A DNA stretch of 64,000 bases from Bugulina stolonifera (taxonomy: Eukaryota; Bryozoa; Gymnolaemata; Cheilostomatida; Bugulidae): assembly GCA_935421135.1 (NCBI GenBank), contig OW285192.1, positions 11,921,501-11,985,500 of the forward strand, given 5' to 3'. This document shows, one piece after another, positions 1 through 64,000 of the stretch (position 1 is its first letter; every line of letters begins with the position of its first letter). The translations under genes were made by a program, and so were the position numbers. Below the pieces are notes generated by a model. The model was given only the letters and a program-made list of their open reading frames with translations, was not told where the DNA came from and made no database searches.

Positions 1-1361
1 GACAAGAACCAGCGAAAACACTGACAGAAAATCACTGCCTTGTAGAGAATTTTATGGGCAGTAAGGGTAGCATATAGCGTCCCGCTATTCATGATAATTA
101 TTAATAGAAAAGAGCTAAGCAACTAGCTACTACACTGGAGTACACACATACAAAGTATCCATAACAATTATATAATATTATGCTAACTTGATAATACCAT
201 ATAACATTGTAGTTAATATTACTTTATTATTGATAATTTCATGCAAGGAATTATTGTTAAATCAATATCTTACCCTGTATGGTATTTCTCATTTTCTTCT
301 CTAAAATCTTATTATACTAATTAGAGTAGACTGGTATCACTGAGCCTCAGCCAGCAATGGAGTATTGTGAAGTCATAGCTTTCTATGACATACATATAAA
401 AGCCATTTAGATAATGGCTTATGCCATGACTGCTTGACCAATGGTTATCCAGACATATAGCTTGGTATATCATGTACCCCCCTCCCCCCACTGTAGTTAG
501 GTGTAATACAACACATTTTCACATAGCCTTAGTTCTTTGTGTTTGGGGCAAATTTATTTGGGGGTGACACCAATTATTTATTATAAAGAAGATAACCTTT
601 TCATTAGGAATTTTACAAAGAGCACTCAGGTTCTGCTACCATCATATAAAATTACACCTACATATACATGTACTTGATTTGTATAAAATTCATCTAAAAA
701 TTCTTATTAGTGTAGCAGTTTTTCAATCAAATGCAGTAGGAGTTGATTAGGGGGAAGTTAAGATACCCACCCTCTTCTTAGCACTACAGAGCACACTTTT
801 GCATAAGAGGTGCACATATAAATGTATAATAAACAGAATTGTCATCTCTTTATTGAAGGCAAAGAAGAGACAGAACTTTCAGAACAGAATGTGCATTAAG
901 GTTAGCTGCTAATCTTTAAAATTCAGAAGTACACAATGAAATGAATGGTTGCAATAAAACAGTTAGTGGGACCCACCCTCTGAACCTCTGTCTGTTCCAT
1001 TGCACATATGGAGGTACCATAAATGTACATGTAGTAGAGATAAAATACAAATCTTTTTGGTTTCTTGACACTTTGATACACTATTTCTACACTTTTATAT
1101 GCTAGTTATACACTTCAACACACTAGTTCTACACTTTGATACACTATTTCTACACTTTTATATGCTAGTTTTACACTTCAACACACTGGTTCTCCACTTT
1201 GATACACTAGTTCCACCTTCTCTAGACATCAGCTCACTATCACAATTGTGTCATTAATACTACCAATTTTTTTATTCAAATACAAATACATAAAAGTTCT
1301 AGATGGCCATTTCAATTACAATTAGTCCAGTAGTAAAGCATTATAACACTAGTACTTTATC
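1..1361. other. 3' flank of B2, no gene seen
   Basis: AT-rich. A minus-strand AATAAA lies at 1271-1276, about 90 bp past the B2 stop, and is a likely poly(A) signal. The rest is flank shared with 11390-13750. Confidence 0.5.
1060..1215. repeat. Minisatellite 3' of B2
   Basis: Units of about 25-30 bp such as CACTATTTCTACACTTTTAT and CACTAGTTCTACACTTTGAT. The same family is expanded at 13300-13640. Confidence 0.8.
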
Positions 1362-4300
1362 TTATAAGAGTGTACATATCTGGCTGCTAATTCGTATCTC
1401 TTTACATGATGCTAGATCCGCTGTGTCCATGTCTTCCTCCGGACGTTTCTGTTTCTGTTTCTGTTTCTGTTTCTGTTTCTCTTTTGCATTTGTGAAAAAA
1501 CTGAACTTCCCGCTTGACGCCTTTGATTTTTCTCCCTTGGCCTTTGATACTGAAGGATTTTTCATTGGCCGTTTAGATTGTGCACGACTCTCTACAGGGG
1601 AGCCAGGGTCATCCGGCTTCCAATTAGAGGCAAACTTCATCTCTTTTCGACCCGGAAGTATAGGTATGAACTCTTCTGTTATTTTCACAGTTGTAAGATA
1701 TTTCTACAATAACATCAAAATGAAGATGCAATGGATAAAAATCTTTTACAAAATGTTTTGGGTTTACAGGAAATCTAATTTACATCAATGTCAGTAGAGC
1801 TTCATTGGCAGCATATGGCACATGTACACAGTGTTGATTCTATGAGTGCTGCTACCTACGTACATGTATATCAATAAAAGTACCAACGTGTACAATCATC
1901 TAATTGAATAAGATTTCCATAAAATTTAGAGAAATCTTATTAAACCAAATCATTGAGTGATTCAAAATAAAAGTTATACATGTAGTACATTTTAATGATT
2001 CACTTCATGTGATACAATAAGATATGATAATAGAACTTCCAAACATAGAAAGGAAAGGTACTACTAGAATGATGTAATATATTGTTACATTATTGGTGTT
2101 ACTTACCCAGCCACCTCCTGCCACATCAATCCATTCATGGACTCCATGAACACAAAAGAAATCTATACAGAAATCAGCGAGAGATTGTACTACGTCTGCA
2201 GGTTGATCAATCGAAATCTGAAGTGTCAGTTTTTGAATAATGGCAAGCATCTAAAATTTACAAATAAAAAAAATAAATAAACAAAATATTTTGTGCCAAA
2301 TTAGTAAATTTGAAGATTTACATGCAACAACGATATGTACCAGTGGAACAATTGTATGCACTTGGTAAACATAGATAAAGACGGCCAGATAGAGGCAGTG
2401 ATTGCCATAGCTTAGCACTAAATTCTTAAACATACAATGTTACCCAAGTTGTGAAACTCTCACTTTTGCAATAAAATTTTCCATAATTTTACAAAATCAA
2501 GTTATAAAATGGCTGTCGAGGAGTACTCAGGAGTAGGTTTACTGCTTTGTTATTTGTTATTTTGTTACTGTCGAGCCACTTGGCCATCCTATTTAACGGA
2601 CCTCAGATGTTCGAAACTTGTATGAGCGACAGAAGCTGGGCTCCAAGTGGAAGAGCTCACCTTCCACAACAGGAGTGCATGGTCAGTGACCACTACATCA
2701 ACTTGCCACCCCAATGTAGTCACATACTTCGCCAGAATCTGGCTTCTCTTTGCGAATCAGGGCAGAAGAGGATCTTTAGTGTGCGTTTTTTTGATGTAGA
2801 CACTACATGGGGCCTCCTGTATTTTTTGTTTGCCTTGATCTGAACAGGCGCAGCTAGGGTGAAAGGCTCGCTGAAGGCCTTTGCCAGAAATGACACAGCT
2901 GGGGGTTTGAACTCACAACCTCTCGGTTTGTGTGCATGTGTGCCACCAAATGTGCCACCCTGACACCCTTTTACATAACATCAATAAAAGTTGAAGATTA
3001 TATAAGCCTGCTGAACTTTAATAATACTTACCAGAAAAACTTTTTCCCAACTCAATGTTCCAGATGTATGTGCTGAAATCAAAGCTCTAAAGACAGACAG
3101 TCTGGGCTTTGCTGGATCATCAATGTTACTTTGAAACTCGGTACTCAACTTTTTGTAGAAATCCAAAACGGCAGGAATAAATGTATCGTTGGCACCTGTT
3201 AAAATAATAAACGTAATCAGCATTACCTCATCACGTGTGTAGTTTATAATCTACCTGTGCATCTGCCATTTGTGTTCATTAAATACCAAATCCGCCAAGA
3301 ACTCATAAAATTACAGTAGAGAGCAATAACATAGCAAACTATTAGGCTGAATTTTTACATCAAACTTATAAATATCTGATTGTAATTCACATTGTGTTTC
3401 TACTCTAGCCAGAACTGTTATTGCACTGACCAAAATCTGTTACTTAGCTACATTGAAGAAGTGATATCAACATACAGACTCGGTGCAAGGCATTATGTAT
3501 GCAGCCTAAAATCTGCTCCATCTCTGGCTTCTCGCTTGTTGGAAGGTCTGTATTCATGTTTTGCAATGAATCAAGAAATTTCTCATGAGTCAATGACTGT
3601 ATGTTATGCATAAGTGTGCGAAGACTATAAAATAAGAAATATAAGTTATACATGACATTGCAGAGTTGGGTTATAACTACACCAGGAGTTGTTTATCGAG
3701 TAGAGGCTACAGTGTAATAGAGTCGAGATCACAAAGTGTGAAATTTGTACAAAACTAGGTTTATGCTGGTTCACACTGAACTTAGTATTTGAAACTGTTT
3801 ACTGTTATTAATAATATACATAGATTTCTTAGATTATGAATCTGCTGTATGAAAGATATGATCATGCATTCTCATGCATGCAACATCAGCAGTCCATCCA
3901 TATCTATGACGGTCACGGCCTGCGAAATAGAGTGGTGCTCATGCAGGCTGGTTTGAGCCCCGCCTCTATAGTCTACATCTTTGTTGTGGGTGAAGTTTTC
4001 CCGCACGCTGGACCATGCATGAAGGTCATCCTTTCTCCACAGCGCATGTCTTGCTGTTTTAGCTGGGCTATAAGAACATTAGACTAGTGTCTACCTGGTA
4101 GGCCTCATGTCCCCTCTTCAGCGGCTCTGGCCGTATGTTGTCCGCCTGCACAGTCGCTACCCTGTTGGACACATCAACATTCACACTTACCATGCCATCA
4201 TCACTTCAACTATCACTGTTGTGGTTCGATAAAACTTTTCTTCCCCAAGAGGTTTTGTCTCCTTACGAGGAGGAGGAGGAGGAGGAGACAGTGAATCCGA

Positions 4301-7300
4301 AGAGGGTGGACGAACTGGGGGGACCAGTCGTTTCTTCGGATCATACTTGTAGCTACATCCTGCTCGTTCTGGACCACTCTCACTCTTCGGTCGCTAAAAG
4401 CATAAATGGTGTTATCTCAATCAAACCAGAGAAACATGGCAGATAATTTCTTTGGCTGGTTAAGGTAGAGCTACATGAGAGGCCGTGAGCTTCGGTAGAG
4501 TAACTTCGTCGTTTGTTGGCATGGCTCTAAATAGGCGACGCGTAGTACCAGTCCACCAGTGACCTGGATTAATATTCAGCCTATAAGCAAAGCTGATTCT
4601 AAATTAATTATACATGCATAATGGAAGTCGTTTTATCTAATATTAACCAATCACAGCAGCGCTCTGTAACACTGTCGACCAAAAAGACCAACATGTTGGT
4701 CTTTGCATAGCCAAACAAACGGCACACCGATTTGCACTAGAATGAGGATACGAAGGCCGAAAAAGAACAATTGATCTCTTGTGTAGCCTAGCCTTTACCT
4801 GACTAAGATGGCAGAGTTTCCTTGATTAAATGATGGTAATAAAAGTCTATTAACTTTGGCAGCATTTTGAAGCCTGTGTAAGAAAAGTCAGTAGGAATAT
4901 TAAACTATGTGTATAAATATAATATTTGAACACCTGAAACGCTGATAGAAATTCCCTCAGTGTGTTATACTAACTGGCATTCACTGCAAATAGTAAAAAA
5001 AGTAATGTGCATGTACCTACATTTCTGGCATATTCTCTAAACACTGCATCGATACTGGAGAGTCTTTCTCGAGGCCTAAAATCATCTTCAGGTACCCATG
5101 ATTCGGAAAATTGCTTCTCTTCAAGTGTTGGCAGCCTTGGGTTTATAAACTGGGCGAATGGTATGTCTATCAGATATTCCTTCAATATCAGTATGACTAC
5201 TTTGTAATTTATATGAATGTTAGTTTAAACCTAGGCAAGCATGTGGTATGTTTATTACATCGCCTGCGTCAAGCGTCAGTACAAGTAAACAAGCTAGCTA
5301 GTAAATGTGTTGTCGCTGTCACATGAGCATTGGTTATATGGTAAAAAGTTGCACACTTCAGATTTATACAAAGCTGAACAAAAACCAGTAAATTATGGAA
5401 TAAGACCGGCTTCAGTAGGAAAACAAAGATGGTGGTAAGGTAGGTCGAGAAATTCAGGTGATATTATCACTTACCCAGCCTGAACCTTGATTAGAAACCC
5501 AGTTATGGACACCGTGCACTGTGAAGAATTCCAAACTGTGGGAAGCCAATAAAGCCACTGCCTGGATGTCTCTTTCATTAGAGATCCGATAAGCTGCTGT
5601 TTGAATCATCGCTAACATCTGAAAGTAAAAGAGACCATCTAAGTTCTGGATTGTGGTTGTGGGTGCATCACAGAGCTAGACAACATCACTTGTATCCGGA
5701 AATTACATAAATTAGGCTATTACTATAAAGTGGCCATCTATCCCTGCAACAGTTTTTTGACCAAATTAGTCAAAGCTCTCAACATGATGTTCGGCACGGC
5801 AAAGAGTTGAATTCTATTACTGTGTTACAGTCAGTGGTGAAGACAGATCACTCATGAGTGATCAGTATTGTGGAACTAATAATTATTTTACCTCTTTATC
5901 TGGACAAAAGTCAATTATGCTCAACTTTCTATAGATATTATTTTCCGAGTTAGGTGCTGAAGTGGAGAAATTTGAGATAGCCTTTGTTCTTCGCCAAAAA
6001 TGAAGCAGGAGAAGTTGTCTTCTCTAGATTCTGCTGGTTGACCGTCCTTACCCCAAACCCCAACCACAAACAAGGAACTAAGGCTATCCAAATTTCTTCA
6101 CTACTGCACCTAGCAGTATTTTCCATGATGCGCTGTATTTGGTAGGTATTTACAAACATTGCATCAGTATAATACAACTGTTTCATTGAAATATTCTCAG
6201 TTAATCTACAGTATAGCATCAGAAACTGTATAAATCAAGGTTTTCGATAGTCAAGGTAGTCAGCCTGTATTTCATCCATTGAAATTTATTCAGAAAACAG
6301 CTGATCATTTACCATTCCACCATTGCACCATTCCTGTCAGTAAAAATGATCACTTCCACAATACTACATGCACTTAACAGTTTTATAAGTTTGAATTCTT
6401 GCTAGGCAGCTACAGGTTTGAGTCACAAGTTTAAAGGGTGCATAGTATCCGGATCAGCCTTAATCACAAATCCTAAGATGGCTACTCGACCTAAGTTAAG
6501 CAGACTGGCGACCTGAAATATTGCATGGTTGGAGGAAGCCATCCCTAACTTATTGGCCCACCTTAGTTTTTCACACAATTTCGCAGCGTGTTCGCGACAC
6601 CAATGCAGGAAGTAGGTCAGAACTTTCTTGAGCAAGTTGCTTTGTGCATGAGACTAACCGTTAAAACTTTGGTCCAGTTGAGGGAACTAGTTCCTCTTGC
6701 AGATACAAATGCTCTAAATAAGACCATGCGTGCTTCCTCTTCGTCAGGAATATTGTAGTAATAATCAAACCCAATGTCATCGATATAGTCTGAGCTGACT
6801 ATTTCTCTCTTCTCATCTGTGACTGCAAATAAGACGCTACATGTACTAAAAGAGTCATTTTAATAACATAGTTTTAGTGTAATTTACTATTATTTCTGAG
6901 AAAAAATAATTATGATCAGTTTGCGGAATGTAGCCCACAGCCCGCATCAATCCAACATTGGTCCATAATTTCCTGCGTAATATGTGTGTTTTATGTGGGT
7001 TCTAATATTAAAAACTATGACAATTTGAACATTTTGCAAATCACGCCGATTTGTTACCTAAAACAGTGTAAATTCACATTCAGCATGAAGAACTATAATC
7101 TAGCATATTAGGGATTTTCTCCCTACATGTGATTCAAGTTATGCTATGCAGAGCTGTCAATCTATGCATGTACTCGTATATACAGATGACAAGTAGCATT
7201 CAGTGCTCTTAGATGTTTTCCAACAAATATAGGACAACATTGTTTTTCCATTGTCACATGTGCTTTGCCTAAAACATAATCACAAGTTCATTAGAATGAT

Positions 7301-9034
7301 AAGATTGCTAGAGAGTAGGTAACCAATAGCATTAATATACTATGGCTAGCACATACACATCTCTTTAACAATAGCAGTAATATACTATGGCTAGCACATA
7401 CATTATCTATTTAACAATAGCATTAATATACTATGGCTAGCACATACATATCTATTTAACAATAGCATTAATATACTATGGCTAGCACATACATATCTAT
7501 TTAACAATAGCATTAATATACTATGGCTAGCACATACATATCTATTTAACAATAGCATTAATATACTATGGCTAGCACATACATATCTCTTAAACAATAG
7601 CATTAATATACTATGGCTAGCACATGCACATCTATTTAACAATAGCATTAATATACTATGGCTAGCACATACACATCTACTCAACAATAGCAGTAATATA
7701 CTATGGCTAGCACATACATATCTATTTAACAATAGCATTAATATACTATGGCTAGCACATACACATCTATTTAACAATAGCATTAATATACTATGGCTAG
7801 CACATACATATCTATTTAACAATAGCATTAATATACTATGGCTAGCACATACACATCTCTTTAACAATAGCATTAATATACTATGGTTAGCACATATACA
7901 TCTATTTAACAATAGCATTAATATACTATGGCTAGCACATACATATCTATTTAACAATAGCAGTAATATACTACTATGGTTAGCACGTACATATCTCTTT
8001 AATGGTTAGCACATACATATCTATTTAACAATAGCATTAATATACTATGGCTAGCACATACATATCTATTTAACAATAGCATTAATATACTATGGTTAGC
8101 ACATACATATCTCTTAAACAATAGCATTAATATACTATGGCTAGCACATACATATCTATTTAACAATAGCATTAATATACTATGGCTAGCACATGCACAT
8201 CTATTTAACAATAGCATTAATATACTATGGCTAGCACATACACATCCACTCAACAATAGCAGTAATATACTATGGCTAGCACATACATATCTATTTAACA
8301 ATAGCATTAATATACTATGGCTAGCACGTACATATCTCTTTAATGGTTAGCACATACATATGTCTTGTAGAGCTGTCATTACAGTTATGCAAATCCTATC
8401 CATCCTCTTCTTTTCTGTAGCTGGCATCATAGGTATAAAATCAGATAGCTCTCTCTCATACTTCTTGCTCTCTTTTGAGGATACCTTGCGATTAGCAGTA
8501 ATTCTGGAAGAGCAACAGTAAATAGTAAGTAGGGTAGTAAGAATAAATCTGCTAAATATTGTAGTGAACTGTATTTAGAATAATGTGGCACCTTCAAGCA
8601 ATACCAATACAAATATCAATATCTATTATACCAATACCAAAGAATAACAATACCAATACGTGTTACTCTTGGCCAATACCTTGTAATGATGATCTAGACA
8701 AACAACACTAGTTTCTACCTCACATATTACCTTATACATTTACATGTGCATGGACTTCACATACATGGATTGCAACATATACGAGTACAACTACATGTAC
8801 ACATCTGTGAATTATATGATTATATATACACATGTATTACACACCCATGGGTTATACATTATATACACACATTATGTTATATAAACACACATACCCATTG
8901 GTTATATTATTTATACACATTATATACCCGTTGGTTATATATACACAATATATTACATACCCACTGAATATCACCTGGATGACAACAATTGGTGTCTCGT
9001 AGGTATTATCTTCCTCTGGCTGATTTGAAGCCAT
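1362..9034 (-). CDS. Two-domain Bcl-2-like protein (paralogue B2), 10 exons
   Basis: Exons in coding order: 9034-8961, 8503-8358, 6822-6659, 5618-5475, 5179-5021, 4393-4191, 3624-3476, 3195-3032, 2250-2107, 1703-1362. They total 1689 nt, or 562 residues, and all phases match. Start is the ATG of MASNQPEED. Domain 1 has BH1-like LNWTKVL (Trp about 123) and BH2-like VHNWVSNQGSGW (Trp 176). A Pro/basic linker follows (about 230-297). Domain 2 has SWEKVFL (Trp about 396) and VHEWIDVAGGGW (Trp 449). Each BH2 Trp codon is followed directly by a GT donor in phase 0, the intron position known in Bcl-2 family genes. The tail is Lys/Ser-rich with a KQ run from a CAGAAA hexamer repeat; no transmembrane anchor is visible. 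Exon 5 is modelled with an AAG acceptor giving EYLID after the Trp, parallel to KYLTT in domain 2. Role in apoptosis is inferred from fold only. Nearest relative is B1. Confidence 0.8.
2870..2965 (-). mobile_element. tRNA-derived SINE-like sequence
   Basis: On the minus strand a box-A-like TGGCACATTTGGTGGC is followed by a box-B-like GAGTTCAAACCC. Not a functional tRNA fold. Confidence 0.35.
5950..6113. mobile_element. MITE, TTAGGTGC inverted ends
   Basis: About 164 bp with long imperfect inverted ends (TTAGGTGC...AAGTGGAGAAATTT and its complement). A near copy lies at 29193-29356. Related core sequence (GTGGTTGAGGTTTGGGGTAAG) also appears at 9477 and 25080. Sits in intron 3 of B2. Confidence 0.65.
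7320..8350. repeat. 45-bp minisatellite in intron 2 of B2
   Basis: About 22 copies of a unit reading (plus strand) CAATAGCATTAATATACTAT + GGCTAGCACATACATATC + TATTTAA. It abuts the donor of exon 2 at 8357, and each unit holds the donor-like minus-strand string ATATGTATGTGCTAGCC. Long frames through it are an artefact of the 45-bp period. Confidence 0.95.
8810..8960. repeat. Tandem array in intron 1 of B2
   Basis: Degenerate units with CCCATGGGTTATA, CCATTGGTTATAT and ACACATTATA directly downstream of the exon 1 donor (minus strand GG then GTATGTAATATA). Confidence 0.8.
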
Positions 9035-11708
9035 CACTGCAGTCTGTTAGGTACAGGCTTTTCTCTCTCAGGCTATATTGTCTTTGTTTCTGCAGGGTAT
9101 ATTTCTGCTCCTACAATGTATAATTTAAAAAAAATGTTTTAATTTATTTACAACTCTTCAGAACGCTGGCTATCCAATTCTCCCCAAAGTCCAGGAGATC
9201 ATCATATGACTAAATAAAGATTTTGGTTTTACTTGTTATTGAATGCATTTCAGCACCTTCAGAATCCAATTTCTGTACATTACATGTATTAATAAATCTC
9301 CTGAATGTGTTGTACAGTATTGTGATACTGTAGATTGTCTTTATTGCATAATGGACAGTATAAAGTACATGCACAGGTGTAAATTAACAATATACAACAT
9401 GCAGCTTACGACAAGCAGGTAAGAACTTGAGACTAAAATTACACTCTAGTAAGGAACAAGATCATTCTTCGTGTTGTGGTTGAGGTTTGGGGTAAGGACG
9501 GACTATTTATGACATTAACAGGAGATAAATTCTTTATGTAGCACACTCGGTACATGACTTCCCTATGTGATAGATCTTCTCACAGATCCGCTACTGTTTC
9601 TGGCTCTTTACTGGCATTATCTGAAATTTTTTGCAGGAGATGTAATAATTAATAATAATTTTATTTATTTTTTATTTAAATTATATTTATGTAATGGAAC
9701 AATGTACAGTACGGTCAATGTTGACATCTGCCAGTGAATTAATTAAATGGTATAGGGACAACTCTAAACACAAAATACAACCATGACATAGAATATTGTT
9801 GTGGTTGTACCCCAAACGGCCCAATGTTTGTGCACAAGCCCCGACAACTTATCAAGAAATGTAGAACGGCTGCCTAGCCTCAGCAGTCCATGTGCCTAAA
9901 TGGCTCCAAGGGTGTAGTTATGCCTAACTAGCTATTGCACCAGCACAGCTCCAGAAAAGTAAGTATAAGCTATAGTATAGGTAAATGATCCTCACTACTT
10001 GAAATTATAGTAATGACTGCACTGCTTAACAGTATTCTAATCTCTTTTATAGGAAAAGAGAACAAAGAAGGACGTTCAGTTACTTCCGGCGGGCTCCAGA
10101 CGACTACTACTATCCCGTTCAAGAAATGGACAACCCATGCTAAGAGCCATCCTCCATGATAACATTATATGTATAAAGAGCATTACTACAAATTTTTATT
10201 ATACAATACAGACGCTAATAATATAAAACGGCCTTATGATATAATATAAAAAAGTGGCGACCTTGAGGGTCGTCGAGCACACAAACTAACTGGGGGTCGT
10301 CCAGTACAATATGTTAAATTACAGCTACAGCAAGGGCTATGTACTGAAATGCTGGTACTGGGTTTGTCTGACACACTGTTTAGTCTAATCTGCCTGGTCA
10401 GAATATTATGATTTTAGAAATTACGGAGCAAAACGCACACGCAGCTTAATGATTAAATTTTCTGTAGCCACAGAGCATGCATGTCGTTGAATGACTCGTT
10501 AGCAAACCAAGCAATATAATTAATATAAAATGGAATTCCCAATAACTAAGAGAGTGAGTTCTGATTTTCATTAATACATGTATAACTTGAGGTTGTCTCA
10601 TAGTTGTAAGATATGGTATAGCAAATATTATGATACATCAACACAGTAATTACTAATTAGGAAGAACTTAAACTGTAAATACTAATGCTACATTCACACT
10701 GCCGTTTATACCAACTACTAGCCGCGAGGGGCCAACACTAACCACAACTACATTATATATTGACATGCTCCAGTGAGCGGTAGGGGTCAACGAGTTCAAC
10801 ATGCTGAACTTTAAACCCCGCCGCTAACTAACACGTGCCAGCTATAGTATAGAAAATTTAACCACATTGTGGTTAGCGTTGGCCGCTCGCCGCTAGTTGT
10901 TGGTATAAACGGCAGTGTGAATGTTACATAACTATGAATCTACATGACTTGTAATGACAAAATGATATTCACGATCATAAATGGACTACATGAATCTAGT
11001 AGTCTTATTCATGCTATCTTATCTATTTCATGGAAAATATTAAAATATAATATATGCAAGTTGAAGCTGAATAATGTCACGATTGTTTAATAATCTCACC
11101 TAACATTAAATTAATATCTTACCTTTTCTATATTGTTTTATTTTTTCTCTAAAGTCTTATAAGAGCAATAATTTGTACTAAACTTGTGCCACAGTATGTT
11201 ACCTCCCAATGTCATAATGACATCATTAATCCAAAGCTTTTCAGACATGCAAGTAAAAAGCCATTAAGTGAGGCTTACTTCATAGCTGTTTGGTTATTTA
11301 GATGGTATCAATTTTGCGCTGTGTAGCATACCCTTTATGCTAGCCTGATGATGTCATAAGGTGTGGTTAATCTATTTTATTATTAAACCAATATCTTACC
11401 CTGTATGGTATTTCTCATCTTCTTCTCTAAAATCTTGTTATAATAATTAGAGTAGACTGGTATCACTGAACCTCAGCCAGTAATGGAGTATTGTGAAGTC
11501 ATAGCTTTCTATGACATACAGTACGTATAAAAGCCATGTTTTCACAAATGGTCTTCTGGTTTGGGGCAAATTTAGGAAGTGGCGGCATATATATTATGGG
11601 GAAGACAACTTCTTCATCAGGAATTTTTAAATCGCACTCACATTTTGCTACCATCATATAAAATTGCACCTAGTTCATTTTGTATAAAATCTATTTACAC
11701 GGTCCTAT
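9035..11708. other. Region between B2 start and B1 3' end
   Basis: Holds the presumed B2 promoter and 5' UTR (similar to 24662-26000), a fragment related to the TTAGGTGC MITE near 9450-9510 and the MITE at 10690-10924. No coding exon recognised. Confidence 0.5.
10690..10924. mobile_element. MITE with about 60-bp inverted ends
   Basis: Ends ACATTCACACTGCCGTTTAT and its complement, with the inverted match running about 60 bp inward. The paralogous stretch near 25500 lacks it (ACTTAAATACTAACTATAAATC), so it inserted after the segmental duplication. Confidence 0.7.
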
Positions 11709-12692
11709 TGTAGTGTTCCAGCATCCGTATCCAGTCTCTCCTGGATAGCTACACACTTAACTAACTCTGATTACACTATTATTATGCATGGCCTACTATA
11801 CATGCTTACTACCTATACTTATTGTATAGTTATTATTCTTATCAACTACTGCTTAGCTAGTGCACATTGTATTGTTATTAACCAATCAGGTCCCTTGCCT
11901 TCATCTGTAGCTAATCATACTACTAGATTGCGCAAGTACATTCCTTACCTGATTATAGTCAAGTCTTTTTACCTGTTATACAGTCATGGCCGATGTCACA
12001 GATCATGCTCACAATTACATATTATCTTTTTCCTCTTATTGTAAGCACTTTTTGTGCTTGGCCGACCCTTTTGGTGGTCGGACCTTGGACATTTTCAGCC
12101 ATGTTGTTATGCAATTTCCAAGGACGATACCTTATTGTACCGCCCGATACCATATCGGCCCTTTGAGCCGGAAGTTCATTTAGTATAAAAGCTCACACAT
12201 TTTGCTGTTCAAATCAGTTGTTGATTGCGCTCTAATAAAGCAACATCTCCTAACTCAACCTACAGAGTCTTACTCTTGAAGGCAGGCAGCTCCAGTCTTG
12301 GTCCTTGGACCTTCAGCGCCCAAGCTCATCCTCATACTCGTTTAAGTCTCTTTCTACACTCCTTGCTGAGTATAAACCATCGGACCTTAGCCGATCCCGG
12401 ATTCTTTAAGTAATCTACCATCAGGTCTACGTCCCTTCATCAACACAGACACTCTCTACACTCCTTCGGAGTATAAACTATAGGACCTACGTCGACTCTT
12501 GACTCTTTAATGAGTCTAAGCATCGGCCTACGTCCTCTCCAATAACTACAAGAGCTTAACTTACATGTAACTGTTCACTCCTTATATAATGTGTGGAAGT
12601 ATGCCCACTACCACTACCAAGCACTTCCCACACCCGTGCTAACATTGGCACTCTCTGCCACTCGTGTGACAATCGTACACTGAAACATTACA
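11709..12692 (+). mobile_element. Solo LTR-like element, 4-bp target duplication CTAT
   Basis: 984 bp, starting TGTAGTG and ending CATTACA, flanked by CTAT at 11705-11708 and 12693-12696. It has the order of an LTR: a TATAAAA box near 12184, then AATAAAG near 12233. No internal retroelement genes lie beside it, so it is a solo LTR. It sits 3' of gene B1. Confidence 0.8.
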
Positions 12693-13756
12693 CTATTTGT
12701 ACCAAATGTACATGTAGGTAGCAGTTCTCCTTGCCCAAGTAGGGGTGGTGAAGGGAACAGTAAAATAAAATACCTATCCTCTTCTTAGCTGTATAGCATA
12801 GTTTTTGTGAGACACAGAGCTATATCTTCCAAGACTATCAAGTCTAGAAGGGAAAAACTTGACTTTTGATTGAAAACTTGTAGGAGAGATTGATTTTGAA
12901 CCTATAAATGCATCCCGTATGCTCAGTAGTATATTATAGTATTGTCATCGCTATATTGTAGGCAAAGAAGAGAGAGGGCAACTTTGAAACATTTCTTATT
13001 TCGTCTAATGAAATACTGAATGTGCATTTATGGTTAGCTGCTAGTCTTTAAAGTTCTGAGATACACAATCCATAAGTAGCAAAGGAGCAATTTGTTGAAT
13101 GGGTGCAATAAAACAGTTAGTTGAACCCGCACTCTAATAATAGAGAGTTTAGTCTGAACCTCAGTCTATTCCATTGCACACATAGAGGTACCATAAATGT
13201 ACAGTAGTAGAGATAAAATAGAATACAAGTATTTTAGCAGTTGCCAAGTTGATGAATATAACTAATACAAAACTTTAGTACACCTTGCTTGGAGCTTTAG
13301 AACACTTAGTTTCACACTTTAGATCACCTAGTTCTACACTTTAGATCACCTAGTTCTACACTTTAGATCACCTAGTTCTACACTTTAGATCACCTAGTTC
13401 TACACTTTAACACACTTTCCAGTTCTACACTTTTATACACTAATTCTACCTTCTCCAGACATCAGCACACTATCACAATTGTATTATTAACACTATCAAT
13501 TTTTTTAACACTATTTTTTAAGACTATTTCTAAAATTCAAAACACTATTTCTACACTTTAATACACTATTTCTACACTTTAATACACTATTTCTACACTT
13601 TAATACACTATTTCTACACTTTAATACACTAGTTCTCTTGATATCAGCATACTATCACGATTGCATCATTGATGAATAAAAGTTCTAGATGGCAGTCAAG
13701 TATAGCAGTCCTTTATCTCATTAGAGTGTGTATATCTGGCTGTCAACTCTTATATT
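12693..13756. other. 3' flank of B1
   Basis: Duplicated flank, parallel to 780-1361, with the minisatellite at 13300-13640. No exon seen. Confidence 0.5.
13300..13640. repeat. Minisatellite 3' of B1
   Basis: Runs of CACTTTAGATCACCTAGTTC + TA and of CACTTTAATACACTATTTCT + A; partner of 1060-1215 in the duplicated flank. Confidence 0.85.
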
Positions 13757-16700
13757 TTAAATGGTGCTAGATCCCCTGTGTCCATATCTTCCTCCGGACG
13801 GTTTCTCTTCTGTACTTGTGAAGAAACTGAGCTTCCCGCTTGACGCCTTCGATTTTTCTCCCTTGGCCTTTGATACTGAAGGATTTTTCATTGGCCGTTT
13901 AGATTGTGCACGACTCTCTACAGGGGAGCCAGGGTCCTCCGGCTTCCAATTAGAGGCAAACTTCATCTCTTTTTTACCCGGAAGTATAGGTATGAAATCT
14001 TCTGTTATTTTCTCAGTTGTAAGATATTTCTACAATAACACAAACTGAAGATGCAATGGATGAACGTTTTTAACAAAATTCCTTGAGTTTACATCAATGT
14101 CAGTACAGTTTCATTGGCAGCATATGGCACACGCACATGTGCCGATTCCATGACTGCTTTTTCCGCTACTTATATCAATAAAAGCACCAACGTGTACAAA
14201 CATCTAATTGAATGAGAAGGATAAGTATAACAATACTGAGAGCAACAGTAAAAGAAATTATACTGAACGCTAGACTGGTGCAATTGCATAATATCATGGA
14301 TCTTGTTTTTGCACATATACAGGTATATTTGCTTTCCTTAAATTTCCTTTAATGATTCACTTGATGTGATAATTTATTGTTACATTTTATTGGTGTTACA
14401 TACCCAGCCACCACCGACTGTATCGACCCATTCATGAACTCCATGAACACAAAAGAACTCTATACAGAACTCAGCGAGAGATTGTACTATGTCTGCAGGT
14501 TGATCAATAGAAATATGGAGTGTCAGTTTCTGAATAATGGCAAGCATCTAAAATTTACAAATAAATAAATGAATAAAATATTTGGTGCCAAATTAATAAA
14601 TTTGAAGATTCAACAATTGGAACAATTGGATGCGCTTGGCATACATGGATAAAGATGACCCGATAGAGATAGTGATTGCCGTAGCTTAGCATTAGCAAAT
14701 TTCGTGAATGCTCTACATGGTTCTACCTAGACATATTCACAGGTACTTCACATGTCTGCTCTGTCTAAACATTTTTGAGTCAATTTGTATTCATTTATTC
14801 CTTGCAAAGCAATTCTCATTTTTGCAATAAAATTTCCATCAGTTTACAAAATCAAGTTATAAAATGGTTGTTGTGGAATACTTAAGAGTAAGCCTACTAC
14901 TTACATGTACATAACATCAATAAAAGTTAAAGATTAATAAAGCCTGCTGAACTTTAATAATACTTGACTTGCCAGAACAACTTTTTCCCAACTCAATGTG
15001 CCAGATGTATGTGCTGAAATCAAAGCTCTAAAGACAAACAGTCTTGCCTTTGTTTGATCATTCCTGTTACTTTGAAATTTGGTACTCAAGTTGTTGTAGA
15101 AGTCGAAAACAGCCGGAGTAAATGTATCGCTGCCATCTATTAAAATAATAATGTTAATCAGCATTACCTCACCACATGTATAATTTATGATCTACCTGTA
15201 CAGTTGCCATACTTTCTCATCACATCGTAGAATTTGAATTTTATGATCATTAAACACCAAATCAGGCAAGAACTCATAAAGCTACAGTACAGAACAATAA
15301 TATAGCAAACCAGAATGCTGAATTTTTACATCAAAATTATGAATATCTGATTGTAATTTACATTGTGTTTCCACTCTGGTCACAACTGTCATTGCACTGA
15401 CCAAAATCTGTTACTTAGCTACATTGAAAAAATGATATCAACATACTGACTCTGCGCAAGACACCATCTATGCAGCCTACTATCTGATGTATTTCTGACT
15501 TCTCGCTTGTCGGAAGTTCTGTATTGATGTTTTCCAGTGAATTGAGAAACTTGTTATGACTCAATGACCGTAGGCAATCCATAAGTCTGCGAAGACTATA
15601 AAAAAGAAATAAAATATAAGTTATACATGATGTTACAGAATTGGGTTATAACTATGCCAGGAGTTGTTTATCAAGCAGAGGCTAGTAGAGTCTAGATCAC
15701 AAAGTGTGAAATTTGTACAAAAATAGGTTTCTACTGGTTCACACTGAACTTAGTATTTGAAACTGCTTACTGTTATTAATAATATACATAGATTTCTTAG
15801 ATTATGAATCTGCTGTATGAAAGATATGATCATGCATTCTCATGCATGCAACATTAGCAGTTCATCCGTATTGAGTGGTGCCCATGCAGACTGGTTTGAG
15901 CATCGCCCCTCTAGTCTAAATTTTGGTTGCGGGTGAACCTTTCCCGCACGCTGGACCAAGCACAGAGGTCCTCCTCTCTCCACAGCACATATCTTGCTGC
16001 CTTGGCTGGGATATAAGAGCATTAGACTAGTGTCTACCTAGTAAGCCTCTGTTCCCTTTTTTTGTGCTCTGGCAGCATGTTGTCCGGCTGCACAGTCGCT
16101 ACCCTGTTGGACACAACAACATTCACACTTACCATGCCATCATCACTTCAACTATCACTGTTGTAGTTCGATAAAACTTTTCTTCCCCACAAAAAACGGG
16201 AGGATTTTTCATTAGTTGTTTAGACTGCGAAGAACTTTTTGCAGGGGAGCCAGTCACATCTGGATTCCACTTGGAGGCAAACTTCATCTCTTTTCGACCC
16301 GGAAGTATAGGTTTGAACTTTTCTGCTACGTTTACAGTTGTAAGATATTTCTACAATAACATCAAACTAATGAACTTTTTTTAAAAACATGTTCTTAGGT
16401 TACAGCAAACCTACTTTACATCAATGTCAGTAGAGCTTCATTGGCAGTATATGGCACATGCACATCGTGTAGATTCCATGAGTGCTGCTACTCACATCAA
16501 TAAAAGGACCAACGTGTACAATCATCTAATTGGATAAGATTTCCTTAAAACTTAGGGAAGTCTTATTCAACTGAATCATTTAATGTTTCAAAATAAAAGT
16601 TATACATGTGGTACATTCACTACTTTAATGAGTCACTTGATGTGATACAATAAGATATGATAATAGAATTTCCAAACACGGGAAGGAAAACTGCTACTAG

Positions 16701-19700
16701 AGCATTGTGGAGAATCAGCATGGACTATAATCTTGTGCATACATGCGTTGACATTGTTCCCATATTTACTCTATTACCATGCATTGTCATTGTCTTACCT
16801 TATACTCTTGTACAGGCATGGACATTACTCTACTATTATTATAATCAACTGCTTATGCACAGTGTTCTTTGTATTATTGTTACTATTAACCAATCAGGTT
16901 ATCACATTTAAGCATGGTTTAACATTACTATGTATGCAATTATCTATTTAGCCTGATCATATCTTCTAAGTCTTTTTACTGTACACTTTTTGGGCCGTTG
17001 TCTTGGAACATGGCCATATTAATATACTATCCACTTCAGACTATTGCAAGCACTTTTTGTGCAAGGCCCACCCTTTTGGTGGCCGACGTCGGGCGGAACT
17101 ACTCCATGTTGTTGCGCAAGTTCCAGCCCGATACCTTATCGTACTAGCCCGATACCTTATCGTACTAGCCCGATACCTTATCGTACTAGCCCGATACCTT
17201 ATCGTACTAGCCCGATACCTTATCGTACTAGCCCGATACCTTATCGTACTAGCCCGATACCTTATCGTACTAGCCCGATACCTTATCGCACTAGCCCGAG
17301 ACCTTATCGTACTAGCCCGAGACCTTATCGTACTAGCCCGAGACCTTATCGTACTAGCCCGATACCTTATCGTACCTTTTCTCAGGAAGTGTATTTAGTA
17401 TAAAAGCCAGCACATTTTCTGTATCGAATCAGTTGTTGATTGCACTCTAATAAAGCATCATCTCCTAACTCAACCTAGAAGCTTACTCTTGCAGGCGGGT
17501 AGCTTCACCCACAGGTCTTCTTAGACCTAAGCGGCTCAAGCTCACTCCATACTCGTATAAGCATCTCTTTCTACACTCCTTGTGAGTCTACATCTTCGGG
17601 CTTTAGTCGATCCCGGATTCTTTATGAATCTAGCGTCGGGCCTAAGCTCCTAGATTACTACTACTTCTTTCTACACTCCTTTGGAGTATAAATCTACAGA
17701 CCTACGTCGACCCTGGACTTTTTCATGAGTCTCAGCCTCGGCCTTACGTCATTATCAACAAAACTAGAGCATTAACTAACTGTTCACTCTTTATATAATG
17801 TGTGGAAGGTAACTTGGTCGTTCTCTACCAACCTCCAAGCACCCGTGCCATATCAGCACTTGTATGTAACACAGCTCAAAACATTACAATAATGTAATAT
17901 ATTGTTGCATGCTGTAAATCTTTGGTGCTACATACCCAGCCACCACCAAATTTTTCGATCCATTCATGGACTCCATGAACACGAAAGAACTCTATACAGA
18001 AATCAGCGAGAGATCGTACTATGCCTGCAGGTTGATCAATCGAAATCTGAAATGTCAGTTTCTGAATAATGGCAAGCATCTAAAATTTACAAATAAATAA
18101 ATAAATAAATAAATTTTTGGTGCTAAAATAATAAGTTTGAAGATTCAACAACGATGTGTACTCGTGGAACAAGGAGTAAGAAGAGACTTTACTCTTTTAC
18201 TTTTACCCATTTACTCTTTACTCTTACCCCTTTTACTCCTTGCCGTGGAACAATTGGATGCGCTTGGCATACATGGATAAAGATAACTCGATAGAGATAG
18301 TGATTGCCGTAGCTTAGCACTAAATTTTTAAACAAACAGTGTTAACAAATTGTGAGAATTCTATACATGGCTAAAAGTAGCTACAAATTGATCATGAAAT
18401 AAAGTATTACAGTATTTATCTTCAACACAGGAAAGCTATTACTAATCTGTGCGCTTGAGCTACAATTATAGTAGTAAATTAAGCCACTTTAGTAGATTCC
18501 TAACAAATAATATAAGACACAAGCTTCTTACAGGAAGCTATTTAGGCTAGACCAAAGACCATATAATTATAGTGTTGCCAGGAAACCAAGTCACCAGCAA
18601 GAAGCCAAGAAGAAAAATGAAAAGACAACTCTTATAGGCTAAGAGGCAAGACTTAGCCTGCAGTTTCTGTTGATCAAATACCGAATAAAGTAATGTAACC
18701 CTACAGGAAGCAGAGTGAGTTACACTCCATACATATAATTCTGTTGCACACACTGATATAATGTGCATTATTGTAATATAAATAACTATAAAACGATAAT
18801 ATAATTTAAAACATATTAACATAAAAAATATTTTATTTACTTTATGGGGCAGCGAATATTCATGTAACGGGAACATGTTGATTCAAAGTGTACATAGATT
18901 TGTTTCATTTAATGCAAAATTCAGCATATAGCTTGGGCAGACATCTTGTTGCACAATTTCCGGACGATGCTACGTCGCCCTTTTGATAATACATACTCTT
19001 TTCTCAAGAATAATCTAAGCATTGACTCGGTACCTATGGGTCGTCTTCAATAAGTTACTATAACTACAAGTACTGTTCACTTTCTATGGAATAAGGAAGG
19101 TTTAGCACTACTCATAGGCTCTTCCCACACTCGTGCTAGTACCAGTACCAGTACCAGTACCAGTACCAGTGTGCACCCTTCTGGGGTAGCACACTGGTAC
19201 TGGTACAGTAATATGGTTGTTGAGGGATACTCAAGAGTAGGCTTACTGCTTACATAGTATCAATAAAAGTTAAAGATTAATAAAGCCTGCTGAACTTTAA
19301 TAATACTTGCCAGAAAAACTTTTGCCCAACTCAATGTGCCAGATGTATGTGCTGAAATCAAAGCTCTAAAGACAAACAGTCTTGCCTTTGTTTGATCATT
19401 CCTGTTCCTTTGAAACTTGGTACCCAAGTTTGTGTAGAATTCCAAAACGGCCGGAATAAATGTGTCGCTGGCATCTATTAAAATAATAAAGTTAATCAGA
19501 ATTACCTTATCACGTGTATAATTTATGATTTGCATGTACATTTACCATACTTTCTCATCACACCGTAAAATTTGAAGTTTATGGTCATTAAATACCAAAT
19601 CAGGCAAAAACTCGTAAAATTACAGTACAGAACAATAATATAGCAAACCAGAATGCTGAATTTTTACATTAAAATTATGAATATCTGATTGTAATTTACA

Positions 19701-22700
19701 TTGTGTTTCCACTCTGGTCACAACTGTCATTGCACTGACCAAAATCTGCTACTTAGCTACATTGAAAAAGTGATATCAACATACTGACTCTGCGCAAAGA
19801 ACTATGTATGCACCCTACAATCTGATCCATTTCTGACTTCTCGCTTGTTGGAAGTTCTGTATTGATGTTTTCCAGTGAAGTGAGAAATTTGTTATGGCGA
19901 AATGACTGTAGGCAATCCATAAGTCTGTGAAAACTATAAAATAAGAAATAAAATACAAGTTATACATAATGTTACAGAATTGGGTTATAACAACACCAGG
20001 AGTTGTTTATCGAGTAGAGGTTAATAGAGTCGAGATCACAAAGTGTGAAATTTGTACAAAATCAGGTTTCGGCTATAGGAACATTAGACTAGAGTGTCTA
20101 CCTGGTAGGCCTCCGTTCCCTTCTTCAGTGCTCTGGCAGCATGTTGTCCGGCTGCGCAGTCGTAACCCTGTTGGACACAACAACATTCATACTTACCATG
20201 CCATCATCACTTCAACTATCACTGTTGTGGTTCGATAAAACTTTTCTTCCCCAAGAGATTTTGTCTCCTTACGAGAAGGAGGATGAGGAGACAGTGAATC
20301 CGGAGTGGGTGGACGAACTGGGGGGACCGGTCGTTTCTTCAGATCATACTTGTAGCTACATCCTGCTCGTTCTGGACCACTCTCACTGCTCGGTCGCTAA
20401 AAGCATAAATGGTGTTATCTGAGCCAAACCAGAGAAACATGGCAGATAATTTCTTTGGCTGGTTAAGGTAGAGCTACATGAGAGGCTGAGAGCTTCATTG
20501 TTCGTTGGCATGGCTCCTTAGGCAATGTGTAGTACAAGTCCACCAGTGGCCTAGATTGATATTCAACCAATAACCAAAGCTTCTTCTGAATAAATTATAT
20601 ACTATACATGTAATTGGAGCCATTGTAGCTAATATTAACCAATCACAGCAGCGCTCCGTAACATGTTGGACTTTGCATATTGAAACAAAAGAACAATCTG
20701 CCTCCAGTGTAGCCGAGCCTTTACCTGACTAAGATGGCAGAGTTCCCTTGATTAAATGATGGTAATAAAGTCTATCAACTTTGGCAACATTTTAAGCCTG
20801 TGTAAGAAAAGTCAGTAAGAATATTAAACTATGTGCAAATATAATATTTGAACACCTGAATGCTGATGGAAATTCCCTCAGTGTGTTATACTATCTGGCG
20901 TTCACTGCAAATAGTAAAAAAAGTAATGGGCATGTACTTACAATTCTAACATATTCTCTAAACGCTGTATTGACACTGGGGAGCCTTTCTCGAGGAATAA
21001 AATCGTCTTCTGGTACCCATGATTTCGAAAATTGCCTCTCTTCAAGTGTTGGCAGCCTTGGGTTTATGCACATAGCGAAAGGTAAGTCTATCAAGTACTC
21101 CTTCAATATCAGCATGACTCCACTTTGTAACTGATATATATGTTAGTTCTACTGTAGGTAAGCATGCAGTCTGTTTATTGCATCGCTTGTGTTAGTATGT
21201 AGGCCTATATGTAGGTGAACAGGTCAGCTGTAAATTTGCTGTAGCTGTCACATGAGCATTGGTTGTATTACAAAAAGTTGCAGATTTATACAAAGCTGAA
21301 CAAAGACCAGTAAATTATAAAAAAAGACTGTTTTCAGTAGGAAAAATACAAATGGTGGCAAGGTTGTCATAGAAACTCAGATGATGTTATTATTAATTGC
21401 TTCTTACCCAGCCTGAACCTTGATTAGAAATCCAGTTATGGACACCGTGCTCTGTAAAGAATTCCAGACTGTGGGAAGCCAATACAGCCACTGCCTGGAT
21501 GTTTCTTACTCCAGAGATGCGATAAGCTACTGCTTGAATAATTGCTAACATCTGAAAGTAAAAGAGACCATCTTCATTCTGGAACATGGTTGTGGGTGCA
21601 TCACAGAGTCAGACAACATCATTTCTATCCGGAAATTACATAAATTAGGCTATTACTATAAAATGACCATTTATCCCCGTAACAGTTTTTAGACCGAATT
21701 AGTCAAAGCCCTCAACATGATGTTCGGCAAAGAGTTGAATTCTATTACTGTGTTACAGTCAGTGGTGAAGACAGATCACTCATGAATTATCAGTATTGTG
21801 GAATTCTAAACATTCTCTAGTCTTCACTTTTGCCAGCTATAAAAATAGCTGTATATATTAATGATTTTACCTCTTTAGTTGGACAAAAGTCAATTATGTT
21901 CAACTTTCTAAAGATATTATTTTTCATAATATTAGGTAGTATATTTAGTATAATATTCTTTCTTCATTAAATTTTTACAATACCATGTATATGTAGCATA
22001 GGATCAGGATAATTGTGAACCAAGAATGTCGCCTGTCAGCCTGTATTTTCTTCATTGAAATTTATTCAGGAGACAGTTGATTATTTACTGATTGGCACCA
22101 TTTCGGCCAGTGAGTAGTATAGTCAGTGCAGATATCTACAGACATGCACTGACTCTACTACTCCTATGCAGGAAGTGGGTCAGAGAATTGCTGAGCAAGT
22201 TGTTTTGTGCTTGAAATTTCAGTGTCAAAGACACCAACAGATCAGACTAACCGTTAAAACCTTGGCCCAGTTGAGGGAACTAGTTCCTCGTGCAGATACA
22301 AATGCTCTAAATAAGATCATGCGTGCTTCCTCTTCTTCAAGAACTTTGTAGTAATACTCAAACCCAATGTCATCTAGATATTTTGAACTAACTATCTCTC
22401 GCTTCTCATCTGTGACTGCAAACAAGATACTACATGTACTAAAAGAGTCATTTAAATAACATAGTTTTAGCATCATTAACTATTTTTTCTGAGACGAAAT
22501 AATTATTATCAGTTTGAGAAATGTAGCCCACAATTCACATTGATCTAACATTGGTCCATAATTTCCTGCAATGTGCTTTATGTGGGTCCTAATATTAAAA
22601 AATATAACAATTTGAATATGATGCAAATCGCTTTTTTTGTCACTTAAAACAGTGTATATGTACATTCAGAATAAGGAACTATAATACAGCATTTCACAGG

Positions 22701-24661
22701 GTCTGTGTAGATTATTTAGGGACTTTTTGTCTACACCCGAATCAACCCCCACTTATGCTATGCAGAGCTGCCAATCCATTGTACATGTACTCGTATATAC
22801 AGATGACAAGTAGCATTCAGTGCTCTTAGGTGTTTTCCAACAAATATAGGACAACATAGGTTTTCCATTGTCACATGTACTCTGCCTAAAACATAATCAC
22901 ACACTTATTCGGTAATATTGCTAGAGAATAGGTAACCAATAGCATTAATATACTATGGCTAGCACATACATATCTCTTTAACAATAGCATTAATATGCTA
23001 TGGCAAGCACATACACATCTCCTCAACAATATAGCATTAATATACTATCGGTTAGCACATATACATCTCTTCAACAATATAGCATTAATATACTATGGTT
23101 AGCACATACACATCTCCTCAACAGTATAGCATTAATATACTATGGTTAGCACATACACATCTCTTTAACAATAGCATTAATATACTATGGCTAGCACATA
23201 CATATCTCCTCAACAATATAGCATTAATATACTATGGCTAGCACATACATATCTCTTCAACAATATAGCATTAATATACTATGGCTAGCACATACACATC
23301 TCCTCAACAGTCTAGCATTAATATACTATGGTTAGCACATACACATCTCCTCAACAATAGCATTAATATACTATGGTTAGCACATACACATCTCTTCAAC
23401 AATAGCATTAATATACTATGGCTAGCACATACACATCTCTTCAACAATATAGCATTAATATACTATGGCTAGCACATACACATCTCCTCAACAATAGCAT
23501 TAATATACTATGGTTAGCACATACACATCTCTTCAACAATAGCATTAATATACTATGGCTAGCACATACATATCTCTTCAACAATATAGCATTAATATAC
23601 TATGGCTAGCACATACATATCTATTTAACAATAGCAATAATATACAAAATTTAGCACGTACACATCTCTTGTAGAGCTTCTGTTACAGCTGTACAAATCT
23701 TGTCTATCCTCTCCTTTTCTGTAACTGTCGTTATAGGTATAAAATCAAATAGCTTTTTCTTGTACGTCTTTCTCTCGTTAAAAGATAGCTTTTCATTAGA
23801 AATAATTCTGGAGGAGCAACAATAAGCAGAAGTAGGCTAAAATATTGGACTAGCAAGACTAGATCTACACTCACGCCAGTTTCTATCTCACTTAATTATG
23901 TATATATTAGTAATAAAGCACTAGATTGTAAGCTGAAACAAGTGCTATTACTCCCTACATAATATACATGTAGTACATGAATTTCATACCCATAGACTAT
24001 ACTGTATATGTATATAATACATGTACATATTATATTACGTACACATGGGCTATATAATATAATTATGCATTATAATACATACCCATGGGTTATGCAATGT
24101 ATATTACATTCCCATGGATTATATAATATACACATTATATTGCATACCCATGGGTTATATTACATGCATATATATGTATATAATACACATTATATTACAT
24201 ACCCATGGGTTATATAATATACACATTATAATACATACCTATGGGTTATGCAATGTATATTATACACATTATATTAGATTCCCATGGGTTATATATAATA
24301 TACACATTATATTGCATACCCATGGGTTATATTACATGCATATATATGTATATAATACACATTATATTACATACCCATGGGTTATATAATATACACATTA
24401 TAATACATACCTATGGGTTATGCAATGTATATTATACACATTATATTAGATTCCCATGGGTTATATATAATATACACATTATATTGCATACCCATGGGTT
24501 ATATTACATGCATATATTTATACACATTATATTACATACCCATGGGTTATGTAATATACACACTATATTACATACCCATTAAATATCACCTGAATGACAA
24601 CAACCGTTGTCTCGCAGGTGTCCTCGCAGGTGTCGTCTTCCTCTGACTGATTTGAAGCCAT
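13757..24661 (-). CDS. Three-domain Bcl-2-like protein (paralogue B1), 14 exons
   Basis: Exons in coding order: 24661-24576, 23807-23662, 22415-22252, 21551-21408, 21100-20942, 20396-20197, 19933-19785, 19474-19311, 18079-17936, 16350-16133, 15595-15447, 15136-14973, 14547-14404, 14029-13757. They total 2304 nt, or 767 residues, with every junction in phase. Three Bcl-2-like domains are read: BH1/BH2 Trp pairs at about 127/180, 399/452 and 624/677. Motifs are LNWAKVL with NWISNQGSGW, SWAKVFL with EWIEKFGGGW, and SWEKVVL with EWVDTVGGGW. Exon 10 is a fusion of a C-terminal exon to a linker exon. Exons 8 and 12 use GC donors (GCAAGT) where B2 has GTAAGT. An alternative exon 5 acceptor at 21131-21132 (CAG) would add ten residues. 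An older reading is a two-domain gene followed by a remnant, but the third unit keeps all frames and splice sites. Hydrophilic tail, no membrane anchor seen. Confidence 0.72.
16133..16350 (-). other. Hybrid exon: C-terminal exon fused to linker exon
   Basis: From the acceptor at 16351-16352 the first part matches the C-terminal exons of B2 (1703-1362) and of the third B1 unit (14029-13757): KYLTT, then ILPGRKEMKFAS, then MKNP. Near 16190-16205 it switches to the second half of the linker exon seen at 20396-20197 and 4393-4191 (GEEKFYRTTTVIVEVMMA) and ends at that exon's GTAAGT donor. The exon is 218 nt, which takes phase 0 in and phase 2 out, exactly as needed to join exon 9 to the next domain exon. 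This is the scar of an unequal exchange. Confidence 0.82.
16706..17888 (+). mobile_element. Solo LTR-like element in intron 9 of B1
   Basis: Starts TGTGGAGAATCAGC and ends CTCAAAACATTACA, matching the LTR at 38269-39221. TATAAAA is near 17400 and AATAAAG near 17450. A 21-bp tandem repeat lies just upstream of the TATA box. No clear 4-bp target duplication remains. The same intron of B2 (about 2060-2090) lacks the element and reads straight through the insertion point, so it inserted after the gene duplication. Confidence 0.8.
17127..17375 (+). repeat. 21-bp tandem repeat in LTR U3, about 12 copies
   Basis: Unit TAGCCCGATACCTTATCGTAC, single-copy in the related LTR near 38680, expanded just upstream of the TATA box. 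A T-to-G variant (CCCGAGACC) marks three adjacent copies. Confidence 0.95.
18170..18242. mobile_element. Foldback element, CAAGGAGTA ends (copy 1)
   Basis: About 73 bp, CAAGGAGTAAG...TTTTACTCCTTG, flanked by copies of CGTGGAA(C). The paralogous intron of B2 near 2340 has the empty site (AGTGGAACAATTG). Lies in intron 8 of B1. Confidence 0.65.
18900..19140 (+). mobile_element. LTR remnant with internal deletion
   Basis: Fragments match the LTR family: CTTGTTGCACAATTTCCGG, then GTACCTATGGGTCGTC, then the end block with ACTGTTCACTTTCTATGG, CTTCCCACACTCGTGC. The TATA and poly(A) part is missing. It lies in intron 8 of B1 and runs into the hairpin at 19142-19205. Confidence 0.5.
19142..19205. repeat. 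Microsatellite hairpin
   Basis: A run of CCAGTA hexamers is followed by GTGTGC, a 14-base loop and GCACACTGGTACTGGTAC, giving an 18-bp perfect stem. Confidence 0.85.
22930..23655. repeat. 45-48-bp minisatellite in intron 2 of B1
   Basis: Same family as 7320-8350, about 15 copies, some with an extra ATAT. It starts at the exon 2 donor (23661). Confidence 0.95.
24000..24575. repeat. Tandem array with about 172-bp higher-order unit in intron 1 of B1
   Basis: Basic units CATACCCATGGGTTATATAA; a higher-order block starting near 24147 recurs near 24318 almost unchanged. Each basic unit repeats the exon 1 donor string GGGTATGTAATATA on the minus strand. Confidence 0.9.
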
Positions 24662-26494
24662 CACTGCAGTCTGCAGGGTACAGCTTTTCTCCCCCAGGAT
24701 ATATAGACTTTGTTTCTGCAGGGTATATTTCTACTTCTATATCTAAAAAATAGCGTAATTTATCTACAATCCTTCTGGACGCTGGCTACGTAATCAAGTT
24801 AAGGTTTTCCTCTAGCTCTAGGAAATCACAATCTAACTAGATGTTTTACTTGCCATTGAATGCATTTCAGCACCTTCAGTGTCTAATTTCTGTATATTAG
24901 ATGTACTAATACATCTCATAAATGTACTGTATGGTATTATAATATCTTTATTACTTTATGAACAGCATATAAATGAATAATATACATGTAGATTATGAGA
25001 AATGGTTTATATTTGGTAGTAACACTATACTTTCTTTATGGGCATACTCCAGTAAGGAACAAGATCATTCTATATATTGTGGTTGAGGTTTGGGGTAAGG
25101 GGGGACAATTATGAAATAAAAAGAAGGCAACTACTCAATGTATATTACGGACTCCTACATTATTTCTCTATAAGAAGGATCTTATCACGAGACCAATGTA
25201 CAGTTCGGGGTTTGAGGTTTGGGAAACACGAAATACAAACGTTACATAAAAGTTTGTCTTGCAAACTGTTTAGTCTAATCTTTCTTGTCTGGAAAGATAC
25301 ACAGAGCTTAATAATTACTGTGCATGTCGCTGAATGAATTGTTAGCAAACCAAATATAGTCGATATAAAATGGAATTCCCAATAACTAGCGAGTGAGTTA
25401 TGGGTTTTCATGTAACTCAAGGTTGTCTCGTAGTTATAGCTGTAAGATTTGGTATAGCAAATATAATACATTATCATAATAAATAGTTAGGAAGAACTTA
25501 AATACTAACTATAAATCTATATGACTTGTCATGACTTAAAAAATTATTCATGATCATAAATGGACTATATGAATCTAGTAGGCTATTTTATCTGTTTCAT
25601 GGAAAATATTGAAATATAATATATGCAAGTTGAAGCTGAATAATGTCATGATTGTTTAATAATCTCACCTAACATTAAATTAATATCTTACCTTTTCTAT
25701 ATTGTTTTATCTTCTTCTCTAAAGTCTGAATTGCAGTCAATAATTTATACTAAACATGTGTCATGGAATGTTACCTACCAGAATGTCATAATGGCATCAG
25801 TAATCCAAGGCTTTTTAGACATACAAGTAGAAAGCCATTAGGTGAGGCTTCTTTCATAGCTGTTTGGACAAATGGTCATTCAGAGCTACAAGAAGTAAAT
25901 ATTGTATAAAGCTTTATAAGTTGCTGATAGTAAAATTACCAGTTGTTCTGATGTTGACTGAGCTGGGGGTCAGGTGTCGCCCCCATCACCATATTTGCAA
26001 TGTAGCATAGTTTCTATGAGTCTTTGGAGTTACAATTTGTATGTATATGTATACGCATGTCAACGACAGAAAGTAGATCTTACAGAGTTGTACACCCTCT
26101 ACTATGAACAAAGAAGAGAGAGGACAACTTTTAAATAGTTCTAGCCTCTCATCCGATAATACACAACTAGTATGTTCTATTCATATTCTCTACCTATTCA
26201 TGGTTAGTTTAGTTTGTGGTCAAAGTACACAATATTCCTATCAGCTGATAACTAATGAGACTGATAATACGTAGATTGATTCAAAGAGACTCTAGTACTG
26301 TGCTAGTACTACTACAATGCAGAGTGCACTAGTTAGCTACGACTGCATGATTGCACTACAAAATATGAATTGCCACTAACAGAAGAGGAGGCTATAGTTT
26401 GATAGTTTGATTGGAATTACCAGGACTGTTACCATCTCTGTATACAAACACATAGGTCTGGTCTGTGGTACATCTTTATACATTGTACATAGCC
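24662..26494. promoter_or_regulatory. Head-to-head intergenic region of B1 and the P450 gene
   Basis: 1.8 kb between divergent starts. The B1-side half matches 9035-11200. No convincing TATA box or 5' UTR exon could be fixed by eye. Any shared promoter is inference from arrangement only. Confidence 0.3.
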
Positions 26495-29400
26495 ATGCTG
26501 TCCCTAGTAAGCGGGATACTTGCTGTCGTATACATTATTCTATCCTGGATATGGGTGGTGTTTAAGATATTTATCCCAGCCTTTGTTCTCTGGTACATCT
26601 ATTGGAAGAGTACGAGGCGTAGGCAGCTGATAGATCGAATTCCTGGGTTTAAAGACTGGCCACTATTAGGAGATGTACTGTTCTTTGAAACAGACCCTGC
26701 AGGTATACATTTACTAGCTTATACATGTATGTACTTTAGTGAATGAACCTGCAATGTTAAATTACATAGTGCATTATTGTTTCGCTATGTTACTTGCAAC
26801 CATTATAGTATTGTGCATGTTTATGTTGTGCATGTAGCCCTATATTCAGTATAATGCTGTAAACATAAATGTAGTTATACATGTACATATACCTAATAAC
26901 TTGTGTTGGCAGTGACATCTGGTTTCAGTTTCTAACCGACATTTTCAAAACAGTACATATTTACTGCTAGTGAGAGATGTTACATAGTCTTTGCTACTAT
27001 TATTATGTCATTGGCATGGTAATATTAGGCCATAGATACGGAGAGTAACTCAACACAGAACCTTGGCTATGTCAGATGCATATTAGATATTTGGTCCTAC
27101 CCGCAGTGATGGTGATACCTTGGTTCATTTTGCAGCATTTATCCAGCAGTTACTGAGACTGGCTGATACCAATAGATCTCTAAAGATATTTAAGCTGAAG
27201 TTTCTAGAATTATCACAGGTTATGGTGTTTTCTTCTGAAGATATCGAGAAACTCCTCAGCAGTCGAATAAATATTGACAAATCTCCAGAATACAGTGTGG
27301 TTCACCGGTGGCTTGGATTTGGTTTGCTTACAAGGTAGGTCACCATTTTGATTTTGCATTATTCATATTTATTTTATGCCTTTTATATTTTTATGCAATT
27401 CTAGGTGTGTTTGCATTTGCACAATAATGTTCTGTGAACCCAAGTAAGTATTGTGTATTATGTTTTGGTGACAGCAAATTCTAGCATCAAAATTAAAGTA
27501 TATTTATGCTCATAAGTAACCCGTATAACCTCATAATATTATTAGTTTTGGAAATGGACAGTTCAACTCACATTTGAGAAAGATGTTATTATTTAAAGAT
27601 CATTTGAATTGAATTCAACACCAAACTTCTTTCTGATTAAAAATATTTTTGTGCAAATTTACACGTATTTTATTTAGCGTTTCTCCATGGAGGTTTTGTA
27701 GACCCGTTACAAATTTTAGTAATATGAAGCTAATTACTATAATATTATACTGCACACAGCTCTGGAGCAAAATGGAAGAGCAGACGGAAAATAATCACAC
27801 CAAGTTTTCACTTCTCTATTCTGAAGGAATATCTGGTGTTAATCAACAGCCATGCAGGAGAGTTGAAAGAGAAGCTCCTTCGAGATGCTGCTGATACAGG
27901 AAAGCCATACGATATCTATGAAGACGTGACATTGAATACTTTAGATATAATATGTGGTAAGATATATAGAGTACATGCCAGAGAATTGACGTCTTGTATT
28001 GGCCTTCATAGGTTTACCCTCATTGTAAGCCTATATGGTTTACGATAACACTACAGAAGTATTTTCACCAACTCACTAGTGTGTTTGGTAAACAACACAG
28101 ACTTCAATAATACATGCAGTACATGTATTAGGTTTTTCTTTGGCACATTAGGCGTATTTGGATATTGCACCGTGCAAGCTTATAAATAGCAATCTGCGGC
28201 AATAACAATATATTTTATTCAATAATATAGCGCTAGCTATAACGCAAGGCAAGGCGTGCCTGGCAATAATAATATAAAGTATATTCACTTAGCGAGGGGA
28301 TTTCCCTTCAGAGCAAGCACTAGTCATGCCTGAACGCTCAAGTTGTATTCGGATAGTCAGACCAGTGCTATATGAACCAGTACAGTTTACGAATATGCCT
28401 ATTGTGTTCATGTAGCAGATATTAATTTATTTATTGTTCAAATAATTGTTTGAAAACAGTAGTATACTGTTAGTGAAAAAGTATACAATATAATGTAGGT
28501 CTGCATTATCTGCAACATCAGTTGTACACACCTGCTGAATCTACTGCATTTCACAAGAAACTGGTCCCGTCTACTCTCTGAACCTCTCATTATTTACTAG
28601 AGGAATTTGACATCTATACACTCTGCCTGTTCTCCTCACAGACACAGCTATGGGTGTAACTGTGGATGCGCTAAACGGTGGACAGTCCGACTATGTCGAA
28701 GCTCTTCAGCTCATTAAAGATGAAACGATAGAGAGAGCTAAGAATCCACTTATACTACCCGACATCACTTTCAACTTGACCGCTGCCGGTAGAAGAACTA
28801 ACCACGCTATTGATGTTGCACACAGGTTCACCATGCAGGTTCAAAGTGAATGCTATGTTTTATAATATGCAATACTGAGTCATGGGTGATTGCAATGTGA
28901 CTTCATTAGCGCTGTGACTAACCCCCGTTTCTTAATTTGCCCAAGTCACTACTGCAATTTTCAAATTTAACAACTCAAACTAGCTCATCACTCTTGATGG
29001 GCTTGTGCCATTGCATCCAAAACTTGTGCTCTATAAAGTTATTGGCCAAATTCTAGACTTTAGATTCATTGGGTCAACATGATGTATACATACACTGTAG
29101 TTTGCAAAAACAGTAAATACATGTAGTATAGCTAAATTTATACTTGTATGGTTAGAGATACTACTAGTACTATGATGGTGTTAGTAGCAGAGTTAGGTGC
29201 AAAAGTGGAGAAATTTGAGATAGCCTTTGTTCTTCGCCAAAACTGAAGCAGGAGAAGTTGTCTTCTCTATATTTTGCTGGTTGACCGCCCTTACCCCAAA
29301 CCCCAACCACAAACAAGGAACTAAGACTATCTAAATTTCTCCACTACTGCACCTAATTGTAGTAGCATTGGTTGCTAATTGATGTATGTTTTCTGCACTG

Positions 29401-31649
29401 AACAGAACATTTGCATATGATTGTGTGTGAACAAAATATACTTTAATTGTAACAAATCATTTCCAGCTTGAGACTTGATTAAACATAAAGTTGTGGGAGG
29501 AGTTATTGTTGTATAGCTTTAATCAAATAGTTATTAATGGTGCAGTTGGTAAGACAAATTTATATTCCGTAATTCTGCCTAGGTAATCAAGGAAAGACGG
29601 GAGGCCAAGAAAGCAGCAGAAAATTCTTATGAAAGTAGCAGAAAACACAAACCATTTCTAGATCTCCTGATAGACTCCAAGGATGAAGACGGTCAGCCTC
29701 TTACTGACTTAGATATCAGAGAGGAAGTCGACACTTTTATGTTTGAGGTAAAAAAGTAAAGTGGATTCACCCGTATTTGTTCAAACATACTGCTCACTGC
29801 TGTATGCATGTAGGAGGTGTTGGCTAACATGTTTTGCATCACTTCTAGACCAGGAAAAATCATTTTACTTCCTGTTGGAAGTAAATGCATTGGCAAATAA
29901 AAAGGCTGTAGTTATGGCAGTGATAGCTGACCTGTCTTTGATGACAACACATAATGCATTTTATTCTAATGAGTGCGATTAATTACTTTAAGGGTCACGA
30001 TACGACATCCACAGCTATCGGGTTTGCTATCCACTTGCTAGGGGCCAATGTTAAGGTGCAGAGGAGATGTCAGGAGGAAATAGATGTAGTCATGGGTAGG
30101 TAAAAATAAAACAAGTTCTTGAAGTAAACAAGAGATGTGGAGATGGAAACGAGGAGTGAGATACAAGAGATGGTTTATCCAATCTAGTTAGGGTATAATA
30201 GTTTCAGTTGACATTGAGTTGTCTGCCCTGTGGTGAACTTATCTAAACTTGACAATCTGCTTGCAAAGCTGTACCATATAATGTATTCAACACTTCAATA
30301 GGTATAAAAACTCTATATCACTATCGTGAGCACATGTTTATGTGCATAGGATGGTTATGCATTGCAGCAAACCCTAACAGCGAGATGACGGCAGCCGACT
30401 TATCTAAGATGACCTATTTAGAATGTTGTATTAAAGAAACTCTTCGACTTTTCCCACCAGCAGCATTCTTTGGGAGAACCCTTGCAGAAGACACAGAGCT
30501 AGGTGAGGCCACCATGTTTAATGCTGCCATAATGTCATGTGAATTATTGTAGTCTGACATCTTTAGTGATTAGTCCGCTTTGAACACCAGTAATTCTGCT
30601 TAGTTGGGAGCCTGAAATCTACTTTCTAAAGGGTCAAAGCTTTGCTATAGACATTTACCATGCACTATTATTAACTAGTCAACGTGTGTATGCAGTGATA
30701 GAATCGTATAGTAATGAGAGAACACTAGAACACTGGATTTTATACCTATGTATTTGAGTCTAGAAGCTACCTTTACTAGATTTTTGACATCTCAGTACGC
30801 AGCTATGTAGAATCGTCTGGTTCAATGTGTTTTCGCTATATTATCCAAGCTCTTGATTGGACTATTTACTGTAGCATGTCAAAATAGTGAAGCAGCATTC
30901 TTATTGGCTAAAGATGCTCATAGAAGCTATCATCTGGGACAGAACTATACTTGTAGCTTATACAAAGTAGCTTGTGTCCTTTAATATGTTTCAGCTGGTT
31001 ATATGGTCCCCAAAGGAGTATCAGTGTCAGCGTTTACCATGGGACTGCACAGAGATCCCCAAGTATTCCCAGACCCAGAGACATTTGCTCCAGACCGGTT
31101 TACAACAGAGAACTGTATTAACAGGAGTCCCTTTGCTTATGTACCGTTCAGCGCTGGTCCTCGTAACTGCATAGGTAAAGTAAACAAAACCACAGCAAAA
31201 CCAAAATAGGTGACTTTTATGAGATGTAACGTACATAGTAATATTGTCTGTTTACTTCTTCACCTCATTATTTCATTCCAAACAAAAATTGTTTGGTTGG
31301 AAAAAAGGCAAAACGTGGTCTAGAGAGAGGTAGGTCTTCCATGTTGTATAATTCGTAATATCACTTCCCTTGTACAGGAAAAAAATTTGCTAAGAATGTC
31401 GGTGATGAACCAAAACCAATAAACAAGATCATTGTTATAGTTGATAAGAAAGAATATTGTCATTGCATTTTAACATTGACAATTTCAGGACAGAAGTTTG
31501 CCATGATGGAGATGAAGGTTCTACTTGCAACTCTACTACATTCGTTCAGCATAGAATCTACACAAACTAGAGAGGAGCTTGGAGTACGCCCCGCACTTGT
31601 TTTACAACCATCTCATGGAATAATGGTAAAGCTGACTAGCAGATTTTAG
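26495..31649 (+). CDS. CYP4V2: Cytochrome P450, CYP4 family (CYP4V2-like), 9 exons
   Basis: Exons 26495-26702, 27136-27334, 27760-27956, 28642-28838, 29583-29747, 29993-30095, 30368-30502, 30995-31174, 31489-31649. Total 1545 nt, 514 residues, normal for CYP4. The start gives an N-terminal membrane helix (about residues 3-32) followed by a basic stop and the hinge IPGFKDWPLLGD. Then come WKSRRKIITPSFHFSIL (typical of CYP4), the I-helix EGHDTTSTAIGF with the catalytic acid and Thr, the K-helix KETLRLF (ExxR), and the heme loop FSAGPRNCIG with the Cys ligand. The signature Glu before GHDTT is present. Expected role: ER-bound omega-hydroxylation of fatty acids or related lipids. The exon 4 donor (GTTCAA) is weak. 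It lies between Bcl-2-like genes B1 (head-to-head, 1.8 kb) and A (tail-to-tail, 0.7 kb). The symbol is by similarity; orthology is not shown. Confidence 0.93.
28149..28401 (+). mobile_element. MITE, TAGGCGTATT inverted ends
   Basis: 253 bp with inverted ends TAGGCGTATTTGGAT and TACGAATATGCCTA. An inverted copy is at 41961-42218. Noncoding; lies in intron 3 of the P450 gene. Confidence 0.6.
29193..29356. mobile_element. MITE, TTAGGTGC inverted ends, second copy
   Basis: Same family as 5950-6113, same orientation, about 90 percent alike by eye. Lies in intron 4 of the P450 gene. Confidence 0.65.
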
Positions 31650-32351
31650 GTGCAGTTGAGATTTTAATAATTTCAAAACTGAGTGCATTATTTTCAGCAA
31701 TTTTTAAATCGAGTAAATCATAGCATGAACTGTAATTGTTCGACTAAGAGTACATTGTAACATACAGCTAGGTAAGGGTAAGTTATGCCTAGAGCTGCAT
31801 AATATTACATACATTACTGCCATTTATCTCCAGATTGTCAATGCTAACTGTGTTTCCTAAAGCAGCATTAATACCTGTTGACCATTAAGTACATGTCGTA
31901 GACCATATAAAACAGCTGCACAAATTAAGGAGATGTTTGTTATCTTTTGATTTGAAGAGACAACTCAATCCCTAAAGTAAGTTTTGCTGCACCACACGGT
32001 GATTTGCAAACACCATGAGTCATCAATTCACTTTGTCTGTGAGCTGGAGCATAGTCTGAGACAAGATTAGTGACGAACTCTTAATTGAAAAAAATCAAAC
32101 AAAACACATCCCTTTCTCATAGCTCACATTGTTAATCAATAAGTTAATAGGCCTACATGAACAAGTCAGTTATAATTGTCACATCATATGGTCAACTGAG
32201 CAAGTTTTCACTGTAATATTGTACATTTTATTTTACTTTACTTAAAAAAGTAGATAACATGCTAGTAGAGGTTTACTTGAGAGGCTATTCCCATGATGAC
32301 TAGTTTATAGACCTCTAAAGGCTATTCCCATGATGACTAGTTTATAGACTT
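31650..32351. other. Convergent 3' region of the P450 gene and gene A
   Basis: About 0.7 kb with no coding signal; a minus-strand AATAAA-like site lies near 32228 for gene A. Confidence 0.4.
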
Positions 32352-32356
32352 CTAAT
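32281..32356. repeat. 38-bp tandem duplication over the gene A stop codon
   Basis: GGCTATTCCCATGATGACTA + GTTTATAGAC occurs twice; the upstream copy (minus strand) includes the stop codon at 32352-32354. Confidence 0.85.
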
Positions 32357-35300
32357 TCAAATGGAGCTGTTTAAGCTTCTTTGCTGCTGGCTGGGATTTG
32401 CTACTCTTAGAAAGAGAACAATGTGGAATGTGTGCGAGTCTTTTAGCCTCAGTTCTGGTTTTTGGTGAAGGTGGGGTGGGAGCTTTATGGAAACGTTCTG
32501 CCACCCAGTCAAAAGCAATCGCCTTCGACTGCTCTGTTGGTACGCTAGGTATGAGATGTGCCAGCATGCATGGGTCACTCACTGTCTCCTAGTTAAGGGT
32601 AAAACACAGATATACATGAATGTACATTTATATAAATGTAAATATACTATCAAATACATGTAGATATTTATATTAATGTATAGAATTAAATCTACTAGTA
32701 TATCTACATGTACATGTCATTTATGGGTATACACAATCATGTAATGTGTTGGCACGCGTTTTGTCAAGGGTTACAATGCTTAGCTTCTTCTCCTTAGGTG
32801 TTTCTCCTCCAGTTTTTTAAGGTTACAGTTGGTGTCATGGTGACAGACAGTATGTAGTTTGGAACTCTAGTTGAGCCAATCTCTGGAGATGGTAGTAACA
32901 CACACACTTTTATATAGTATCATGATTGTATGCATATTATACTATAATACATACATGTATATGATCGTATTACAATAATGATTTCATATACATGTATGTA
33001 CTATATTATGAATATGTTACATAATGTTATATAATATATACACCAATTATATGCTACAAGTAGCACAATATTTAAAGGGATAAGTTTAGCCTAGGTTCCT
33101 TACCCAGCCCCTTTTATTCACAAACTCATAGATTCCTTCTGTACCAAAATACTCAATAGTCCACTCTACCAGCTTTGCCAGTCCCTTGGCATTATCCAAC
33201 CGTATCATTAAGTTAGCAGTCTCCAACACTATAGTCAGCATCTTCAAATAATAGCAATGTAGCAATATAATAGCATAGTAATATAGTAATATAATAGCAT
33301 AGTAATATTAGTAATATAATAGCATAGTAATATAGTAATATAATAGCATAGTAATATAATAACATAGTAATATTAGTAATATAATAACATAGTAATATTA
33401 GTAATATAATAGCATAGTAATATAATAGCATAGTAATATAGTAATATATTATAGTAGTCATGTCAGTAATTCAGCATAATAACGAGAAAAAGATTATATC
33501 GGTTCACTTGAGATATTAGCAAAGTGAACATGATTATAGTAATATTTTTATACATGTACATGTATATCACATGCATTTATATTGTACTCCGTACCAAGAC
33601 ATCTGCAAGGAATAGGAAAAAATATATTATTTGAAAGTTGATGAAAGTATCAAAAATAATTTTATGTAAAATTCTTGTGCAGTGCTGTACTTCATAAAAA
33701 ATACTTTGGTATTATCCAAAAAGAAGGAATTATTTATGTAAGAAAGTTTGCTCTTTATAAATATCTAAATATTTCACCATCTAGTTAGAAATAGCTATGT
33801 TCTGCTCAAACAAGTAAATTTTACATTGAGTGTCTTAGAAGAAGAGTTTGATCGCTATGGAAATCATCAGCGAATTTGCCAAGTCTAGGTAAATTTGGGA
33901 GAGGTGAACACACAAACAGTATCTGCTTTTAATGTACATGTACCGTAACACGTGCACATAGTTTATTAAAGAAAATAGTCAAAAGTCTAAAACTTACAAG
34001 AACTACTCCACTCCAGGTTACTTTTTTGGCATCGATCTCTCGGAACTTCCAAAACAAATTCATCTTCCTCATTTCCTCATCGTCCATGCCTATGAGCTCA
34101 CTCATGGCTTCGTCTATGTAACCAGTTATTAAAACTTCTGACGTCCTATCCCAATCTGTAAAATGACTCGTATAGATCATGACTTATCAAGGTGCACCTG
34201 CATATAAACTATGACTCATCAACGTATTGCCTGCATATGGACCACAATACTTTACAAAACCTGCAAGCAACGCAAGTGAGAGCCAGTTTGTACAGATATC
34301 TCTGACATCTCTATCAATAATATTATATTTCTAAGAGCCTTTGCATTTGTTTGGAGTCCAAAGGTTGTATTGCTCATACTTCAGCTCTGTTTCTAGATTC
34401 TTAGTACAGGTAAGACCGTTCACAAATAGAACTGGTATCACATGTGTAGGTTTACATGTGTCGCATTTGTACCTGTCCATGCGTCACATGTGTACGTGTG
34501 TTAATACATGTGTCGCATGTGTCATATGTATACGTGTGTACACGTGTCACATTTGTACATGTATGTAATAGTTCCGACTTACATAGCTTCTCAAACAACT
34601 CCAGTATTCTCATCGCATTTCCCCGGACATGCTCCCAATCAGACAGCTGTAGTTCTACAGGTATCTCCCTAAGATGATCTATAAACTTAGGGTCACCTAA
34701 GCACTGGCTCAGAATCCTATAAGTGAACACCAGCGAGTGTAGATACCCAGTCATGCAGACTTACGCTTTAGCAACAAATGATTACACATACACGTGCATT
34801 GTCAGAAGCATTACAGACTTTGCATCATACTTTAGTTGTGCTATGGAGTTTTAATAATGTTTGAATTCGGCCATTACTACAACTGTAGTAAGATAAAATA
34901 AATCACAATCAGCTGGTAGCCTCTAAATCCTTCGATTTTCTAAATCTAGAGATCTTTGCTTCTGCTCACTCAAAAGGTAGCAGGTCGAAGTTTTTGTGGC
35001 AACCATAAAAATTGTAGGCCTACTTTGGGTGCAAGTGTACTTATTTTTCGTTTTTATGTGAAAGTGGAGTTTATATACATGTAGCTTATAAACGTATAAT
35101 TCTTGCTGATTTTACTGTAACATATATGAACTCTGTCTACTTCCTCCTGCGTGTACGCTGTAAGGCCAAACATACATGTGCATACATACAATGTACATGC
35201 GTATGCGCATCCGAGATTAAATATAATTTTTAAACCTACGCTTGCTCAACCAGAGATATGATAGTTCCAGCCATCTCATAATAAGCAGGATCAGTTCTTG

Positions 35301-38068
35301 TAGTACTACACGGCCTCTTGGGAGTTTTATCTGGAGAGGAGACGGGTGAAAGTGGTTTCTGGCGTGGTATTCTACCGTGTCTGCTGTGACTTCCACAACG
35401 ACCCTCTAGCGTTCCAATCCGCTCTTGGTCCGGTACTGGCAATATCTCACCCTGGAGTCATATTTAATTATTTGATGATGAAATGGTCCTCTATTCAAGC
35501 ACCAGGAACATACTAAAGTGTTTTTTACGAACTTTAGTGACACTAATAATGAAAATAAAATTACTGCAGGATGGTATTAGAGGTATGTTCTTCTGCACCG
35601 GAACATTATAGACTTAGAAAATAAAAAATGATTTTATCGAAATCCAAACCAATGATGTTTACACTCTAACTGCCTAATAGCTCATCTATCATGTAAGCTC
35701 AATCTTGCATGTATTCATTTGAAATTTTTGTCAATTATTGCCTGCACAAGGTTTTAAATTTTCACTTTGCCTAAATGATAAAAATTGATGACAATGGTGC
35801 ACCACGGGCAAAAATCTGTGTAGCTGTTGCATTCTATGCTTATGTCTATTTCTGTGTTTACGGGAGTGTAACAACCTACCCATCCACGGGAATTCTTAAT
35901 CCACATGGAAACACGGTTAGCCTCCAAAGCACCCAGTGTATTCTCTAGGATCCCTTCAACTATGTCTATAGCCTTGTTTTGGATGCAGTATAGGATGAGC
36001 TTGTATGACAGAAGGAATACCTGTAGGAAATACAACAATACTAAACAGAGGGGGTCTGAAGTTCAGAATTATTTTTCTATTTTTGTGGCCCCAGCGACCT
36101 ACCTTGTCAAACACACTCATAGAGTTATCTCTATGAACACACCTATTTTCATCTAAACAATATTATTCGTTCCTGGTAGGTAGAGCTGCGAGAATACGAT
36201 CTGGTTTGGAATCACAGCTAAAAGGATACTTCTGCCATAACGCAAGCAGTAGTGAAAAGCATAGCATACTGGCAGTAATGAAATGCAATGAAGCAACACG
36301 CTGACATATTTAGGGTTTAGTACAGGGATCGTACACGGGTGAATATAAAAGATACATTTTTCCAACTGAATACTCTTCAAGTCAAACAGAGTTTTAATTA
36401 GATATGAATCTGTCATATCCATGCAATTAACAAAGCTGTAAACTGGTCTCTAGGTCCTAGTGAAGAGTAAATTTGCTGTAATATTTTGTCCATTACTAAT
36501 GCAAGAGAGTGCTGAACGCAATGCAAAGTTGTCCTCTCCCAATCTATCTCATCTCAGGTAAATTGAGAGAGGACAACTTTTAATCACAACCAATCACATA
36601 GCAATGCTCGTAGTATGTTGGGCTTCTATGCAACATAAATAGGTCTCAGCTAAACTACACACACATCAGTTGTGCACATACAAGTATGAAGAGAATATAC
36701 ACGTACATGTACATTGTAGTTAGATATAAATGATCTGATATCAACATAAGAATTAGGTTCAATTAATTTAGCTCCTATACTTATGATGCATTTGTCTCAA
36801 AGCAATAACATCTTACCCCAACTATTCTTTGCCAACTAATAATATATCTTCGGTCTGTTGTGCCTGCAGCATGGTGAATGAACATCTCTCTAACTGCCTC
36901 GTCTATTAGGCAGCTTGTGTACCTAGATTGAAGAACCTTGTTTTTGTCTACCAAGCGTCTAAAAGCCTGCTGATAGTTCTGCTTGTCTTCTTCATCAAAC
37001 ATGGCTTCAGCTGCAAACAACATAGTCTCAGTTCAACCGAATCTATGTTATACATTTGTGAGACAATGATTATTATTATTTCCCTAAAACCAAATGTTAC
37101 GAAGAGGTAGCTAGTAGTTAAAGGGTCCACCACCAACTATCTGAAAAGTTTTGCTTCAAACAAGTAGATCTACTCAAAATAGCTTAGAGACACTGTCTTG
37201 AATATTTTAGAGCTGATGTGATATTTCCGTGTATTCTATGTGGAAATCACACAAATTTAGTACACTAATTTTTAACCACACCTACGAAACATAAAAATCT
37301 TGGTTTATGAATACAACCATCTACTGTACATGCAGGCTGACCTATGCAAATCTAGCAGTACCTATTGGGATAATGCAGTGTAATAATATGTACTGTAAAA
37401 AATACAGTGTATAGTTGTTGTTGTGGACTTTCCCTGTGAGCAATCTGGTTTTGAACCGCTAACCTCTGGCACTTTGCCTAGCATGTGTTCGAAGCCACTA
37501 CCATCATGGCCACCTCACCAACCACAAAAACTGAAGTTTCGACGAACGCACGTATAGCTGCAATTAGCTCACACACGCGGCTGGACAGCTCCACCACAAT
37601 ATTAATATGACAAATATGTACACGTGATTACACTTTAGTATGCTTGCTACCTTCGGAAAGAATTTCTTTCAAAAACCACACACACATAGACATAATTCAC
37701 ATGTATATGCACATGTATGTGCTGTAGATGTTCTTACATTACGCATTACACGTTGCAGCCATGTAGGCCTACACAGATACCAATCTGCAAATTTCTGAAA
37801 GGGAAGTCTGATAATTTAGCTTTATAACAGGCTCACCATAGCATGCTGTCACTTTTAACACTCTTACACTACAAAACAGCAATCAGCAATCAGTCATCAA
37901 GTGGCACATCTTGAAAACTCACCGTAAGGGTTGATAGCTCTAGCAATGTCAGCGCATGCCGTCCCATAGGCACCGGGTGCTCTATAGCCATCAACTGCAT
38001 CCATGGCCTCGGCAACATTTGCTCTCTGAAAGTTTGTCCTTGAGGCATCTCTCCTGTACTGGTCTAAG
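32352..38068 (-). CDS. Two-domain Bcl-2-like protein (gene A), 5' end missing
   Basis: Exons in coding order: 38068-37923, 37010-36817, 36020-35880, 35451-35240, 34716-34583, 34155-33998, 33241-33104, 32588-32352. The first listed exon needs an upstream exon ending in phase 2, as in B1/B2; I could not find it (an LTR sits at 38269-39221). Domain 1 has ISWQRIVG with MWIKNSRGW; the interval between the Trps is almost the length seen in human BAX and aligns without large gaps. The linker exon (GEILPVPDQER...) starts directly after the BH2 Trp and has no usable in-frame upstream ATG, so it joins domain 1 to domain 2. Domain 2 has VTWSGVVL and a degenerate BH2, IYEFVNKRGW. Both BH2 exons end TGG then GT. 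The C-terminus is Lys-rich (AAKKLKQLHLN) with no membrane segment. Exon phases parallel B1/B2 throughout. Confidence 0.75.
33250..33455. repeat. AT-rich tandem array before the BH2 exon of gene A
   Basis: Units of TAGTAATATAATAGCA in 12-27-bp combinations end 10 bp from the acceptor of exon 33241-33104, replacing any polypyrimidine tract. Confidence 0.85.
37430..37525 (-). mobile_element. tRNA-derived SINE-like sequence
   Basis: Minus strand reads TGGCCATGATGGTAGTGGC (box A like), then GGTTAGCGGTTCAAAACC (box B like). Acceptor-stem pairing is not convincing, so a SINE head is likelier than a tRNA gene. Confidence 0.4.
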
Positions 38069-38268
38069 CTACAAACGGGGCATAGTAATACAGCATATAC
38101 ATGTGAATAGAAGGAGTTATCTTCTCCTATAATGAGGATGTATCATTTTAGTTGGCATGGGATGTAAGTATGTATGCATTACATAACATGGTATATGGAT
38201 GTACATGTACAATGTGCATGTAAGTATGTAATGTTACTGAGTTGTCCTCACATGTACATCGGATGTAT

Positions 38269-39221
38269 TGTGGTAAATCAGCCTCCGTGGTGATAGTCTC
38301 CCTTGGTTAACCACACTCTGACTATATATTTACTCTTATACATGCATTAACATTGCCTTACTATATAATCTTATGCATGCATGGACATTACTATTATTAT
38401 AACCAACTGCTTATGCATAGTGTGCTTTGTATTATTATCCTTAACCAATCAGGTTATTGTATTTTACGCATGGTTTAACTCTACTATGTATGCAATTATC
38501 TATTTAGCCTGATTATATCTTCTAAGTCTTTTACCTGTACACTTTTCGGGGCCGATGTCTCTAAACATGGCCATATTTATATATTATCCATACTGGACTA
38601 TTGTAAGCACTTTTTGTGCAAGGCCGACCCTTTTGGTGGCCGACGTCGGGCGGAACTACGCCATGTCGTTGTGTAAGTTTCGGCCCGATACCTTATCGTA
38701 CCTTTTTCCGGAAGTGTTATTAGTATAAAAGCCAGCACATTTTCTGTATCAAATCAGTTGTTGATTGCGCTCTAATAAAGCAACATCTCCTAACTCAACC
38801 TAGAGTCTTACTCTTGCAGGCAGGTAGCTCCACCCACAGGTCTTCTTAGACCTAAGCGGCTGAGCTCATCCTCATACTCGTTTAAGCACTTTTTCTACAC
38901 TCCTTGTGAGTTCTACATCATCAGACTTTAGTCGATCTCGGATTCTTTATGAATCTAGCGTCGGGCCTAAGTCCTTAGATTACTACTACTTCTTTCTGCA
39001 CCCCTATGGAGTATAAACCTACAGACCTACATCGACCCTGGACTCTTTCATGAATCTCAGCCTCGGCCTACGTCATTATCAACAATACTAGAGCCTTAAC
39101 TAACTGTTCACTCTCTATGTAATGTGTGGAAATTACCTTGGTCGTCCTCTACCAACCTCCAAGCCCTTCTCGTACCCGTGCTCTATCGGCACTCGTACGT
39201 AACACAGCTCAAAACATTACA
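38269..39221 (+). mobile_element. Solo LTR, 4-bp target duplication GTAT
   Basis: 953 bp, TGTGGTAAATC...CATTACA, flanked by GTAT at 38265-38268 and 39222-39225. TATAAAA is near 38724 and AATAAAG near 38774. It is the cleanest member of the family in the window and lies just upstream of the first recognised exon of gene A, where it may separate that gene from its missing first exon. Confidence 0.85.
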
Positions 39222-40999
39222 GTATTTGAGTAAATGGTTATTACAGATCTTATTTCAACTGAGAGTTAACCTCATTTTACAATGTATGTACATGTACAAG
39301 TAAATTCCTGTAAAGTTAACCATTCTTTCCACAACGTAGAACTGTTTTCTGGTTTATAGGACTCACTTTATCCGAATATAGGTCACATAAATTTCCTCTA
39401 TTGTAGGCTGCCCGGCCATGTCTTTAAATATTTTGATTTTCTTGTCAAACAGTATTCTATTGTATTTGTTTCAACGAATTTGCTTTCCAGAAGCTGGTGA
39501 CTGTTGATAATGAATAGCAACAGAGCTGAGATACCGAACAAAATATGAAAAAGTTATGAACTTATTTCAAAAAAATATTTGTTGAAATTATTGCAAATAC
39601 TAGAAATATTTTACATTCTTGATGATTCCAGTGGTGTACAGAGAATCTCACATTTATATGTACATTATGTGTGTATAATATTGTTGTCATTGATGTTAGA
39701 GATGTGTGTTATTGTCCAAACAACAACTCAGCGTTGATCTTACCCTGCACGTTGAATAAAGATAAACCAATGAGAGATTTAAAGCAAACCAATCTCACAC
39801 ACAAAGCAGTATTATAATTGGCAGATTTATCAAGATTTTGAACTTTTAAAACCAAATTTAGTAATCCTATCTGTTTGAACACAAGAAGACAACCCAGACA
39901 TATGATTTTACTTTCAGAGTTAGTGAAAGATGTGTTATGTCACATAACTTTGTCTTGCCTCACACTACATCACATAAACCATAACTCCCATTGCATCGGG
40001 CTACGTTACACTATGTATTGCATTGCATTATGTTATGTTACAAGGTTAAAATAAGCAGGCCTACAAAATATGTATACTCTACTCCGAAAATGTTGTACAC
40101 TCCAGCTATCAGGTTCAGCAGCATTTATTTTTTGAGCCAATGAGCATTATACATTTCACAATTGTGTGAGCTGTTTGTTACTGAATCATAAATATATCGC
40201 ACACAAATGGATGAAACGTTTAAACTGCAGATGAACAGATAACATGCCTTGTCGACTCCTGCATTGGATGAATAGGATAATCATCATGTGACTTACACTA
40301 CTAGACCTACCTGTCTACTATGCTTAAAGCTAAGCCTATAATACTGGCGCTGTAACTTTAGATAGTTGTAACATAACCAGACACCTTGACTCTAGATTTT
40401 TCCTCAGTCAAACAAGGAGAAGGTAAAACTACCTAACAGTTTATTAAAGTATTGATTAAATTCCAACGATTAGTAGCGTGCCTAGCCTGAAGACTGGCGG
40501 TTAGATAGTGACTGAAGGCTACAATGACTGAGCCAGTTTTTCTCTTAGTTTGCAGGCAGGTTGGAGCACAGTCCTGTGATACAAGACATCAGCGGGATTA
40601 TAACCCTGGACCACACGGCAGGCGCTTTAACCTACTGATCCACCTCCTACTCCTGGCATCATCTCTGGGGTGAGTATTGGGTCTTGTTGCATACCATATG
40701 TCACATGTGAAATACAGTAAGTATATTTACATGACGTAATCTCCATGTACTATTATACTGTGTTTATTATATTAGTAATAGAGCTTACATTTAAAATTAT
40801 ACTTGCATATAATTTCTACATCATTTGGTGGATGCACATTTAGTCACACGCTTAATTATAATTATCATTATGTAAATGTAAAAATACATATACATATCAA
40901 CACATGCCGGCTTGCTGTAAGTATAACTCAAACACCTATTTACCACACAAAAGAGGTATTCATGCAATTTAGGCTACTGCACTGGACCATTAGTGTGAC
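39222..40999. other. Gap between gene A and the SLC18B1-like gene
   Basis: Contains the SINE-like sequence at 40545-40655 and must hold promoters of both genes; the missing first exon of gene A may be here. No confident exon found. Confidence 0.4.
40545..40655 (-). mobile_element. tRNA-derived SINE-like sequence
   Basis: Minus strand reads GTGGATCAGTAGGTTAAAGC (box A like) and CAGGGTTATAATCCCGC (box B like) at tRNA-like spacing. Lies upstream of the SLC18B1-like gene. Confidence 0.4.
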
Positions 41000-43900
41000 A
41001 TGGAAAAACTGCATTCTACTTCTTCCGACGAAGAAAGCAACGGCACTGATGACGAAAAAACTAACCTAGTAGGCGAGAAGCAGCCGGAGGATGAAGATGA
41101 TGAGTTGCATCAACCCTCCAGAATACGACAATGTCTGATGATTGCGTTGGTTCTGTTACTGGAATTCACCATCTTATGTACAGAAACGTTTCTATATCCT
41201 TTCTTCCCACAAATAGCTGAAACAAAAGGCTTGACTAAAACTCAAGTCGGGTTAATTTTCTCTTCTTATGAAATAGCCAGATTTGGAACTTGTTTGACTA
41301 CAGGAGTTATGGTGAGGATACTCTAATTCTGTGCATACTACATGTAATACTCCCTACTAGCATGAGTTACTTTGACCAAGGAGTAAGAAACCGAGAAGCA
41401 CATCGAACACAAAATCCTCATGGACGAGCCTCCTTCTCTCTTACTCCTTGCTTTGACAAACCCATAGGTTGCATTCCACATTGTAATATACATGTACGTT
41501 ATTGATCACCATTGTGTGATTACCCAATAGGGAGAGAGAAGCCTTATGCACAATCCCAGGTCTTCATACATGTAATTGTAATTACTCATATTCTATCTGT
41601 GTAGTATTTGTTTTAGATGGGGAGATTCTCTTGTAAGAAGCTAATAACATTTGGTGGTGGATTGTCTGCTCTGGCATGCTTAGCATTTGGGTTAGTAGAG
41701 TGCTAATACTACTTGCACCATAGCTTGGTGGGTTATACTCGGCCTAGGATAAGACTTCCTATAAGCAAGTTGGCATTTCAACTTATATCTCAATACCAAA
41801 GACACAAGTTTTTTGGACTCTCAATAAAAAGCTACCCTTTGAAACATGCCAGTAGAAAGGTAACTTGCAATTCAAATTTAAGCAGCTTGCCAGAACAAAT
41901 AATTAAAGCAAAGCTTTTGAAGGGCAAAATTTTTTATTTGAAGATAGATGTATGAGACTATAGTCGTATTTGGAAACTGTACTGGTTCATATAGCACTGG
42001 TCTAACTATCCGAATACAACTTGAGCGTTCAGGCATGACTAGTGCTTGCTCTGAAGGGAAATCCCCTCGCTAAGTGAATATACTTTATATTTTTATTGCC
42101 AGGCACGGCTTGGCTTGCCTTGCGTTGTAGCTTGTGCTATATTATTGAATAAAATATATTGCTATTGCTGCAGATTGCTATTTATAAGCTTGCACGGTGC
42201 AATATCCGAATACGCCTATTGTATATGTCACATATTTCAACTAGACCACCCTAAGCTATAAAGAGTAGGAATCATATGTCGATATTATACAGGGTGGTTT
42301 TAGCCTATACCTTTTGTTGGGTTTATCTTTTATCTGACCAGATTATAGTAGTACTCTGATACTGACCCATTAATCAACTCTTTGCCTCATTACAATTTTA
42401 TATAATCGTGTAGCCTATATTAATAATTATTATACATTGCATTATACAATGCATAATCAACAATGATGTCCATAATTATCGCTACCATTATAAAAATACA
42501 TGCACAATACAAGTAATCATTATACTAATTGATATTTTGAATGTTAGCTAATTTTGTAAATTTGGCTGTGATATTGAATATTGTGTTGTAGACTGTTATA
42601 CTATACAGATGGCCCCGTATACTTTGCACTCTGTGTTATTGTGAGACTATGTGCTGGTAGCGGAGCAGGTGTCTTTACAGTTGTATCCTCAACAGTGCTG
42701 CTCAAATCAACAGAATTTCCTGCTGGGACAATAGTTGTGAGTGAAATACTTTTAGTGCACTAATATAAACAAAGTCCTGTGTCCTGTGTCTGCCCTGTAT
42801 GGTTCGTAATCTGAAAATAATGTTTTTTCAACCAGACTTTATATTGTAATGTTTTGAGCTGTGTTGCGTACGAGTGCCGATGTAGCACGGGTACGGGAAG
42901 TGCTTGGAGGTTGGTAGAGGACGACCAAGGTAACTTCCACACAATACATAAAGAGTGAATAGTTAGTTAAACTCTATGATTGTTGAATAAGACGTAGGCC
43001 GAGGCTGAGACTCATTAAAGAGTCCAGGGTCGACGTAGGTCTGTAGGTTTATACTCCAAAGGAGTGTAGAAAGAAGTAGTAGTGATCTATGGGCTTAGAC
43101 CCGACGCTAGATTTATGAAGAATCCGGGATCGGCTAAAGTCCGATGATGTAGAACTCACAAGGAGTGTAGAAAGAGTTGCTTAAACGAGTATGAGGATGA
43201 GCTCGGCCGCTTAGGTCTAAGAAGACCTGTGGGTGGAGCTACCTGCCTGCAAGAGTAAGACTCTAGGTTGAGTTAGGAGATGTTGCTTTATTCAAGCGCA
43301 ATCAACAACGGATTTGATACAACAAATGTGCTGGCTTTTATACTGATAATGCTTCCGGAAAAAGGTACGATAAGGTACCGGGCCTGAACTTACGCAACAA
43401 CATGGCGTTGTTCCGCCCGACGTCGGTCACCAAAAGGGTCGGCCTTGCACAAAAAATACTTACAATATACCAGTATGGATAACATATAAATCTGGCCATG
43501 TTTTCTGGCACATCTGCCCCAAAAGTACACAGGTAAAAGACTTAGAGAAAGCAATCAGGATAATAGGTAGATTGCACACACAGTATAAGTGACCATGTAA
43601 TAGTTGCAACAGCCTGATTGGCTAATAATAATACAAAAGCACATTATGAATGCAGTAGTTGATTATAATTTGTAGATAGTAATGTCCATGCACGTATAAG
43701 ATTATATAGGAAGGTGATGTCAATGCCTGTAATAGATATTGTCAGTGTGGTTAGCCAAGGGAGACTATTACCACAGAGGCTGATTCACCACAATATCAAT
43801 AAAAACATGCAGCTCTTACGACAAATCCACCTCAAGGAAATCTCAATTTTATATGCAGTCTTTCTATCCGTTTGTGGATGTCAATATAATTCTACCAAGT

Positions 43901-46900
43901 CCATTATTCTTCTACTGTATCAGTATAAGAGCAATTATCAAAACTGATTACAAGTGGACTACTCATATTGTAATGGTTTCTGGTTTGCGAGCGGCCGTCC
44001 TTGGACGACTGCCGGCCCAAGAAATGAAGTGCCTATGAGTGGTGCTAGGCCTTCTCATTACATGAAAGATCGAGCGGTCTCAGTAGTCAAGATACTACCA
44101 GAGACGACCCATCTGGTCCCAAGTCTGACCTTCAGACTATACTTTGAAAGAGAGTGATCCGACCTAGTAGGCGGTTCGCTAATGCGAATGACCTGGCAAA
44201 AGGAAGTGAAAGTCTCTGTATCAAGTATAGATGTGTCTTTATTGAAAGCCAAGCAAAGACTGAGACAACGAATGATAAAACATGGCCCTTTATATAGTAT
44301 AAGGACTTCCGCCTGACGTAGTGTCAGGAAAAGACGACATAGGGTCGTCCGGAAGTTGCGCAACAACATGGCCGCCGGAAGCCTGACGGCCGACCCAAAA
44401 ATAGGTCGGGTTATACAAAAGTTGCTTATAATCATCCAATTCATGTACAAAATGAATATCAAGGGATTCTGAGAGGTCGGGCCTCTTTACATGGGTATAA
44501 CAGGTACCAAAAGACTCAGTAATTGCCATACATGAATGTACATGGGTATATAGTTAAGTAGAATGGATATAAACACATAGTTGCACGTATGTAGACAGTA
44601 AATGAATGGTTTAAGACATGGAATACAGTTGAGTATGAGTATACGAACAGCTGGGTATGAGAGTACGAATGTTAGCTGAGTAGTGCTGTGGCAACTACTA
44701 GGCACTTAAGGTGATATGAGGTTTTATCCGGGTAGCTGGAGTCGTATACAAATGTCCTGTACCATCACAATATTTTTTGGATGTCTTGGATTATAGGGCG
44801 CAATAGAGATGATGAGAGGTGGTGGTTATGTAATAGGACCGGCTGTAGGCTCTGCACTTTATCAGGTAAGTCAATGTGTGTTGGACAAACTAAAGGCAGT
44901 AAGAAAAGACATGTGCATGTTTGTTAATAGGATGTTTAATTTCATACTAGTAAGAATGAATCTGAAAATAGGGTTTCGAAAGCTTTTTTACCATGTATAT
45001 GTAAGTGTAATGATGTTCTTACACATACACTAACACACCTACTAAACAGTAAACCACCATATTTTCTGTCCCCTTCGTTTTAATCACTTTTACCCATAAT
45101 GTTGAACACTTTTCTCATGTTTAGAGGTTGAAATAAAACTATATAGCCTGATTACCCGCCGATTAGAACAACCAATAGTAAAATAATTTAAAAGTTAAAA
45201 TATAATTTGACATAGAACTCACACAGGATGTGCTCTGCAGAAGGTAGCTAATATACCACCATCTCCTTGGAGGGTTTGAGGCCCCAGCTAGAAGACCGGT
45301 AGACTGGTAGTTCATAACACTTGTACAAGATATTGTGCATCAGTGCTGACGTTACCCTGTAACTAGTTACACATACAGTAAATAGGGCCTATCTGTTAAT
45401 AATTTATCCATATAATTATATTTTCAGCTAACTGGGTTCATGTGCAGTTTCCTGTTGTTTGGTGGGATAATAAGTGTGTTAACAGTTGCACAGATGTTTG
45501 TGATTCCATCTGTAATTGGTAAGTCTCCAATTCTAGTAAATAATAATTATCGATGAAATTGTTCTACTGAAATATAAATAAGTCAGAGATGAGAAGCAAC
45601 TCTCTGAGTAACAATTGAGGTAATGGAATACAATACAGTTTAGCTGCCAATCCATGTAGCCACATGTAGCTTGACTGCATAAATGGAACTTTGTAACTGT
45701 CACCTCTACAGTTCTCAATCGCTTACAGAATCTTCTACTACCCCCAGTAAAGGTTTCCTTCCATTGTTAAAAATACCAGGACTTCTCCTCTTGTTTGTCC
45801 ATTCATACTTCACACACTTGGGGTCAAGTGCGAGAGTCACACTCAGTGGTGCTTACATTTACTCTGAGGTAAGTATATTCTTATATTTACTCTGAGATAA
45901 GAATATTTTTATGTTTACTTTGAGGTAAGTATATTCTTATGTTTACTCTGAGGTAATTATATTCTTATATTTACTCTGAGGTAAGTATATCCTTATATTT
46001 ATTCTGAGGTAAGAATATTTTTATCACCTCTTACAGTAATTACTGTATTAGAACACTAATGTTTAGACACATATGGAAAGTTTGAGAAAGTTGGTTAGAG
46101 GCAAAAATTATGCTAAGCTTGAGACTTTCTTATAAGCACCATATGTTTTATTCTACTGCATAGTGCATACCAACAGGCACAGCAATCGGTTCATGACTTA
46201 TTGCAAGCAGTTACCTGTCTTCCACGCACTGTGTATAACTAATGGCTTGTCTATAAAATTTGAAAAAACGCTATTCACCTTAGAAATTGAGGTGTCATGC
46301 CAAATAGTTCACTCTGAATGTAGCCTAAAGTTTTCACAGCAATGCAGTAAGGTAATCTAAGGTAAAATAACTTTTAACCATTTCTACCCAATCCGTGGAA
46401 AAACTCATTAGTGTGATTATGTATGCAACACAATCGCAGATAATAACATTTCCTCCAAAAAAGCTGATGCGTTGTACATTTAACTTTTAACTGTAAGTTA
46501 TGATGTTTGTTATATACATGTACATTGTACATGCAACATTGTACTAATTTATTTTACCCCATGTTTACACTATTACCCTATTTGACATCATTGCCATTTG
46601 TTACATGCATATTAATGCTATTTGCTCTCCTAGTTACACCAATCCACTCTAACAGTCGGGCTGCTCTACTCAGTCTGGTCTACTCTATACCTGCTGGGAT
46701 GCCCCATTGTCTCTGTAATCGTTAATAAGGTAAGACATACATTATTATTTATTACTTTAGTAATATGATCATATTGCAGTAATTGTTTCATTATTTTGTT
46801 GTGTAGCCGAACTACACTGTACCACCCGCTAAGGAGATATAACATACATGTAGTTAGTGGAAGAACTTTTACAACAAAGTGATTGTGAAACACGAACCTC

Positions 46901-48705
46901 GAACTGAACAAGAAATCCTATCATGGCACCATTCTGCATTTGGACTAAAGATGTATACATGTATACACTGAAGACGTCACAACATTAATAAAATAACTGG
47001 ATGAAAAGGTTGTGGCTGCAATATATCTCATCTTAGATTAGACTTCAAATAAATTTTTTCAGTGGAAAGAAGATAAGATGCGTGCTAGTCAACACAAGCA
47101 GTTTTAATTTGTGCTTAACTTTATAAATTTCAACAATTATCTGCTTTTAGGGCTACCTATACTCTCCGATGATCGTCGGGTGGTCTATAGTCTCTGTTAC
47201 CTATTTGTTCATGGGACCTTCACAACTTCTCAACTTCATATTTCACGGTAAAAAGTAAGTTAGTTCTCTGTGGTAGCATCTTGAATATTAAGACTATATA
47301 TGGTAAAGTTAATCAAAAGAAGAATCGTCTACCATGGGGGGAGGATGTTGGCTCAGTTAGGTACAATACTGTACACTTATTTTTTAGACTGGGATTCGTA
47401 AAGAAAATTGCATGTTATACTTTTCAGCATAGCAGTATAAGGTCTCGATCATTTGGATTTTGTTTGCAGAATATTTTGGCTTACAGTTGTCACCCAGTCG
47501 ATTACCCATTCTACTACATCCACCTTATACATACCACCACTAAAGGCAGCAATCAACCTGGCAGAGTAAGTATACATCCTACTACATCCACCTTATACAT
47601 ACCACCACTAAAGGCAGCAATCAACCTGACAGAGAGTAAGTATGCATTCTACTATATCCACCCTATACATACCACCACTAAAGGCTGCAATCAACCTAGC
47701 AGAGTAAGTATACATTCTACTACATCCACCTTATACATACCGCCAGAGATCAACTTGGCAGAGTAAGTATATATAGTAGTATGCTTAAGTAGGCCTACAT
47801 ATTTAGCATTTAAGTAAATGTGTAATAAATAGTAAGACATTGGTAGGATTCAGGTAGTATAGATAAAACTATATACATGTACATGTGTATATCACAAGCA
47901 TACGAGTGTGTTGCAATGCATGACTATTGTTTAATTATTTTCAGGTGAGCTGCATGACTGCTTTTACTTATTCACCTAGAAATTTAGTTTTTTCATGTTG
48001 TTTTTATTGGTTTTATACAAATAGTTTAGAATTTCACATCAATTGTGTTCATTAATTTTGTGTAGATCTTTAGTTTCACGACGGGACTCAGATTTCACTT
48101 TATTTTGAGATTTAGTTTCATGTAATATACATTATTTCAGTTTCACCTGGTTTGGCATCAATGGTTCATGGTTATTATAAAGAGAAACCACATTTCAAAA
48201 GCACAATGAGAAATTTTACATTCAGTTATATTAATTTGTTTAGCATAGTACTATTTATACTATTAATTATGTATTGGTACCATTTTAATATTATCTGTTC
48301 TATTTGACAGGGTGAATGGATTTGAACGTGATAGTCTACAGACATATGGGATGATGACTGGTCTAATTAACTGTGCACATGCTCTGGGTTACATGACAGG
48401 ACCAGTAATAGCAGGTGCTATAGCAGAAGAACTAGACTTCACATGGGTTACTACAATTCTAGCCTTCTCCAATCTAACTATGGTAAAGTATCACAGGAAG
48501 ACATTATAAAGCACAGCATGTAGTTTGTACAGTATTTAGAATACTTGCATTCCCACCCTGCATCAATGCATGCCTTGGCATTGTGTTTGAGCGTTCCTTC
48601 AGCAAATCATTATATTTTACTGTATTTCACTGTTTACAGCTTGTTGCTATGGTGATTTGGCTATTATGGATGAAGGTCACAGGGCAGCCAATAAAACCAG
48701 TATAG
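41000..48705 (+). CDS. SLC18B1: MFS transporter, SLC18B1-like, 11 exons
   Basis: Exons 41000-41311, 41617-41690, 42592-42736, 44797-44865, 45428-45518, 45729-45868, 46634-46729, 47151-47254, 47470-47565, 48311-48482, 48640-48705. Total 1365 nt, 454 residues, close to human SLC18B1. An acidic cytosolic N-terminus (about 50 residues) precedes helix 1 (LMIALVLLLEFTILC). Family-like blocks are YPFFPQIAETKGLTKTQVG, GPVYFALCVIVRL, GGGYVIGPAVGSALYQ and NGFERDSLQTYGMMTGLINC followed by GYMTGPVIAG. A 12-helix MFS fold is expected, with vesicular polyamine transport as the family role; substrate here is inference. Intron 3 holds two reverse LTRs. Exons 6 and 9 end in tandem copies of their own 3' end and splice donor; reading past the first exon 9 donor meets TAA at once, so the first donor is chosen. 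Confidence 0.88.
41377..41450. mobile_element. Foldback element, CAAGGAGTA ends (copy 2)
   Basis: About 74 bp with CAAGGAGTAAGA and TCTTACTCCTTG ends, flanked by CTTTGAC on both sides. Lies in intron 1 of the SLC18B1-like gene. Confidence 0.6.
41961..42218 (-). mobile_element. MITE, TAGGCGTATT family, reverse copy
   Basis: 258 bp, reverse complement of 28149-28401, with shared inner blocks such as GGGATTTCCCTTCAGAGC. Lies in intron 2 of the SLC18B1-like gene. Confidence 0.6.
42845..43792 (-). mobile_element. Solo LTR in SLC18B1-like intron 3, target duplication ATAT
   Basis: 948 bp, reverse copy of the family at 38269-39221. The plus-strand reading starts TGTAATGTTTTGAG and ends GATTCACCACA, flanked by ATAT at 42841-42844 and 43793-43796. 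It lies against the direction of the host gene. Confidence 0.85.
43969..44769 (-). mobile_element. Second solo LTR (related subfamily) in the same intron, ATAT duplication
   Basis: 801 bp, plus-strand reading TGTAATGG...CCATCACA, flanked by ATAT at 43965-43968 and 44770-44773. On the minus strand it has ACTATATAAAGG and AATAAAG in LTR order and a GC-richer U3. Sequence is clearly diverged from the neighbour at 42845-43792; the two lie 176 bp apart in one orientation. Confidence 0.8.
45856..46020 (+). repeat. 28-bp tandem copies of the exon 6 splice donor (SLC18B1-like)
   Basis: Six copies of TTTACTCTGAGGTAAGTATA + TTCTTATA; the first is the true exon end and donor, and later ones vary (GATAAG, GGTAAT). 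The period of about 28 nt would shift frame if a later donor were used. Confidence 0.9.
47508..47768 (+). repeat. 68-70-bp tandem copies of exon 9 end plus donor (SLC18B1-like)
   Basis: Four copies starting 47508, 47576, 47646 and 47714, each ending GGCAGAGTAAGTAT or close to it. Read in frame past the first donor, GAG is followed by TAA. Confidence 0.92.
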
Positions 48706-49672
48706 AGTGACCATGAGGTCATAGAGGTATGAAGACTAGTATAAGAGTAGTGGAAGTGAAAAATAATGACAAGAACCTCCTGGGAACAACACACCAGTTG
48801 ATACCCACATGTGCTTGAATATAGACTCTTGGTAGGGCAAACTCTATCCAATAGTGGCTTTTAATCTGTGATAATCATACTTAAATTTTAAGTATTTCTG
48901 AAGAAGCTGAAAAACATCTCAAGCACTGTATTTCCTTTTAAATGATTTTAGTTTTTGGTAGTGGAACTAGAGATTGCAAACAAATATGCATGTATGGATT
49001 ATTTATTTAGTTACTGCAAGGTAAATACAATGTAAATACATGATTAACTATAGCAACCACATTACCCAGAGCTGTTTATTGCGAGAATTAAGTCACTAGA
49101 AGTAAAAAAGAGGCCATGTTGGGCCCAGAAACAACAGATTAATCTGGTCAAACTTTTCTTTCGGTCATTGTGTTTGGTTCTAACTGGCCCAACATGGCAC
49201 ATAATGTTCACCCAGTGACGCTACTCTGACATTATCAAACGGACATCTACTGTGTATAGAATTTGATAATAATAGTCGTGGATAGGAGAGTGGAATGGTT
49301 GTCTACTACATAAAATAATTATAATAGTCATAGCAATGACAAAGAATTGTTTACAATAAAAAATAGCAATGATGGCACACATAGGTATAATAACCAGATG
49401 TAGCAGATTTCACATGATTTCATAAGCAGGTTTGAAATTGTGGGTAAAACTGATAAATTTATCTCTAAAACAAAGTGTAACTATGTACAACAGAAAAACT
49501 TATGGAGAGATTGGTGAAATAAATTTAATCGTTTACATGGGCCGTCTCATACAATGTGTATGCATCAATGAACCAAGATTGACCATTGCCTGTCACATCA
49601 GTAATAACAACATGGTACGTTGTACCTTGTGAAACCAGAAAAAGTTGAAATAGCATTGATATATCGTTCCTA
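48706..49672. other. 3' flank between SLC18B1-like gene and PAN-like ORF
   Basis: Noncoding apart from the foldback at 49112-49199; a plus-strand AATAAAAAA near 49349 could end the transporter transcript. Confidence 0.4.
49112..49199. mobile_element. Short foldback element
   Basis: 88 bp with inverted ends GGCCATGTTGGGCC / GGCCCAACATGGC, in the 3' flank of the SLC18B1-like gene. Could be a minimal MITE or a stable hairpin. Confidence 0.5.
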
Positions 49673-50023
49673 TTAACCAGCACACTCGGCAGAGGTAAAG
49701 AGAGCTGATTCACCAGCATCTACTAATATATCCTGAGGGTGGTCTAAGCCAGTGGCATTCTGTAACTTGCAAGAACCTGTTCGCGTGTTGTACTTGGCTG
49801 AGAGACAATCAGAATGTTGTACACATGACTTTAGACATCCTGCTGGTGAAGATGCAGTGACACTCAAGACAATGTGCCTCGCAGCTAACCTCTTTCCAGC
49901 CTTACGGCAGAAAACCATCTGCTGTTTCATTGGTTGATATGTTTTCTGGAACGGCACTAACTCTGTCTCTACAGAATTTTTGATTAATAAACTTATAGTA
50001 AATGATATGAATAAAAATGACAT
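49673..50023 (-). CDS. Small PAN/apple-like domain ORF
   Basis: An uninterrupted frame from ATG at 50023 to TAA at 49673 codes 116 residues. A short hydrophobic start (MSFLFISFTISLLI) may be a signal peptide. A PAN/apple-like block follows, with CRKAGKRLA, PAGCLKSCVQHSDCLSA and TGSCKLQN; the Cys spacing (C...CLxxC...C...C) fits the PAN core. It may be a one-exon secreted protein, or the last exon of a longer gene: the frame is open upstream of the ATG, and acceptors exist at the AG before GTTGAAAATG and at CTGTAG within the ORF. It lies downstream of the pentraxin-like gene on the same strand. No function can be assigned. Confidence 0.45.
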   Translation of the reverse strand: MSFLFISFTISLLIKNSVETELVPFQKTYQPMKQQMVFCRKAGKRLAARHIVLSVTASSPAGCLKSCVQHSDCLSAKYNTRTGSCKLQNATGLDHPQDILVDAGESALFTSAECAG

Positions 50024-50239
50024 TTTCAACCTGTAAGACCATCTCTGCAACTGTACCAACTGTACGTGTAAATGTTGTCTATGTACATGCATCATATACA
50101 TTGTACATACAATGTACATTATATACACATAGTACAATATGTACATAATGCACAATCTATACACATACATGCACATGTACATGTATGTGTGTAATAATAC
50201 GTCACACAATGAGCATTTCCAACTCCGTGACCCACCTGG

Positions 50240-50373
50240 CTGATAGTTATTGCTCCATCGCATGTGCAATACATACGAAGGTCAGTAACCTTAGCCCTAA
50301 GCCCTAAGTGTGTACTTGTTGCACCCCAGGCTATCAGACGCACAACAATATTATTTGTAGAAAATTCAACCAT
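50240..50373 (-). other. Possible coding exon of unknown gene
   Basis: The minus-strand frame reads MVEFSTNNIVVRLIAWGAT, then a Cys-containing stretch LRMYCTCDGAITISQ, and ends at a fair donor (CAG then GTGGGT). Composition looks coding and it lies between the pentraxin-like gene and the PAN-like ORF, but the phases do not join simply to either. It could be a 5' exon of the PAN gene or chance. Confidence 0.25.
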
Positions 50374-50587
50374 CTCGTGTGATAGCAGTAAATTGATTCA
50401 TATTATTTTGACTGCATTGATATTACTAATAATAGACCGTTGATTGGTTTGTATTAATTTTATCAGTAAAGCACTATTATTTGAAGATTATGTTAAAGAC
50501 TTTGGTGAAACATCGTTGTATTAGAACAGAATTCCTCAAAACAAATAATATACTTTTACCAGAAATGCTTATGGATTGGAGATACCA

Positions 50588-53500
50588 TTAGCCTGTGGAC
50601 AGGGAATGCAGGTTAGCATCTACAGTACATGTACATGTATGTGTGGTTATATTTAAAAATTGCACTGAATGCCAAATCTTATATAAATCTGCCTTGTATG
50701 TAGTTTGTTTAATTTTATTACCTTTACAAGGAAAGCTCTCAGAGTGAAAAGCCGGAGTACCCATAGTGCTCAGAGTATCCATATTCACAATGTTACCTTT
50801 ATCTCTACAGCCTAATGCTTTGATCTCTTCTTCAGACATCGCCCTGTCCCACATATTAATCCAAGCAATCTTTCCTTCAATTGATTCATCTTCATCTATT
50901 CCTCCAACTAAATTAAACAGTCATACAATTGCCGGAACTGTAACCACCCATTATATATGAGTTAGTGAAAGCTGTGGAGATTGATACAGGCAGTTAATCC
51001 ATAATATTCATGGGTACATAGTACATAGTTTCTGAATACAATACAAAACCTTTCCAAAGATAACTTTCTACATGACTTACATTATACGCCAAGATCATAA
51101 TATAAAAGGCAACCATATTAACAAATAGACATTGTTTTTGCATTTGAAAATTTTCGTGAGGTCCAAACAGTAATACATGTAGTAGAATTGAGTTTTGACA
51201 AGGTTTTGTATTTTACACGAAGTAAGCAAAGAACCACTACACTGCATTGTACATTCTTCATGATGTGAAATATTACCTTCACATGTTATTGGTCAAGTGG
51301 TTTTATTACAAGACCAGAATAATTTTACCCATTATTACAAAAGAATATTAGTTTATAATGCTACAATTTACTGCATGGCATTGTTTTGTTACTATAAAAT
51401 GGTAATTGGTGTTCACATGTATATCCCAGTAAGCAATAGACTATTTTCTCAGTTTTCAGGCAATGTGAAGTCACAGAAATAAATCCCTTATAATAGCATA
51501 AGTCTGCTGAGAGGTAAAGTATGCCTCTGTTCTTATATAAGAAGGGGGCCAGGAAGGTCAGGGTTAGAGTCTAAGTTTTGATTCACATTTCAGGTACTGT
51601 TAGTCAGAGGTGCCCATAACTCAAAATTCTTATCACCACTCTTAGTAATACACACTTTTATAGCATTTTGATATCTAAATTGACTTCATTGCTACCATTA
51701 CAATACATGTAATGGACATATAAGTCTATTTCCTTCATCTATCACGATACCATAAAATATGAACATGGTAGGCTATATATAAGAGAATAATATGGTTGAA
51801 GTGGATGCCAGTGGTACCACAGTCCACAGGTAAGTGAATTTGTAAATAAATGTTCAACAGTTACTGAGAGATCATTGGATAGAACAGTGTTGATCTGTCA
51901 CCTCAGTCAAAATAGTGTACAACATGGCAACTACATGTGTATCAACAAACCCTTGCACTTTATCAGAGCTTCATAGTATAAAAAGAACAAGGTTAACTTG
52001 TTCTAATAACTGGGCATGTCATTGTTTCATTTATTACCAAATCACTTACAAAATTCATCTTGATCGTTTAACATCATCAGAGCGCCACCTGGTCTAACAC
52101 TTGCGCTTTGAAATCTACTGAGGTGTTGAAACTTGAGCTCACCTGGGACCTCTGAATCGGCGAACCACTAGAAAGGTGACCATATCAAATAACATCATCA
52201 TTCAAGCTTATCAAGTTAACCTAGTAAAAGCAAGGAGTACTTACTCCTTGCTAAAAGTAAAGATGGGCTAATCACATGGAGATGGGAGATGGGGGTACAA
52301 GACAATAGTTAGAGGGTTGAAAGTATTGAATTCCTGCACTATTTTAAATCGCTCACCTAATAAAGCATTAGACCTTGCTAGCATTAGTTTGGGAATAACT
52401 GCACAGTGCACTAGCACCAACTCTAATTTTATTTTACTTTTATCAATCAAAGAACTAAACTTATGCTTATAGCGTCCCACAATTATTCGGATTTATCTAC
52501 TCTTGCTATATTAACATTCTCTGGAGTTGCTACCTCATGCAGTGGAGAGTAGTTGTCTCCCCCTAGTAAGCCACCTGTAAATCTGATGTTCATAGGTTAC
52601 AATGTAACACACATTATGCATAATAAGTGGAACCAAGTACATTGCGCATTTACATATATAGACTAGACAATTACTACAATGACCATGTGTGGATAGATGG
52701 CACATATCATAACATACATTGTATATAACCATGTGTGTAGATAGGCTTTACTGTAACACATTAATATAGGTAGTTAGGATGTACCGTAATACATATGTGT
52801 ATATAGATATGACTTACTGCAGTACATGTGTGTGTAGACATGATGTACTGTAATACATATGTGTATGTAGATAGGACGTACCATAGTACATATATGTATG
52901 TAGTTAGGACGTACCATAATACATATGTGTATGTAGTTAGGACGTACCATAATACATATGTGTATGTAGATAGGACGTACCATAGTACATATATGTATGT
53001 AGTTAGGACGTACCATAATACATATGTGTATGTAGTTAGGACGTACCATAGTACATATATGTATGTAGTTAGGACGTACCATAATACATATGTGTATGTA
53101 GTTAGGACGTACCATAGTACATATGTGTATGTAGTTAGGACGTACCATAGTACATATGTGTATGTAGTTAGGACGTACCATAATACATATGTGTATATAG
53201 TTAGGACTTACGGTAATGCCAGCCATTTCATCCCAAAAGAAGCAGTGTTTACTCCAACCCATGAATAAAGCAGAGCCTTCCTCTATCGTGAGGTCAACCA
53301 CTTTGTGGGCACTATTTTGAACTCTCATCTCCATGGTGACAGTAGGATCATTATTACATATGCTTATTAGGAACTCATTGCTAGAATCTGTATAATATAC
53401 TCGTACATGTAATATAATTAGAGTTGTAACTAGCAATATTAGATTGTGTATTATGTCTAATATGTTTCATTTTTGCACATTTACAAGTGACAACTAATCA

Positions 53501-55197
53501 GTGGTCAAAGTCTAAGAAAAAAGGTGGGGGGTTTCTAAGGTAGCAGACATAATCAGTTGAGGGCACAAAACGCCTGAACAGTCCGCTGGCGGGGAGGGTC
53601 GGGGAGGGCCGCCTGAGCGCCCTCCCAAAAATTGCAAACTTTATGAAAATTAGACATCAAAATGATGCAAAATCCAAGAACTTCAAGTTAAAATATGCTC
53701 CAAGATCTTAAGGCAAAATATGGTTCAATTAGTATTGTTATTATAGTAGTAATCTGCAGGGGATCTGTCGATCTGAGAGACCCCCTGGAATTTATGGTGG
53801 AGAGACTGCGTTCCCCCACGACCCCCCCCCCAACTTTGACCACTGCAACTAATAGGTGATTATATTTTGGAAATGTTTATAGACCACAAGCCAGGTACAT
53901 TGTACATTGTACAAGGTGTTATAAAAGTGCACCACACCATGTAGTAATTTTTATACGAGTAATTATTATATACATGTACATGTATATACATGTAAGATTG
54001 ATTCAAAGGTGCAGACTTGAACATGTACAGCTTTTCAAACAGATATGTGCTATGTACAATATTATGATAATGAAGAGACATGTGCCATGTGTAATGTTAT
54101 GATAACGAAAGACTCAGGATAATAATTTATCATAATGTTAAAATAATAATTACAATTCCTCCATGTATATGTAAGTGTAGGCTGTGTCATTCATATTCAA
54201 AGTTTTACACAGGAATAACACAACACAACGTCATAACATAAGACATGTCAATTTTTGATTTCACACTCAGCCTCCAGAAAAACCTGGCCAATGCAAAAAC
54301 TGTTATTCTAAGCACTAAGTAGTTTAAAACAGATTTTATTGCTTCCCATCTTATAATAATGTTACTATAAGTTACTACCTTTGTTTGCAATAGAAAACAG
54401 ATGTTTACGATCTCCTTGCACAAATGTATTAATGTTGGTGGAGAGCCAGAAACAAATGGTTAGTTCTGTCATTTCAGGTAGATCTTTCTGGTAGAGAAAT
54501 TTGCTGGAATCCCGATAATGTCTGTAGACAGGTAGCGGAAGAAATCCGGAAGCTATAAGTAAGAAGTTGCATAGTACAATATTTATCATGTTGTATTATT
54601 CCTGCAAGGAAGTTTATTTATGAGCAGCCAGGTCCATGGTTCTAGATATTATGTAGATTTAACCCGCTCTTGACTGGAGACTGAACTTCAGGCTGTACAG
54701 TACCTAATTAACAGGCAGACATGTTATCCGAGCTGCAGTTTTGTTTAAAAAAAGGTTCTTTGTCGGTGAGAACTGCCTGTGTATTGAATTAACTTCACAC
54801 ACTTTGGTTCCACATCTGTGAAAATAACCCATTCTTATCCGCTTTGCGAACCAGTTAGGTGCTGCAGAGCCTTGGGTTTAAACCCCAGTCAGAGGTGGGC
54901 TACTTCTACAGGTTTGGAACCAAATAATTCTGTAACTCACCAATAGGGTTTTATTTTATTAAAATTTGTGTAACTTGCATATAGTATCACAGCATTAGAG
55001 GTAGAATTGTTGTAAAACTAAATTGGTGAGGTAGAGCATAATTTACATAAAAACTAAGAAATAGAATAAAAACTAGAAATAAATATTCACATCTTTTTTC
55101 GATATACAGTGTACATACCTTCCGTTGAATGCAAAGTAGTGAAAATGAAAAAAACTGCATTATGTAGAAGCCAAAGAGTAACAGCTGGTACTTCCAT
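50588..55197 (-). CDS. Secreted pentraxin-like (LamG fold) protein, 6 exons
   Basis: Exons in coding order: 55197-55119, 54552-54379, 53387-53212, 52167-52050, 50907-50722, 50592-50588. Total 738 nt, 245 residues. Residues 1-26 look like a signal peptide (MEVPAVTLWLLHNAVFFIF). Then comes a single pentraxin/concanavalin-like domain: MTELTICFWLSTN (first strand), MGWSKHCFFWDEMAG (the W-x-H-x-C-x-x-W motif), VRPGGALMMLNDQDEF (the GG-x-L-x-x-x-x-Q-D turn) and EGKIAWINMWDRAMSEEEI. The acidic DQDEF and GGIDEDES residues fit Ca binding, as in the family. The last exon is only GC-TAA, so the C-terminus (FPCKG) is the least certain part; splicing to the PAN-like ORF downstream is an alternative. The donor of exon 3 is followed by a 33-bp tandem array. 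Function beyond extracellular carbohydrate or ligand binding is not visible. Confidence 0.75.
52229..52252. mobile_element. Foldback element, CAAGGAGTA ends (minimal copy)
   Basis: A 24-bp near-perfect palindrome of 11-bp arms (AGCAAGGAGTA / TACTCCTTGCT) flanked by TAAAAG on both sides. It looks like the two ends of the family joined with almost nothing between. Confidence 0.5.
52790..53211 (-). repeat. 33-bp minisatellite at pentraxin exon 3 donor
   Basis: About 12 copies of (minus strand) GGTACGTCCTAACTACATAC + ACATATGTACTAT. The first unit carries the real donor GTAAGTCCTAAC. The open frames on both strands are an effect of the 33-bp period. Confidence 0.93.
53499..53845. mobile_element. 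hAT-type MITE, perfect 8-bp target duplication
   Basis: 347 bp with terminal inverted repeats CAGTGGTCAAAGT / ACTTTGACCACTG, flanked on both sides by CAACTAAT (53491-53498 and 53846-53853). The inside is unusually G/C-rich with poly-C near the right end and has no coding capacity. It lies in intron 2 of the pentraxin-like gene. Confidence 0.9.
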
Positions 55198-57162
55198 GTC
55201 TATGTTAGTCTGGAGTCGTCTTCTTGATAACAATCTAGCAGCTGCTTAGCAAACAGCCAATTCTGGTTAAATAAAATCTATGAAATGTTAAACCACTTTA
55301 TTTACAACACTTTCCTCAAGTTATACATGTCAATAGTACCCCTGCGCTATAACAGTAGTATTGACGGCATTGAGTGCACTGCATTTACATATATTTTTAT
55401 TATGGTGGATAATGCTGCTGGCACAGCCATTATGTACATTATTATGTAAATTAGAGGCTCAAGAAGGACTTCACATGGTGGCAGCAGAAACTAGATCTTA
55501 TTTCTATTGATTATGTTAAAGTCTCATCCTAAATGTACCACTTACCCCCACAGAATTATTGAGTGCCGTCACCTGAACTAATGTTTATCGGATTATTTTT
55601 AGCAACACATCATGTGAAAAGTGTCACAAGTGTAGGTACAAAGGTGAAATGATGGTAGCCTTAGATCTTTCTTTATGATTGGGCAAGTAATATTCCAAGC
55701 CAAGTACCAAGTGGGAAAACATTTTCTATAACTTCAATATCTGCTGAGAATCAGGCTATCTCAAATGATAAGGATTCTGAGCTAACAGAGAACCTAGCTA
55801 AATTTCTCATCAGCTACAATTTTATGGAATGCATCATAACGCCAGGGCTTGAGAGCCCACAACATGAAAAGTTTTAATGAAATAATTTGCAAATTATAAA
55901 GTAGTTTAGTGGGAAACTCCCAGTAGAACCAATGCAACGTCCTTCACCCCTGAGGTTACCGACACTAATCATATGAAAATATCCTAGAGATAGTTGAAAA
56001 GTAGACAATGTTATTATTGTGCAGTATTTAGTAGACTTTACTGAACCGACTGAAACCACCTTTGGAGGGGGCTATCTTGTGTTAGTGGTTCCAGTAGCCA
56101 TGACTGACCCTCTTATTGCCTTATATGGGCATTGAATGTCTAAATGGAAAATCTAGGAGGATAGGATGTTCTCCATATATTATGTAATGTGCGAATATGT
56201 GTGTAATATGCTTGCAGAAATTACATTTAGATCTTTCCAAATCATTCTTGGTTTCCAAAATTCAAGGAGAAACTACTTGCTATCGTAGATGCTTGCAAGT
56301 TTTGTCAAACTTGAGTTGACATGGTCAACTCTTGGTTGTGATTCTTCAAGCCACAAGTCAATTATTTTTACTGGCATGCCACCATTAACTCAAGTCTTTA
56401 TCAGGTTATCTACATGTAGATCAACTACAAATCCAGTTATTCAATTCTTTTCTTGTTTAGCCGAAGTTTTTTCTATAGTTTTTTATGCTATTACTTCAGT
56501 TTTGGTGAGATATTGTGACTAAATGGCATCGAAAGTTCAATTTTCAAAACAAAATTTCAGTTCAAGTGTAAAATCTGTTGCAATTTCAGATTTTGGTTAT
56601 CTCTATTTATTGCAATTTGCAGCTTGTCTATGAAAACCAAGCTATCGAACATTTCTACACTATTCAAGTTACCACTAACTGGTCACTATAAAGTATAAAT
56701 TAGTCTAAGTAGTTTTGGATAAAATTTATTTCTGTATAGTTGATTATAAATTTATTTATTCCCTGTAACTGCTTTGCAGGACAACCTATAACTGATACCA
56801 TCTGAATAACATAATAATAATTGATGAATATAAAAATAGCCAATAGCCGCGGTATATTTTGGCACTATTATTGATGATGGTCAACCCGTGGTCCAGTTTG
56901 GTCTTGACTAAAGATGAATAAATGAATATTATTTTAAAAAATATCTGAGCTATTTCATCTGGTATATCATAAATATTTCTATTGCTGCACTTTATTTGTA
57001 ATGTTTTGGAGTTATCCTCTACCAAGTGGAGTTATTGTATAAATGTTATGGAGTGTAGAAGAATGTACCAACAACTCCGAATTGTCCGACTGAAGTAATA
57101 AAATAATTAATATTAATAAAGTACTATGATACTCAATGGCATCTATACTGGGCCTTGATATA
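55198..57162. other. About 2 kb without a recognised gene
   Basis: Lies between the pentraxin-like start and the EPSTI1-like stop. Around 56270-56525 the minus strand has a broken coding-like stretch with in-frame stops, perhaps an old transposon fragment; nothing firm. Confidence 0.3.
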
Positions 57163-59312
57163 TCATCTTTTACCCTCAAGTCTATCGAGGAAGTCATTAT
57201 TCTTTGCTCTCATATCCTGCTGAAGTCTATGGTGCCTCTCCCCGTCCCTCACATTCTTAGCCTCAGCTTTCTGTCTTTGAACAGCCTTCCTTCTTTCTAT
57301 CTCAGGATCCTCCATGCGGGCTGTCTGCGTCTTTAAAGATACAACCCTCTACAACAATACCACATCGAGATCGTGCTGCATACAAAGACAACATATTTTG
57401 TATCATACTTGTGCGGGTACATTTATGATGAAGATTAGATTAAAACACCAAAATGAAATAGCGAAGAAAATTTAGTTCTTAAATATAACAAAGGCCCCAT
57501 CATTTGCCAAAGCTTGTGAGAGTAGCTCTACAGGAAGGAAATACGCACCATATTGGGCTTATAGCAACAAAGAACCACAAACAAATGTTTTTTTACATTG
57601 ACTGCCTCACCAATGAGTAATAGTTCCATAAGGCTCAACATTTACCTTTTTAGGAATAGCACCACTTCCAGATGTTGATGGAACAGGATTACTTCTATAT
57701 TGATATGATGATGTACCAGTTAGATTTGAAGTACCTGAGGCTAAGTTATTGCTGGAAGGTGTCAACCTTCTAGGTTGGGAGTACACAGGCTGAGACCTAA
57801 GTCTATCATGGTCATGGAAGTTATTTGCTGTACCTAAAATTTTCAGGACACATTGCATGTTGTGATTTGAAAAATAATAGCAATTGTATTTACTGTCATT
57901 TCTGTAAATTATATATCCATACCTGCAAAAATTGAAAAATGTGTAAAATTTAAAAAAATGTGGCCACAGCCATCATGCATTGTGTAAAACACATCATGCC
58001 AATCATTGCCCATACTAGGACGCAGTGTAGCTACTGCAGTATATATCAGCATTATATGACCATTCGACCCAGATTATATAATTTTTTTTCACATACATGT
58101 ACATTACAGAGAAAAAATTTGCCTAGCACTGACTGGAGTCGCACAATAACTCCATTTAGCCTGTTCGCACTAGCCCATGGATACGTAGGTAACTTCCAAC
58201 TTCTGTACATATAAATTACACTATCCAGATCATATTCATCACACAGTGTGCAGACATACAGGAAGAGACAGACAGACAGATATGACATACGCTTACCAAC
58301 AACGGCATTCTGGGTAACGGTATACTTTGGCTCTCTTCTACGCTGCTTGTATTGGTCGTATAACTTTGACTCGGCTTCGGCCACTAAATGTTATAATATT
58401 ACAGAGCAAGATAAATAATCTTAAAACAATTAAATAAAATACAAGGAGCGACAATACCCTACTGTAATATACAATATTTATCAAAGTGTATATAACTAGA
58501 AGGCCCTACCTCTCTGAATCTTGTTCCTTTTTGTAGGGTCTGGAGCTTTCACAGAATATGCCCCTCGACTATAAGTAGAAAGAAATTATACTAAGTTAAT
58601 ATACAAAATCATTGACATATGAATAAAATTAAAACTATGTTCAATAGCAACACTGTAAAATAATTCTCACACACACATTCAAATGCACTATTATATTCAC
58701 CATGTATAGGCAGTGGTCAAAGTCTACAAAAAAAGGTGGGGGTCTCTAGGGTAGCTGACATGATCACTTGAGGGCGCGAAGCGCCCAATCAGTGCGTGCG
58801 CAGCACACCGGCGGGGAGGGTCCGGGAGGGGCGCCTGAGCGTCCTCCCGAAATTGGAAACTTTATTAAAATTAGATCCTGAAATGATGCTAAATCCAAGA
58901 ACTTCAGGTTAGAATATGGACCAGGATCTTAAGGTAAAATATGGTCCAATTAGTAATATTATTATAATAGTAATCTGCAGGGGGTCTATCAGTCTAAGAG
59001 ACCCCCTAAAATTTATGGTGGGGGAACTGCGTCCCCCCACGACCCCCCCCAACTTTGACCACTGTGTATAGGTCTAAATAATAGTAAGGGATGCTATAGA
59101 GCTAAATATCTAAGGAAGTGAACAAAATGAAAAATAATATAAGATACTTACTGCTCAAGAACCCTTTCTTGCTGCACATTCTGTGCACGGGCATCACCAT
59201 AATTGCCATCTGGTACTCCATCTAGCCTACTAGGTGGAACTACTTGAGGCCCAGAGGGATGATTGATTGTGGTTCTAAGGGGTCGAGGTGCATTGGTCCT
59301 AGCATAGCTCAT
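57163..59312 (-). CDS. EPSTI1: EPSTI1-like coiled-coil protein, 5 exons
   Basis: Exons in coding order: 59312-59152, 58568-58510, 58383-58297, 57833-57646, 57330-57163. Total 663 nt, 220 residues; human EPSTI1 is longer. The N-terminal block RGAYSVKAPDPTKRNKIQR corresponds to the human AYTL...NRRNEIQR region, followed by a charged helix (VAEAESKLYDQYKQRRREP). The middle is Ser/Pro/Gln-rich and probably disordered. The C-terminus is a basic and acidic coiled coil (MEDPEIERRKAVQRQKAEAK) ending in NNDFLDRLEGKR, which matches the human NNAFLDRLQGK end. Intron 1 holds a hAT-type MITE at 58711-59064. A possible poly(A) signal (AATAAA on the minus strand) is at 56991-56996. Molecular role is poorly known even in vertebrates, so none is claimed here. 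Confidence 0.75.
58711..59064. mobile_element. hAT-type MITE, second copy
   Basis: 354 bp, same family and orientation as 53499-53845, with the same terminal repeats, flanked by TGTATAGG at 58703-58710 and 59065-59072. Lies in intron 1 of the EPSTI1-like gene. Confidence 0.9.
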
Positions 59313-60475
59313 CTTCCTCTTAAAATTCTGGCATCAGCCAAATTTATCTACTAATATAAACTATTTATGAGCGCAATACCAAGTTCTGGGTAACAAATCT
59401 TTGGTCACTTATAATGATCGTCATAAACATTACAATAGTATAATATACAACTAATGCTAATACTTGACCCCAAGCTCGGGGCCCAGTCTCCTGTTTGGCC
59501 ACCTACCAAAACTAATTAATTGGGGATCCCTGCACTAGACTATTTTCAACTTTGCAATGAGGACTAAAAAGCTACGCAAGGCAGAACGTACACCTAATTA
59601 ACACTACTTCTAGACCTGTTAATGTATAATTTAATTTTTAATATAGGCTTCTAAAATGAAAAGTTTCACATTAAAATTGAAATAAACTGCGAGGTGTGCA
59701 GTCTTCGTGGGGAAGCCCCTTCATTTACCATAGATACATCTAAATGACGTCTTGCAGTGCATCGCAATACCAAAACATACAAATTAAAAAAACTCTTCAA
59801 CAGATCATTGTTTTGAAGAAACTAAACTAGCCAATGAATGCACTGATTTTCACCGCATTCTGTAGATCAGCCAATAGGAGCGTTTGGAAGTGTAAACAAT
59901 AACAGCAGCATGCGTTAATCAGCCATTACAATTGTCAGTTGTCTTCTCGCATGAATAACATGGTCGGAAAGCGGACAACTTTAACATGCTGACCACATCC
60001 TCCAAGAATTGAAACAATGTGCTTTTTTGTGCACTTGTCTAATTAATTGTAATAAACTTTATGTATGTTAGGATTGGTGCCCGGATGGTGGATGTTTGTA
60101 TTTATTTATGCATTCAATAGAACTTAGAGTACAGACCATAGGAATATCACTCTTCTTGATATAGACCACTTGGACATTTATCACCTAAGGCGAAGGTCAA
60201 TGAGATTTCATATATTTATCAAGTCTTGCTAACCTTAGGGGATATGTGGGAGTAGTTTGTATTGAATTGAAAAGGAGACATTCCCCAACATTGCACCATG
60301 CTCAGTGAGCATAAAATTAATCACAATAAGTAAAATGTGAACCATCAAACTCAATGATTTTCTCAGGTTGAACTCTGATGAGAAACTTTATTATGTCTTA
60401 ACCTTACTTAGCTATTACATTGTATAGTATCTGCTAATAACCATCAGCGTCACAACCAAAACTTAAGAGAAACTT
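59313..60475. other. Gap between EPSTI1-like start and CLPB-like stop
   Basis: Same-strand neighbours; must hold the EPSTI1-like promoter. No exon or repeat recognised. Confidence 0.4.
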
Positions 60476-63400
60476 TCAACTCGACATTATTTTAAAAAGT
60501 TCTTTAAAGTCAGCAAAGTGAATGTCCAGGTTTTCTTTCTTGCCCAGAGGAGAAATCTTACAGAGCCCTATTCGTTCGTCTGAAGTATTGTGACCATAGT
60601 AACCACCTAGATTACAAATCATAACAATCCAGTAATTTATATATAGAGTATTACAACATATACATGTGAAAAATACTAAAGTATTATAGAAACAAATGTC
60701 TATTGAAAAAGTCCGGAGACAACTCCAAACTGGTGATGAGTGTTATTAATTAGGAGTTGTCTTCCTTTGGTTATCAATCTGGAGTTGTCCTATTCCCAGT
60801 TGAAAGTAACCGAGACCAAGAGGATGTTTACAGTCGCTGTTCATAAAATGTGTAACAACTTGAAGGTGAGATTGTAGCTTCACCCCAAAATAACTGGAAG
60901 GTGAGATAGTAGCTTCACCCCAAAATGGAAGGCAAGATAACTTCAACCTTTCAGTCTTGGAAAACCGTCGTTGTAAGTAATATAATCTCCCTATATTATA
61001 AGGAGATAATAATACTATTAGTACTAATAGTACCATATTATTATTTAATCACAACTCAATAATTCTGAAAAGACAGACTTCCCAAGCATCTGACATAATT
61101 TAGAATAAATTTTAGAAGACGTAGAAGTATACCTAAGATTTTCTGAACTTCTAGATGAAGAAACTCCCCAGCTTTATACAACCCTCTGTCCTTTGCAGCA
61201 GACAACTTACTCACCACTTGTCTGTCAACCTACAGTCACATGACTATCCTCAATATAAAGTCACATGACTATCCTCAATATAAAGTCACATGACTATCCT
61301 CAATATAAAGTCACATGACTATCCTCAATATAAAGTCACATGATTATCCTCAATATAAAGTCACTTGATCAACATCAACATGCAGCTACATTAGCAATAT
61401 ACATGTGTTTCTCAGAGGATACCTAAAGTCGTACATCGCATGTGTAACATAATTATTCCAAAAACATTGCTAGTGTAGCACATTATTGTTTACTATTATT
61501 ATCCAGTCAATGCCTTTATTGGAGAAATGTCATATTTATGTAGTCTAAATCAACTATAATTTTCTCAACAATTTGAAGATAAGGAAACGATCTGAAGCTT
61601 CCAACTACATAAATTGCAAAATGTCGGCCATGTACAACGGCAGTACCAAAATATAAGATATACGACGAATAGACAACATCAGGCAACCGTACCTCATGTC
61701 GCATATATCTGGCTCCATATCTCTTATTAAAGGCCTTCTGCAAGAGGTCAAGGACAGATGGATCCCATGTCAAGGTCAATCCATGCGTAGCCGCTATAGA
61801 CCTCACTTGACAAAGTTGATTCTCAATTACTTCTCTCTCTTCGGTACCAGAGAACGGTAGAAATATAGCCAGTTCATTAATCCTCCCCAGCAGCTCATCT
61901 CTCTTAAAAGCAGCCTACAACATACATGTAGATCATAACTCTGACGGGTTTTGAGCTTTAACCTTGTTGGTAGGAGGCTCACTTTTCTGACTGCTAGACT
62001 ATAGTTGTCCTGCCTTGCTCAACTAGCATATCGTCATAATATGCTCATCCATTAAAATACATTTCATATCAACAAATACGTACCTTCATTGGTCCATGGA
62101 GTACCAGCGATTTGAAATGATGGATGTAGTCTTGACGGCTCATTCTACCATTTGTTTTAATGCTACTTCCTGTTTCCTCGGTATCATCAAACGTTCTCAG
62201 TTCTCTTCCAAACACATCAATCTCTTCTGTTGCAATATTTGCTGTCAGCACAAATATAGCTTCTGCACAGTCAACAATCTTACCAGAACCACTTGTTAGA
62301 CGCCCCTCATCAAACAGCTAAATAAAAAGAGGATACCATGCTACAACCAATTGCATTACATGTAAATAAATATAGGCTTATTATATGCTTCAAAGCCTTT
62401 TACTCAGCATTAAAAAACCTAATAAGAATGCCTTATTTTGTTAAGCATTATTAGCACATTCTAGCGATGAAAACACTACTACTTGAACAGTCCCTCTCAG
62501 AAAGGCTACAGAGACACAACCGTGCATTCCACAGGTAGAACACCAAATAATGCATGCATTTACCTGGAGAAGGGTGGATAGTACATTGGGGTGAGATTTA
62601 CATGGAGAAGGGTGGATAGTACATTGGGGGGGATTTACCTGGAGAAGGGTGGATAGTACATTGGGGTGAGCCTTATCAGCCTCATCAAATAGCACAACAG
62701 CTTTAGGATTCTTAGCTAACAATGGTATAAGTTGACCTTCACTTGTTTCACTGTAGCCTACGTATCCTGGAGGTGCTCCTATAAACTTGGCCGCCTGCAA
62801 AGTTGTTCCAACAAAATATATTATATATTATCTCAAGAAAAAAGTATAGTTTAGGTTTTACTTCAACTGTACAGTCGTGAGGTTAGGTAATAATGACATG
62901 CACTACTTAGTACCTGCAATACCGAAGTGACCGCTCAATCTACACTGTGTGCATATGCAATGATAACTCTATTCCATCCTCATTTGAATATCAAGAATGG
63001 TAACTATATAATCAGTGAGAATCAGCAGCCCTAAATCATGTGATCTTATGGACAACTTTCAGTTGTGTTTGTTGATTTGAGATTACCGAAACAATATGGC
63101 TAATAAAAATCAAATATAGTTCAATGCTTAGACTTTAAATCCATGATTGCCAACAGCTACTAGTGATTAAAATTAATCATAGGACATGGCATACTTTAGG
63201 GGTTTTCTACTCCGATCTTGGTTTGGTGTCCAGCACACAACCCTTTATTCAATTACTACCAACTCCTATAATTATTTCTTATAACGTAAGTATAAACTCA
63301 TTCTGCTGATAGAAAGCATGACCTCTAAACATCACAGTTTGAGTGTTTCCTAATAAGGTAATAAAGCAGATATTATACTGACCTCGTGTTCTGTCTGGTA

Positions 63401-63734
63401 TTCAGAGAGGTTAATATGAACGAATGAGTCCTTCACACCACCAAGACGGTATCTGGCAAGAATCTTCGCCGTCTCAGTTTTACCTGCCAGAAAAAAACCA
63501 AGTTCAGCAATGAACAACATATTCACACTTCCTACTGTCAACTGATTTCAGTCACTGATACAAAGATTCAAAGAGCTTGTCAGATTACTATACATGTAAT
63601 CATAAATACTATTACTCATGTATAAACAAACGGATATGCATTCATTCACCGCTCACCTAGCCCAGTTGCACCAACAAACATTAGCACCATTGGATGTTTG
63701 GTATTGACCCAGCCCATCTCCATACGGGTTATTA
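60476..63734 (-). CDS. CLPB: CLPB-like AAA+ disaggregase, C-terminal part (gene continues past window)
   Basis: Exons in coding order: 63734-63657, 63483-63383, 62794-62639, 62317-62084, 61914-61693, 61229-61133, 60606-60476. The first needs an upstream exon ending in phase 1. Reads ITRMEMGW, Walker A GATGLGKTETAK (split by a phase-1 intron), the pore-loop region [11 protein letters not shown], Walker [27 protein letters not shown], sensor-1 IFVLTAN, the arginine-finger region [20 protein letters not shown], and sensor-2 [10 protein letters not shown]. This order and the short tail fit the single AAA+ ring of metazoan mitochondrial CLPB (Skd3). Role: ATP-driven protein disaggregation in mitochondria, by family. 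The Walker-B exon end is followed by two further copies of itself; a second in-frame donor lies 75 nt downstream. The C-terminus ends KIMSS. Poly(A) signal candidate at 60387-60392. Confidence 0.87.
61237..61365. repeat. 25-bp tandem repeat before a CLPB acceptor
   Basis: Five copies of GTCACATGACTATCCTCAAT + ATAAA, ending a few bases upstream of the acceptor of exon 61229-61133. Confidence 0.9.
62560..62675 (-). repeat. Three tandem copies of the CLPB Walker-B exon end and donor
   Basis: Units of about 37-38 bp containing CCCAATGTACTATCCACCCT + TCTCCAGGTAAAT; the middle copy has CAT instead of CAG before GTAAAT. Confidence 0.9.
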
Positions 63735-64000
63735 CTACAACAGAAACATGGCTTCGGTACATTTGCACCTAAATAGCTTAGAGCAAAGTAATGACACAGA
63801 ACATTCCAATATTTTAGACATACTCATACATTCAAGACAATACCAGGATGATAACCAGTATATTTGTTGAACGTCCCAAAAGTAAAACGTGCTTCATCAC
63901 CGAAAGGAATATTGTATTGCATAGCTTTTACCACTTGGGAACTCATGCACTAATGATTGGAACTTCAGCTACACTCACTGTTGCGGATAAATAGCTACGT
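63735..64000. other. CLPB-like intron sequence to window edge
   Basis: An upstream exon ending in phase 1 is required. A minus-strand open stretch near 63850-63930 has no splice match in the needed phase, so I leave it as intron. Confidence 0.35.

Follow-up and report, generated by a model that had tools for sequence, protein, structure and literature searches.

Gene B of the bryozoan Bugulina stolonifera is predicted to encode one protein with two consecutive Bcl-2-like domains. Two domains, a repeated set of exons, a local gene array, a third domain in one paralog, altered motifs and a conserved linker can be read in the DNA, and from them we infer a single mature protein, a soluble location and a scaffold role. 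Taken as a whole, a predicted single two-domain protein that originated by internal duplication, followed by expansion into an array, and that works through a scaffold-type mechanism appears to be the best explanation, which we consider reasonably probable.

The window, that is, the whole stretch of DNA analyzed, spans 64,000 nucleotides and contains gene B on the minus strand (1362-9034). The model was rebuilt from the DNA and comprises 10 exons and 562 residues. All nine introns are of the GT-AG type, and the acceptor of exon 5 looks pyrimidine-poor by eye.

8961..9034, minus strand: exon 1, 74 nt, phase 0 to 2; start Met, N-terminal stretch and, at the end, a BH4-like helix; resembles the end of exon 6
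8358..8503, minus strand: exon 2, 146 nt, phase 2 to 1; first core exon of domain 1, matched by the paralogs
6659..6822, minus strand: exon 3, 164 nt, phase 1 to 0; part of domain 1 with the region equivalent to BH3 and the start of BH1 (NWTK)
5475..5618, minus strand: exon 4, 144 nt, phase 0 to 0; domain 1, end of BH1 to BH2, ending in WVSNQGSGW
5021..5179, minus strand: exon 5, 159 nt, phase 0; post-BH2 repeated stretch of domain 1 and start of the linker, without Met
4191..4393, minus strand: exon 6, 203 nt, phase 0 to 2; linker rich in Pro and Ser, followed by the domain 2 BH4-like helix, with the first in-frame Met not before residue 65 of 67
3476..3624, minus strand: exon 7, 149 nt, phase 2 to 1; domain 2, corresponds to exon 2
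3032..3195, minus strand: exon 8, 164 nt, phase 1 to 0; domain 2, corresponds to exon 3 (SWEK)
2107..2250, minus strand: exon 9, 144 nt, phase 0 to 0; domain 2, corresponds to exon 4, ending in WIDVAGGGW
1362..1703, minus strand: exon 10, 342 nt, phase 0, with the stop; post-BH2 repeated stretch of domain 2 and a basic tail (pI 9.81) without visible membrane anchor
7324..8343, no strand assigned: 45-bp minisatellite within intron 2

An alternative exon 1 of 60 nt, ending at an earlier donor, was dropped because exon 2 would then be read out of frame; the 74-nt version offers a GTATGT donor in the correct phase.

The Pfam profile PF00452 matches the whole B protein with 47.6 bits over two stretches, against a Pfam cut-off of 31.4 bits. 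Searched alone, each half is matched with E-values of 1.8e-5 and 9.5e-7, both scoring below that cut-off. The sequence-only reading of this DNA had proposed that one predicted protein contains two consecutive Bcl-2-like domains, and it had named this search beforehand as a possible refutation; with both halves matching, the proposal stands. The two halves also align with each other at 31% identity over 167 residues (E 5e-31), and the alignment scores 91.3 bits, compared with a peak of 21.2 in 100 shuffles.

The claim that one exon triplet is used twice is borne out by lengths and phases. Exons 2-4 measure 146, 164 and 144 nt and exons 7-9 measure 149, 164 and 144 nt, and both triplets enter in phase 2 and run 2-1-0-0. 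Each carries a BH1-like Trp and closes on a BH2-like Trp followed directly by a phase-0 intron, as had been stated. The BH2-like motif at the triplet end was likewise correctly placed, but its proposed form, WIxxxGGW, does not hold, since both copies have nine residues, one more than that form. This phase-0 intron immediately behind the BH2 Trp follows exons 4 and 9 in B and the corresponding exons in A, C and a one-domain relative, D. It had been called a known family trait, and PMC8998228 does describe it as a trait of the Bcl-2 family. The repeat extends beyond the triplet, with exons 5 and 10 beginning with matching sequence. Less surely, the repeat unit also takes in the BH4-like helix. 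Exons 1 and 6 each end in a hydrophobic, BH4-like stretch of 18 residues, and between the two stretches 5 of 18 positions are identical in B (128 of 10,000 shuffles as high), 7 of 18 in A (4 of 10,000) and 5 of 18 in C (189 of 10,000).

Gene B is part of a three-gene array. Gene A lies outside the window and displays the same 10-exon layout, and gene C lies within it:

13757..24661, minus strand: paralog C, 14-exon model, 767 residues, with three Bcl-2-like domains in exons 2-4, 7-9 and 11-13
16133..16350, minus strand: C exon 10, 218 nt, a hybrid linker exon between domains 2 and 3 whose front resembles B exon 10 and whose end resembles B exon 6; its frame is open and in phase
22939-23670: 47-bp array in C intron 2, related to the minisatellite of B intron 2

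The stop position of C was derived from exon lengths, and its C-terminal region departs from the reading frame of A and B. Exon phases in A and C equal those of B, and all 34 modelled exons of the three genes are open and in phase. GC donors are present in 2 of 9 introns of A and 2 of 13 of C. PF00452 matches the whole C protein with 79.3 bits over three stretches and the whole A protein with 47.5 bits, where one stretch alone passes E 0.01. When the domains of A, B and C are excised singly, all seven match (E 0.001 to 2.7e-8); two reach the cut-off and five fall below it, the weakest being domain 1 of A (20 bits, E 0.001).

Gene D (C6:13.52 Mb, L031) reaches E 4.6e-24 against the domain profile and 23.6 bits against PF00452, the latter below the cut-off. 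D shares with A, B and C a BH1 with Lys (TWPK in D), a nine-residue BH2, phases 2-1-0-0 and, judged by eye, the lack of an anchor. Unlike them, it has only one domain, which follows a 360-residue first exon of acidic and repetitive appearance. Two trees suggest that the internal duplication preceded the array: the domain 1 copies share one side of a branch, with support of 98/97 in the larger tree and 96/95 in the smaller one, from which ordinary genes were omitted. Support for the grouping of the domain 2 copies is lower. It is 66/75 in the larger tree, where branches are long and three rows are half empty; in the smaller tree, where the two domain sets split at 96/95, the domain 2 fork reaches 80/79 with D as outgroup. 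A search of 5.8 billion proteins yielded no relatives in other species at E <= 0.01: none of the 4429 candidates for whole B passed, nor did any of the 1175 for the seven-domain alignment.

The linker of gene B, encoded by exons 5 and 6, comprises 120 residues, about 75 of them outside the repeated parts, and is rich in Pro and Ser. Judged from a dN/dS of 0.23 between A and B (0.14-0.49), at a linker dS of 2.20 that is near saturation, it is evidently under purifying selection. Moreover, in all three genes exon 6 offers no in-frame Met upstream of its BH4-like helix. The constraint on the linker and this missing start before domain 2 make one protein likelier than two genes for predicted B. 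That two adjacent one-domain genes were wrongly fused in the model is quite improbable. The genome does contain adjacent Bcl-2 genes, a pair on C7, and an unmodelled start exon is possible, with exon 5 holding a Met in A and C and none in B. However, the phases of exons 5 and 6 are conserved across A, B and C, the linker is constrained as protein, and each gene of the C7 pair, by eye, has a hydrophobic last exon and a stop of its own, which B does not share.

Substitution ratios also bear on whether gene B is a decaying copy with no present role. Between A and B, dN/dS is 0.27 overall (bootstrap 0.14-0.40; dS 1.86, near saturation), 0.27 in domain 1 and 0.33 in domain 2. The ratio between B and C is 0.73, with an interval up to 1.03, so that this pair alone is compatible with neutral drift, and the tail of C against B gives 1.25 (0.67-2.56). 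Both values, together with the loss of the A/B frame near the C-terminus of C, would fit a pseudogene. Against it stand the A-B ratio, the open and in-phase state of every modelled exon in the array, and the GT-AG ends of all nine B introns, and we consider such decay very improbable.

Motif comparisons address the function of the predicted domains. The surveyed genome (235 Mb, 27 contigs) contains intron-bearing PF00452 genes, with seven ordinary PF00452 places; five entered the larger tree and the motif table, and two on C9 were left out and inspected separately. The BH1 Gly is absent from all eight domain copies (two in A, two in B, three in C, one in D), whereas all seven other places keep it. 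The BH1 Trp is retained in the eight copies and the adjoining Arg is replaced by Lys, so that NWGR in gene B now reads NWTK in domain 1 and SWEK in domain 2. Five of the seven other places keep the Arg; the two on C9 read Gly-Lys. A nine-residue BH2 with both Trp and Gly is present in 8/8 domain copies and in 0/5 ordinary rows, all five of which have eight residues.

The BH3 motif LxxxGD is needed in pro-apoptotic members and is weak or absent in some pro-survival ones. Its Gly-Asp occurs at the aligned BH3 position in none of the eight copies, and pattern matches in A sit elsewhere. Among ordinary genes, two could be read through this region, one with Gly-Asp (L036) and one without (L034), so the missing pair does not seem special to the A/B/C/D family. 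IDDIGFDY, a candidate BH3 within B domain 1, was rejected: it is slightly altered in domain 1 of C and absent from A, D and the second and third domains. A C-terminal membrane anchor is common, though not universal, in the Bcl-2 family. None is seen in A, B or C, where the top 19-residue hydropathy (1.29-1.49) falls inside the domains; in B the maximum of 1.29 lies in the BH1/helix-5 region rather than at the C-terminus. The tails of the three proteins are basic (pI 9.0-9.9).

Classical groove chemistry in both B domains is doubtful because the BH1 NWGR is changed and the BH3 Gly-Asp is missing. The sequence-only reading had envisaged two grooves in one chain as a built-in dimer; these residues do not support two working BH3-binding grooves. 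The Arg-to-Lys change alone would be weak evidence, because two other Bcl-2 places of the genome also have Lys; the missing Gly weighs more. A bivalent pro-survival protein, with both grooves trapping two BH3 ligands or binding each other's BH3 as a built-in dimer, is nonetheless conceivable from one chain with two Bcl-2-like domains, and the Lys, as in those two places, could preserve charge. In mouse Boo, for example, the BH1 Gly is replaced and BH3 is still bound, with changed selectivity (PMC8998228), and pro-survival members frequently carry a weak BH3 themselves (PMC7022251). However, the Gly is lost from every family copy and kept in all seven other places of the genome, neither BH3 Gly-Asp nor a tail anchor is present, and a functional groove was called unlikely for Trichoplax Bcl-2L4, which lacks this Gly (PMC8998228). 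We therefore regard a bivalent protein as unlikely.

When the seven-domain profile is compared with solved structures, the best matches are BAX and BAK (E 0.001-0.005), and the phase-0 BH1 intron is shared with the one-domain genes on C7. Both would suit a BAX/BAK-like effector that oligomerizes in membranes, with two pore-forming units joined in advance. Yet the BH3 Gly-Asp and the C-terminal anchor, both usual in effectors, are missing, and such a function is very improbable.

Under the preferred explanation, gene B would be a single transcription unit yielding one probably soluble protein in which exons 5 and 6 join two Bcl-2-like helical domains. The ancestor would have been a one-domain gene that already possessed the BH1 and post-BH2-Trp introns and in which a multi-exon unit was duplicated; gene D is a one-domain relative with that layout. 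The two-domain gene would then have been copied into the local array of A, B and C, and the third domain of C could derive from in-frame recombination between exons 10 and 6. The B product is likely a soluble multi-domain scaffold of predicted Bcl-2 fold. It would dispense with the usual BH3-in-groove binding and with membrane pore formation, and its bundles may serve as paired or serial protein-binding modules, as in a scaffold or adaptor, in a fast-changing role. This proposed role draws solely on missing features. The bundles could also pack on each other as a built-in pseudo-dimer, a dimer of another kind than one with two BH3-binding grooves.

Bcl-2 proteins have been described as one-bundle molecules whose pairing between chains involves the BH3 helix and the groove. 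A natural chain of two or three bundles in which every copy has lost the BH1 Gly would decouple the fold from the BH3-groove mechanism and offer a natural system for testing other uses of the bundle. Moreover, D with one domain, A and B with two and C with three would trace a path of domain gain within one genome. More broadly, the Bcl-2 fold may have become a repeat unit in a class of animal protein, with two or three serial bundles in a soluble chain, BH3-groove binding and anchoring given up, and domains gained by exon shuffling in a fast-evolving array; we hold this generalization tentatively, at close to even chances. Phrase searches of open-licence PMC papers returned no description of a chain with tandem or double Bcl-2 domains, in line with the sequence-only reading, which knew of no such family; the phrase "two Bcl-2 homology domains" does occur in a head-and-neck cancer review (PMC11510346).

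Compared with known systems, gene B shares with the multi-motif Bcl-2 family (PF00452: Bcl-2, Bcl-xL, BAX, BAK, BOK) the profile match over BH1-BH2 and the phase-0 intron after the BH2 Trp. A, B and C differ from that family in their two or three domains per chain, the loss of the BH1 Gly, the Arg-to-Lys change, the lost BH3 Gly-Asp, the additional BH2 residue and the lack of a visible tail anchor. The one-domain neighbors on C7 (L030) match B in the positions of their phase-0 introns at BH1 and BH2; unlike B, they keep NWGR or TWGR, an eight-residue BH2 and, in each gene, a separate hydrophobic last exon with a stop. BHP2 of the sponge Geodia cydonium, a Bcl-2 protein of an early animal, has one domain. 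In contrast to B, it displays a canonical groove in which the BH3 Asp is paired with the BH1 Arg (PMC5386376). Trichoplax adhaerens Bcl-2L4 resembles B in lacking the conserved BH1 Gly, for which reason the authors of PMC8998228 doubt a functional groove; unlike B, it is treated there as a single Bcl-2 protein that retains its BH3 motif.

The genome that carries gene B is of animal type and comprises 27 contigs totalling 235 Mb; the window corresponds to C6:11921501-11985500. The model of B rests on an exon-by-exon reading. Rebuilding the gene from the DNA returned the exon lengths and phases that the sequence-only reading had assigned to it, with GT-AG borders at nine of nine introns. Exons 2-4 carry domain 1, exons 7-9 domain 2, and exons 5-6 the linker. 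The two halves align without gaps over 167 residues at 31% identity (E 5e-31), scoring 91.3 bits against a peak of 21.2 bits in 100 shuffles. B, its array paralog C and a one-domain relative, D, are placed as follows:

Window 1362-9034, minus strand: gene B, predicted model of 10 exons and 562 residues, ATG at 9034, stop ending at 1362
Window 13757-24661, minus strand: gene C, model of 14 exons and 767 residues with three Bcl-2-like domains
L031:2156-5431 (C6:13520656-13523931), plus strand: gene D, one-domain relative with exon phases 2-1-0-0

The Bcl-2 profile PF00452 matches whole B at 47.6 bits in two stretches (cut-off 31.4) and C at 79.3 bits in three. Taken singly, the halves of B score 25.7 bits (E 1.8e-5) and 29.7 bits (E 9.5e-7), both under the cut-off, as is D at 23.6 bits. 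Searched one by one, the domain copies in A, B and C (seven of seven) all have E <= 0.001, and two reach the cut-off. In single-sequence searches of solved structures, the best match for the first half of B is the BCL-2 protein 7jmt (E 0.0022), and the second half finds BAX and BAK at E values of at least 0.03; a profile of the seven domain copies finds BAX and BAK at E 0.001-0.005. For two ordinary Bcl-2 genes (PF00452 places of this genome outside A-D), reading frames match Bcl-w at E 3.2e-18 and Bcl-xL at E 7.6e-18, and this strength of match marks the tandem family, on sequence comparison, as a remote Bcl-2 branch.

With the B protein as query at E <= 1, the genome yields at least 32 exon-level places, 31 within about 32 kb of contig C6 and one 1.6 Mb away, all counts being lower bounds. 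Paralog A, outside the window at L029, encodes 599 residues in 10 exons with phases identical to those of B. GC donors open two of nine introns in A (L029:3943 and 2600, after exons 6 and 8) and two of 13 in C (window 19311 and 14973, after exons 8 and 12); the corresponding B sites are GT. Exon 10 of C is a hybrid, resembling B exon 10 at its front and B exon 6 at its end. Because it is open and in phase, it would join domain 2 to domain 3 and contribute a BH4-like helix. Mutually related minisatellites of 45-47 bp occupy intron 2 of B (window 7324-8343) and of C (22939-23670), and probably predate the B/C split. Elsewhere in the window, minus-strand frames at 61519-61914 and 62444-62827 match ClpB_D2-small and AAA_2 (Pfam) and belong to a ClpB-like AAA+ gene, and an open frame at 49676-50281, also minus strand, holds a PAN_1 domain (E 8.5e-8).

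For B, a single two-domain protein is favoured over two separate genes because the linker appears to be under selection, exon 6 supplies no methionine before the opening helix of domain 2, and linker phases are kept. Overall dN/dS between A and B is 0.27 (bootstrap 0.14-0.40); for the linker exons it is 0.23 (0.14-0.49). Both estimates are limited by high dS (1.86 and 2.20, respectively) and by the share of bootstraps that yielded a value (281/300 and 206/300). Exon 6 of A has no in-frame Met among its 72 residues; in B the exon encodes 67 residues and its first in-frame Met is number 65, and in C it encodes 66 with the first Met at 64. Phases across the linker are preserved in all three genes. 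On the side of two genes, domain 2 may have an unmodelled start exon ahead of it; exon 5 contains one Met in A, one in C and none in B. The B-C comparison (dN/dS 0.73, 0.55-1.03) also counts against one protein, in a pair that by itself cannot reject neutrality. By plain count, linker exon 6 differs between B (window 4191-4393) and C (20197-20396) by nine nonsynonymous and no synonymous changes. Unlike the halves of B, the neighbouring Bcl-2 genes on contig C7 each show, by eye, a hydrophobic last exon and a stop. At that locus (L030, C7:8557501-8567400) two ordinary genes adjoin, with WGR, GGW and an own hydrophobic last exon each. We consider a chain of two or three Bcl-2-like domains very probable. 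No description of tandem Bcl-2 domains was found in phrase and broader searches of open PMC full text, and passages of Bcl-2 reviews and surveys (among them PMC8998228) do not mention them; databases of predicted proteins may still hold such chains.

In a tree of the eight family domains, domain 1 copies split from domain 2 copies at 96/95, and the domain 2 fork stands at 80/79 with D as outgroup. Adding five ordinary genes gives 98/97 for the domain 1 group and 66/75 for the domain 2 group, on long branches and with three rows less than half filled. This grouping favours, and does not settle, one internal duplication preceding gene copying. Against the domain profile, D reaches E 4.6e-24 with 30% identity. 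Its Bcl-2-like domain is preceded by a first exon of 1082 nt, which encodes a stretch that appears acidic and repetitive. An intron five residues past the BH1 Trp is common to the tandem family and the two C7 genes; L035 and the C9 gene of L033 lack it and have introns elsewhere. PMC8998228 describes an intron after the BH2 Trp as a family trait, in sponge, placozoan and mouse genes.

In all eight domain copies of A-D, BH2 spans nine residues and BH1 reads W-x-K, where x is T, E, A, Q or P; five of five ordinary genes tabulated have W-G-R and a BH2 of eight residues. The remaining two PF00452 places, both on C9 (L032 and L033, exon structure read in part), have S-M-G-K and N-W-G-K, so Lys alone is no marker of the tandem family. 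Across the seven other Bcl-2 places of the genome, the BH1 Gly is kept in all and Arg in five. The BH3 Gly-Asp is absent at the aligned position from every domain copy of A-D, and present in one of the two ordinary genes read across that region. Tails of A, B and C are basic, and none holds a top hydropathy window; the highest windows all fall within domains. On the best reading, put forward tentatively, two or three Bcl-2-like bundles would make up a soluble scaffold or adaptor that leaves the classical groove unused. In the sponge BHP2 complex, as described in PMC5386376, the BH3 Asp is contacted by the BH1 Arg, an interaction that the paper regards as conserved across nearly all pairs of this kind. 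The authors of PMC8998228 doubt the groove of Trichoplax Bcl-2L4 because the BH1 Gly is lost, and report that Ser at this place in mouse Boo changes selectivity.
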